Source of the DNA: Hyphomicrobiales bacterium
Lineage (GTDB): Bacteria > Pseudomonadota > Alphaproteobacteria > Rhizobiales > Xanthobacteraceae
Length of the DNA: 44,820 bases
Reading direction: 5' to 3'
Assembly (NCBI GenBank): GCA_019075925.1
Contig: JAGXAC010000005.1
Location: forward strand, 1 to 44,820
Shown: positions 1 through 44,820 of the stretch, one piece after another
How positions within the stretch are numbered: the first letter of the stretch is position 1
Layout: every line of letters starts with the position of its first letter
The notes under the pieces: model-generated
The model's input: the letters and a program-made list of their open reading frames with translations, nothing else
The model's database searches: none
What the model was told of the DNA's origin: nothing
Made by a program: the position numbers and the translations under genes

Positions 1-211
1 AAAACAATGCGAGATGCACGAAATTCGGTGCGGTTCTATGCGCGGCGACGGCGGCGAGCGCGGCCGACCACCAGCAAGGCAACAGCAGGAGCCATGAGCC
101 GATCGGACGATCGAGCCGCGCCAGGCGCAAGTATGGGCGAGACCAGACGGGTGCAAGCGAGTCGACCCAATTGCCGGTCGCGTCCGCGACCGAACCGGCA
201 GCCGGGCTCAT
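1..211 (-). CDS. ubiA: 4-hydroxybenzoate polyprenyltransferase UbiA, N-terminal part (runs off left edge)
   Basis: Reading the minus strand from an ATG at 211-209 gives 70 codons without a stop up to the window edge. The peptide includes [20 protein letters not shown] and [20 protein letters not shown], which match the start of UbiA, the membrane enzyme that prenylates 4-hydroxybenzoate in ubiquinone synthesis. The conserved RLDRPIG stretch and the following first transmembrane helix are present; the Asp-rich substrate motifs would lie beyond the edge. The ATG overlaps the TGA of the upstream exported-protein gene as ATGA, so the two are probably translationally coupled. Identification is by remembered family sequence. 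The frame is clear and I am fairly sure. Confidence 0.88.
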
Positions 212-675
212 TTTGCCAACGGATTACCGTTGAGCGAATCGAGCGTACCGTGGCCGGTCTTGGTGTTGGCGCTGGTATCCACCGTCGGCGTGCTAATCGC
301 GTCGCTCAGCGACGGCGCACGCGGCTTCGCGGCCGGCGCTTCGGCACAAGCCGCGGTGCGGAATTTCAGCGTGCGTTCATGATTGGTTTTTGCCATCGTG
401 ATCGCTTGCTCGGGAATCCCACACCAGCTCTTGTTTTCTTCGAGGAATTTCACGACGGTTGCTTCGGCCGCATAAAATCGCGTCACCAAGGTGCAAATTT
501 CCTTTCGGTCGGCCTTGTGCATGACGGCGTTGCGGACGGACGACGCTTTTTGCTGAGCCTCATCCCTGAGTTGCGGGAACTTGGCGCATTGGGTCGGCGT
601 TTGCGCCAAGGCTGAAGAACACAGCGTGGCGGCAATGGCGAGGCCGGCTAACGCTTCGGCTGCGATCCTCCTCAC
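208..675 (-). CDS. Small exported protein of unknown function
   Basis: 155 residues. The GTG start at 675 is chosen over an ATG 11 codons upstream because AAAGGAG lies six bases before the GTG and because it puts a classic signal peptide at the N-terminus ([25 protein letters not shown], cleavage after Ala-Gln). The mature part is helical and charged with four cysteines (in TQCAKF, KEICTL, SWCGIP and AACAEA), which suggests a periplasmic, disulfide-bonded protein. The Ala/Pro/Thr-rich C-terminal tail looks disordered. It overlaps the start of ubiA by four bases. No family function is recognised; similar proteins are, as far as I recall, common as hypothetical proteins in Bradyrhizobium relatives. 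Confidence 0.8.
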
Positions 676-854
676 GCCGATCTCCTTTCGCGATTCACGC
701 GGTGCCATGGTTTAAGCTCCTGGTCACTAAAAACGCGTTGATTTCGGCGGCCTTGCGGCAGACTTGCGGTCGAAGATGCGGCCAGGTTGAAGCGCTTGGG
801 TAAGGTGATACACAAGCCTCTTGCATCCGCAACACTGTTTTTGTTCACTTTTCC

Positions 855-1592
855 ATGTCGAAATACGATTTCCGGAGCCCACGGCTGTTTATTGACGCGC
901 CATTGGCGGCCGGCGCTCATGTCGCACTCGAACCGGCTCAGGCCCACTACGTTGGCAATGTCCTGCGGCTGACTACCGGGGCGCGTGTCCTCGTTTTCAA
1001 CGGTCGCGACGGTGAATGGAGTTCGGTACTGACCCTTCTTCGGCGTGGCGCGACCCTGGCCGTAGACGCCAAAACCCGGGCCCAGACCGGAACCGCCGAC
1101 CTCCACTACCTGTTCGCTCCGCTCAAGGCCGCCCGCCTCGATTACATGACGCAGAAAGCGGTCGAGATGGGAGCGTCGCGGCTACTGCCAGTACTAACGC
1201 GCCATGGTCAGGTCACGCGCGTGAACGTGGCACGCATGCGTGCAAACGCGATCGAGGCCGCAGAGCAGTGCGGTATTCTCACGGTGCCCGACATCGGCCA
1301 GCCGCTGGCGCTGGCGCAACTCATTGCCGGATGGGATTCCCGCCGCCAAATGGTTTTCTGCGATGAAGATGCCGAGGTCGCCGGTCCGATTATCGCGCTC
1401 GGCGGTCTGGTACATGGGCCGCTTGCAGTCCTGATCGGTCCGGAAGGCGGCTTTGCCGACGACGAGCGCGCGGCCTTACTTAAGCTTCCGAACGTGGTTC
1501 GGCTTTCGTTGGGTCCGCGCATCTTGCGGGCGGACACTGCCGCAGTGGCGGCGCTTGCGCTCGTTCAAGCGGTGCTGGGGGACTGGGCTTAG
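855..1592 (+). CDS. rsmE: 16S rRNA (uracil(1498)-N(3))-methyltransferase RsmE
   Basis: 245 residues, the normal length for RsmE, which methylates U1498 of 16S rRNA in the decoding region of the 30S subunit using S-adenosylmethionine. The N-terminal PUA-like RNA-binding part runs to about residue 75. The C-terminal SPOUT knot shows its landmarks: QKAVEMG, then LIGPEGGF, then LSLGPRILRADTAAV near the end. RsmE next to ubiA is, from memory, a familiar arrangement in Bradyrhizobiaceae. It is divergent from the exported protein/ubiA pair, with 179 bases between the two starts. No strong ribosome-binding site precedes the ATG. Confidence 0.95.
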   Translation: MSKYDFRSPRLFIDAPLAAGAHVALEPAQAHYVGNVLRLTTGARVLVFNGRDGEWSSVLTLLRRGATLAVDAKTRAQTGTADLHYLFAPLKAARLDYMTQKAVEMGASRLLPVLTRHGQVTRVNVARMRANAIEAAEQCGILTVPDIGQPLALAQLIAGWDSRRQMVFCDEDAEVAGPIIALGGLVHGPLAVLIGPEGGFADDERAALLKLPNVVRLSLGPRILRADTAAVAALALVQAVLGDWA

Positions 1593-1603
1593 GCCTAGTG
1601 TCA

Positions 1604-1891
1604 TCAGTGGATCATGCCCGGTCGATCAATGCACACAAAGGCGATATACTCACCATATCGGCGATGGACGCTGGTCACGTGCGACAGCCGGTCCCAGCGG
1701 GCGCACCACTCGGCTGCCATTGTCCGAAAAACACCGTGATCCACGGCGGGCGTATAGGCGATGATGCCCCCGGTATCGTTGCCGGTGAGGCCGGGTCCGG
1801 GCCCGACAAACACGGCGCCCGCCGAGGCACCCTGCGCCAGACCCGGCAGCAAGGCTGCCGCAGTGAGGCAAGCCAAAAATCCTCGACGCAT
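1604..1891 (-). CDS. Small exported protein of unknown function
   Basis: 95 residues with a clear signal peptide (MRRGFLACLTAAALLPGLAQGASA). The mature part of about 70 residues contains GNDTGGIIAYTP and two cysteines (AEWCARW, AFVCIDR) that could form one disulfide. GGAG seven bases upstream supports the start. It is convergent with rsmE, only 11 bases beyond that stop. I recognise no domain. It resembles small periplasmic hypothetical proteins widespread in Hyphomicrobiales, and its function is unknown. Confidence 0.72.
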   Translation of the reverse strand: MRRGFLACLTAAALLPGLAQGASAGAVFVGPGPGLTGNDTGGIIAYTPAVDHGVFRTMAAEWCARWDRLSHVTSVHRRYGEYIAFVCIDRPGMIH

Positions 1892-2009
1892 CGCCGGTCT
1901 CCATTCCGAAACTTAGCCAGAGGCTTGGCTGGGAGCTTAGGAGTTCGCCGGGTGAATGAAAAGCCGGCGTTTGTACGATGTGCGGCTCTTCACGCTCTCG
2001 CCCGGGACG

Positions 2010-2483
2010 TTACTGGGTCGAATAGGCACTGGCGACCATGCCGACCGGGCGTTTGTCAGCCGCGCCCAGCAGCATCACGCGGCCGAAACTGGTGTTGCGG
2101 CCGATCCGCACCACGCGAGCATCGGCGACGACGTCAAAGGTCGCCGGCCGCAGGAAATGGGTGGTCTGGTCGATCGTGTTCATTGGTCGATAGCCGTTCC
2201 AGGCTGCTGAACAGGCGATGACCATCGCGCTGTCGGCGAGCGCCATCAGCGCTTGGCCGCAAACCGCGCGGCCGTCGGAACAGATTTTCTTCGAGAACGG
2301 CAGCCGGACGATGGCGCCCGGCTGCCAATCCGGCAGTGCGCCGGGAGGCCGTATCGGCTCAACGCTTTCTATCAACAGCGCCAAATCGAGCACCCAAGGC
2401 GCGAAAATCTTGGTCATCAAGCGTCCGGCGGCCTGGAGGCCGAAGGACGGCTCTGACGTTACAAGTTGATGTACCTCGCCCAT
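2010..2483 (-). CDS. PaaI-type hotdog-fold thioesterase
   Basis: 157 residues from an ATG at 2483 preceded by AGGGG at a good distance. The reading frame stays open for 59 further codons upstream, but that extension is Arg/Cys-rich and unlike the family. The middle carries the hotdog signature: CGQALMALADSAMVIAC, where the Asp after LA is the usual catalytic acid of PaaI-like enzymes, followed by the strand TIDQTTHFLRPAT and ARVVRIGRNTSFGRV. Such proteins hydrolyse acyl-CoA thioesters in the cytosol; the substrate cannot be told from the sequence. The usual family HGG is replaced by VCG, so activity is not certain. Neighbours give no pathway clue. Confidence 0.75.
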   Translation of the reverse strand: MGEVHQLVTSEPSFGLQAAGRLMTKIFAPWVLDLALLIESVEPIRPPGALPDWQPGAIVRLPFSKKICSDGRAVCGQALMALADSAMVIACSAAWNGYRPMNTIDQTTHFLRPATFDVVADARVVRIGRNTSFGRVMLLGAADKRPVGMVASAYSTQ

Positions 2484-2942
2484 GTCCAATCCCCTGAGGG
2501 TTTTGCGCCCTCTTGAACAAACGATTTGAGGTCTGCATCTCCCAGAACGCCGGCGCGCCGTTGGCCGTGAGCACGCCGCGACGCTTCCAGCTGCGGTTCG
2601 GTACCAGCACGCGACACCGGCAGAACGCAGCCGAAAAAAGCGCCGATCGCGGTTGAGCACGCCACGCCCGCATTTTTCGACGAATCATCGGATGCAACAG
2701 CCTACGAGCGCTACCATGAATGCCGATAGTTTGGTCGGCGGTGCGGCCGGAAAAAATCTGTGATCAATGATCGGCGCTCGGCAAAATCCTGTGGACTGGA
2801 GAATCGTCGCGCTTCGGACGTGATTCACCTTCCGTTTGGCAGTCAGCCGCTCGAATGGCTTCGGTTTCGCGCCCTTGACCGTGAAACGTCGGTGCGGCAC
2901 GTTTGTCCGTCAAGGCGCAAAAGGGGTTGCCGGGGCTGTCGC
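2484..2942. other. 459-base stretch without a convincing gene
   Basis: The stretch lies between the thioesterase start and the exported protein at 2943. Open frames here are short, Arg/Cys-rich and lack signal peptides, known motifs or good ribosome-binding sites. It should hold the divergent promoters of its two flanking genes. I see no clear hairpin terminator, palindrome or RNA gene. Confidence 0.5.
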
Positions 2943-3404
2943 ATGAAAACCTGTATCGCGCTCGTCCTGCTGGCGTTGGTTTTAACCGCAGCAACTGCCG
3001 TATCGTTTTCCGAGGCGAGAGCCGCAAACGTGTTGGAAAAGAATTTCTGGCTGTCGGGTCCCCGCTACGACCGTGATGTCCCCGCCTGCGACTACCCGTG
3101 GGCGCTCGGCCGAATTGCCGGAGACTTTGAAGTCAAAGAAGCGCGATTTTGGAATTCCGAGCTGAAGATCGTGGGCTTTGAGAACATCCGTCAAACCGCG
3201 TTGATGCCGTGGGCGGCACAATCCATTCCCCGCCGCTTCTGCGCGGGCACAGCCCTGATCAACGACGGCGCGCGCCGTTCGATCTACTATTCGATTGCCG
3301 AAGACACCGGCGCGGCTGGTATGGATTGGAACGTCGAGTTTTGTGTCGTCGGGCTGGATCGCAACTCGGCTTACGGTCCCCGCTGTCGCTCAGCTAAGCC
3401 TTGA
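2943..3404 (+). CDS. Exported cysteine-containing protein of unknown function
   Basis: 153 residues from the ATG at 2943. This is preferred to the first in-frame ATG 61 codons upstream because it begins a proper signal peptide (MKTCIALVLLALVLTAATA, cleaved near ARA-AN). The mature part contains VPACDYPWALGRI, a beta-rich middle, then RRFCAGTALIND, RSIYYSIAED and WNVEFCVVGLDR, ending YGPRCRSAKP. Four cysteines in the mature part suggest two disulfides and a periplasmic or secreted location. The pattern resembles a small conserved exported protein I associate with Bradyrhizobium relatives but cannot name. It converges on the next minus-strand gene with an 18-base gap. Confidence 0.78.
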   Translation: MKTCIALVLLALVLTAATAVSFSEARAANVLEKNFWLSGPRYDRDVPACDYPWALGRIAGDFEVKEARFWNSELKIVGFENIRQTALMPWAAQSIPRRFCAGTALINDGARRSIYYSIAEDTGAAGMDWNVEFCVVGLDRNSAYGPRCRSAKP

Positions 3405-3422
3405 ACGCGCTTCGCGCAGCGA

Positions 3423-3668
3423 CTACCGCACGCCGCGCCACGGATCGTATTGCTTGTCGGGTAGATTCTTCAGCGCCGCATTATAGGCCTTGTCATTTGC
3501 CTTTGGCGCAACGCTCTTGCCTTTGTCTTCCATATCTCGCGATGCGCTTTGACCGAGCCGGCTGGCGGCATTGATCTGGCTTTGTTGGGAAGACACCTGC
3601 GCTTGTGCCGCCACCGCCGTGAGCGCCAGGGCGAGTGCCGCAGCCAAGTGGACAGTCAAACGTCTCAT
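3423..3668 (-). CDS. Very small exported protein of unknown function
   Basis: 81 residues. The start is supported by GAGGGG six bases upstream. A signal peptide (MRRLTVHLAAALALALTAVAAQAQ) is followed by about 57 hydrophilic residues rich in Ser, Gln, Asn and Lys (SSQQSQINAASRLGQSASRD), with no cysteine, ending DPWRGVR. It is probably a small, largely disordered periplasmic protein. No function recognised. It belongs to the run of Sec-exported small proteins that leads to the secreted RNase T2. Confidence 0.7.
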   Translation of the reverse strand: MRRLTVHLAAALALALTAVAAQAQVSSQQSQINAASRLGQSASRDMEDKGKSVAPKANDKAYNAALKNLPDKQYDPWRGVR

Positions 3669-3874
3669 TATGCACCCCTCGCTCGGAAAGCCCGAGAAAC
3701 AAAGCCAGCAGGCGACGACCGGGCCTTCCCCAATGTAGCCGAGGTCAGTAGGCCAAGGAAATTTGGCAATGTTAGGTGCGGTGCGTATTTGGTGTGAATG
3801 TTGTTCTTGATCCGTTCTGACATTTTAACGTAAGACACGGACCATCCGTCTCGATTGCTGGTGGGGGGGGGAAT

Positions 3875-4552
3875 ATGAGCGGACTCTTTCGTTGCATCAT
3901 TTGGCTGGCGGCGTTGTTTGCCTTTCCCCTGGTGCCGGGGCAGGCGCAAGATGCGCGGCAGAATTCACCCGGCCAATTCGATTTTTACGTGCTGTCGCTG
4001 TCCTGGTCGCCGTCGTTTTGTGCGGCGGCGGGCGAGCGCGATGGCAAGAGGCGGCCCACGCTGCAGTGCGGGGCTCGGCCGTATTCGTTCGTCGTTCATG
4101 GTCTTTGGCCGCAATACGATCACGGCTTTCCGCAGCGCTGCCAGGTGCCGGCTCCGCGGCTGGACCATCGTATTGTTTCGTCCATGCTCGACCTGATGCC
4201 GGCACCGCATCTCATCTTCAACGAATGGGATAAGCACGGCACCTGTTCCGGCTTGGCTCCGCGCGCGTATTTTGACCTCGTGCGTCAGGCGCGTTCGGTC
4301 GTCAAAATCCCGGCCCAGTATGTCGACTTGCAAGAGCCGCTCAGCGTGACGCCGTCTGGCGTGGAAGACGCCTTCGTCAAAGCTAATCCCGAATTGACGC
4401 CCGCCGGCATGGCGATCGAGTGCGACAAAAAGCGGTTGACCGAGGTCAGAATTTGTTTGTCCAAAGAGCTTAAGTTCCGCGACTGCGGCCAAGTTGCGCG
4501 CCGAAGTTGCCGCCGTGACCGACTGGTCATGCCCCCGACGCGCGGGAGTTGA
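3875..4552 (+). CDS. Secreted ribonuclease T2 family protein
   Basis: 225 residues with a signal peptide (MSGLFRCIIWLAALFAFPLVPGQAQ). Both catalytic segments of RNase T2 are intact: CAS1 as FVVHGLWPQ (His75) and CAS2 as EWDKHGTCS (Glu117, His121). Paired cysteines fit the family disulfides, and the ending RRSCRRDRLVMPPTRG is the usual C-terminus in rhizobial homologues as I recall them. The enzyme cleaves RNA with little base specificity through a 2',3'-cyclic phosphate, in the periplasm or outside the cell, probably for phosphate and nucleotide scavenging. The start is preceded by nine G residues (3863-3871), three bases before the ATG. The coding end lies four bases before the proposed rlmJ start. 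Confidence 0.93.
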   Translation: MSGLFRCIIWLAALFAFPLVPGQAQDARQNSPGQFDFYVLSLSWSPSFCAAAGERDGKRRPTLQCGARPYSFVVHGLWPQYDHGFPQRCQVPAPRLDHRIVSSMLDLMPAPHLIFNEWDKHGTCSGLAPRAYFDLVRQARSVVKIPAQYVDLQEPLSVTPSGVEDAFVKANPELTPAGMAIECDKKRLTEVRICLSKELKFRDCGQVARRSCRRDRLVMPPTRGS

Positions 4553-4556
4553 CGCG

Positions 4557-5429
4557 CTGAATTATCGCCACGCGTTTCATGCCGGTAATTTTGCCGACGT
4601 ACACAAGCACAGTGTGCTGGTGCGTATTGTGCTGCATCTGCGCCTAAAACCCGCCCCGTTCCGCATCATCGACACGCATGCCGGTGCTGGCGGTTACGAT
4701 CTTTTCGCGCCCGAGCCGATCCGCAGCCCCGAGTGGCGCGCCGGTATCGGGCGTCTGTGGGAGGCGTCGGCCGAGGAGTTTCCGCCGGCGTTAGCGCCTT
4801 ATCTTGACGTGGTGAAAGCGTTTAATCCGGATGGCGCGTTACGCTTCTATCCGGGATCCCCGCTGATCGCGGCGGCCCTACTGCGGCCGGGCGACCGCAG
4901 TATCGCGTGCGAGATCGAGCCGGGTGCCATGGAGTGGCTCGCGAAGGCTCTGCGCAACCGCGTCAATACCAAGGCCGTGGCAATCGACGGCTGGACAGCG
5001 CTCGGTGCGTACATACCGCCCAAAGAGCGCCGCGGACTCATCCTCATCGATCCGCCGTTTGAGGATGCAAACGAGTTCAGCCGTCTGCCGGAAGCCCTCT
5101 CGGCGGCATACCGCAAATGGCCGACCGGCATTTACATGCTTTGGTATCCGATCAAGGAACGTGCCGCGCCCGACGCACTCGCCCGGCGGCTGCGCCGGTG
5201 CGCGATTTCGAACGTCCTGCGGTCCGAACTTTTGCTTTGCCCGCCGCGTGCCGAAGGCGGCCTGATCGGTTCGGGTCTCGTCCTTATCAATCCGCCTCAT
5301 ACCCTCGAGCAGGACTTGGGGACGTTTATGCCCGCGCTCGCCAAATTGCTGTCGCCGCGAGCCACGGTAAGGACCGATTGGTTGGTCCGGCCGGGACGGT
5401 CCGGCGGCCAAAGGGCGGTCGAATGCTAG
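4557..5429 (+). CDS. rlmJ: 23S rRNA (adenine(2030)-N(6))-methyltransferase RlmJ
   Basis: About 290 residues. The N-terminus NYRHAFHAGNFADVHKH is the hallmark of RlmJ, which methylates A2030 of 23S rRNA. The Rossmann core follows (FRIIDTHAGAGGYDLF, SAM-binding), and the catalytic motif LILIDPPFED stands in for DPPY. Homologues start with Met just before NYRH, but the codon there is CTG (4557). GGGAG lies eight bases upstream, so a CTG start is the most natural reading. In-frame alternatives are ATG 4494 and GTG 4515, both of which would overlap the RNase T2 gene and add residues the family does not have. Confidence 0.9.
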   Translation: MNYRHAFHAGNFADVHKHSVLVRIVLHLRLKPAPFRIIDTHAGAGGYDLFAPEPIRSPEWRAGIGRLWEASAEEFPPALAPYLDVVKAFNPDGALRFYPGSPLIAAALLRPGDRSIACEIEPGAMEWLAKALRNRVNTKAVAIDGWTALGAYIPPKERRGLILIDPPFEDANEFSRLPEALSAAYRKWPTGIYMLWYPIKERAAPDALARRLRRCAISNVLRSELLLCPPRAEGGLIGSGLVLINPPHTLEQDLGTFMPALAKLLSPRATVRTDWLVRPGRSGGQRAVEC

Positions 5430-5500
5430 TGCTGCCCACTTTTCCACAGGCATAAAATGTGGCTAACTGAAGCGTTGCTGGCGCAGACGTTCCGCCTCCT

Positions 5501-5595
5501 GTGGGGGCCGGCGGAGTGACTTCAGGCCGTTCGAGGCCGAAAGACCTTGCCTGTGTGGATGTCCGGCCAAGCCGTCGCGCCGTGGGGGCCGGCGG
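5501..5595 (+). repeat. 14-base direct repeat upstream of the first cold-shock gene
   Basis: GTGGGGGCCGGCGG occurs at 5501-5514 and again at 5582-5595, 81 bases apart, both between rlmJ and the cold-shock gene. The second copy begins inside the left arm of a small inverted repeat (CCGTGG at 5580-5585 with CCACGG at 5604-5609) just ahead of the ribosome-binding site. Its role is unknown; it may be part of a leader RNA or a chance GC-rich repeat. Confidence 0.5.
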
Positions 5596-5625
5596 CGAAG
5601 CAACCACGGGGAAGGGAGTTACTCG

Positions 5626-5841
5626 ATGGCAATGGCCGGTACGGTCAAGTTTTTTAATGGTGAGCGCGGCTATGGATTTATCAAACCCGACGATGGCGGA
5701 CGCGATGTGTTTGTGCACATCACCGCCGTTGAGCGCGCTGGGCTGAAGTCGCTGATCGAGGGGCAGCGCATCAGCTTTGATGTCGAACCCGACAAGAAGG
5801 GCAAAGGTCCAAAGGCGGTCAATCTCGTCATCACCGGGTAG
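5626..5841 (+). CDS. Cold-shock domain protein (CspA family)
   Basis: 71 residues, a single cold-shock domain. RNP1 is RGYGFIKP and RNP2 is DVFVHI, and the usual start GTVKFFN is present. Such small beta-barrel proteins bind single-stranded RNA and DNA and melt RNA secondary structure; many are induced by cold or by entry into stationary phase. GGGAAGGGAG lies eight bases before the ATG. The 196-base gap upstream contains a 14-base direct repeat (5501-5514 and 5582-5595) and is probably a structured leader. A second, distinct cold-shock gene is at 28001. Confidence 0.95.
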   Translation: MAMAGTVKFFNGERGYGFIKPDDGGRDVFVHITAVERAGLKSLIEGQRISFDVEPDKKGKGPKAVNLVITG

Positions 5842-5991
5842 GCTGCCCAGTCCGGAAACGTCACAATCCGGATTGCGAACGATCACACTTGAGCGACGGT
5901 GGCGAAGAGCGGCGCTGTGCATGGCGTAGCGACGACGCGGGAGTTTTTTGTCGACCCGGCAAGATAGGTTGCCCCAAGCAAAGGTCTCGTC

Positions 5992-6603
5992 ATGATGATT
6001 CTACGTTCCGCAGCGCCTTCCCCGTTCGCCCGCAAGGTCCGGATCGCACTCGCCGTGCTGGGTCTGAACGACGTCAGGATCGAACCGGCGGACACGATGG
6101 ATTCGCGCGACACGCTGCGGCAGCAGAATGTGCTCGGCAAAATTCCGGTCCTGATCGGTGAGGACGGCGTGGCCTATTACGATTCACGCGTGATCCTCGA
6201 ATATCTCGATCACCTTGCCGGCGGCGGCAAAATCATCCCGCGCGAGGCCGCACGGCGTTTCGCTGCGCTACGCCTGCAAGCGTTATGCGACGGCATCCTC
6301 GATGCATCGATCCTGGCGATCTACGAGGCTCGCTGGCGTGCGCCGGACAAGTACGAGCCTAAATGGCTCGAACATCAGGCCGGCAAGGTGCAGCGCGCTC
6401 TGGCCGAGCTGGAAAAATCGCCGCCGATGCTCGAGCCGTTGCCGGCTCTTCCCAATGTCGGCCACATCGCGCTCGCTTGCGCGCTCGGCTATCGGGACTT
6501 CCGCTTTGGTAGAGACTGGCGGGCCGATTGCCCGCGGCTGGTTGCCTGGCTCGATGATTTCGCGGCCCGGGTGCCCGCATATGCGGCGACCGCGGCCGCC
6601 TAG
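5992..6603 (+). CDS. Glutathione S-transferase family protein
   Basis: 203 residues. The N-terminal thioredoxin-fold domain (about 1-78) opens MMILRSAAPSPFARKVRIAL, contains the cis-Pro segment GKIPVLI and the glutathione-binding YDSRVILEYLD. The remainder is the helical C-terminal domain, ending in the alpha-helix PRLVAWLDDFAARVPAY. The Ser of SPFARK sits where catalytic Ser or Cys is found in bacterial GSTs. The substrate is unknown; cytosolic detoxification or reduction is the family role. It is convergent with the outer-membrane protein gene, with a strong terminator hairpin between them. Confidence 0.9.
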   Translation: MMILRSAAPSPFARKVRIALAVLGLNDVRIEPADTMDSRDTLRQQNVLGKIPVLIGEDGVAYYDSRVILEYLDHLAGGGKIIPREAARRFAALRLQALCDGILDASILAIYEARWRAPDKYEPKWLEHQAGKVQRALAELEKSPPMLEPLPALPNVGHIALACALGYRDFRFGRDWRADCPRLVAWLDDFAARVPAYAATAAA

Positions 6604-6650
6604 CGGCGCCGACCTTCGGCGCCCGCCAACTCCGTCGTCATAGCCAACGA

Positions 6651-6679
6651 AAAAGCCCCGAGCGGTCTCGGGGCTTTTT
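6651..6679. terminator. Bidirectional intrinsic terminator
   Basis: A perfect 12-base stem, AAAAGCCCCGAG (6651-6662) with CTCGGGGCTTTT (6667-6678), closes a four-base loop. The A-run on one side and T-run on the other let it end transcripts in both directions. It lies between the GST gene (plus) and the outer-membrane protein gene (minus), exactly where a shared terminator is expected. Confidence 0.9.
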
Positions 6680-6712
6680 GCAACGTTACGTTTTGCGTCA
6701 CTCAATCAAGTC

Positions 6713-7354
6713 TTAGAACCGATAATTGACGCCGCCGCGGATCAAGTTGGTACTGAACGACACGTTGTCGGTCGGCGCGCCGCAGCTGGCGCCGCAATTG
6801 AAACGGCCAAGGTCGACAAAGAGATATTCCGCTTTCGCGGTCCAGTTGCCGGCGATGGCGAATTCGAGGCCGGCGCCAAGCGTCCAGCCGGCATTGGTCG
6901 CGCTGCCGCCGGCGAGACCGGGAGCCGACGCGTTGAAAGTGCCGAACGCGCCGCCGCCGGTGATGTAGGGCATGAAGCGATCAGCCGCATAACCGATGCG
7001 TCCACGCACCGTCGAAAGCCAGGTGTTGCTGGTGGCCGAGCCGCCGGCCGATCCCTGAATACCGCTCCAGTCGACATCACCTTCGATGCCAAACACCGCG
7101 CGCGAAACTTGATAATTGTAGCCGATGGTGCCGCCGACCAACCCGCCGCTGAGGTTGAAGCCGCCCGCGGTATCCCAGTTCGATCGGCCGAGGCCGCCGC
7201 CGCCGTTGATGCCGATGTACAATCCGCTCCAATTGTAGGGAGGCGGCATATACGCAGGCGCCTTGTAGTAATTCGGACCCGGCGGCAGATCCGCTGCCGT
7301 CGCTGCGCCAATCAACGCGAACACGCCAACGCTTGCAAGCAACGCACGCTTCAT
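6713..7354 (-). CDS. Outer-membrane beta-barrel protein (Omp25/RopB-like)
   Basis: 213 residues from the ATG at 7354, chosen because GGAGG precedes it and it begins a signal peptide (MKRALLASVGVFALIGAATAA). The mature N-terminus is Pro/Tyr-rich, followed by YNWSGLYIGINGGGGLG and alternating aromatic/Gly strands (FGIEGDVDWSG, VRGRIGYA, FMPYITGGGAFG, AKAEYLFVDLG), ending GVNYRF with the C-terminal Phe needed for Bam-dependent assembly. This is the eight-stranded barrel family typical of rhizobial and Brucella outer-membrane proteins (Omp25/31, RopB). It is a structural or adhesion-type surface protein with no known enzymatic role. A paralogue follows upstream at 7636. Confidence 0.92.
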   Translation of the reverse strand: MKRALLASVGVFALIGAATAADLPPGPNYYKAPAYMPPPYNWSGLYIGINGGGGLGRSNWDTAGGFNLSGGLVGGTIGYNYQVSRAVFGIEGDVDWSGIQGSAGGSATSNTWLSTVRGRIGYAADRFMPYITGGGAFGTFNASAPGLAGGSATNAGWTLGAGLEFAIAGNWTAKAEYLFVDLGRFNCGASCGAPTDNVSFSTNLIRGGVNYRF

Positions 7355-7635
7355 CTGAGAGACCTCCAATGCAGTCGGTCCCCCGGATACTATGCACGAT
7401 CGAATTTCGGTCTAGTGCAGCAAGGCCACAGGACGTTTCTCTATGTTGGCGACAATGCGGCGAGAAACGACTGCGCGTCGTCACGATTATAGCTAATTAT
7501 GTTTTAAAGCCGGCGGAACAATGGGCCGAGCGATTCGCGCTCGCAATTGAGAGTCGTCCCATTCGAGCGGGCGATGCGCTTTCACCGGTTTGCAGAGATC
7601 GGAACGATTCGGACTTTCCGGCGAAGAGCGGGAGA

Positions 7636-8226
7636 TTAGAAGCGATAATTCACACCGAAGCGAAGCAGATTCGCGGTCAGTCCATTATTGACGCCGGATA
7701 CCGAAAAATTGCTGCCCGCGAAATCGAGATAGAGCCATTCCGCTTTCGCCGACCAGCGCCGGGTGAAGCCGACTTCCACGCCGGCTCCCGCCGTCCAGCC
7801 GATATTCGCGTGTGTCTCGCTCAGCCCGGACGCGTCGGCTCGCAGATCGCCGAAGGCGAGGCCGGCGGTGCCGTAGACGAGAACATTGCCGAACGTGACG
7901 CCGCCGCGGCCGCGCGCCGTCGAGAACCAGGGGCTGGAAAATTCGAGAGGCGCAACCGTGGCGCTGGCGCTGGAAAGGTTAAGGTCGGCCTCGCCGCCGA
8001 AGACGAAATTGCCGCGTTGCCAATTGTAACCGCCTTCAATGCCTCCCTCGAGACCTGAAGGCTGCGTCGGGCTGTTGCTGACCCAGCCCCATTGGTAGCC
8101 CGCGGTAGCGCCCATATAAGGGCCGATCCAGCTGTAGGGACCGAGCGGCGACGGCGCATAATAATCGGCGGCGGTTGCCGCGCCGGTCATTGCTAGCAGC
8201 ACCGCCGCGCACAGAACTGATCTCAT
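7636..8226 (-). CDS. Outer-membrane beta-barrel protein, second paralogue
   Basis: 196 residues from ATG 8226, where the signal peptide MRSVLCAAVLLAMTGAATAA begins. An in-frame extension upstream is Arg/Cys-rich and rejected. The layout matches the neighbour at 6713: YSWIGPYMGATAGYQWG at the front, strands such as FVFGGEADLNLS, STARGRGGVTFG, WSAKAEWLYLDFAG, and the same ending FGVNYRF. The two are clearly homologous but well diverged, so the duplication is not recent. They are separated by 281 bases in which I see no gene, so each probably has its own promoter. It is divergent from uvrC. Confidence 0.92.
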   Translation of the reverse strand: MRSVLCAAVLLAMTGAATAADYYAPSPLGPYSWIGPYMGATAGYQWGWVSNSPTQPSGLEGGIEGGYNWQRGNFVFGGEADLNLSSASATVAPLEFSSPWFSTARGRGGVTFGNVLVYGTAGLAFGDLRADASGLSETHANIGWTAGAGVEVGFTRRWSAKAEWLYLDFAGSNFSVSGVNNGLTANLLRFGVNYRF

Positions 8227-8477
8227 GACGGCTTCCCAACGCAACGTGTCGAACGTTATGCAGCAGCAGCGAAACGAATGGCGTCGTCGCAGGACAAAGT
8301 TGCCCATTGATTGAAAGATTTATCGCGATGTTTAAGTTAAGCCTTGATGAAACGCTAACCATCGAGAATTTGTTAGCCTTAAGAAAGTCTGTCGAGGCCG
8401 AACCCCTGCAGATTTCGGCAATCGCCGCTGCCCGCTCGCCGCGCGGCGTGTGAGGGCATCCGGGCAGGCAAACCAGC

Positions 8478-10550
8478 ATGAGCGCCCCGAAGAAAGACAT
8501 CGAGCCCGAGGTCGAGATCGTCGAGGACGATGAAGAAGCAACGCTTCCGTCGGCCGATGAGGTCGAACTGCAAAGCCCTGCGGATCGCGGCGAAGATTCG
8601 CTTGCCGCAGGACGCGATGCCATCCTGCGAGCGGTCGAACACGCCCCGGCGCAGCCCGGCGTCTATCGTATGATCGATGGGCGCGGCGACGTGCTGTATG
8701 TCGGCAAGGCAAAAAACGTACGCAATCGCATTCGCGCCTACGCGCGGCCGACCGGGCTCGATACCCGCATCGAGCGCATGATCGCGGCCACGCGAGCGCT
8801 CGAATTCGTCGTTACGCGCACCGAAACCGAGGCGCTGCTGCTCGAGGCCAATCTGATCAAGCGCTTGCGGCCGCGGTTCAATGTGCTCCTGCGCGACGAC
8901 AAATCGTTTCCGTACATTTTGATCACGTCGGATCACTGGGCGCCGCAAATTCTCAAGCATCGGGGCGCTCGTACGCGTGCCGGCCACTATTACGGGCCGT
9001 TTGCCTCGGTATGGGCCGTCAACCGCACGATCAACGCGCTCCAGCGCGCTTTCTTGCTCCGTTCGTGCAGCGATCCGTTTTTTGAAAGCCGGACGCGGCC
9101 CTGTCTGCTTTATCAAATCAAGCGCTGCTCCGCGCCGTGCACCGAGGAGATTGAATTCAACGAATATGCCGCGTTGGTGCGCGAAACGAACGAATTTCTT
9201 TCCGGTCGCAGCAAGGCCGTCAAGGACGAGTTGGCTCGGGAGATGGAAGCGGCGTCGTCCGGTCTCGACTTCGAGCGCGCCGCCATTTACCGCGACCGTT
9301 TGGCGGCTTTGTCGGCCATTCAGGCGCATCAAGGCGTTAATCCGCGCGGGGTCGAAGAGGCCGACGTTTTCGCGCTACATCAGCAAGGCGGTTTTGCTTG
9401 CGTCGAGGTCTTCTTCTTTCGCACCGGCCAGAACTGGGGTAACCGCGCCTACTTCCCCAAAGCCGATCGGTCGATTTCGGCGGGCGAAATTCTCGGCGCT
9501 TTCCTCGCCCAGTTCTATGACGACAAGCCGTGCCCACGCCAGATTCTGATTTCGCACGACATCGATGACCGCGAGTTGCTCGCCGAAGCGCTAGGCAGCA
9601 AGAGCGGGCATAAAATCGAAGTCATGGTGCCGCGTCGCGGCGAGAAGAAAGATCTGATCGAGCACGCGTTGGCCAACGCCCGTGAGGCGCTGGGCCGCAA
9701 GCTGGCCGAGACTTCGTCGCAGCAAAGATTGTTGCGGCTGCTCGCCGAAACGTTCGGCCTGGTGCGGCCGCCACAGCGGATCGAGGTCTACGACAACAGT
9801 CACATTCAGGGATCGAACGCGGTTGGCGCAATGATCGTGGCGGGGCCGGAGGGCTTCCGCAAGCGCGATTACCGCAAATTCAATATTCGTTCGGCCGGTC
9901 TTACCCCCGGCGATGATTTTGCCATGATGCGCGAAGTTCTCGGCCGTCGCTTTAAGCGCTTGCTCGCGGAAGCGCCGCGCGTATCGGCCGTAGCCGATCT
10001 TGCCGCTTCGGCAGGCCCGGCCGCGCATGAGGCTCCGCTGCCACAAGAGGAAATCGACCTGCTACAATCGGAGCCGGCGGGTAACGAGTCTGAGTCGCCG
10101 TGGCCCGACCTGGTACTGATCGACGGCGGCCAGGGGCAGCTTACGGCGGCCCGAGAGGTGCTGGCCGAACTTGGAGTTGACGTTCCGCTGGTCGCGATCG
10201 CCAAAGGACCCGACCGCGACGCCGGACGCGAGACCTTCTTTATCCCCGGCCGCGATTCGTTCAAGCTGGCGCCGCGCGACCCGGTGCTCTATTTTGTCGA
10301 GCGATTGCGCGATGAGGCGCATCGTTTCGCGGTCGGGTCGCACCGGGCTCGCCGCATGCGCGATTTGCGTGAGGCCGGCTTGCAAGAGATCGCGGGCATC
10401 GGGCCGACCCGAAAACGCGCATTGCTGCACCACTTTGGCACGCTCAAGGCAATCGAGCGCGCCTCCGTCAACGACTTGATGCAGGTCGATGGTATCAACG
10501 CAGAGACCGCTCGGCGTATATACGAGTTCTTCCACGAGGTAACGGCGTGA
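8478..10550 (+). CDS. uvrC: Excinuclease ABC subunit UvrC
   Basis: 690 residues. UvrC makes both incisions flanking a DNA lesion in nucleotide excision repair after UvrA2B loading. Domains in order: an acidic, probably disordered extension (1-40); GIY-YIG nuclease (GVY at 61-63, YVG at 74-76); a four-cysteine region ([21 protein letters not shown]) that matches the iron-sulfur cluster ligands of UvrC; UVR motif ([16 protein letters not shown]) that contacts UvrB; RNase H-like second nuclease ([11 protein letters not shown] through [11 protein letters not shown]); and helix-hairpin-helix repeats at the end ([26 protein letters not shown]). A roughly 40-residue Ala/Glu/Pro insertion interrupts the RNase H domain, as is common in alphaproteobacteria. 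It leads the pgsA-moaD-moaE group. Confidence 0.97.
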
Positions 10551-10659
10551 GCGCGCATCGAAGCGATTGGCTATCGGAAGCGATTGGCGCCGATCAGGAC
10601 CGGCGGACGTCTGCGGCAAGGGCCTGTCGGCCTCCGGGCGCCGGCGTTATGGTGCGACC

Positions 10660-11277
10660 ATGAATTCGCCGACCGCATCGGGCCGGCTGCGTGCGCGTCC
10701 GCTCGCGCTGCCCAACATTCTGACCTACGGCCGTATCGTCGCCGTGCCGATCGTGGTCGGCTGCATGTTTTGGCAAAACATTCTGAATGGCGGGCTGTGG
10801 CTCCGGTGGGTCGCGCTGGCGTTCTTCGTCGCCGCAGCCGTTAGCGATTTTCTCGACGGTTTTCTCGCCCGCATGTGGGATCAGCAATCGTCGCTCGGCC
10901 GCATGCTCGATCCGATCGCCGACAAGCTTCTGGTGTCCTCTTGCCTGTTGATGCTTGCCGCCGAGGAAATCATCCACGGCTGGTCGCTGTTTGCGGCCGT
11001 GGTCATTCTCTGCCGTGAAATTCTGGTGTCCGGGTTGCGCGAATATTTGGCCGAACTGCGGGTGAGCGTGCCGGTGACGCGGCTCGCCAAATGGAAGACC
11101 AGTTTACAACTCGTCACCGTCGGCTTTCTCATCACCGGCAGGGCAGGCAACGCAATCGTGCCTGGATTGACCGATGTCGGAATCGCGCTGTTGTGGCTTT
11201 CGGCCTTGCTGACGCTCTATACGGGATGGGATTACCTGCGAGCGGGCTTGCATCACTTGAGCCGGGAGGATGCATGA
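10660..11277 (+). CDS. pgsA: CDP-diacylglycerol-glycerol-3-phosphate 3-phosphatidyltransferase PgsA
   Basis: 205 residues from ATG 10660; the open frame extends 31 codons upstream but that part does not look like the family. It makes phosphatidylglycerol phosphate from CDP-diacylglycerol and glycerol-3-phosphate in the inner membrane. The CDP-alcohol phosphotransferase signature is complete: Asp63, Asp66-Gly67, Ala70-Arg71, Gly80, Asp84 and Asp88 (in SDFLDGFLARMW and GRMLDPIADK). Several membrane helices follow. The start LPNILTYGRI is typical. It overlaps moaD by four bases (ATGA). Confidence 0.95.
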   Translation: MNSPTASGRLRARPLALPNILTYGRIVAVPIVVGCMFWQNILNGGLWLRWVALAFFVAAAVSDFLDGFLARMWDQQSSLGRMLDPIADKLLVSSCLLMLAAEEIIHGWSLFAAVVILCREILVSGLREYLAELRVSVPVTRLAKWKTSLQLVTVGFLITGRAGNAIVPGLTDVGIALLWLSALLTLYTGWDYLRAGLHHLSREDA

Positions 11278-11525
11278 GGGTCCTGTATTTTGCCTGGGTG
11301 AGGGAACGGGTCGGCAAAGCGGAAGAGTCGATCGAGCCGCCTGCCGGTGTGGTCACGGTCGGTGACCTGATGTCGTGGCTGGCCGCTCGCGACGAACAAT
11401 CCGCATACGCGTTCGAGAATGCCAACGTTATCCGTGCTGCCATCGACCACCGCCATGTACGGCCTGATGCGCCGATCAAAGGTGCAAGTGAGATCGCGTT
11501 CTTTCCGCCCATGACCGGGGGCTAG
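11274..11525 (+). CDS. moaD: Molybdopterin synthase small subunit MoaD
   Basis: 83 residues with a ubiquitin-like fold and the essential C-terminal Gly-Gly (FFPPMTGG). The C-terminus is adenylated by MoeB, thiocarboxylated, and donates sulfur to precursor Z (cyclic pyranopterin monophosphate) in the MoaE active site. The conserved YFAWVRERVG opening is present. Its ATG overlaps the pgsA stop as ATGA, so it is co-translated with pgsA. MoaE follows after 11 bases, giving both subunits of the synthase in one transcript. Confidence 0.95.
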   Translation: MRVLYFAWVRERVGKAEESIEPPAGVVTVGDLMSWLAARDEQSAYAFENANVIRAAIDHRHVRPDAPIKGASEIAFFPPMTGG

Positions 11526-11536
11526 GTGGCAGATCG

Positions 11537-12019
11537 ATGACCGTTACGATCCGCCTGCAACGCGAAACAATCGACGCCGCCTCGGTAGCGGCGACGATGA
11601 TCCGCGGCGACGATGGCATCGGCGCGGTGGTGACTTTCACCGGGATTTGCCGCAGCGATGAAAATGGACAACCAATTGCGGCATTGACGCTTGAACACTA
11701 TCCGGGAATGGTCGAAGCCGAGATCGCCCGCCACGTGGAAGAAGCATGCCAGCGCTGGCCGATATTGAACGTGACGATCATTCACCGGTACGGACGGATA
11801 ATGCCGGGTGAAGTGATCGTACTGGTGGCGACGGCGTCGAGCCATCGGGAGGCGGCGTTTGCCGCGGCGAGCTTTCTCATGGATTACCTGAAGACGCGCG
11901 CGCCGTTCTGGAAGCAGGTCGAGAGCGCGGAAGGAACCGCTTGGGTCGACGCCAAGGCGACCGATGACGCAGCCGCCGAACGCTGGTCGGCGTCACGGCC
12001 ACGGCAACGCGCCAAATGA
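11537..12019 (+). CDS. moaE: Molybdopterin synthase catalytic subunit MoaE
   Basis: 160 residues. MoaE converts cyclic pyranopterin monophosphate to molybdopterin using sulfur from MoaD. Key features are all visible: GAVVTFTGICRS, LTLEHYPGM, IIHRYGRIMPGE, SSHREAAF, and the lysines at 119 and 126 in DYLKTRAPFWKQ that align with the catalytic lysines of the E. coli enzyme. The C-terminal 25 residues are an Ala/Arg-rich tail. With moaD it could supply cofactor to the molybdopterin oxidoreductase encoded at 13631-15730. Confidence 0.96.
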   Translation: MTVTIRLQRETIDAASVAATMIRGDDGIGAVVTFTGICRSDENGQPIAALTLEHYPGMVEAEIARHVEEACQRWPILNVTIIHRYGRIMPGEVIVLVATASSHREAAFAAASFLMDYLKTRAPFWKQVESAEGTAWVDAKATDDAAAERWSASRPRQRAK

Positions 12020-12039
12020 CGGCGAGGCGCAAATCGACC

Positions 12040-12072
12040 ATGGCTAAATTCGCGAAACCCGCCTGGTGGTGA
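12040..12072 (+). other. Possible ten-codon leader reading frame ending Trp-Trp
   Basis: ATG at 12040 opens a ten-codon frame, MAKFAKPAWW, stopping at TGA 12070-12072, two bases before the ATG of the hydrolase gene at 12075. The two tandem Trp codons just before the stop recall tryptophan-sensing leader peptides, and the downstream enzyme resembles kynurenine formamidase of Trp degradation. However, the same bases (GGTGGTGA) can serve as the ribosome-binding site of the hydrolase, and no good ribosome-binding site precedes this ATG. It may well be coincidence. Confidence 0.25.
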
Positions 12073-12074
12073 AA

Positions 12075-13007
12075 ATGGCGCTAAAGACCGAATCGGCGGG
12101 CACCGCGCCTGTACAAGCCGCTTCGCGGCTAAAGGGCCCGCGTGTCTTTCTCGACATGGACCAGCAGGAGCTCGACGGCGCCTATACCCAGATTACCTTT
12201 GCACCCAATCAGCCGCAAATTCTCGCGCGCTATGCATCGAACAGCGCCGCCATGCGTGCGCGCCTGGGCGAGCCGCGGCGGCTCGCCTACGGCTCTGCCG
12301 CGATGGAGCAACTCGATCTTTACGCTGCGCCACGTGCCGATGCGCCGATCTGCGTGTTCCTGCATGGCGGTGCGTGGCGAGCCGGCGAAGCCAAGACGCA
12401 CGCCTTTGCCGCCGAAATGTTTGTCGGCGCCGGCGTGCATTTTGCGGCGCTCGATTTCGACAACGTGGTGACGACCGGCGGCGATCTTGCCCCGGTGGCC
12501 CACCAGGTGCGCAGCGCAGTTGCCTGGGTCTACGCGAATGCGGCGAGCTTCGGCGCCGATCCCCGCAAGGTTTATGTCTGTGGCCATTCCTCCGGCGCGC
12601 ATCTCGCCGGCGTGGTGCTGACCACCGACTGGGTGCGCGCATTCGGACTGCCGGCGAATGTCGTCAGGGGCGGCATGCTGAATTCGGGGATGTACGATCT
12701 TCAGCCGGTCCGCCTTTCGGCGCGCTCAAGCTACGTCAACTTCACCGACAACGTGGTCGAGGCGCTCAGTCCGATACGCCATGTCGACCGGCTGAACTGC
12801 CCTGTTCTGGTCTCGCACGGGACGCTGGAGAGCCCAGAGTTCATCCGCCAAGCGCGCGATTTCGTAGCCGCGGCAAAAGCGGCGGGGAAACCGGTCGAAC
12901 TCCTCGCCGCGGAAGGCTACAACCACTTCGAGATACTGGAAACCCTCGCCAATCCCTACGGCTTCCTGGGCCGTGCCGCGCTCAAGATGATGCAGCCGAA
13001 GGGCTAA
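12075..13007 (+). CDS. Alpha/beta hydrolase, kynurenine-formamidase-like
   Basis: 310 residues. It contains the oxyanion segment HGGAWRAGE (about 97-105), the nucleophile elbow GHSSGAH (Ser172) and a C-terminal histidine in EGYNHFEI. The acid position reads HGTLES, with Glu where Asp is usual. The N-terminal MDQQELDGAYTQ resembles arylformamidase/BD-FAE-type esterases, some of which hydrolyse N-formylkynurenine. Substrate assignment is inference only. Start candidates are ATG 12075, two GTG codons just before it, and ATG 12156, where recognisable homology begins; 12075 has a GGTGG upstream. A possible Trp-rich mini reading frame ends two bases before it. Confidence 0.82.
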   Translation: MALKTESAGTAPVQAASRLKGPRVFLDMDQQELDGAYTQITFAPNQPQILARYASNSAAMRARLGEPRRLAYGSAAMEQLDLYAAPRADAPICVFLHGGAWRAGEAKTHAFAAEMFVGAGVHFAALDFDNVVTTGGDLAPVAHQVRSAVAWVYANAASFGADPRKVYVCGHSSGAHLAGVVLTTDWVRAFGLPANVVRGGMLNSGMYDLQPVRLSARSSYVNFTDNVVEALSPIRHVDRLNCPVLVSHGTLESPEFIRQARDFVAAAKAAGKPVELLAAEGYNHFEILETLANPYGFLGRAALKMMQPKG

Positions 13008-13023
13008 CCGATCGTCGCAAATC

Positions 13024-13605
13024 CTATTCAGCCGCCATCGGTGTCGCGCCCTTAAGACTTGGATTGAGCTCGCAGGCTTCTTCCCAGCTCACCACGTTGA
13101 GCGATTTCACGAACTTGCCGACGCCGTCGACTTCCGCGCAGAACAGGCCGAGTTCGATGATTTCCTCGTCACTGAAATGCTTGGCCAGATCGGCGTAAAC
13201 CTCATCCCTGTCGATGGCGCGTTCGCCCTGTTTGAACAAATCGGCATAGTGCAGGGCGGCTTTCTCGCGCGGGGTGAAATGCTTGCTGCCGGCATAGTCG
13301 AACAAGTCGCCAATCATGACTTCCGTCAAACCCTCGGCCTTGGCCACATTGGAGCGAACCGTCGAACAATAACCGCACTGATGCGCGACCGAGATTTTGA
13401 TGCGGCACATTTCCTTGAGCTTGTGCGGTAGCACGCCTTGATACAGGAGCTTGTTCCAATACTCGACCCAAGCGGTGCCGAGTTTGCCGCGCGTCATGAG
13501 ACTTACCACGCGCGGATCTGGCGCGCCGGTGCGTTTTGCCGACTCGATCAGCTCGCGCACATGCGGCGTCTTTTCGCTTTCTTCGATGTAGCGCAATCGC
13601 GGCAT
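13024..13605 (-). CDS. Carboxymuconolactone decarboxylase family (AhpD-like) protein
   Basis: 193 residues, start supported by GGAGTG six bases upstream. The central helix carries HQCGYCSTVRS, a CxxC (Cys77, Cys80) in the arrangement seen in AhpD-type peroxidase-reductases, where these cysteines do thiol chemistry. The rest is helical, as expected of the fold, with HFTPREKAALHYADL near the middle. True carboxymuconolactone decarboxylases lack this CxxC, so a redox role is more likely. It lies 25 bases downstream of the molybdopterin oxidoreductase on the same strand, so the two are probably one transcript. Confidence 0.88.
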   Translation of the reverse strand: MPRLRYIEESEKTPHVRELIESAKRTGAPDPRVVSLMTRGKLGTAWVEYWNKLLYQGVLPHKLKEMCRIKISVAHQCGYCSTVRSNVAKAEGLTEVMIGDLFDYAGSKHFTPREKAALHYADLFKQGERAIDRDEVYADLAKHFSDEEIIELGLFCAEVDGVGKFVKSLNVVSWEEACELNPSLKGATPMAAE

Positions 13606-13630
13606 CGTTCACTCCATTGTGTTTTTGAGA

Positions 13631-15730
13631 TTAGCCGGCGAGCTGGCGCAGCCAAACTTTGTTGTCGTGGAAAGCTGCGCCGCCGAACGGCACGATCGGG
13701 TCGGCGCCGGTCAGCGTATTGATGCCGCGTCCATCCGGATAGGCAGAGTTGGGCCACAGCGACTCCGCGATCAACACGCCTCGCCGCACGCCGTCAAACA
13801 GCCGCGCATACAGGCGGACGGCGCCGCGGCGATTGCCAAGCTCGACTTCGTCTCCCTCCGCGACATTGAGCGCGGCGGCGTCCGCGGGATGGATCATGAC
13901 GGTGGGACGCCGCTCATGAGCCAGCGAGGTCGGCGTTTCCGTGAACGTGGAATTGAGGAAGCCGCGCGATGGCGAGGTGGCAAGCCGGAACGGATGCTCG
14001 GTATCCGCTTCTTCGATCACCTCCCAATGGTCGGGTAACGAAGGAATTGAAGGCGCGTCATAAGTTCGGCGCCAGCGCCGGAACGGCACCGCTGGCCAAT
14101 CCGGCTTGAGCCGGAATTTGCCGTCCGGATAGGCAAAGCCGTCCAGGTAGTGCGCCGCGGCGAAATCCGGTTGGCAATCGATCCAGCGTTTGGCCTCCAG
14201 TTCCGCCAGAGTCCCCCAGCCGGATTTTTGCAAGGTTGCGTCAATCAATTCGCGCGGTGTCATGCCGAAGCCCGGATGTTGCGCGCCAAGACGCTTGGCT
14301 AGTCCGCAGATCACCTCATGGTTCGAACGGCACTCAGCGGGCGGATCGATCAGCTTCGGTCCGAGCAGAATGTATTGACTGCCGCCGGCGGTGTAGAAAT
14401 CGTCGTGCTCGACAAACATGGTCGCCGGCAAGATGATATCCGCCATCTTGGCGGTGTCGGTCATGAATTGCTCGTGCACGCACACGAATAGGTCATCACG
14501 AGCAAAGCCGCGCTTGACTTTCTCCTGATCGGGCGCGACCGAAACCGGGTTGGTGTTCTGGATGAGCATGGCGGTGACCGGTGGTCCGCCGCAAAGTGCA
14601 TCCTCGTCGCCGGTCAGGACGGCGCCGATGCGCGATTGGTCGAGCATGCGGATCGAAGAATCGCGCAGGTCGGTGCCTTCGATCAGGCTGGTATTGAGGT
14701 GAAAGATGGCGCCGTTGTTATGAAAAGCGCCGCCGCCTTCGTAGCGCCAGGCGCCGATGACTGCGGCGATGCAGCTTGCTGCGTGCATGTTCGGCGCGCC
14801 GTTGCGGGAGCGTGAAAACCCATAGCCAAGACGGAAATAGGCGCGCTTGTTCTCGCCGACCAGCCGGGCGAATGCTTCAATCGTTTCGACGGGACAGCCG
14901 GTGATCCGCGACGCCCACGCCGGATCGCGGTTTTGTACGTGGGCGGCAAGTTCGCGCGGCGCGTCGGTATAACGCTCGAGATAATCCCAGTCGGCTTTAT
15001 CGTCGCGGAACAGACAATGCATCACCGCGCAGGCGAGAGCGCCATCGGTGCCGGGGCGGATCAGGACCGGCAGGTCCGCCTGCCGCATGGTGGCATTCAG
15101 GTAAACGTCAACGACGACAATCTTTGCGCCGCGCCCTTTCCGCGCGCGAGTCGCATGCGTCATCACGTTGACCTGGGTGTTCACCGCATTGGTGCCCCAG
15201 ATCACCACCAGGTCGGATTTGGCCATCTCGCGCGGATCGGGGCCGGCGAGTTTGCCGGTGCCGGCGATGAAGCCGCTCCAGGCCGGGTTGACGCAGATGG
15301 TCGAGAAAAAGCCCGAGTATTTCTTGGCGTGGCGCAGACGGTGGATGCCGTCGCGCATCACGTAGCCCATCGTGCCGGCGTAGAGGTAAGGCCAGACGGC
15401 TTCGGAGCCGTGCGCTTGTTCGGCACGCACGAATTTCTCGGCGACGAGATCGAGCGCGTCGTCCCAGGAGACCGGCGCGAATTGGCCGCTGTTTTTGGCG
15501 CCGATGCGACGTAGTGGCCGGGTCAGCCGGTCGGGATGATGGACGCGTTCGGCGTAGCGGGCAACTTTGGCGCAGATGACGCCCGCCGTATAATCGTTGT
15601 CGCCGGCGCCGCGCACGCGGCCGATTGTGTTGTCGGCAAAAACCTCGATTTCAAGCGCGCACGTCGACGGACAATCGTGCGGACAGGCGGAGGCAACGAC
15701 GTGCGGGTGCGGGCGTATGGCTTGGTTCAT
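13631..15730 (-). CDS. Molybdopterin-dependent oxidoreductase (DMSO reductase family)
   Basis: 699 residues. The N-terminal Mop-type iron-sulfur segment is intact, with Cys16, Cys20, Cys24 (ACPHDCPSTCALEI) and a fourth Cys near 52 (GVICAKVARYAERV). Molybdopterin-guanine-dinucleotide contacts follow (VIWGTNAVNTQ, VVVDVYLNAT, LIQNTNPVSVAP), and the C-terminal dinucleotide-binding beta-barrel domain begins around FRLATSP. There is no signal peptide or twin-Arg motif at the start, so it is cytoplasmic. The electron donor and substrate are not evident, and I cannot assign the molybdenum ligand with confidence. The AhpD-like protein follows in the same operon, and moaD/moaE lie 1.6 kb away on the other strand. 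Confidence 0.93.
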   Translation of the reverse strand: MNQAIRPHPHVVASACPHDCPSTCALEIEVFADNTIGRVRGAGDNDYTAGVICAKVARYAERVHHPDRLTRPLRRIGAKNSGQFAPVSWDDALDLVAEKFVRAEQAHGSEAVWPYLYAGTMGYVMRDGIHRLRHAKKYSGFFSTICVNPAWSGFIAGTGKLAGPDPREMAKSDLVVIWGTNAVNTQVNVMTHATRARKGRGAKIVVVDVYLNATMRQADLPVLIRPGTDGALACAVMHCLFRDDKADWDYLERYTDAPRELAAHVQNRDPAWASRITGCPVETIEAFARLVGENKRAYFRLGYGFSRSRNGAPNMHAASCIAAVIGAWRYEGGGAFHNNGAIFHLNTSLIEGTDLRDSSIRMLDQSRIGAVLTGDEDALCGGPPVTAMLIQNTNPVSVAPDQEKVKRGFARDDLFVCVHEQFMTDTAKMADIILPATMFVEHDDFYTAGGSQYILLGPKLIDPPAECRSNHEVICGLAKRLGAQHPGFGMTPRELIDATLQKSGWGTLAELEAKRWIDCQPDFAAAHYLDGFAYPDGKFRLKPDWPAVPFRRWRRTYDAPSIPSLPDHWEVIEEADTEHPFRLATSPSRGFLNSTFTETPTSLAHERRPTVMIHPADAAALNVAEGDEVELGNRRGAVRLYARLFDGVRRGVLIAESLWPNSAYPDGRGINTLTGADPIVPFGGAAFHDNKVWLRQLAG

Positions 15731-15817
15731 TGCGATCGCATCCTACCGTGTTCCAGGCGCCGGCGAAAACTTCGCCGCCGCGGGGAGGGGGCTTGGGCGC
15801 GATCGCCCGGCAGAACG

Positions 15818-16708
15818 CTATGCCGCCGCGGCTTTGCCGTTCGGTTGCACCTCGGCGGTGTAGTCGCTCATCAACTGCTGGGTGATGCCGCCAGGCGTGA
15901 AGCTCCAGTCGGCGATTTGCGAAACGGCGGTCACTTCCGCGGCGGTGCCGGTGATGAAGCACTCGGAAAAGCTTGCGAGTTCTTCCGGCATAATGCGGCG
16001 CTCAATCACCTCGATATTGCGCCGCTTGGCCAGTGCGACCGCAGTTGCGCGCGTGATGCCTGACAGAAAGCAATCTGCAATCGGGGTGTGGATCTGCCCG
16101 TCCTTGATGAAAAAGATGTTGGCGCCGGTGCATTCGGCGACGCGGCCTTGCCAGTCGAGCATCATGGCATCGGCGAAACCTCTGCGCTCGGCGCGATGCT
16201 TTGAGATCGTGCAGATCGCGTAGAGCCCGGCGGCTTTGGCCAGCGCCGGTGCGGTTTTCGGATCGGGCCGGCGGTAATCGGCAAGATCGAGCCGGATGCC
16301 TTTCAGGCGTTGGGCGGGATCGAAATAGCTCGGCCATTCCCACGTCGCGATGGCGAGATGGATTTTATTGTTTTGTGCCGAAACGCCGAGCTGCTCGGAA
16401 CCGCGCCAGGCGATCGGCCTGACATAGGCGTCTTTCTGATTGTTCTTCTCCAGAACAAGCCGCTTGGCGGCGTCGATCTCGCCCACGCTGTAGGGAATTT
16501 CGAAGTCCATCAGCTGTGCGGAACGCTTAAGGCGCTCGGAGTGCTCGGTGCCCTTGAAAACTTCGCCGCCGTAAGCGCGCTCGCCTTCGAACACCGCGCT
16601 CGCGTAATGCAGGCCGTGGGTCAGCACGCTGATTTTGCAGTCGGCGGTGGCAACGAGCTTGCCGTCGAACCAGACTAGATCGGGACGCTGGTCGAAGGGC
16701 ACTGCCAT
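15818..16708 (-). CDS. ilvE: Branched-chain amino acid aminotransferase IlvE
   Basis: 296 residues from ATG 16708, preceded by AGGAGG at seven bases; the ORF's earlier start is rejected. It is a fold-type IV PLP enzyme that transfers the amino group between glutamate and the keto acids of valine, leucine and isoleucine. The start WFDGKLVATADCKISVLTH and LHYASAVFEGERAY are characteristic. The PLP lysine is Lys158 in ALAKAAGLYA, and AECTGANIFFI is the phosphate-binding side. It is divergent from a MarR-type regulator, with a perfect palindrome next to that regulator's start, so control of ilvE by that regulator is plausible but unproven. Confidence 0.96.
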   Translation of the reverse strand: MAVPFDQRPDLVWFDGKLVATADCKISVLTHGLHYASAVFEGERAYGGEVFKGTEHSERLKRSAQLMDFEIPYSVGEIDAAKRLVLEKNNQKDAYVRPIAWRGSEQLGVSAQNNKIHLAIATWEWPSYFDPAQRLKGIRLDLADYRRPDPKTAPALAKAAGLYAICTISKHRAERRGFADAMMLDWQGRVAECTGANIFFIKDGQIHTPIADCFLSGITRATAVALAKRRNIEVIERRIMPEELASFSECFITGTAAEVTAVSQIADWSFTPGGITQQLMSDYTAEVQPNGKAAAA

Positions 16709-16924
16709 GGCGTTGCCTCCTGGGCATGGGTGGCCCATTGCCTACCGTTTTTGCCGCGCGTCTTGGGCCTTGTGCGCTCGGCCGCGGGCTTTTGCGTCGG
16801 GATAAGACTCCCGGTATGGTCGCTACCGCCCTATGGAAGCGCCTTTTTAGCGCCCGCCAATCTCGCGCATTGAGCGGGAGATTGCCGTGGGATTGCGCTT
16901 TTGGGGGTAACAACCAAACCAAAA

Positions 16925-16945
16925 TATGTCAATATAGCTGACATA
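16925..16945. promoter_or_regulatory. Perfect palindrome abutting the marR start (probable operator)
   Basis: TATGTCA (16925-16931), seven bases, TGACATA (16939-16945): exact inverted repeat ending one base before the ATG at 16946. A -10-like TATAGC (16933-16938) lies in the spacer. MarR proteins bind such 16-21 base palindromes as dimers, so autorepression is likely. The position leaves no room for a ribosome-binding site, which fits a leaderless mRNA. Confidence 0.72.
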
Positions 16946-17497
16946 ATGGCTGATATCAGTCTGACGACATCCGGCAAGCGCCGTGCAACCATCGACGACG
17001 ATGCGGTCGCCGACGGCCGTGAGCCGTACTGGGATTTGATCGAGCTTTTATTCTTTGCCTATCGCGACTTCGTCGGCGACCCCGACCAGGTGCTCGACCG
17101 CCTCGGATTCGGCCGGGCCCATCATCGTGTGCTGCACTTCATCAACCGCAATCCAGGCATGAAGGTTGCCGAATTGCTGGACGTCCTCAAAATCACCAAA
17201 CAATCGCTCGGGCGCGTGCTGAAGCAGCTGATCGACGAAGGTTACGTTGTGCAGAAGGAAGGCGCCGACGACCGTCGTCAACGGCTTCTCTATGTCAGCC
17301 CTGCGGGTGAAGCGCTGGCGATGAAGCTTGTCGGCCTGCAAACCGCGCGTATCGGACGGGTGCTCGACGAAATTGGGCCGGCCGGCCGCGACGTGGCGCG
17401 CCGGTTTCTTGCCGGCATGATTGGCGCAGGCGATCGCGAACGGGTCCTGCGCATGATCGCGCGCGCCGATCAGATGCGATCGAACGGCCGAGATTAG
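16946..17497 (+). CDS. MarR family winged-helix transcriptional regulator
   Basis: 183 residues from the ATG at 16946. The winged-helix core runs from about residue 55 to 120: RAHHRVLHFINRNPGMKVAELLDVLKI, recognition helix TKQSLGRVLKQLIDEG, and wing KEGADDRRQRLLYVSP. MarR proteins are dimeric repressors that usually release DNA when a small ligand binds. The ligand is unknown. A perfect palindrome abuts the start. The gene is followed six bases later by a response regulator, then a sensor kinase, and is divergent from ilvE. An earlier TTG start at 16901 would put the palindrome inside the coding region and is disfavoured. Confidence 0.9.
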   Translation: MADISLTTSGKRRATIDDDAVADGREPYWDLIELLFFAYRDFVGDPDQVLDRLGFGRAHHRVLHFINRNPGMKVAELLDVLKITKQSLGRVLKQLIDEGYVVQKEGADDRRQRLLYVSPAGEALAMKLVGLQTARIGRVLDEIGPAGRDVARRFLAGMIGAGDRERVLRMIARADQMRSNGRD

Positions 17498-17502
17498 CTC
17501 CG

Positions 17503-18210
17503 ATGACCGCGCTTGCCGCGAACCCGGCCGACGACGCGCCTCATCTGCTCGTCGTCGACGATGATCGCCGCATTCGCGCGCTGTTGTCACGCTTTCTGGT
17601 TGGGGAGGGCTATCGCGTCACCACTGCCGAAACCGCCCGCGAGGCGCGAGCAAAACTTGATGGCCTCAACTTCGACCTTTTGATCCTCGACGTGATGATG
17701 CCGGGTGAGAATGGCTTTGACCTTGCCCGCGCTATTCGCGCCGGCTCAGCGGTGCCGATCCTGATGCTGACGGCAAGGGACGAGAAAGAGAGCCGTATTG
17801 AGGGGCTCGAAATCGGGGCGGACGATTATCTGGCCAAACCGTTCGAGCCGCGCGAACTTTCGCTCCGCGTTGCCAGTATCCTGCGTCGCGCGCGGCCGCC
17901 GAGCGCTCAGCCGGCGGAGTCCGTCCGTTTCGGCGAGTTCGTCTTTCATCTGACGCGCGGGGAATTGCGCCGCGGCGAAGAGACGATCCGGCTCACCGAC
18001 CGCGAGCGCGACATGCTGCGTGTGCTCACCGCCAACGCCGGCGAAACCGTGCCGCGGCAGGCGCTTGCCGGCAACGGGGACAACGTGAGCGAACGCACCG
18101 TGGACGTGCAGGTCAACCGGCTGCGCCGCAAGATCGAGCGCGATCCGGCCAATCCGCTGATTGTGCAGACGGTGCGCGGCTCGGGTTACCGTTTGGTGGC
18201 GACCTCATGA
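17503..18210 (+). CDS. OmpR-type response regulator
   Basis: 235 residues. The receiver domain (about 14-125) has the acidic pocket LLVVDDD, phospho-acceptor Asp63 (LILDVMMPGENG), Thr90 (LMLTARDE) and Lys112 (DYLAKPF). The C-terminal winged-helix DNA-binding domain (about 135-232) shows LTDRERDMLRVL, SERTVDVQVNRLRRKIE and the closing TVRGSGYRL. It is therefore a complete, phosphorylation-competent transcription factor. It overlaps the histidine kinase gene by four bases (ATGA), so the two form a cognate pair. Target genes are not evident here. Confidence 0.96.
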   Translation: MTALAANPADDAPHLLVVDDDRRIRALLSRFLVGEGYRVTTAETAREARAKLDGLNFDLLILDVMMPGENGFDLARAIRAGSAVPILMLTARDEKESRIEGLEIGADDYLAKPFEPRELSLRVASILRRARPPSAQPAESVRFGEFVFHLTRGELRRGEETIRLTDRERDMLRVLTANAGETVPRQALAGNGDNVSERTVDVQVNRLRRKIERDPANPLIVQTVRGSGYRLVATS

Positions 18211-19646
18211 CCAGCTTTGAAGGCGGCGCCGGGCGCCTGCGCAACGCTGCTAGTCACCTGTTGAGCGCGACCAATGCGGCCGCCGCGGCAGGAACCATCA
18301 CTGCGCCGATCGCCCGGCGCTGGGGCCGCTTCAATCTTTGGTTCAAAACGGTGCTGCCGAAAGGGCTGTACGCCCGCGCGCTGCTCATCATCATTATGCC
18401 GATGGTGGTCTTACAGACGCTGGTCGCTTTCATGTTCATCGAGCGGCAATGGAAAGTGGTCAATTATTACCTGTCGTCGGCGGTGACCCGAGACATCTCC
18501 ACGCTGATCGACGTCTATAAGACTTATCCGCAAGGCGCCGATCGTGCGCAGCTTCGGCGCATCGCGCAGGATCGGCTGGGGCTGGTCGTCGATTTCCTCC
18601 CCGAAACCAAATTGCCGCCGCCCGGGCCGAAGCCGTTTTTTTCACAACTTGATGCGACGTTGTCGGACGAAATCCGTCGGCAGATCGGCCTGCCGTTCTG
18701 GATCGACACGCTGGGACGCTCGTCGATCGTCGAAATTCGCATCAAGCTTCCCGACACGATCATGCGGGTTATCGCGCGGCGAGCCGACGCTTATGATTCA
18801 AGCTCCTGGATATTCCTGCTGTGGATGGTGGCGACCTCGGTCGTCGTGCTGACCATTGCGATCCTGTTCCTGCGCAATCAGATTCGGCCGATCGTACGCC
18901 TTGCCGATGCCGCTGAAGCCTTCGGCAAGGGACGCGAGGTGACCAATTTCCGTCCGCGCGGCGCGCGCGAAGTCCGGCGCGCCGCCGCCGCCTTTCTGGA
19001 AATGAAGATCCGCATCGAGCGCGCGATCGAGCAACGCACCACCATGCTGGCCGGTGTTTCGCACGATCTGCGCACGATCCTCACGCGTTTCAAGCTTGAG
19101 CTGGCATTGCTTGGCGATGGACCTGAGGTGGAGGCGATCAAGAAAGATATCGACGAGATGGCCGGCATGCTCGAGGCCTATCTCGCCTTCGCGCGCGGCG
19201 ACATGGGCGAGCAGCCGGCCCCGACCGACATGACCGCCATGCTCGAAGAACTCCGTGGCGACAGTGAGCGGCACGGTCATCGGGCGACAGTCGCATTTTA
19301 CGGCCAACCGGAGGTGACCGTGCGGCCGGCAGCTTTCAAACGCTGCCTGGCGAATTTGGTTTCTAATGCCGGCCGCTTTGCTCCGACGGTGGCGATCAAC
19401 GGGCACCGCGATCACCGCTGGCTCACCGTCACGGTTGATGATGACGGGCCGGGTATCCCGGCCGCCATGCGCGAAGACGTATTCAAGCCGTTCCTCCGGC
19501 TCGACGATGCCCGCAATCAGGATGAGGGCGGCACCGGGCTTGGGCTCGCGATTGCCCGCGACATTGCGCGCTCGCACGGCGGCGATATTACGCTCAGCGA
19601 CTCGCCGATGGGCGGATTGCGGGCAAGCGTCCGCGTGCCAGTTTGA
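18207..19646 (+). CDS. Sensor histidine kinase, EnvZ type
   Basis: 479 residues. A cytoplasmic Ala-rich N-terminus of about 55 residues is followed by TM1 (57-78), a periplasmic domain of about 120 residues (79-199), TM2 (200-223), a HAMP linker (about 224-276), and the H-box AGVSHDLRTILTR with His286. The ATPase has the N-box CLANLVSNAGRFA, G1 DDDGPGIP and G2 GGTGLGLAIA. The periplasmic domain matches no sensor fold I can name. It autophosphorylates on His286 and passes phosphate to the overlapping response regulator. The gene is convergent with padR, 18 bases apart. Confidence 0.95.
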   Translation: MTSFEGGAGRLRNAASHLLSATNAAAAAGTITAPIARRWGRFNLWFKTVLPKGLYARALLIIIMPMVVLQTLVAFMFIERQWKVVNYYLSSAVTRDISTLIDVYKTYPQGADRAQLRRIAQDRLGLVVDFLPETKLPPPGPKPFFSQLDATLSDEIRRQIGLPFWIDTLGRSSIVEIRIKLPDTIMRVIARRADAYDSSSWIFLLWMVATSVVVLTIAILFLRNQIRPIVRLADAAEAFGKGREVTNFRPRGAREVRRAAAAFLEMKIRIERAIEQRTTMLAGVSHDLRTILTRFKLELALLGDGPEVEAIKKDIDEMAGMLEAYLAFARGDMGEQPAPTDMTAMLEELRGDSERHGHRATVAFYGQPEVTVRPAAFKRCLANLVSNAGRFAPTVAINGHRDHRWLTVTVDDDGPGIPAAMREDVFKPFLRLDDARNQDEGGTGLGLAIARDIARSHGGDITLSDSPMGGLRASVRVPV

Positions 19647-19664
19647 GCGGCCTGCGCGGCCAGA

Positions 19665-20282
19665 CTATTTCCGTTGCAAGTCCGCCGCCGCGCGCGCGAG
19701 GATCTCCACCAAATGCGCTTCGGCTTCGGCGTCGCCTTGGAGACGCTTGCCGATGGTCTCGCGCAGATGATCGAGTGCGGCTTCGGTCAACGGCGGCAGG
19801 GAGGTTCGGTTGTCTCGTTGGCCGCGCGCCGTCCGCCGCCAGCGGTTCACCCGTTCGCCGAGCGCGCTCAGGCGCGCCAGCACCACATCGACCAAGTCGC
19901 GATTGGCCTTCAGATACGCGCGGCCTTCGTCGGTGATGGTGTAGAGCTTTTTCGACCCTTCGGCTGAGGCCGTGACGTAGCCTGCCTCTTCCAGATAGGT
20001 TAGCGTCGGATAGACGATGCCGGGGCTTGGCGAGTACCAGTCGCCGGTTTTCTCCTCCACGAGCTTGATGATTTCGTAGCCGTGGCGCGGCTCCTCGGCG
20101 ATGAGCGCCAGCGCGATGAGGCGAAGGTCGCCCTGCGCCAGCATGCGGCCGGCGCGCATATCGTCGGGGTCCATGCCGCCGCGGCCACCCATACCGTGCC
20201 GCCCGAAGCCGTGACCGAACCGGCCGCGGCGATGGCGGCCCGCCCCCCATTTCTCGCTGTATTCCTCACAATTTCTACGCAT
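19665..20282 (-). CDS. PadR family transcriptional regulator
   Basis: 205 residues. Two near ATGs exist; the second (20282) is preferred because GGGAGG lies six bases before it, while it touches the first. After a Gly/His/Arg-rich linker (HRRGRFGHGFGRHGMGGRGG) comes the PadR winged helix: DLRLIALALIAEEPRHGYEIIKLVEE, SPGIVYPTLTYLEEAGYV and a wing with KKLYTITDEGRAYL. The C-terminal helices mediate dimerisation. PadR proteins are usually ligand-responsive repressors. The divergent gene is a CoxE-like VWA protein, and a perfect 9-base-arm palindrome lies between them. Confidence 0.93.
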   Translation of the reverse strand: MRRNCEEYSEKWGAGRHRRGRFGHGFGRHGMGGRGGMDPDDMRAGRMLAQGDLRLIALALIAEEPRHGYEIIKLVEEKTGDWYSPSPGIVYPTLTYLEEAGYVTASAEGSKKLYTITDEGRAYLKANRDLVDVVLARLSALGERVNRWRRTARGQRDNRTSLPPLTEAALDHLRETIGKRLQGDAEAEAHLVEILARAAADLQRK

Positions 20283-20326
20283 TTTCATCCTCCCTGCGTT
20301 TTCGATACATCTAAAATAGGTCATAA

Positions 20327-20352
20327 AAAGATATAACGCAAGATATATCTTT
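20327..20352. promoter_or_regulatory. Perfect palindrome between padR and the VWA gene (probable operator)
   Basis: AAAGATATA (20327-20335), eight bases, TATATCTTT (20344-20352): exact inverted repeat in an AT-rich island within GC-rich DNA. A second smaller dyad, GATATATC, is nested at 20342-20349. It sits 44 bases from the padR start and 86 from the VWA start, the position expected for a PadR dimer to control both promoters. Confidence 0.72.
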
Positions 20353-20438
20353 CGATTGTCGAGAAGGTCTTGGTTGCGTCCGCGGTGGGCGAACCTCATC
20401 ATGGCGTGAACGCCGCCGAAACGAGCCGGTCGCCAGAA

Positions 20439-21614
20439 ATGTTTGCGACGTTTTTTCAGGAGCTGAAACAGGCCGGCGTGCCGGTGACGCTGCGTGAATA
20501 CCTCACGCTGATGGAGGCGATGGAAAAGGACCTCGCCGGCCGCCGCATCGAGGAGTTCTACTACCTTTCGCGCTCGGCGCTGGTGAAGGACGAGCGCAAC
20601 CTCGATCTTTTCGACCGCGTGTTCGGCCATGTCTTCAAGGGCCTCGATTTTATCGGCGAGGAGCTGACCGCCGACATTCCGCTCGAATGGCTCAAGAAGC
20701 TGACCGAGAAGCACCTCACCGACGAAGAAAAGAAAATGATCGAGGCGCTCGGCGGCCTCGATAAGCTACTCGAAACCTTGCGCCAGCGGCTCGCCGAACA
20801 GAAGGAGCGCCATCAGGGCGGCAGCAAGTGGATCGGCACCGGCGGCACGTCGCCGTTTGGCGCCTATGGCTACAATCCGGAAGGTGTGCGTATCGGCCAG
20901 GACGGCAACCGCAACTTCCGCGCCGTGAAGGTGTGGGACAAGCGCGAGTTCAAGGATCTCGCCGGCGATGTCGAACTCGGCACCCGCAACGTCAAGGTCG
21001 CGCTGCGGCGCCTGCGCAAATTCGCTCGCACCGGCGCTCCCGACGAACTCGATCTCGACGGCACCATCAAAGGCACTGCGCACAAGGGCTATCTCGACAT
21101 CCTGATGCGCCCGGAACGCCACAACACCATCAAAGTGCTGCTGTTCTTCGACATCGGCGGCTCGATGGACTGGCATATCAAGGCGACGGAGGAATTGTTC
21201 TCGGCGGCGAAGTCGGAATTCAAGCACATGGTGCATCTGTATTTTCACAACTGCCTGTATGAGAAGGTCTGGAAGGAGAATGCGCGGCGCTGGACCAACA
21301 CGACGCCGACCTGGGATGTGCTGCACACCTATCCGCACGACTACAAGGTGATCTTCGTCGGCGACGCGTCGATGTCGCCGTACGAAATCGTCGCCGCCGG
21401 CGGCTCGGTCGAGCACTTCAACGAGGAGACCGGCCAAGTGTGGATGCAGCGCGTGGCGGCGACGTATCCGGCCTGCGTTTGGCTCAATCCGGTGCCCGAG
21501 CGCGAATGGGAGCTGACCGCTTCCATCAAGATGATGCGTCAGATTCTTGGCGGACGGATGTATCCGCTGACGCTCGAAGGTCTCGATGCCGCGATGCGGG
21601 AGTTGGGGCGGTAA
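20439..21614 (+). CDS. CoxE-like VWA domain protein
   Basis: 391 residues from ATG 20439, where the family-like start MFATFFQELKQAGVPVTLREY begins; 23 upstream in-frame codons are rejected. The N-terminal half is helical (EFYYLSRSALVKDERNLDLFD, FDRVFGHVF), then a Gly-rich linker (GGTGGTSPFGAYGYNPEG), then a von Willebrand A domain with a metal-site motif LLFFDIGGSMDWH (DxGxSM in place of the usual DxSxS). Such proteins normally act with a MoxR-type AAA+ ATPase as a protein-remodelling or metal-insertion pair (for example CoxD/CoxE in CO dehydrogenase maturation). No MoxR gene is in this window, so the partner is encoded elsewhere or missing. Confidence 0.9.
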   Translation: MFATFFQELKQAGVPVTLREYLTLMEAMEKDLAGRRIEEFYYLSRSALVKDERNLDLFDRVFGHVFKGLDFIGEELTADIPLEWLKKLTEKHLTDEEKKMIEALGGLDKLLETLRQRLAEQKERHQGGSKWIGTGGTSPFGAYGYNPEGVRIGQDGNRNFRAVKVWDKREFKDLAGDVELGTRNVKVALRRLRKFARTGAPDELDLDGTIKGTAHKGYLDILMRPERHNTIKVLLFFDIGGSMDWHIKATEELFSAAKSEFKHMVHLYFHNCLYEKVWKENARRWTNTTPTWDVLHTYPHDYKVIFVGDASMSPYEIVAAGGSVEHFNEETGQVWMQRVAATYPACVWLNPVPEREWELTASIKMMRQILGGRMYPLTLEGLDAAMRELGR

Positions 21615-21676
21615 GAAAGTCCGGACGAAAGTTGCGCTGCGGCGATCACGCGTTGCCTATTGCCGCCGGGCTCGAT

Positions 21677-22612
21677 TTAACCTGCCGCTCTTTGCACGCG
21701 GCTCCTGGCCGCGGCGATGACTTCCGGAATCGCCGCATCGTTGCCCGGCGCCATGATGTGGACGCCGGCGATGCCGGGAATGGTGGCGAGTTCCTCGATC
21801 AGTTCGACGCAGATGCGGATGCCCTCGCTCGCCGGATCGGCCGACTTTTCCATGCGCTCAATCATCGCGTCGGGGATGACGGTGCCGAACAGGTGGCTCT
21901 TCATCCATTGCGCCGATTTCGCCGAGCGCAGCGGATTAACGCCGATGATCATGGCGAGGTGTTCGGTCAGTCCGGCACGCTTGAGCGCTTCGCAATAGCG
22001 GCGGAGCAGCGCCGTATCCATGCAAAACTGGGTTTGCGCAAAGCGGGCGCCGGCGGCGACCTTGGCTTGCAGGCCGCTCGGCTTCCAGTCCGGCGGCGGG
22101 TCAATCGGCATATCGGCGGCACCGAGGAAAAACGGCGCCTTGCCGCTGACTTCACGTCCCGTCGGCAGCGTTCCTTCGTCGCGCAACCGGCGCGCGGTCG
22201 CCAGCAGCGTCGCCGAATCGACGTCGAATACGGGTTTGGTGTCGGGCTGATCGCCGGCTTTCGGATTGTCGCCGGTCAGCACCAGGATGTTGTTGATGCC
22301 GAGCGCGGCCGCCCCCATCAGCTCGCTTTGCAGGGCGATGCGGTTCTTGTCGCGGCAGGTCATCTGCAAAATCGGCTCGATCCCTGCGCCAAGCAAAATC
22401 GTCGCCGCGGCGAGCGCGCTCATGTGAGCGCGCGCGCCGGCGCCGTCGGTCAGGTTGACCGCGTCGGCGAGGCCGTGCAGCGGCGTGGCCTTGCGCAGCA
22501 GGTCCTGGGCGTCGCAGGACACCGGCGGAGCGACTTCGGCGGTCATGACAAACCGGCCCGCCCGCAACCGTTCGGCGAAAGTGCGGGGAAGGGGGGTCGT
22601 TGCATCAAGCAT
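21677..22612 (-). CDS. Methylenetetrahydrofolate reductase family protein (MetF-like)
   Basis: 311 residues from ATG 22612. It shows the flavin TIM-barrel pattern of MTHFR: TAEVAPPVSCDAQDLLRKA, DAVNLTDGAGARAHMS, PILQMTCRDKNRIALQSEL, GINNILVLTGDNP and a C-terminal GVHIMAPGND. These enzymes reduce 5,10-methylene-tetrahydrofolate to the 5-methyl form for methionine synthesis, or run related C1 steps. Sequence details such as the Pro-rich segment DMPIDPPPDWKPSG differ from E. coli MetF, so this may be one of several MetF paralogues rather than the housekeeping one. It is divergent from alaS, with the inverted-repeat region in between. Confidence 0.87.
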   Translation of the reverse strand: MLDATTPLPRTFAERLRAGRFVMTAEVAPPVSCDAQDLLRKATPLHGLADAVNLTDGAGARAHMSALAAATILLGAGIEPILQMTCRDKNRIALQSELMGAAALGINNILVLTGDNPKAGDQPDTKPVFDVDSATLLATARRLRDEGTLPTGREVSGKAPFFLGAADMPIDPPPDWKPSGLQAKVAAGARFAQTQFCMDTALLRRYCEALKRAGLTEHLAMIIGVNPLRSAKSAQWMKSHLFGTVIPDAMIERMEKSADPASEGIRICVELIEELATIPGIAGVHIMAPGNDAAIPEVIAAARSRVQRAAG

Positions 22613-22697
22613 GGCGGAACTCGGCAGGCACGCTTCGCAGACAGAGCGCTTATATGGTTTGCCGGCCCCCTGCAATTGCGTGTTTGGCCGTGTACCG

Positions 22698-22787
22698 CTA
22701 GAGAGTGCGGCTGGTGCGGTGGATTTGAAGTTCCTCCCGTTCAGCCGCGAACTTAACGAGGAACTTCAAATCCTAAAAACGCACTAG
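22698..22787. repeat. Large inverted repeat A, metF-alaS gap
   Basis: Arms GGATTTGAAGTTCCTC (22721-22736) and GAGGAACTTCAAATCC (22758-22773) are an exact 16-base match around a 21-base loop. Beyond them an imperfect outer stem links AGTGCG (22704-22709) with CGCACT (22780-22785), and both flanks carry CTAG (22698-22701, 22784-22787). It lacks a T-tract and is not in terminator position. It resembles a dispersed palindromic element or a structured leader. It is related in sequence to repeat B. Confidence 0.75.
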
Positions 22788-22813
22788 AATTATGAACTTG
22801 CCAGCTTTCCTTT

Positions 22814-22865
22814 GATTCCGAAGTTCGCATCAGAGGGCCGGATAGGACGTGCGAACTTCGGAATC
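22814..22865. repeat. Large inverted repeat B, immediately before alaS
   Basis: Arms GATTCCGAAGTTCGCA (22814-22829) and TGCGAACTTCGGAATC (22850-22865) are an exact 16-base match around a 20-base loop. The right arm ends nine bases before the alaS ATG, so in RNA the hairpin would sit where the ribosome loads. Its arms share the GATT..GAAGTTC core with repeat A, 93 bases upstream. Regulatory use is inference. Confidence 0.78.
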
Positions 22866-22874
22866 GGGCACCAG

Positions 22875-25550
22875 ATGAGCGGCGTCAACGATATCCGGTC
22901 GAAGTTTCTCGGCTTTTTCGCGCGCGAAGGGCACGAAATCGTGCCTTCGTCGCCGCTGGTGCCGCGCAACGATCCGACCTTGATGTTCACCAACGCCGGC
23001 ATGGTGCAATTCAAGAATGTCTTCACCGGCCTGGAAAAGCGCCCCTACAACCGCGCCACCACGGCGCAGAAATGCGTCCGTGCCGGCGGCAAGCACAACG
23101 ATCTGGACAATGTCGGCTACACCGCGCGGCACCACACCTTCTTCGAGATGCTCGGCAATTTCTCGTTCGGCGATTATTTCAAGGAGCGCGCGATCGAGTT
23201 GGCCTGGAAGCTGGTAACGAAAGAATACGGCGTCCCCGCCGAGAAGTTGCTGGTCACCGTCTTTATCGACGACGATGAAGCGTTCAATTTGTGGAAGAAA
23301 ATTGCCGGCCTGTCCGGCAACAGGATTTTGCGCATCGCCGGCAGCGACAACTTCTGGAGCATGGGCGACACCGGGCCGTGCGGTCCGTGCGCGGAAATTT
23401 TCTACGACCACGGCGACCATATTCCCGGTGGCCCGCCGGGCAGTTCCGATGCCGACGGCGACCGCTTTGTCGAAATCTGGAATCTGGTCTTCATGCAGTA
23501 CGAGCAGCTTCCCGGAGGCGGTGCGCGGATCGATCTGCCGCGGCCGTCGATCGACACCGGCATGGGTCTCGAGCGGATGGCGGCGGTGCTGCAAGGCACC
23601 CACGACAACTACAAGATCGATCTGTTCGGCGCGCTGATCGAGGCGATCGCGGACCTGACCGGCGTCGATTCCGACGGCGACCGCCGGGTGTCGCATCGCG
23701 TCATTGCCGATCATCTGCGCGCCAGCGCGTTCCTGATCGCCGATGGCGTGCTGCCGTCCAACGAAGGCCGCGGCTATGTGCTTCGACGCATCATGCGCCG
23801 CGCCATGCGGCACGCCGAGTTGCTTGGCGCCAAGGATCCGCTGATGTGGCGTCTGGTGCCGGTGCTGATCCGCGAGATGGGGCAGGCCTATCCGGAACTG
23901 CACCGCGCCGAAGGCTTGATGACGGAGACGCTCAAGCTTGAAGAAATCCGTTTCCGCAAGACGCTTGAGCGGGGCCTTGCGATCCTCGACGAGCAAAGCA
24001 AGCATTTGAAACGCGGTGACATGTTCGATGGCGTCACCGCCTTCACGCTCTACGATACGTATGGTTTTCCGCTCGATCTCACCCAGGACGCACTCAAGCC
24101 GCGCGGCGTCGGTGTCGATATCGCATCGTTCACCGACGCGATGGAGGAACAGCGCAAGAAGGCGCGCGCGTCATGGGCCGGTTCGGGCGAAGCCGCCGAC
24201 GAGGCGGTATGGTTCGGGTTGCGCGAAAAATTCGGCGGTACCGATTTCCTCGGCTATGAAACCGAAACCGCCGCCGGCGCGGTCGTTGCGCTGGTGCGCG
24301 ACGGCAAGGAAGTCGTGGAGCTGAAAAAGGGCGAGTCCGGAGCGGTCGTCCTCAACCAGACACCGTTCTATGCCGAATCCGGCGGCCAGATCGGCGACAC
24401 CGGTGTGATGAGCGGCGAGGGAGTGCGCTTCGTCGTCACCGACACGCAAAAGCGCGCCGGCGACCTGTTCGTGCATCTCGGCAAGGTCGAGGAGGGCACT
24501 CTCAAGACCGGCGCCGCGCTTGAGCTTAAGGTCGAGCATGCCCGGCGCGGCGCGATCAGAAAAAATCATTCGGCGACGCACCTATTGCACGAAGCGCTGC
24601 GCCAGGTGCTTGGCGATCACGTGGCGCAAAAGGGCTCGCTGGTCGCGCCGGATCGCCTGCGGTTCGATTTCTCGCATCCGAAGCCGATGACGGACGCGGA
24701 AATCGAACGCGTCGAGGATATCGCCAACGATATCGTGCTGCAAAACGCTCCGGTGATTACCCGTCTGCTGAGCCGTGACGATGCCATCGCCTCCGGCGCG
24801 CGGGCGCTGTTCGGCGAGAAATATGGCGACGAAGTGCGTGTCGTCGCCATGGGCGAGGGCAGCGGCAACGCGATGGGCTGGTCGGTCGAGCTGTGCGGCG
24901 GCACTCATGTCGGCCGCACCGGCGATATCGGCCTTATCTCCGTGGTCGGCGAATCCGCAGTCGGCTCGGGCGTTCGGCGCATCGAAGCGTTGACCGCGCA
25001 GGCCGCGCGCGCCAGCGCCAACCATTTCGCCCGGCTTGCCAAGGCGAGCGCGTCTGAATTGCGGGTGCCGGTTGGCGATCTGCCGGGGCGGATCGCAGCG
25101 CTTCTTGACGAGCGCAAAAAGCTCGAACGCGAACTATCGGATGCAAAGAAAAAACTCGCGATGGGTGGCGGTCAGTCCGCCGATGGTGATGAAGGGGTGG
25201 AGACAATCGGCGGCATCAAGGTCATGGCCAAAACACTGAGCGGCGTCGACGCCAAGGATTTGCGCGGCCTCGCCGACGAAGGAAAGAAAAAGCTCGGCTC
25301 GGGCATTGTCGTCCTTATCGCCAACGACGCGGAAGGAAAGGCTGCTCTGGTGGTCGGCGTTACCGGCGACCTCACCGGCGCCAACGACGCGGTGCAGATG
25401 GTGAAGGCGGGCGTCGCTGAACTCGGCGGCAAAGGCGGCGGTGGACGTCCGGATATGGCCCAGGGCGGTGGTCCGAACGGAGCTGCCGCTCAGGCGGCGC
25501 TCGTCGCCATCAAAAAATTGATCAAGCCCGCCGTGTCTGCCGGCGCCTGA
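22875..25550 (+). CDS. alaS: Alanine-tRNA ligase
   Basis: 891 residues from ATG 22875, where the standard start [15 protein letters not shown] begins; 21 upstream codons encoded by the inverted repeat are excluded. The class II aminoacylation core shows [17 protein letters not shown] and [20 protein letters not shown], with [13 protein letters not shown] as motif 3. The editing domain carries the zinc/editing residues in [12 protein letters not shown] and [12 protein letters not shown]. The C-terminal C-Ala domain has a coiled coil ([18 protein letters not shown]) and a Gly-rich [16 protein letters not shown]. It charges tRNA-Ala and clears Ser/Gly mischarging. E. coli AlaRS is known to repress its own gene by binding a palindrome, which makes the inverted repeat at its start notable. 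Confidence 0.98.
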
Positions 25551-25559
25551 CCGCCGCGC

Positions 25560-26297
25560 TCATATCTCGACGATCATTCCGTCGGTCGCGGTTTCAAACG
25601 GAATTTCGGCACGACGGGCAAGCATGTCGTCGCCCATATGCGTCAAGATAAGACGCTTGGGGCGAATTTGGCCGAGATGGCGCTCGAGCAGCGATAACGT
25701 CATATGCGTCGGCACCGGCTTGTCGCGCGTGAATGCTTCGCAAATGAACAAATCGGCTTCGTGGCCGACATCGATCAGCGAATCGGTCCATTCGGTGTCA
25801 CCGGAATAGGCGATGACTTTCCCTTCGGCCTCGAAGCGGAAGCCCAGGCAAGGACCGGCGCGATCGTCGTGCTTGACGTGAAACGGCGTCACCCGCAACG
25901 CGCCGAAGTCGTTTCGCTTGCCGATCTCGAGTTCTTTGAGTTGCAACGGAAATTGCAATTTCAGGTCACGCGTACCTGGAAAACCGACTTCCATGATGTC
26001 GCTAAAGCGCGATTTGAGGCTGGGCGGTCCGACGATGGTCAGTGGACGCTCGCGATTGAGCACGAAGTTTGCTTCGAGCAGGAAAAACGGAACACCGCCC
26101 ACATGATCGCCGTGGAAATGAGTGAGGAAGATGGTGCCGACGTCGTTGCGATCGATCGCAAGCTTGTGCATCGCCACGATTGAACTCGCGCCGCAATCGA
26201 TCAGCACGTTGAAATTGCGTCCGACCAGATGGAAGCAGGTGTTGAATCGTCCGCCCGACCCAAAGGCGTCGCCGCAGCCAACGAATTGTAATTGCAT
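25560..26297 (-). CDS. MBL-fold metallo-hydrolase
   Basis: 245 residues with AGGA before the start. The metal motif is HFHGDH (His60, His62, Asp64, His65), followed by GDTEW for the bridging Asp and LILTHMGDD with the late His. The fold opens MQLQFVGCGDAFGSGGRFNTC, typical of the RNase Z/arylsulfatase-like branch of the superfamily. The substrate could be RNA, a sulfate/phosphate ester or a cyclic nucleotide; the family is too broad to choose. It is not a full tRNase Z, since the flexible exosite arm is not visible. It is convergent with alaS, nine bases apart. Confidence 0.88.
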   Translation of the reverse strand: MQLQFVGCGDAFGSGGRFNTCFHLVGRNFNVLIDCGASSIVAMHKLAIDRNDVGTIFLTHFHGDHVGGVPFFLLEANFVLNRERPLTIVGPPSLKSRFSDIMEVGFPGTRDLKLQFPLQLKELEIGKRNDFGALRVTPFHVKHDDRAGPCLGFRFEAEGKVIAYSGDTEWTDSLIDVGHEADLFICEAFTRDKPVPTHMTLSLLERHLGQIRPKRLILTHMGDDMLARRAEIPFETATDGMIVEI

Positions 26298-26573
26298 GAA
26301 CGGTCCTTGGGACGTGTGGTTCTGCGAACGTAGCTTGCGCTAGTACCTACGATGCCGCCGTGTGGCCGGCGAGTCCGTGATGAAGGTCACATTGGCGGCG
26401 GCCTCGGCGGTCGCAAGTCTTACTAAGTGATTGCTTCATCACGATGTTTCGCCTTTACCATTTTTCACTCAATCCGGTGCAATCTGATGCTGTATGGAAG
26501 GGTCACGCCCGGTTATGCCACGATCACACCATAAACCGGCGCAACCTGCCATGTGGGCTGGCAGTCTACGGGG

Positions 26574-27203
26574 ATGCGGGTGTTTGTAAGGTCGTATTGT
26601 TCCGGCGTGGTCGTGGCGTTGACGCTGGTTTGTGGCTTGGGCGGCTGCGCCAACAATGACTTCGACACCAGCGCGGCGTGGTTCGCTAGGCCGTTCGACG
26701 TGTTCGGCAGCAAAGGCGGTTACACCTATTCGAGTTTGACGGATAGCGCCACGGAGCAGCGTCCGATCACGCCAAATGATCTGATCGACGCCAACGGCGC
26801 TTGCCCCGCGGCGCCGACCCAGGCGGCATCGGCAATCCAACCTCAACCCGTGTCGCAGCCGCCGAAAAGCGGAAACGCCGAGGCTGGCGCCCAGCTTTCG
26901 GCCGATACGGCTTCCTTGATCGGCGGCGGCGTCGCCATCGGCATGACCGAATGCGAGGTGGTGGGCCGCTTGGGCCGGCCGACCGCGATCAATTTCGGCA
27001 AGAATTCGAACGGCTATCGTACCGCGACGATCACCTATAGCGGCGGAGCGCGGCCTGGCGATTACCGCTTCACCTCCGGCCGATTGACCGAGATGGATAG
27101 CATCGCAGCGCCGGCGCCCCCGCCCGAAGCGGCGAAGAAAAAGCGCACGAAGAAAAGGCCGGCAAAACCCAAACCGCCGCCAAGCACCGCCGATAAGACC
27201 TGA
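26574..27203 (+). CDS. Lipoprotein with BamE/OmlA-like C-terminal domain
   Basis: 209 residues from ATG 26574. Signal peptide and lipobox are clear: VALTLVCGLGGC, with Cys as the lipidated residue. After a low-complexity Gln/Pro linker, the segment IGMTECEVVGRLGRPTAINFG through TYSGGARPGDYRFTSGRLTEM has the GxTxxEVxxxLGxP and strand pattern of BamE/SmpA/OmlA domains. The tail is Pro/Lys-rich (AAKKKRTKKRPAKPKPPP). BamE stabilises the outer-membrane assembly machine, but this protein is longer and may be a lineage-specific relative with another job, such as envelope-peptidoglycan contact through the basic tail. Domain call is by pattern only. Confidence 0.68.
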   Translation: MRVFVRSYCSGVVVALTLVCGLGGCANNDFDTSAAWFARPFDVFGSKGGYTYSSLTDSATEQRPITPNDLIDANGACPAAPTQAASAIQPQPVSQPPKSGNAEAGAQLSADTASLIGGGVAIGMTECEVVGRLGRPTAINFGKNSNGYRTATITYSGGARPGDYRFTSGRLTEMDSIAAPAPPPEAAKKKRTKKRPAKPKPPPSTADKT

Positions 27204-27311
27204 GGGCCGCGCTCTGCTTCGATCGCGGCGGGCGCCGCTTGTCGGGACGGTTGGCGGCGGCTATAAGCCGCGAACTTTCGGTTCGTCCGAAAATTCCAAG
27301 GGATAATTTTG

Positions 27312-27734
27312 ATGGCCGTTGAGCGCACGTTTTCCATCATCAAACCGGATGCCACGGCGCGCAATCTCGGCGGCGCGATCAACGCAATGATCGAAAAGGC
27401 AGGACTGCGCATTGTCGCGCAAAAGCGCGTCTTGATCAGCCGCGCGCAAGCCGAGACGTTTTATGGGGTCCATCGCGAACGCCCGTTTTTTCGTGAGCTG
27501 GTGGACTTCATGACATCGGGCCCGGTGGTCGTGCAGGTGCTTGAAGGGGAAAATGCGATCGTCAGGTACCGCGACCTGATGGGGGCGACCGATCCGGCAA
27601 AGGCGGCCGCGAACACCATCCGCAAGGCGTTTGCGCAGTCGATCGGCGAAAACTCGGTGCACGGCTCCGACGCCGCCGACACCGCGCAAAAAGAAATCGC
27701 GCAATTCTTCTCCGCCAACGAAATCGTCGGTTGA
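27312..27734 (+). CDS. ndk: Nucleoside diphosphate kinase
   Basis: 140 residues, the usual length. It transfers the gamma phosphate between nucleoside triphosphates and diphosphates through a phosphohistidine, His117, in NSVHGSD. Also present are [11 protein letters not shown] at the start, [17 protein letters not shown], and [20 protein letters not shown] 27312 is preferred to the TTG one codon before. Two small hairpins (arms GCGGCT/AGCCGC at 27257-27271 and CGAAC/GTTCG at 27271-27285) lie in the short leader. Confidence 0.97.
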
Positions 27735-27915
27735 ACGGCGCCACGTCGGCGACGCGGCGATGAACGCCGGCCGACGCTGGTGCGGCGCAGCCATGCTTGC
27801 GCCGTATTTCTCCGCTTGTTTTTACAGGCAATCGGATTTTGACGTTCCGGCCGGTGCTGTCACTTGACGATACCTTGGCGACACGATCGTTTCGGACTTT
27901 TCCAAAATCTCGCTT

Positions 27916-27975
27916 GTGGCGCGAAGCCACCGCTCGCAACTGGCGTGCGGTTTCAACTCTGCGTCTTCACCGCAC
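27916..27975 (+). promoter_or_regulatory. Possible structured (switching) leader of the second cold-shock gene
   Basis: Four complementary blocks lie in order in the 266-base gap ahead of the cold-shock gene. GTGGC (27916-27920) pairs with GCCAC (27926-27930). ACCGC (27929-27933) pairs with GCGGT (27947-27951). GTGCGGT (27945-27951) pairs with ACCGCAC (27969-27975). The middle blocks are shared, so the first and third stems exclude the second. Temperature-dependent refolding of cspA leaders is established in E. coli; here it is inference from sequence. Confidence 0.45.
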
Positions 27976-28000
27976 CTGGGACTGACTGAGGAGACAGACG

Positions 28001-28204
28001 ATGCAAAAAGGCACCGTCAAATGGTTCAATCCGACGAAAGGCTACGGATTCATCAAACCGGCAACCGGCGACAAAGATGTGTTCGTCCACATTTCGGCCG
28101 TCGAACGGGCCGGTCTACGCACGCTCAATGAGGGCCAGGAAGTCGAGTACGAACTGGTGACTAATCGCGGTCGCAGTTCAGCGGAAAATCTCAAGGTGGC
28201 TTGA
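28001..28204 (+). CDS. Cold-shock domain protein (CspA family), second copy
   Basis: 67 residues, one cold-shock domain. RNP1 KGYGFIKP and RNP2 DVFVHI are intact and the start MQKGTVKWFNPTKG is typical. GAGGAG lies seven bases before the ATG. It differs from the copy at 5626 in its C-terminal half (EYELVTNRGRSSAENLKVA against a Lys-rich DKKGKGPKAVNLVITG), so it is not a recent duplicate. The long upstream region contains competing stems. A hairpin terminator follows 34 bases after the stop, so the gene is probably a single-gene transcript. Confidence 0.96.
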   Translation: MQKGTVKWFNPTKGYGFIKPATGDKDVFVHISAVERAGLRTLNEGQEVEYELVTNRGRSSAENLKVA

Positions 28205-28238
28205 GCGCGCTACCCGGAAAAATTCCGATCCTGTTAGG

Positions 28239-28264
28239 CCCCGGCTTGGCCGCTGGGGTTTTTT
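28239..28264 (+). terminator. Intrinsic terminator after the second cold-shock gene
   Basis: CCCCGGC (28239-28245) pairs with GCTGGGG (28252-28258) with one G-U pair, a six-base loop, then six T residues (28259-28264). It ends the cold-shock transcript before the convergent purN gene. Confidence 0.85.
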
Positions 28265-28272
28265 GCGTTTAG

Positions 28273-28887
28273 TCAGCTTTCTGCTTTGCCGGTCGGGGCG
28301 GCCGCGCCGATTTTGCCTTCCGCCAGCGCCTGCAACGCGCGCGGGTAGATCCGGTGCTCGATTTCAAGCACGCGGGCGGCCAGTGTCGCCTCCGTGTCGC
28401 CTTCACGCACCGCAATCGATTCCTGCTCGACAATCGGTCCTGCATCCATTTCAGGCACGACGAAATGGACGGTCGCGCCGTGAAGCTTCGCGCCGGCTGC
28501 GAGGGCACGCCGGTGCGTGTGCAGTCCTTTGAATTGCGGCAACAGCGCCGGGTGGACGTTGAGCATCCGTCCGCTCCAGCGGGTGACGAACCAGGGGCTT
28601 AGGAGTCGCATGAAGCCGGCGAGACACACGATATCGATTCGGTGGTCGCGAAGGATGGCGTCGAGTGCCCGCTCGAATGCCGCGCGATCCTCGCCGAACC
28701 GCACGTGATCAACCACAGCCGTCGGAATACCCGCGTCGCGGGCGCGCTCAAGCCCGGGAGCATTGGGACGGTTGGAAACGACCAGTGCAATCGCGGCGGG
28801 ATAGTTATCTGCGCTGGCCGCCTCGATCAGCGCTGTCATGTTCGAGCCCCGGCCGGAAATCAGCACCGCGGCGCGTTTGCGGATCAT
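28273..28887 (-). CDS. purN: Phosphoribosylglycinamide formyltransferase PurN
   Basis: 204 residues. PurN transfers a formyl group from 10-formyl-tetrahydrofolate to GAR, the third step of purine synthesis. The start [19 protein letters not shown] is the phosphate-binding loop. The folate side has [14 protein letters not shown], then [19 protein letters not shown] with the catalytic Asn and His, and [15 protein letters not shown] with the Asp. The last 30 residues form an Ala/Lys tail. It overlaps purM by four bases (ATGA), so the two are co-translated. Confidence 0.97.
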
Positions 28888-29981
28888 GGCTTTTGCCAGG
28901 ACAGATCGAGACGGCCGCGAAATTTCACCCGGGCATCGCTGTCAGAGGCGACGATCTCGCCGAGCTGCACCGCGTGTTCCCCATTCGCCGTAAAGCTTTC
29001 GATCGCCGCGGCGGCCTGGCTGGCCTCCAGCACGGCAACCATGCCGATTCCGCAATTGAACGTACGCAACATCTCCGGCTCGGCGACATTTCCCGCCGCC
29101 GCCAGCCACTTGAAGACCGGAAGGACCGGAACGCGGTCGAGATCGATCAAGGCGCACAATCCGGGCGGCAACACACGCGGAATATTTTCGGTAAAGCCTC
29201 CCCCGGTGATGTGAGCGAGTGCCTTGACTGCTTTCGTCGCGCGAATTGCAGCAAGACACGAACGCACATAGAGGCGTGTTGGAGTGAGCAAGGCTTCGCC
29301 CAGACTGAGCGAGAGATCAAACGGAGCGGCTGCGTTCCAGGCGAGTCCGGTTTCGGCGACCACGTGGCGGACCAGCGAAAACCCGTTCGCGTGGACGCCC
29401 GACGCGGCAAGGCCAACGACCACATCGCTGGAAACGATATCGCGCCGCGGCAGCAAATCGGCACGATCCACCGCGCCTACGGCAAAGCCGGCGAGATCGT
29501 AATCGCCATGCTGATACATGCCGGGCATTTCGGCGGTCTCGCCGCCGATCAGGGCGCAACCGGTCTGGTGGCATGCCGATGCGATGCCGGAAACGACCTT
29601 TGCACCCACCTGCGGATCGAGCTTGCTGCAGGCGAAATAATCGAGGAAGAACAGCGGCTCCGCTCCCTGCACCACCAGGTCGTTCACCGACATCGCAACC
29701 AGATCGATGCCGATAGTGTCGTGTCGCGACGTCTCGATCGCGATCTTGACCTTGGTGCCGACGCCGTCAGTCGCAGCCACCAGCAGCGGATCGGAAAAGC
29801 CGGCCGCCTTCAAATCGAACAGGCCGCCGAAGCCGCCAATCTCCGCATCCGCACCTGCACGCGCGGTCTTGCGCAGAAACGGCTTGATCAATTCCACCAT
29901 GCGGTTTCCGGCATCGATATCGACGCCGGCGGCCGCGTAGCGTGCCTCTGTCACGGACGCACCAATTGCCGATGGCTCCAT
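28884..29981 (-). CDS. purM: Phosphoribosylformylglycinamidine cyclo-ligase PurM
   Basis: 365 residues. PurM closes the imidazole ring with ATP to make AIR, the fifth purine step. Visible motifs: the opening [36 protein letters not shown] (ATP/Mg loop), [36 protein letters not shown], and [17 protein letters not shown]. The usual length and domain order are kept. It is the first gene of the purM-purN pair and is divergent from the CDP-alcohol phosphotransferase gene 92 bases away. Confidence 0.97.
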
Positions 29982-30050
29982 GCCGCAGAACGGTCAGCTT
30001 GGCGCCTCCTACGTCGGAATCGCCGGGTGCGCAAGCGCGCCGCGCGCCTA

Positions 30051-30056
30051 TATAAT
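30051..30056 (+). promoter_or_regulatory. Possible -10 element for the CDP-alcohol transferase gene
   Basis: TATAAT, an exact -10 hexamer, stands out in GC-rich sequence 18 bases before the GTG start. The matching -35 region (about 30028-30033, TGCGCA) is poor, so the promoter may need an activator or the match may be chance. Confidence 0.4.
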
Positions 30057-30073
30057 AAACGTAGGGAGCGGGG

Positions 30074-30625
30074 GTGGATTTGGGTATTCCAAACCTCATA
30101 ACGTTGGGGCGTATCATATTGGTACCGATCGTGGTCTGGGCGATCACATCCGGTGAAATGGCGGCGGCTTTTTTTCTGTTTCTGGTCGCCGGCCTCAGCG
30201 ACGCCGTGGACGGCTTTCTGGCCAAGCGCTTTCGTATGACGAGCGAACTCGGCGCTTACATCGATCCGTTGGCCGACAAGGCGCTGATCGTTTCGATTTA
30301 CGTCGCACTTGGCGTCGCCGCCGCGCTGCCGATCTCGCTGGTTATCCTTGTCGTCTCGCGCGACATCATGATTATCGCCGGCTTCATGCTCTCCTGGATG
30401 ATTGGCAGGCCCATGCCGATCAAGCCGCTGCCGGTATCGAAAGCGAACACGCTGGCGCAAATCCTCCTCGCGGCCTGGGTACTGGCCGAATACACGTTTG
30501 GCTTGAATGTCGCGCCGGTGACGGCGACCGGCATCGGCCTGGTTGCCGTCTTGACCTTGCTCTCGATCGCCTTCTATCTCGCCGAGTGGCTCCGCCACAT
30601 GAATTCGTTCGGGACCGGGCATTGA
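30074..30625 (+). CDS. CDP-alcohol phosphatidyltransferase family membrane protein
   Basis: 183 residues from a GTG preceded by GGGAG. It is a second member of the family represented by pgsA in this window. The catalytic signature reads Asp43, Asp46-Gly47, Ala50-Lys51, Gly60, Asp64 and Asp68 (SDAVDGFLAKRF, IDPLADK), complete except that the Arg of the usual AR is Lys, with an Arg next to it. About five or six hydrophobic helices follow. It could make cardiolipin, phosphatidylglycerol phosphate or another phospholipid; with pgsA present, a cardiolipin-synthase-like role is one guess. HdaA follows after 43 bases. Confidence 0.9.
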   Translation: MDLGIPNLITLGRIILVPIVVWAITSGEMAAAFFLFLVAGLSDAVDGFLAKRFRMTSELGAYIDPLADKALIVSIYVALGVAAALPISLVILVVSRDIMIIAGFMLSWMIGRPMPIKPLPVSKANTLAQILLAAWVLAEYTFGLNVAPVTATGIGLVAVLTLLSIAFYLAEWLRHMNSFGTGH

Positions 30626-31305
30626 TCGTCCGATCGCCGGAAGGAATCTTTACCGAAGAGCGACCCTCGTGAGTGCCTTCGCTCAACGCCCGCGTCAGCT
30701 TGCGCTCGCTCTCGATCATGCCGAGAGCTATGCGCGCGAGGATTTCCTGTCCGGACCGTGCAATGAAAAGGCGCTTGCGCTCGTCGACTGCTGGCCGGAT
30801 TGGCCGGCCAATGCCGTGGCGCTGGTTGGACCGGAAGGTTCGGGCAAGACCCACTTGGCCATGATGTGGGCGTCTGCGGCGGGAGCGCGCGTGACCACGG
30901 CGCGCGCGCTCACCGAAGCCGACGTGCCGTCGGCGCTGGCTACGGGTGCGCTGGTCGTCGAGGATGCCGCCACGAACACCGATGACCGGGCGCTGTTCCA
31001 TTTGATCAATCTTGCGCGCGAGGAAGGCGTCTTCCTGTTGTTCACCGCGCGGATACTGCCGGCCGGTTGGCCGACGGGGCTTGCCGATCTCGCTTCACGG
31101 TTGCGCGCGCTGCCGGTCGCGTCGCTACAGGCGCCCGACGATGCGATATTGCGCGCCGTCCTCGTCAAATTAGCCGGCGACCGTCAGCTCGCGCTCGACG
31201 AAGGTGTGGTGAGATATCTGTCGACGCATATTGAGCGCTCGTTTGCCGCGGCACGAGCGGCAGTCGCGGCCCTCGACAACGAAGCGCTGCGGCAACGGCG
31301 ACCGG

Positions 31306-34570
<3,265 letters not shown>

Positions 34571-34625
34571 TCGCGGCCGGAAAGCGTTCGGGTCGCCGGC
34601 CAAGTCGGGCGACAATCGGTGGGCG

Positions 34626-34653
34626 AAACGGCCGGATAGCATCCGGCCGTTTT
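34626..34653 (+). terminator. Intrinsic terminator after katG
   Basis: AAACGGCCGGAT (34626-34637) and ATCCGGCCGTTT (34641-34652) form an exact 12-base stem with a three-base loop, 56 bases after the katG stop. A run of only four T follows (34650-34653), but an upstream A-run and the stable stem make termination likely. Confidence 0.8.
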
Positions 34654-34695
34654 CCTTTCGCGGTCCCCGTTTGCGACCGCGCCGTCCGGCAAGCC

Positions 34696-34724
34696 TTGTG
34701 GTCCAAAGTATTGATTTTTATAAA
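34696..34724 (+). promoter_or_regulatory. Possible promoter of ppk
   Basis: TTGTGG (34696-34701), 17 bases, TATAAA (34719-34724): good spacing for a housekeeping sigma promoter inside an AT-rich island. Transcription from here would leave a leader of about 140 bases before the ppk start. Confidence 0.45.
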
Positions 34725-34756
34725 TTATTATCTTTGTCTTGGAGCTTTCCGAACGA

Positions 34757-34797
34757 CCCTCCTCGGGGAGGCTTGACGCGGCGATGGGCCGCCGCGT
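34757..34797 (+). other. Two tandem hairpins in the ppk leader
   Basis: CCCTCC (34757-34762) pairs with GGGAGG (34766-34771) around a three-base loop. ACGCGGCG (34776-34783) pairs with CGCCGCGT (34790-34797) around six bases. They lie between the proposed ppk promoter and start, with no T-tract, so they are not terminators. They may be a structured leader; function unknown. Confidence 0.45.
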
Positions 34798-34870
34798 TAT
34801 CTCACGCCAGGGCGTCATCGGATCGTTACCGCGTTCGGCGAGGGTGACGGTGGCGGAACCGGGAGCAGTT

Positions 34871-37108
34871 ATGGCCGATCGCGGCCAAGCCACAGCCGTT
34901 GCATTTGAAAGCAGCCAGGCCCGGCGGCTCGTTGCCCCCGTGCGACTCGCCAAACCGGCTGAAAAACATCCGGCTTCGGAAGTGGCATCGAGCTCCGAGC
35001 GCTTCATCAACCGGGAATTATCCTGGCTCAATTTCAACCGCCGCGTTCTCGAAGAATCCGCCAATCCCAAGCATCCATTGCTCGAGCGGCTCAAGTTTCT
35101 GTCGATCTCGGCGAACAACCTCGACGAGTTTTTCATGGTGCGGGTCGCCGGCCTTCGCGCCCAGGTGCGCGCCGGCATCAGCACCAAAAGTCCGGAGGGT
35201 TTGACACCGGCCGAACAATTGACGCGTATCGCCGAAGGCGTCGTGCTTCTCGTTCAGGACCAACAAGCGCAATGGCTTGAACTGCGCGCGGCGCTGGCGG
35301 AGGCGGGCATCGTCTTGATCGACGGTCCCGACGTCGTCAAATCGGAAAAGGCGTGGCTCGAAGACTACTTTCTTTCGCACATCTTTCCGCTGCTGACGCC
35401 GCTTGCGGTCGATCCGGCCCATCCCTTCCCCTTCATTCCCAATCTCGGATTCTCGATCGCGCTCCAGCTTGCCCGGGCCAAGGACGGCAAAGCGATGAAC
35501 GCTTTGATCCGCATGCCCAACCGCATCGACCGTTTCGTGCGGCTGCCGCAGGCTGGCGAGGGCGGCGCCGCACGCCTGATTTCGGTCGAAGGCGCTACCA
35601 GCCTGTTTATCGGCAAGCTGTTCCCCGGCTACACGGTGAAGGGTTTGGGCGCATTTCGCGTCACGCGCGACTCCGAACTCGAAATCCTCGAAGAGGCCGA
35701 GGATCTGGTGCGGCTGTTTGAAACCGCGCTGAAGCGGCGCCGCCGCGGGTCGGTCATCAGGCTCGACATCGAGGCAAACATGCCGGCGGAATTGCAGCGC
35801 TTTGTTCAGCGTGCGCTCGCCGCCACCGATGACAGCGTGTTCAAGGTCGACGGCGTCCTTGCCCTCGATGAAATGTCGCAAATCGCCAAGCTCGACCGGC
35901 CCGACCTCGAATTTGTACCGTATACGCCCCGTTATCCCGAACGTATCCGGGATCACGGCGGCGATTGCTTCGCCGCCATTCGGCAAAAGGATCTCATCGT
36001 CCACCATCCTTACGAATCGTTCGACGTAGTCGTGGACTTCCTCCATCAGGCGACGCGCGATCCGAACGTCGTCGCGATCAAGCAGACCCTCTACCGGACC
36101 TCTGCCGACTCGCCGATTGTCAAAACGCTTGCCGAAGCCGCCGAGGCCGGCAAATCGGTCACCGCGGTGGTCGAACTCAAGGCGCGTTTTGACGAGGAGG
36201 CCAACATTCGATGGGCGCGCGACTTGGAACGCGCCGGCGTGCAGGTGGTCTACGGATTCATCGAGCTCAAGACGCACGCCAAGCTGTCGCTGGTGGTCCG
36301 CCGCGAGGGTTCGGCGCTTGCTTCATACGTCCATGTCGGCACGGGCAATTATCATCCGCTGACGGCGCGCATCTACACCGACCTGTCTTTCTTCACCGCC
36401 GATCCGGTCATTGCACGCGATGTCGCGCGCGTGTTCAACTTCGTGACCGGTTATGCCGAGCCCGCCGAACTGGAACGAATGGCGGTTTCGCCGCTGACTT
36501 TGCGCAAACGCATCGTCGAACACATCGACCAGGAAATCGCCCACGCCAAAGCCGGCCGCCCGGCGGGAATCTGGATGAAGATGAATGCGCTGGTCGATCC
36601 CGACATCATCGACGCGCTGTACCGCGCCTCCAGCGCCGGTGTGGCGGTCGAACTTGTAGTTCGCGGCATTTGCTGCCTGCGCCCAGGCGTACCGGGACTG
36701 TCGGAAAATATCCGGGTCAAATCGATTGTCGGGCGCTTTCTCGAACACGGGCGAATCTATTGCTTTGGCACCGGCCACAGCCTGCCGCATCCCAAGGCCG
36801 CGGTTTACATCTCCTCGGCCGATATGATGCCGCGCAATCTCGACCGGCGCGTTGAGGTGCTCTGCCCGATCCTCAACCCGACCGTCCATGAGCAGGTCCT
36901 CGATCAGATCATGGTCGCGAATTTGAAGGACAACGAACAAAGCTGGCAGCTGTTGGCGGATGGTACGTCCTCCCGCATCAAATCCAGCGGGCAGGAAGAC
37001 AAATTCAATGCACACACCTATTTCATGACCAATCCAAGCTTGTCGGGGCGGGGTAAGTCACCCACGGGGGCGATTCCCCGACTGCCGCACCGCGCCGAGC
37101 GGACGTGA
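34871..37108 (+). CDS. ppk: Polyphosphate kinase 1
   Basis: 745 residues from ATG 34871 with GGGAG five bases upstream. Ppk1 polymerises the gamma phosphate of ATP into polyphosphate at the inner membrane, through an autophosphorylated histidine. The N domain opens [20 protein letters not shown], and the head domain has [15 protein letters not shown]. The catalytic regions follow: [50 protein letters not shown] with the phospho-histidine, HVGTGNYHP, and [20 protein letters not shown]. Ppx follows 38 bases later, so synthesis and degradation of polyphosphate are co-encoded. Confidence 0.97.
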
Positions 37109-37146
37109 GCGGAACACGCTTTGATCCGGGCCTGCGCTAAAGTGCA

Positions 37147-38667
37147 ATGATGAGCCGTGTCACAGCAGTACCCGGACGTCTCGGTGACGGTCCGCCGCTC
37201 GCCGTCGTCGATATCGGCTCAAATTCCGTGCGGCTTGTGGTCTATGAAGGACTTTCACGCAGCCCGACCGCGCTGTTCAACGAGAAGGTGCTGTGCGGTC
37301 TTGGTCGCGAGGTGCAGACCACCGGCCTGCTCGCGGCAGACGCGGTCGAGCAGGCGCTATCTTCGCTCAAGCGCTATCGGGCGCTATGCACGACCGTCGG
37401 CGTCCAGAAGGTTCTGGCGATTGCAACTGCCGCCTGCCGTGACGCCAAGAACGGGCGTGCCTTCATCAGTCTCGCAGAACGGATCATTCAGGCAAAAATC
37501 GAGATGCTCTCCGGCCCGCGGGAGGCGGAATTGACCGCGCTCGGTGTGATCTCGGCCATGCATCAGGCCGACGGCGTGGTCGGCGACCTTGGCGGCGGCT
37601 CGCTCGAACTCGTTGACGTCCATGGCACCCGAGCCGGGCGCGGCCTGACCCGGCCGCTCGGCGGCCTGGCGCTCGTGGACATTTCCTCCAAGTCGCTCAA
37701 GAAAGCCGAAAAATACGTGAAGAAAACGCTCGGCGCTTTGCCGATGCTCAAGGGATGCAAGGATCGCACGTTTTACGCGGTCGGCGGCACTTGGCGGGCA
37801 TTGGCACGGCTGCACATGTGGCAGACCGGCTATCCGCTGCATGTCATGCACGGCTACACGATTCCCGCCGACGAAGCACTGGAATTTTCCCGTTTGGTGC
37901 ATCGGGTCGATGTCGACACGATGTCCAACATCGAAGTGGTGAACAATGCCCGTCGTCCGCTGCTGCCCTACGCCGCGCTCGTCCTTGAGCACGTGCTGCG
38001 GGTCGGCAAGCCGCGGCAGGTGACCTTTTCAGCGCTCGGCGTTCGCGAAGGGTTGTTATATTCACTGCTCAAGAAAAAAGAGAAAAGGAAAGACGCTCTC
38101 ATCGAAGCGGCGCGCGATTTCAACTATTTGCGCTCCCGCTCGCCGCGCCACGGCGAAGAATTGATCGACTGGACCGATCGTTTCATGGCGTCGTCCGGTC
38201 TCGATGAAACCGCCGAGGAGCGCAGGCTTCGCCATGCGGCGTGTCTGTTGGCCGATATCGGCTGGCGGGCGCATCCGGATTACCGGGGCGAACAGTCGCT
38301 CAATATCATCGCCTATGGCGGCTTTACCGCTATCGATCATCCGGGCCGCGCCTATCTGGCGCTGGCCGTGTTTTATCGTCATGTCGGATTGGTGGTCGAC
38401 GACGAGTTGTCGCCGCGGCTGCGCGAGCTCGCTTCGACGCGCATGATCGATCGCGCGCGCGTGCATGGCGCCGCCATGCGACTGGCTTACGTCATTTCGG
38501 CGGCGATGCCCGGCGTGCTGCCGAAAACACGGCTCGGCGTCGAGCGGCACCGGCTCGCGCTGCGGCTTCCCGGCGAATTCGCGGCGCTGGGTGGAGATCG
38601 TGTGCTCAACCGGCTACGGGCGCTCTCCCGCCTGATCGGCCGCGAGCCGGTGATGTTGTTGGGTTAG
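37147..38667 (+). CDS. ppx: Exopolyphosphatase, Ppx/GppA family
   Basis: 506 residues; ATG codons at 37147 and 37150 are both possible starts. It belongs to the actin-like ATPase superfamily: LAVVDIGSNSVRLVVYE is the first phosphate loop, ATAACRDAKNG and SGPREAELTALGVI follow, and GVVGDLGGGSLELVDV is the second loop. The C-terminal half is the helical HD-like part (RHAACLLADIGWRAHPDYRG). It removes phosphate from the end of polyphosphate and, in GppA-like members, from pppGpp. Sequence alone does not separate the two activities. Downstream of ppk in the same direction. Confidence 0.95.
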   Translation: MMSRVTAVPGRLGDGPPLAVVDIGSNSVRLVVYEGLSRSPTALFNEKVLCGLGREVQTTGLLAADAVEQALSSLKRYRALCTTVGVQKVLAIATAACRDAKNGRAFISLAERIIQAKIEMLSGPREAELTALGVISAMHQADGVVGDLGGGSLELVDVHGTRAGRGLTRPLGGLALVDISSKSLKKAEKYVKKTLGALPMLKGCKDRTFYAVGGTWRALARLHMWQTGYPLHVMHGYTIPADEALEFSRLVHRVDVDTMSNIEVVNNARRPLLPYAALVLEHVLRVGKPRQVTFSALGVREGLLYSLLKKKEKRKDALIEAARDFNYLRSRSPRHGEELIDWTDRFMASSGLDETAEERRLRHAACLLADIGWRAHPDYRGEQSLNIIAYGGFTAIDHPGRAYLALAVFYRHVGLVVDDELSPRLRELASTRMIDRARVHGAAMRLAYVISAAMPGVLPKTRLGVERHRLALRLPGEFAALGGDRVLNRLRALSRLIGREPVMLLG

Positions 38668-38756
38668 ACGTCTCGCGCGCGGGCGCGTTGCCTAACCTGC
38701 AATGTTCGGGTTGAATGGCGTGCTCGCCGTCGGCGGTACCCCAGGGGAGGGGATCC

Positions 38757-39149
38757 ATGGAAAATCTCAAGCGGTTTTTTGCGGTCATTGCAGTCATTTC
38801 CGTTCTGAATGGTATTGGGCTTCTGCTTACCCCGAATGCCGTGCTGGTGACCTACGGTATTCCGCCCGGTCCCGGTGCCGTCCTGGGCTTCCGGTTACTG
38901 GGCCTGACGTTGATCGAATTCGGACTCATCAACTGGTTCGTCAGGGCCTCGAACGACTGGACGGCACTGCGCGGCCTGTTGATTGGCGGTGCGGTCGGCT
39001 ACGTCCTTGGCTTCCTGGTTTCGCTTTGGGCGACATTGAGCCATCTCATGAATCCGGCCGGCTGGGTCCTGGTGCTGACCTATGCCATTCTGCTGCTCGG
39101 ATATCTTTACTCGCTGTGGTCCGGCACGAAAAAATTCGCCGGCACCTAG
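38757..39149 (+). CDS. Small four-helix membrane protein of unknown function
   Basis: 130 residues from ATG 38757, preceded by AGGGGAGG at six bases. Four hydrophobic segments are visible: LKRFFAVIAVISVLNGIGLL, the stretch around GPGAVLGFRLLGLTLIEFGL, ALRGLLIGGAVGYVLGFLVS, and WVLVLTYAILLLGYLYSLW. The charged ends are short. No family recognised with confidence. It is convergent with rnd (30 bases apart) and 89 bases after ppx, but with its own strong ribosome-binding site, so whether it belongs to the polyphosphate operon is open. Confidence 0.8.
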   Translation: MENLKRFFAVIAVISVLNGIGLLLTPNAVLVTYGIPPGPGAVLGFRLLGLTLIEFGLINWFVRASNDWTALRGLLIGGAVGYVLGFLVSLWATLSHLMNPAGWVLVLTYAILLLGYLYSLWSGTKKFAGT

Positions 39150-39178
39150 GCTGTGGCTCGCGCCTGAGAGTGAAACGA

Positions 39179-40357
39179 TCAACCGCGCTCGACGGCGGCG
39201 ACCCTGCCTTTTTCAAGGGCGAGCGCCAGGTGACCGTGCTTGAGCGCGAGCGCTTTTTCGCCGAATAGCTCACGCCGCCACCCGTGCAGCGCCGGCACGT
39301 CGGCTCGGTCATCGGCGGCGATGCGCTCCAGATCGTCGACGGTCGCAATGACCTTGGCGGCGACATGATGCTGTTCTGAAATCATCCGCAGCAGCACCTT
39401 GAGTAATTCGACCGTCGCTGTGCCGTTGGCGGAAATCGGTACCCGCGCGATATGCGGCAGCGTTTTCATATCGCGCTCAAGCCCGCGGACTACAGCCGCG
39501 ACAATAGCTTCGCCCCAACGCGAGCGTTCGAAACCCTTCGGCAACGACCGCAAATGCTTCAGCCGGTCGGTGGTTGTCGGCGCCTGCACCGCGACGTCGA
39601 CCAGGACTTCGTCCTTGACCACCCTGGAGCGCGGTACGTCGCGCGTCTGCGCCTCGCGCTCGCGCCAGGCGGCGACTTCGATCAGCACGGCAAGTTCTTT
39701 CGGCTTGCGCACGCGGGCCTTCAGCCGCCGCCAAGCGTTTTCCGGATCCATCCGGTAGGTGTCAGCCGACGTCAGCACGCTCATTTCTTCTTGCACCCAG
39801 TCGGCGCGTCCGCGTCGTCCGAGGTCGTCGACCAGCGCCAGATAGACGTCGCGCAAATGCGTCACGTCGGACACCGCATAGGTCAGTTGCGCCGCAGACA
39901 ACGGCCGATGTGTCCAGTCGGTGAAACGGTGGGATTTGTCGAGTGCGTCGCCGGTGATGCGTTGAACGAGCTGATCGTAGGAAATGGAATCGCCGTAGCC
40001 GAGCACCATGGCGGCGACCTGGGTATCGAAAATCGGATGCGGGATAAGTTCGGCGAGATGCCAGACGATTTCGATGTCTTGCCGCGCGGCATGAAACACC
40101 TTCATGACTTTTTCGTCCGCCATTAGCGTGAAGAAGGGCGCCAGATCGATGCCGGGAGCGAGCGCATCGATCACGACCGCTTCATCGGTCGATGCCATCT
40201 GCGCAACGCAGAGCAGCGGATAATACGTGGTTTCGCGCAAGAACTCGGTGTCGACGGTGACGAAGGGGTGCGACGCCATGCGCCGGCAGACGGCAGCGAG
40301 CTCCGACGTCGTGACAATTGGTGCTATCGCGGCTTTGGCAGCGGAATCGAACATCAT
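39179..40357 (-). CDS. rnd: Ribonuclease D
   Basis: 392 residues. It is a 3'-5' exonuclease of the DEDD family that trims tRNA and other small RNA 3' ends. Catalytic residues are visible as Asp36 and Glu38 in [11 protein letters not shown], Asp94 in [12 protein letters not shown], and Tyr160/Asp164 in [11 protein letters not shown]. An HRDC domain follows around residues 212-290 ([27 protein letters not shown] in outline). The C-terminal 90 residues form the second HRDC-like region. Start MMFDSA has no clear ribosome-binding site. Confidence 0.95.
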
Positions 40358-40423
40358 TTGAGCCGGTAGTTTGGTGCAGGGGCAATGCGGCTGGCAAGGG
40401 CCGTGGTAGCCGCCGCCGCGCCG

Positions 40424-42079
40424 CTAAACGACCGCTTTCATCTGGATGAATTCCCACGGGCTCGGCATGGCGCCTACCGGCACCTCGATGACGGTGGGGC
40501 CGTCGCGATGCGCGAAAGCGCGCCGCAACGCCGCGCGTAGCTCCGCCGGCCCGCTGGCGCGCATGGCTTCGGCGCCAAAACTTCTGGCGAAGAGCACGAA
40601 ATCGGGGTTGGCAAGGTCGCTCCCGATCAGCCGGTTGCCGAAGATCTCCTGCTGGATGCGCCGCACATTGCCGAACGCACCGTCGTTGAAGACCACGGTG
40701 ACAAGCGGAATGCGGTGGAGCATGGCGGTCGCAAGCTCGTTTGCGGTAAACATGAACCCGCCGTCCCCCGATATCGCCACCACCGGCACGTCGGGCCGGG
40801 CATTTTGCACTCCGAGTGCGGTGGCAAAACCCCAGCCGAGATTGTCCTGATAGCCGGGAGAAAGAAAGGTGCGCGGTTTATAGACGGGAAACGCCAGGCG
40901 CGCCGCGAAGCCGAGTTGGGTCACTTCATCGACAAAAATGCCGTCCTCCGGAAGTTCTGCACGTATCGCTTCGAGGAAAGCGATCTGTGGTGCGAGCTTG
41001 TCGAGCCGGCCCCGCCATTTCGCCTGTCGCTCCTGCATTTCGGCACGGCGAGACCGCCGCTTGTCGTTGTGCGTCGGCAATTGCTTCAGTAGTTCCTGCA
41101 AAATCGGTTTGGCGTCGCCGGTCAGTGCGACCCTAGGCTTGCGCCGGCGATTGTGCTCGGTGCGATCGGCGTCGATGCGGATGACGATATGATGGCGGCG
41201 GACGCCCCATTGCTCATATTGCATCAACAGCCGGGTGCCGACGCCGAGCACGACGTCGGCTTCGCCCCATAGCTCATGGCCGAGCGGCAGCGTCACGCTC
41301 AGCGGGTCGCGGCTGTCCAGCACGCCGCGCCCGCGCCGATAGCCGAGCACCGGCGCTTGCAGCACGGCCGACAGGGCGGTGACTTCGGCGGCGGCATCCT
41401 GCGCGCCGCCGCCGCAGATAATCAGCGGACGCTTTGCGGCGCCAAGCAGCTTGGCGGCGCGGCGGACCGCCTCGGTATCGATCTTCATCGCGGGCGGCGG
41501 CAGCGGCGCTTGCAGCATCATCGGCGCGGATTTTCCCCACACGTCCACGGCACACTCGATCGCGGCGGGTCCGGGCCGGCCGGTGTGCATCGACCGCAGC
41601 GCCAGCGCGGTGGCGCGGGACGCTTGTTGCGGCTTGCGGATCATTTGCGCATGATCGACGAGCCGTTTGATGATGCCTTGCTGGTCGCGGACTTCGTGCA
41701 GATGGCCGAACCCGCGGCCGACATCGGCATCGGGAATCTGGCCGACCAGCGCCAGCACCGGCGCGTTCATCGAATAAGCGGTGAGCAGCGCCGCCGCCGA
41801 ATTGAGAAGCCCCGGCCCAGGCACTACCGCGTAAGCCTGCGGCTTGCCGGTCGCCAGCGCCGCGCCGAGCGCCATGTAAGCGGCGCCCTGTTCGTGGCGC
41901 GTGTGCACCGTGCGCAGACGGTCGGAGACCCTGAACAGTGCGTCGAACAGGTGGTCGTTCTGATACCCCGGCAGTGCGTAGATCGTATCGAGGCCGTGCC
42001 CGATAAGCGTCGCGACCACCGCTTCGGCGGCCGTCATCGGCGTAGCCGAGGGCCTGTTCGAAGTCTTCTTTTTCTTCAT
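40424..42079 (-). CDS. Thiamine diphosphate-dependent enzyme, acetolactate-synthase-like
   Basis: 551 residues from ATG 42079 after rejecting a 41-codon upstream extension. The POX/ALS domain order is seen: N-terminal pyrimidine domain with the activating Glu63 (HTRHEQGAAYMA) and VVPGPGLLNSAAALLTAYSM, the central domain, and the pyrophosphate domain with GDGGFMFTANELATAM and NDGAFGN (GDG...N motif). A Lys-rich start MKKKKTSNRP is unusual. It may be an acetolactate synthase-like decarboxylase, but the substrate cannot be read from the sequence, and no small regulatory subunit or other valine genes are adjacent. It lies between rnd and the divergent aspS. Confidence 0.92.
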   Translation of the reverse strand: MKKKKTSNRPSATPMTAAEAVVATLIGHGLDTIYALPGYQNDHLFDALFRVSDRLRTVHTRHEQGAAYMALGAALATGKPQAYAVVPGPGLLNSAAALLTAYSMNAPVLALVGQIPDADVGRGFGHLHEVRDQQGIIKRLVDHAQMIRKPQQASRATALALRSMHTGRPGPAAIECAVDVWGKSAPMMLQAPLPPPAMKIDTEAVRRAAKLLGAAKRPLIICGGGAQDAAAEVTALSAVLQAPVLGYRRGRGVLDSRDPLSVTLPLGHELWGEADVVLGVGTRLLMQYEQWGVRRHHIVIRIDADRTEHNRRRKPRVALTGDAKPILQELLKQLPTHNDKRRSRRAEMQERQAKWRGRLDKLAPQIAFLEAIRAELPEDGIFVDEVTQLGFAARLAFPVYKPRTFLSPGYQDNLGWGFATALGVQNARPDVPVVAISGDGGFMFTANELATAMLHRIPLVTVVFNDGAFGNVRRIQQEIFGNRLIGSDLANPDFVLFARSFGAEAMRASGPAELRAALRRAFAHRDGPTVIEVPVGAMPSPWEFIQMKAVV

Positions 42080-42235
42080 ATCCGGTATACGCAGTTCCTG
42101 TGTCGGGAAGTGTGCAGGTCGGCAGGCGTCCTGTCGAGACTTTCCCCCGCCGCGCCCGCAGCGGCTTGACAAGTGGGCGCCGCCGATGTGCTTGTGCCCC
42201 ACCTTTCACTCCTGTTTCAGTCGGGCGAATTGAGC

Positions 42236-44041
42236 ATGCATCGCTACCGCAGCCATAAATGCGGCGAACTTCGAGCAACCGATATCGGCAGCGAGGTCCG
42301 CCTCTCCGGCTGGTGCCATCGTATCCGTGACCACGGCGGCGTGCTGTTCATCGATCTGCGCGACCATTACGGCCTGACCCAGATGGTGGCCGATCCGGAC
42401 AGTCCCGCTTTCAAGGTCGCGGAAACGCTGCGTTCCGAGTGGGTGGTGCGCGTCGACGGCAAGGTGCGCAGCCGGCCCGAGGGCACCGAAAATCCGGAAC
42501 TGCCGACCGGCGCTGTCGAGGTTTACGTCAGCGAGATCGAGGTACTGGGCCGGGCCGCCGAGTTGCCGCTGCCGGTGTTTGGCGACGCCGACTATCCCGA
42601 AGACATCAGGCTGCGTTACCGCTTCCTCGATCTGCGCCGCGAGCATTTGCACAACAACATCATCAAGCGCGGCCTGATTATCGATTCGCTGCGCCGGCGC
42701 ATGAAGGAGCAGGGCTTCTTCGAATTCCAGACGCCGATCCTCACCGCGTCGTCGCCGGAGGGCGCGCGCGACTATCTGGTGCCGTCGCGACTGCATCCGG
42801 GAAAATTCTACGCGCTGCCGCAGGCGCCGCAGCAGTTCAAGCAGTTGATCATGGTGTCCGGCTTCGACCGCTACTTCCAGATTGCGCCCTGCTTTCGCGA
42901 CGAGGACGCGCGTGCCGACCGCTCGCCCGGCGAATTTTATCAGCTCGATCTGGAGATGAGCTTCGTCACCCAGGACGACGTGTTCGACGCGGTCGAGCCG
43001 GTGATCCGCGGCGTATTCGAGGAATTCGGCGACGGCAAAAAGGTCACGCCGAAATTCCCGCGCATTCCGTATGGCGAGGCGATCGGCAAATACGGCACCG
43101 ACAAGCCCGATCTGCGCAATCCGATCGAAATGCAAGACGTCTCGGATATTTTTCGCGGCTCGGGTTTCAAGATTTTCGCCCGCATCCTTGAGAGCAATGC
43201 GAAAGGCGCGGTCTGGGCGATCCCCGCGCCGAAAGGCGGTTCGCGCGCATTCTGCGATCGGATGAATTCGTGGGCCCAAGGCGAGGGCCAACCGGGGCTC
43301 GGCTATATCTTCTTCGCGCTCGACAACGGCGCCACGGTCGGCCGCGGGCCGGTCGCCAACAATCTTGGAGCGGAGCGAACGGAAAAATTGCGGGCGCAAC
43401 TCGGGCTTGCCGACGGTGACGCGGTGTTCTTCGTCGCCGGCGATCCGCAGGCGTTTTACAAATTCGCGGGCGCCGCGCGAAGCAAGATCGGTGAAGAGTT
43501 GGATCTGATCGACAAGGACCGCTTCGATCTGTGCTGGATCGTCGATTTTCCGATGTACGAATGGAACGAGGAGGAGAAGAAGATCGATTTCTCGCACAAT
43601 CCGTTCTCGATGCCGAATCTGCCGGCCGACGAGTTCCTGGCGCTTGATTCGGATGACCGCGACAGGATTCTCGCGCTGAAAGCCATCCAGTACGACATCG
43701 TTTGCAACGGCGTGGAACTGTCGTCCGGAGCGATCCGCAATCATCGGCCCGACGTGATGAAGAAGGCCTTCGCCATCGCCGGCTACGACGAGAGCGTGCT
43801 GGAGCAGAAATTCGGCGGCATGCTGCACGCGTTGTCGCTCGGGGCGCCGCCGCACGGCGGCATCGCGCCCGGCATCGACCGCATCGTCATGCTGCTGTGC
43901 GGCGAAGACAATCTGCGCGAAGTGGTGCTTTTCCCGATGAACCAGCGGGCGGAAGATCTGATGATGGGGGCGCCTTCGGAGGCGACCGCCAAGCAACTGC
44001 GCGAGCTGCACATCCGCGTCGTCACTTCCGGACCGGGATAG
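42236..44041 (+). CDS. aspS: Aspartate-tRNA ligase
   Basis: 601 residues from ATG 42236. Class II synthetase with an N-terminal OB-fold anticodon domain ([33 protein letters not shown]). The catalytic core has motif 1 ([24 protein letters not shown]), motif 2 ([30 protein letters not shown]) and motif 3 ([14 protein letters not shown]). A bacterial GAD insertion lies near the middle. It charges tRNA-Asp; whether it also charges tRNA-Asn for transamidation was not decided. It is divergent from the thiamine-diphosphate enzyme gene and convergent with the next gene, 13 bases apart. Confidence 0.98.
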
Positions 44042-44054
44042 CGCAATGCTTTTT

Positions 44055-44540
44055 TCATTCGGCGGCAAGCCTCTCGGGCTCTTCGCACAGCGCGGCGACC
44101 GCCGCCTCATATTCCGCCTGCATGCGCTTTCGCCGCATGAGCCGCAGGATCAACCGAAGCTCGCACAATACGTCCAACGAAAACCGTGTGCCGCCGCCAA
44201 ACGCGCAGGCGATCTGAAAGGCTTTGCGTTCGTCCCACCACCGCCGCTCGATGGTGACGATCGCTTCGTTCAGCTCTCGTCCGGCCAACACGGTCGCGCG
44301 GGCGCCAAAACGCGCCCGCAGGGCAGGATGACCGGAAGGAAGCCGCAGCAAACGCTCGACCCGGACCTTGAAGCTGTTGACAGCCGCCGCATCGTCAAAT
44401 GCCGTCTCGATTTCGGCGAGCGCGACCGCTATCGCCGTCATGCCGCCGGCGCGAGCGGCGGCCGCGGCGCGGCGAATGCGGGCAGTCTCGCGCGCATGGC
44501 GCGGTGAACACGCGTCGAGGCGCGTCTCGGCGGAGGGCAT
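44055..44540 (-). CDS. Hypothetical protein, Ala/Arg-rich
   Basis: 161 residues, or 128 if started at the later ATG (44441). There is no ribosome-binding site at either. It has no signal peptide or membrane segment. A middle part reads SFKVRVERLLRLPSGHPALRARF, then ATVLAGRELNEAIVTIERRWWDERKAFQIACAFGGG, then a helical Arg-rich end (LCELRLILRLMRRKRMQAEYEAAVAAL). No family recognised. The length of open frame and its tidy convergence with aspS support a real gene. Confidence 0.65.
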   Translation of the reverse strand: MPSAETRLDACSPRHARETARIRRAAAAARAGGMTAIAVALAEIETAFDDAAAVNSFKVRVERLLRLPSGHPALRARFGARATVLAGRELNEAIVTIERRWWDERKAFQIACAFGGGTRFSLDVLCELRLILRLMRRKRMQAEYEAAVAALCEEPERLAAE

Positions 44541-44757
44541 CGGCAGCGGCTTTTGTCGTGCTTTCGGCGCATCCCGGCATTCGGGGCGGCGCGCGCGGAC
44601 TGTAACTCAAAAAGGGACAACGGGTCAAGGCCGCGACACTATATCGGGGACGCAGCGCGACGGCTCGGTGACCGGGAGCGACTCGGGGTCGGCGGCGGAT
44701 TTGGCCGTTAGCGCCGTCGCTTCGGCGCTGTCATCGGTCGGAAATGCGGGTGCCGGC

Positions 44758-44820
44758 TCAGATCAGTTTCAGGCAGCAGAGAACCTTGCCGACGATCTCA
44801 AGCTCGTTGAGCGAGATTTC
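44758..44820 (-). CDS. C-terminal end of an unidentified gene (cut by right edge)
   Basis: Reading the minus strand from the window edge gives EISLNELEIVGKVLCCLKLI then TGA at 44760-44758. The sequence looks like the closing strand of a small regulator or peptidase, perhaps an S24/LexA-like repressor, but 20 residues are too few to be sure. The 217 bases between it and the hypothetical gene hold no gene I can support. Confidence 0.45.
   Translation of the reverse strand, partial: EISLNELEIVGKVLCCLKLI

Follow-up and report, generated by a model that had tools for sequence, protein, structure and literature searches.

The Element Upstream of alaS

Two strong palindromes stand directly before the start codon of an alaS gene, which raises the question whether they control that gene or are one copy of a repeat that also lies in other places. 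In the window (the whole stretch of DNA analyzed, 44,820 bp) they are the only perfect 16-bp inverted repeats with loops of 3-40 nt, and 200 first-order Markov sequences of the same length contained none in total. Repeat A (arms 22721-22736 and 22758-22773) has a loop of 21 nt and repeat B (arms 22814-22829 and 22850-22865) one of 20 nt. Both lie where the initial annotation had placed them, and its further details held as well: 93 bases between the arm starts of A and B, a shared core GATT..GAAGTTC (GATTTGAAGTTC in A, GATTCCGAAGTTC in B) and nine bases between arm B and the alaS ATG at 22875.

The two repeats are the inner parts of longer imperfect palindromes, which form the two halves of one 164-bp element. 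Its boundaries were derived from the alignment of 63 copies, which can be aligned over the unit and have unrelated flanks, and from the empty alaS leaders of relatives. The unit first proposed, 22698-22865, captured the double hairpin and missed its limits: the true unit is 22711-22874, of which the last nine bases (GGGCACCAG, 22866-22874) had been omitted, and 13 bases of native leader (22698-22710) had been taken in. The features of the locus are:

21677-22612, minus strand: divergent neighbour, methylenetetrahydrofolate reductase-like ('metF'; NF006396 201.4 bits, TIGR00676 69.8 bits, both below cut-off)
22699-22704, plus strand: TAGAGA, candidate -10 box of the native alaS promoter (possible -35 box TTGCGT at 22676-22681)
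22711-22874, plus strand: whole element, very probably a twin-palindrome MITE; outer ends CTGGTG ... CACCAG, abutting the alaS ATG
22711-22787, plus strand: module A, a palindrome (covariance model 56.4 bits, E 1.4e-11)
22711-22720 with 22778-22787: outer helix of module A (inner arms 22721-22736 and 22758-22773)
22774-22777: extra bases TAAA of module A, on its inner side
22788-22800, plus strand: A/T-rich linker of 13 nt, AATTATGAACTTG, between modules A and B
22801-22874, minus strand: module B, in opposite orientation (covariance model 46.2 bits, E 4.2e-9, minus strand)
22814-22829 with 22850-22865: inner arms of module B (extra TTT at 22811-22813 on the inner side; outer arm 22866-22874)
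22875-25550, plus strand: alaS, alanine--tRNA ligase (TIGR00344, 944.9 bits, cut-off 457)

At 164 bp the element has no coding capacity of its own, and the open frames that cross it belong to its neighbours or to no known gene. Rfam gave four weak matches, all far below the gathering scores. Upstream, the alaS frame continues without a stop across module B as far as a TTG at 22812 (window 22812-22874), and a 21-residue AlaRS extension made from element sequence would be possible in principle. Elsewhere in the window, an inverted repeat at 6650-6679 (AAAAAGCCCCGAG/CTCGGGGCTTTTT), perfect over 13 bp with a loop of 4 nt and accompanied by an A/T run, looks like an intrinsic terminator.

Dispersal Across Genomes

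A BLAST search with 22698-22875 gave seven matches at six places in G000, the genome of the window, with copies upstream of alaS, rpsA, ilvC (49 nt from its ATG) and greA; the identities of rpsA, ilvC and greA were confirmed by NCBIfam. Matches were present in 16 of 41 genomes, G000 counted, and six of these had more than 20 each. With no more than 60 candidates scored per genome, a covariance model built for a single module found matches in 46 of 80 family genomes; its 42 matches in G000 correspond to 21 to 42 modules, as a palindromic module can match on both strands. In a sample of 121 genomes from the order, the same model matched 14, of which 12 belong to families other than that of the window. 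The exact palindrome of module B was found in at least 120 stretches in a scan of named genomes. Carriers among the matches listed include Nitrobacter vulgaris Ab1, Nitrobacter sp., Bradyrhizobium MAGs, Pseudolabrys, Rhodoplanes piscinae, Hyphomicrobium sp. CS1BSMeth3 and Xanthobacteraceae MAGs. Most of the carriers are incomplete MAGs (G000 is 88% complete), and no match to the element was found in the plasmid collection.

These results support that the hairpins at alaS are one copy of a dispersed 164-bp repeat. The initial annotation was to be given up if the genome held no further copies and the arms were not conserved at this locus; since other copies exist, those grounds do not apply.

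Twin-Palindrome Build and Covariation of the Stems

The loci fetched for module finding contained 357 distinct modules, and the same finder returned none in 818,037 bases of shuffled DNA. The consensus module is about 76 nt long (74-79 nt in 351 of 357) with CTAG at both ends. One arm is the longer: extra bases, mostly T or A, separate its outer 9-10 bp from its inner 15-16 bp; the offsets of the two arms differ by 2-5 in 349 of the 357 modules. Linkers of 11-15 nt join 147 pairs of modules, of which 138 are facing pairs with the longer arms turned inward; the linker measures 12-14 nt in 143 and 13 nt in 95 of the 147. With the seven matches in G000 and the 16 carriers among 41 genomes, this supports the suggestion of the initial annotation that the locus holds a dispersed palindromic element with a double-hairpin unit. 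At 19 further joints two modules share a single CTAG, and nested arrangements such as A3>[-4]B>[12]A2<[13]B2< look like one composite inserted into the CTAG of another. Most of the 57 single modules have, by eye, a decayed or truncated partner, and a few seem truly single. In other families of the order, the module model R1, which was built from single modules, detected plus-minus neighbours 13-16 nt apart (at least 37 by eye).

The subfamilies differ in their stems with compensating changes. In 34 divergent modules, 98.2% of the pairings at the 25 pair positions of both helices are standard, against 79.2% in shuffles, and both sides have changed in 21 of the 25 against 12.5 in shuffles; sliding the arms by one column lowers pairing to 37-42%. 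Likewise, 75 distinct inner-arm pairs are Watson-Crick at 94.3% of positions compared with 65.5% when the arms are re-dealt, and the inner arms include 21 distinct perfect 15-mer stems (three of the 357 modules, with equal arm offsets or N, and 11 more with no recognised core were omitted from this analysis). The percentages of paired bases are inflated because the module finder relied on palindromic shape and CTAG-like ends; the diversity of complementary stems is not due to shape-based finding alone, and the covariation between subfamilies and the 63 copies found by BLAST are less touched by this bias.

IS630-Family Elements as the Probable Source of the Ends

The contig G000:C185 carries a 1.2-kb insertion sequence (IS) with an IS630-family transposase (NF033545, 268.6 bits, cut-off 100; DDE_3), whose ends are TAGTGTCGCGTCTCTGAAATTTC and, on the right, TAGTGTCCTGATTCTGAAGTTTC. 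Several IS630-family transposases lie between CTAGTG-type ends of this kind, and relatives of the G000:C185 transposase at E <= 1e-40 occur in 28 of 198 genomes, G000 counted. The outer arm of module B (TAGTGTCCCGATTCCGAAGTTCGC) matches seven IS ends from G050, G089, G161 and G097 at 18-21 of 24 positions, whereas the longer inner B arm, with its TTT, matches the same ends at only 8-11 of 24. For the two G000 ends the best outer arm gives 17 and 19 of 24 and the inner B arm 11 and 12. Among the 22 hand-picked IS ends compared, 18 (from subgroups related to G000) match the best outer arm at 16-21 of 24, a level that 2000 shuffles of the 19 bases past TAGTG reach in a fraction of 0 to 0.003 (uncorrected, best of five arms); the four more distant IS630 ends score 10-15 of 24, with shuffle fractions of 0.03-0.49. 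A second IS group, with a protein 45-50% identical, has ends such as TAGTGGATCGCGTCTGACATTTG, which are nearest to the A3 and B2 module subfamilies (16-18 of 24). Spacing as in genuine IS630 ends is thus preserved in the outer arms only.

No IS with ends identical to those of the element was found among the 22 compared, the best being 21 of 24. At E <= 1e-40 the G000 transposase has no relative in the carriers G001, G003, G004, G008, G017 and G021, of which G004, G017 and G021 do contain other IS630 matches. IS630 matches are absent from the carriers G005 and G012, and G013 shows a single one at 3.7e-4. An all-against-all comparison of 3,973 ORFs near modules gave no transposase cluster evident by eye among the clusters listed.

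Dispersal, boundaries, composite grammar, stem covariation, the resemblance of the ends to IS630 ends and the target preference (see below) were all observed, and in our view the feature very probably represents a copy of a non-autonomous IS630/Tc1-mariner-type transposable element (MITE). Like the IS630 family (IS630, ISY100; Tc1/mariner superfamily), it has a TA target within CTAG, CTAGTG-type ends and terminal repeats of about 24 bp that are in register with its outer arms, and a transposase of this family (NF033545, DDE_3) is encoded in G000. Unlike these, it is a geneless element of 164 bp with four arms instead of two, the inner two being shifted by extra bases.

The mobile unit would be the stretch of about 164 bp in which two CTAG-bounded palindromic modules face each other across a linker of 11-15 nt, and the outermost 24 bp or so on each side would serve as its terminal inverted repeats. 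As judged from the ends, an IS630-family transposase made elsewhere may bind these repeats and excise the unit in trans, and reinsertion at the TA of a CTAG site would duplicate the TA. In the inner arms the CTAGTG end and the binding core are mostly separated by 2-5 additional bases, which shifts these arms out of register with IS630 ends and probably out of use. It would follow that the outer pair, and hence the whole double hairpin, is the unit that moves.

Target Site and Genomic Placement

Most IS copies whose ends could be located are flanked by C-TA-G, the end finder (TAGTG/CACTA) giving no end pair in 8 of 30 loci. At L390 a copy has a G on one side, which fits duplication of TA rather than of CTAG. 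Composites are nested in, or joined at, one shared or duplicated CTAG, and the empty rpsA and alaS sites of relatives agree with a CTAG target and a TA duplication. IS630 reportedly inserts into the TA of CTAG (Tenzen and Ohtsubo 1991, cited in PMC2170065). For ISY100, the available part of the published description gives a duplicated TA and 24-bp repeats (PMC2170065). The target preference of the element and of the IS copies agrees with both. The copy in the window has CTGG and CCAG in place of the two terminal CTAGs, and a target duplication of this copy is therefore not directly readable.

CTAG is scarce: 850,529 bp contain 349 sites outside elements, where 2,885 would be expected; 89 of the 349 are inside predicted genes and 32 at gene stops. 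The rarity of CTAG within genes directs insertions to intergenic sites, in many cases onto a C-TAG stop that the insertion restores. Gene calls from a simple codon-usage script allowed 90 of 114 chains to be classified by their neighbours, and none of these 90 copies has most of its length in a predicted gene. In 33 of 114 copies (loci L096-L215) the TAG of the terminal CTAG is the stop of a neighbouring predicted frame, part of which may be chance read-through because one frame in three meets this TAG. The neighbours of the 90 copies are oriented much as at element-free gaps: 59 tandem, 16 convergent and 15 divergent against 257, 74 and 98.

Possible Maintenance After Insertion

Copies spread by transposition could since have become domesticated as RNA or DNA structures, kept for a function in double-hairpin leaders or 3' ends. 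The copy in the rpsA leader bears on this most directly. It is common to G000 (L411), G003 (L412) and G004 (L421), and it lies immediately upstream of the GGAGT ribosome-binding site, which is left intact. Another 13 genomes of the genus gave an rpsA hit, and their rpsA leaders lack the copy (in G013 a composite is found at another position of the rpsA locus). In the three genome pairs, differences (gaps omitted) number 3, 5 and 2 among 110 arm sites and 7, 7 and 8 among 43 loop sites; the 5' flank has 13 in 149, 39 in 150 and 35 in 149. The p values are 0.0055, 0.038 and 0.00065 for arms versus loops and 0.066, 3.1e-6 and 1.3e-7 for arms versus flank, in a comparison of one locus by three non-independent pairs. 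This slower divergence of the arms speaks for such a function, as do the positions of G000 copies before alaS, rpsA, ilvC and greA and the predicted fold of the alaS leader (-79.5 kcal/mol against -54.2 +/- 4.1 for shuffles, z -6.2). However, it was seen at a single shared locus, with the arm-flank contrast not significant for G000 and G003 (p 0.066); template-switch repair of quasi-palindromes or gene conversion could likewise keep arms complementary, and neighbour orientation is similar between copies and element-free gaps. Selection, gene conversion or template-switch repair could each explain the slow arm divergence, and we regard domestication as rather unlikely.

A further reading, also on the unlikely side, is that the palindromes keep themselves perfect after insertion or are kept so, while loops and flanks drift and changes copied into both arms give rise to subfamilies. 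The element would then be a self-correcting or selected double hairpin that provides leaders and stops to housekeeping genes of Hyphomicrobiales, the extra bases of the inner arms locking the pair as a mobile unit.

Other Candidate Mobilisers

Other transposases could in principle have moved the element. Firstly, small palindromes of the REP/BIME type are moved by RAYT, a Y1 tyrosine transposase. Facing intergenic pairs of palindromes with a linker, sometimes in tandem, do resemble the BIMEs and REP dimers described in the accessible part of PMC3733652, and Y1_Tnp matches are found in the carriers G014 (five), G021 (three), G017 (one) and G006 (one below cut-off). However, none is found in the carriers G000, G004, G005, G011, G012 and G013, and G010 has seven and yet no copy of the element. 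By the definition given in that part of the same source, a REP is a unit of 20-40 bp with a GTAG or CGTC tag (PMC3733652), whereas the modules measure about 76 bp, have neither tag, have CTAG at both sides and match IS630 in their ends. A RAYT mobiliser is disfavoured by its absence from six carriers, though present in four others, and appears highly improbable.

Secondly, another CTAG-targeting family, IS481 or IS5, might be responsible, which we likewise hold to be very doubtful. G000 has one genuine IS481 transposase over the cut-off (G000:C94, 276 bits), but the ends beside it (TGTTCAGTCCCGAAGTGAGG) agree with the arms in 10 of 20 positions at most and G000 alone of 25 genomes has a match over the cut-off; we rejected IS481 on this single gene and its ill-fitting ends. 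An IS5-type element in G011 (C231, L336) is inserted exactly at the CTAG of a copy, but its ends (AACCTATCTCAAAATTGCC) are by eye unlike the arms; it was rejected as an element that lands in the CTAG and has different ends. It sits in the CTAG between the linker and module B, and such repeats can thus be landing sites for other CTAG-targeting elements. An IS630-family transposase remains the preferred mobiliser.

The alaS Leader

The element lies between TAGAGA and the alaS ATG, and this hexamer may be the promoter box; a consensus scan at the locus gave no sigma-70-like site, promoter or terminator. Most empty leaders of the same genus (G002, G005, G007, G008, G010, G015, G017, G019) read TAGAGAGT, then 8-9 nt, then ATG; G004 has a longer spacer, and G012 and G016 have a variant box. 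The G000 leader reads TAGAGAGTGCGG, then the element, then ATG, and GCGG plus a four-base target would restore the usual spacer of 8 nt. If the -10 box is TAGAGA, the native message would start within a few bases of the ATG, and the insertion would have turned a very short leader into one of 160 nt with a double hairpin. As the copy lies between this putative promoter and the ATG, the alaS mRNA probably starts with two hairpins, and a side effect of the element on alaS expression is possible. A box TTTCCTGGACAGGAAAGC, or a close variant, is found upstream of TAGAGAGT in G010, G007, G017, G005 and others and is not visible in G000 and G019; it may be part of the native alaS promoter or operator.

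The 30 alaS loci fetched, out of 37 genomes with an alaS match, contain module matches in two, G000 and G021; three of the 28 loci with no match cover about 100 bp of leader or less, and the one from G014 covers only 5 bp. The leader of G019, by eye the most similar to that of the window, is empty. In G021, of another genus, L257 (G021:C41) has composites at 2411-2575 and 2734-2900 upstream of alaS, of which the nearest has the opposite module order and ends 13 nt before the ATG. Since position and module order differ, the insertions in G000 and G021 are independent.

Alanyl-tRNA synthetase of Escherichia coli represses its own gene, and the palindromes might accordingly be a control element such as an AlaRS autorepression site, as the initial annotation had offered for its second choice. 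The last base of the element does adjoin the ATG, and G021 has its own composite 13 nt before alaS, but an operator conserved at alaS does not fit two independent insertions in 30 loci with reversed module order, 28 loci with no module match and copies before rpsA, ilvC, greA and many unrelated sites, and we consider this reading scarcely credible. The dispersed mobile element thus remains the preferred explanation for the hairpins at alaS.

Relation to Known Repeats and Significance

RIME repeats have a two-palindrome structure. The RIME and Sm repeats of Sinorhizobium, compared by description only, are like the element in that they form an intergenic palindrome mosaic in a rhizobium (PMC2245857, in the part available). 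The bacterial MITEs RUP, NEMIS and Nezha, as presented in the accessible text of PMC3733652, are also short, non-coding, intergenic and high in copy number and have terminal repeats; the element differs from these in consisting of two full palindromic modules, opposed across a fixed linker, with compensating stem differences between subfamilies. The GTAG and CGTC REPs and Br-REP1 and Br-REP2 of Bradyrhizobium share with it palindromic structure, intergenic position, facing dimers and the same bacterial families, again as far as the available parts describe them (PMC3733652, PMC5082802), but are 20-40 bp long against modules of about 76 bp, which have no GTAG or CGTC tag. Against 189 modules, Br-REP1 and Br-REP2 reached at best 13 of 20 and 22 of 40, near the means of 11.9 and 19.7 obtained with shuffled patterns on 60 modules. 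In the literature searched, mostly open-access and in part only as partial text, an earlier description of the element was not found, which is weak evidence of novelty. The element is of a known kind, an IS630-family MITE, with an unusual build of two facing palindromes, asymmetric arms and covarying stems, and it is widespread.

A large and apparently unnamed family of mobile repeats thus adjoins essential genes in many soil and nitrifying bacteria. Through their matching ends, palindromic repeats of a kind often called REP are linked to a known transposase family. The scarcity of CTAG in genes, together with insertions that would restore TAG stops, suggests a simple rule by which genes are spared. 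Lastly, a natural experiment on how such structures act on a gene is offered by the strong double hairpins before the start codons of alaS and rpsA.
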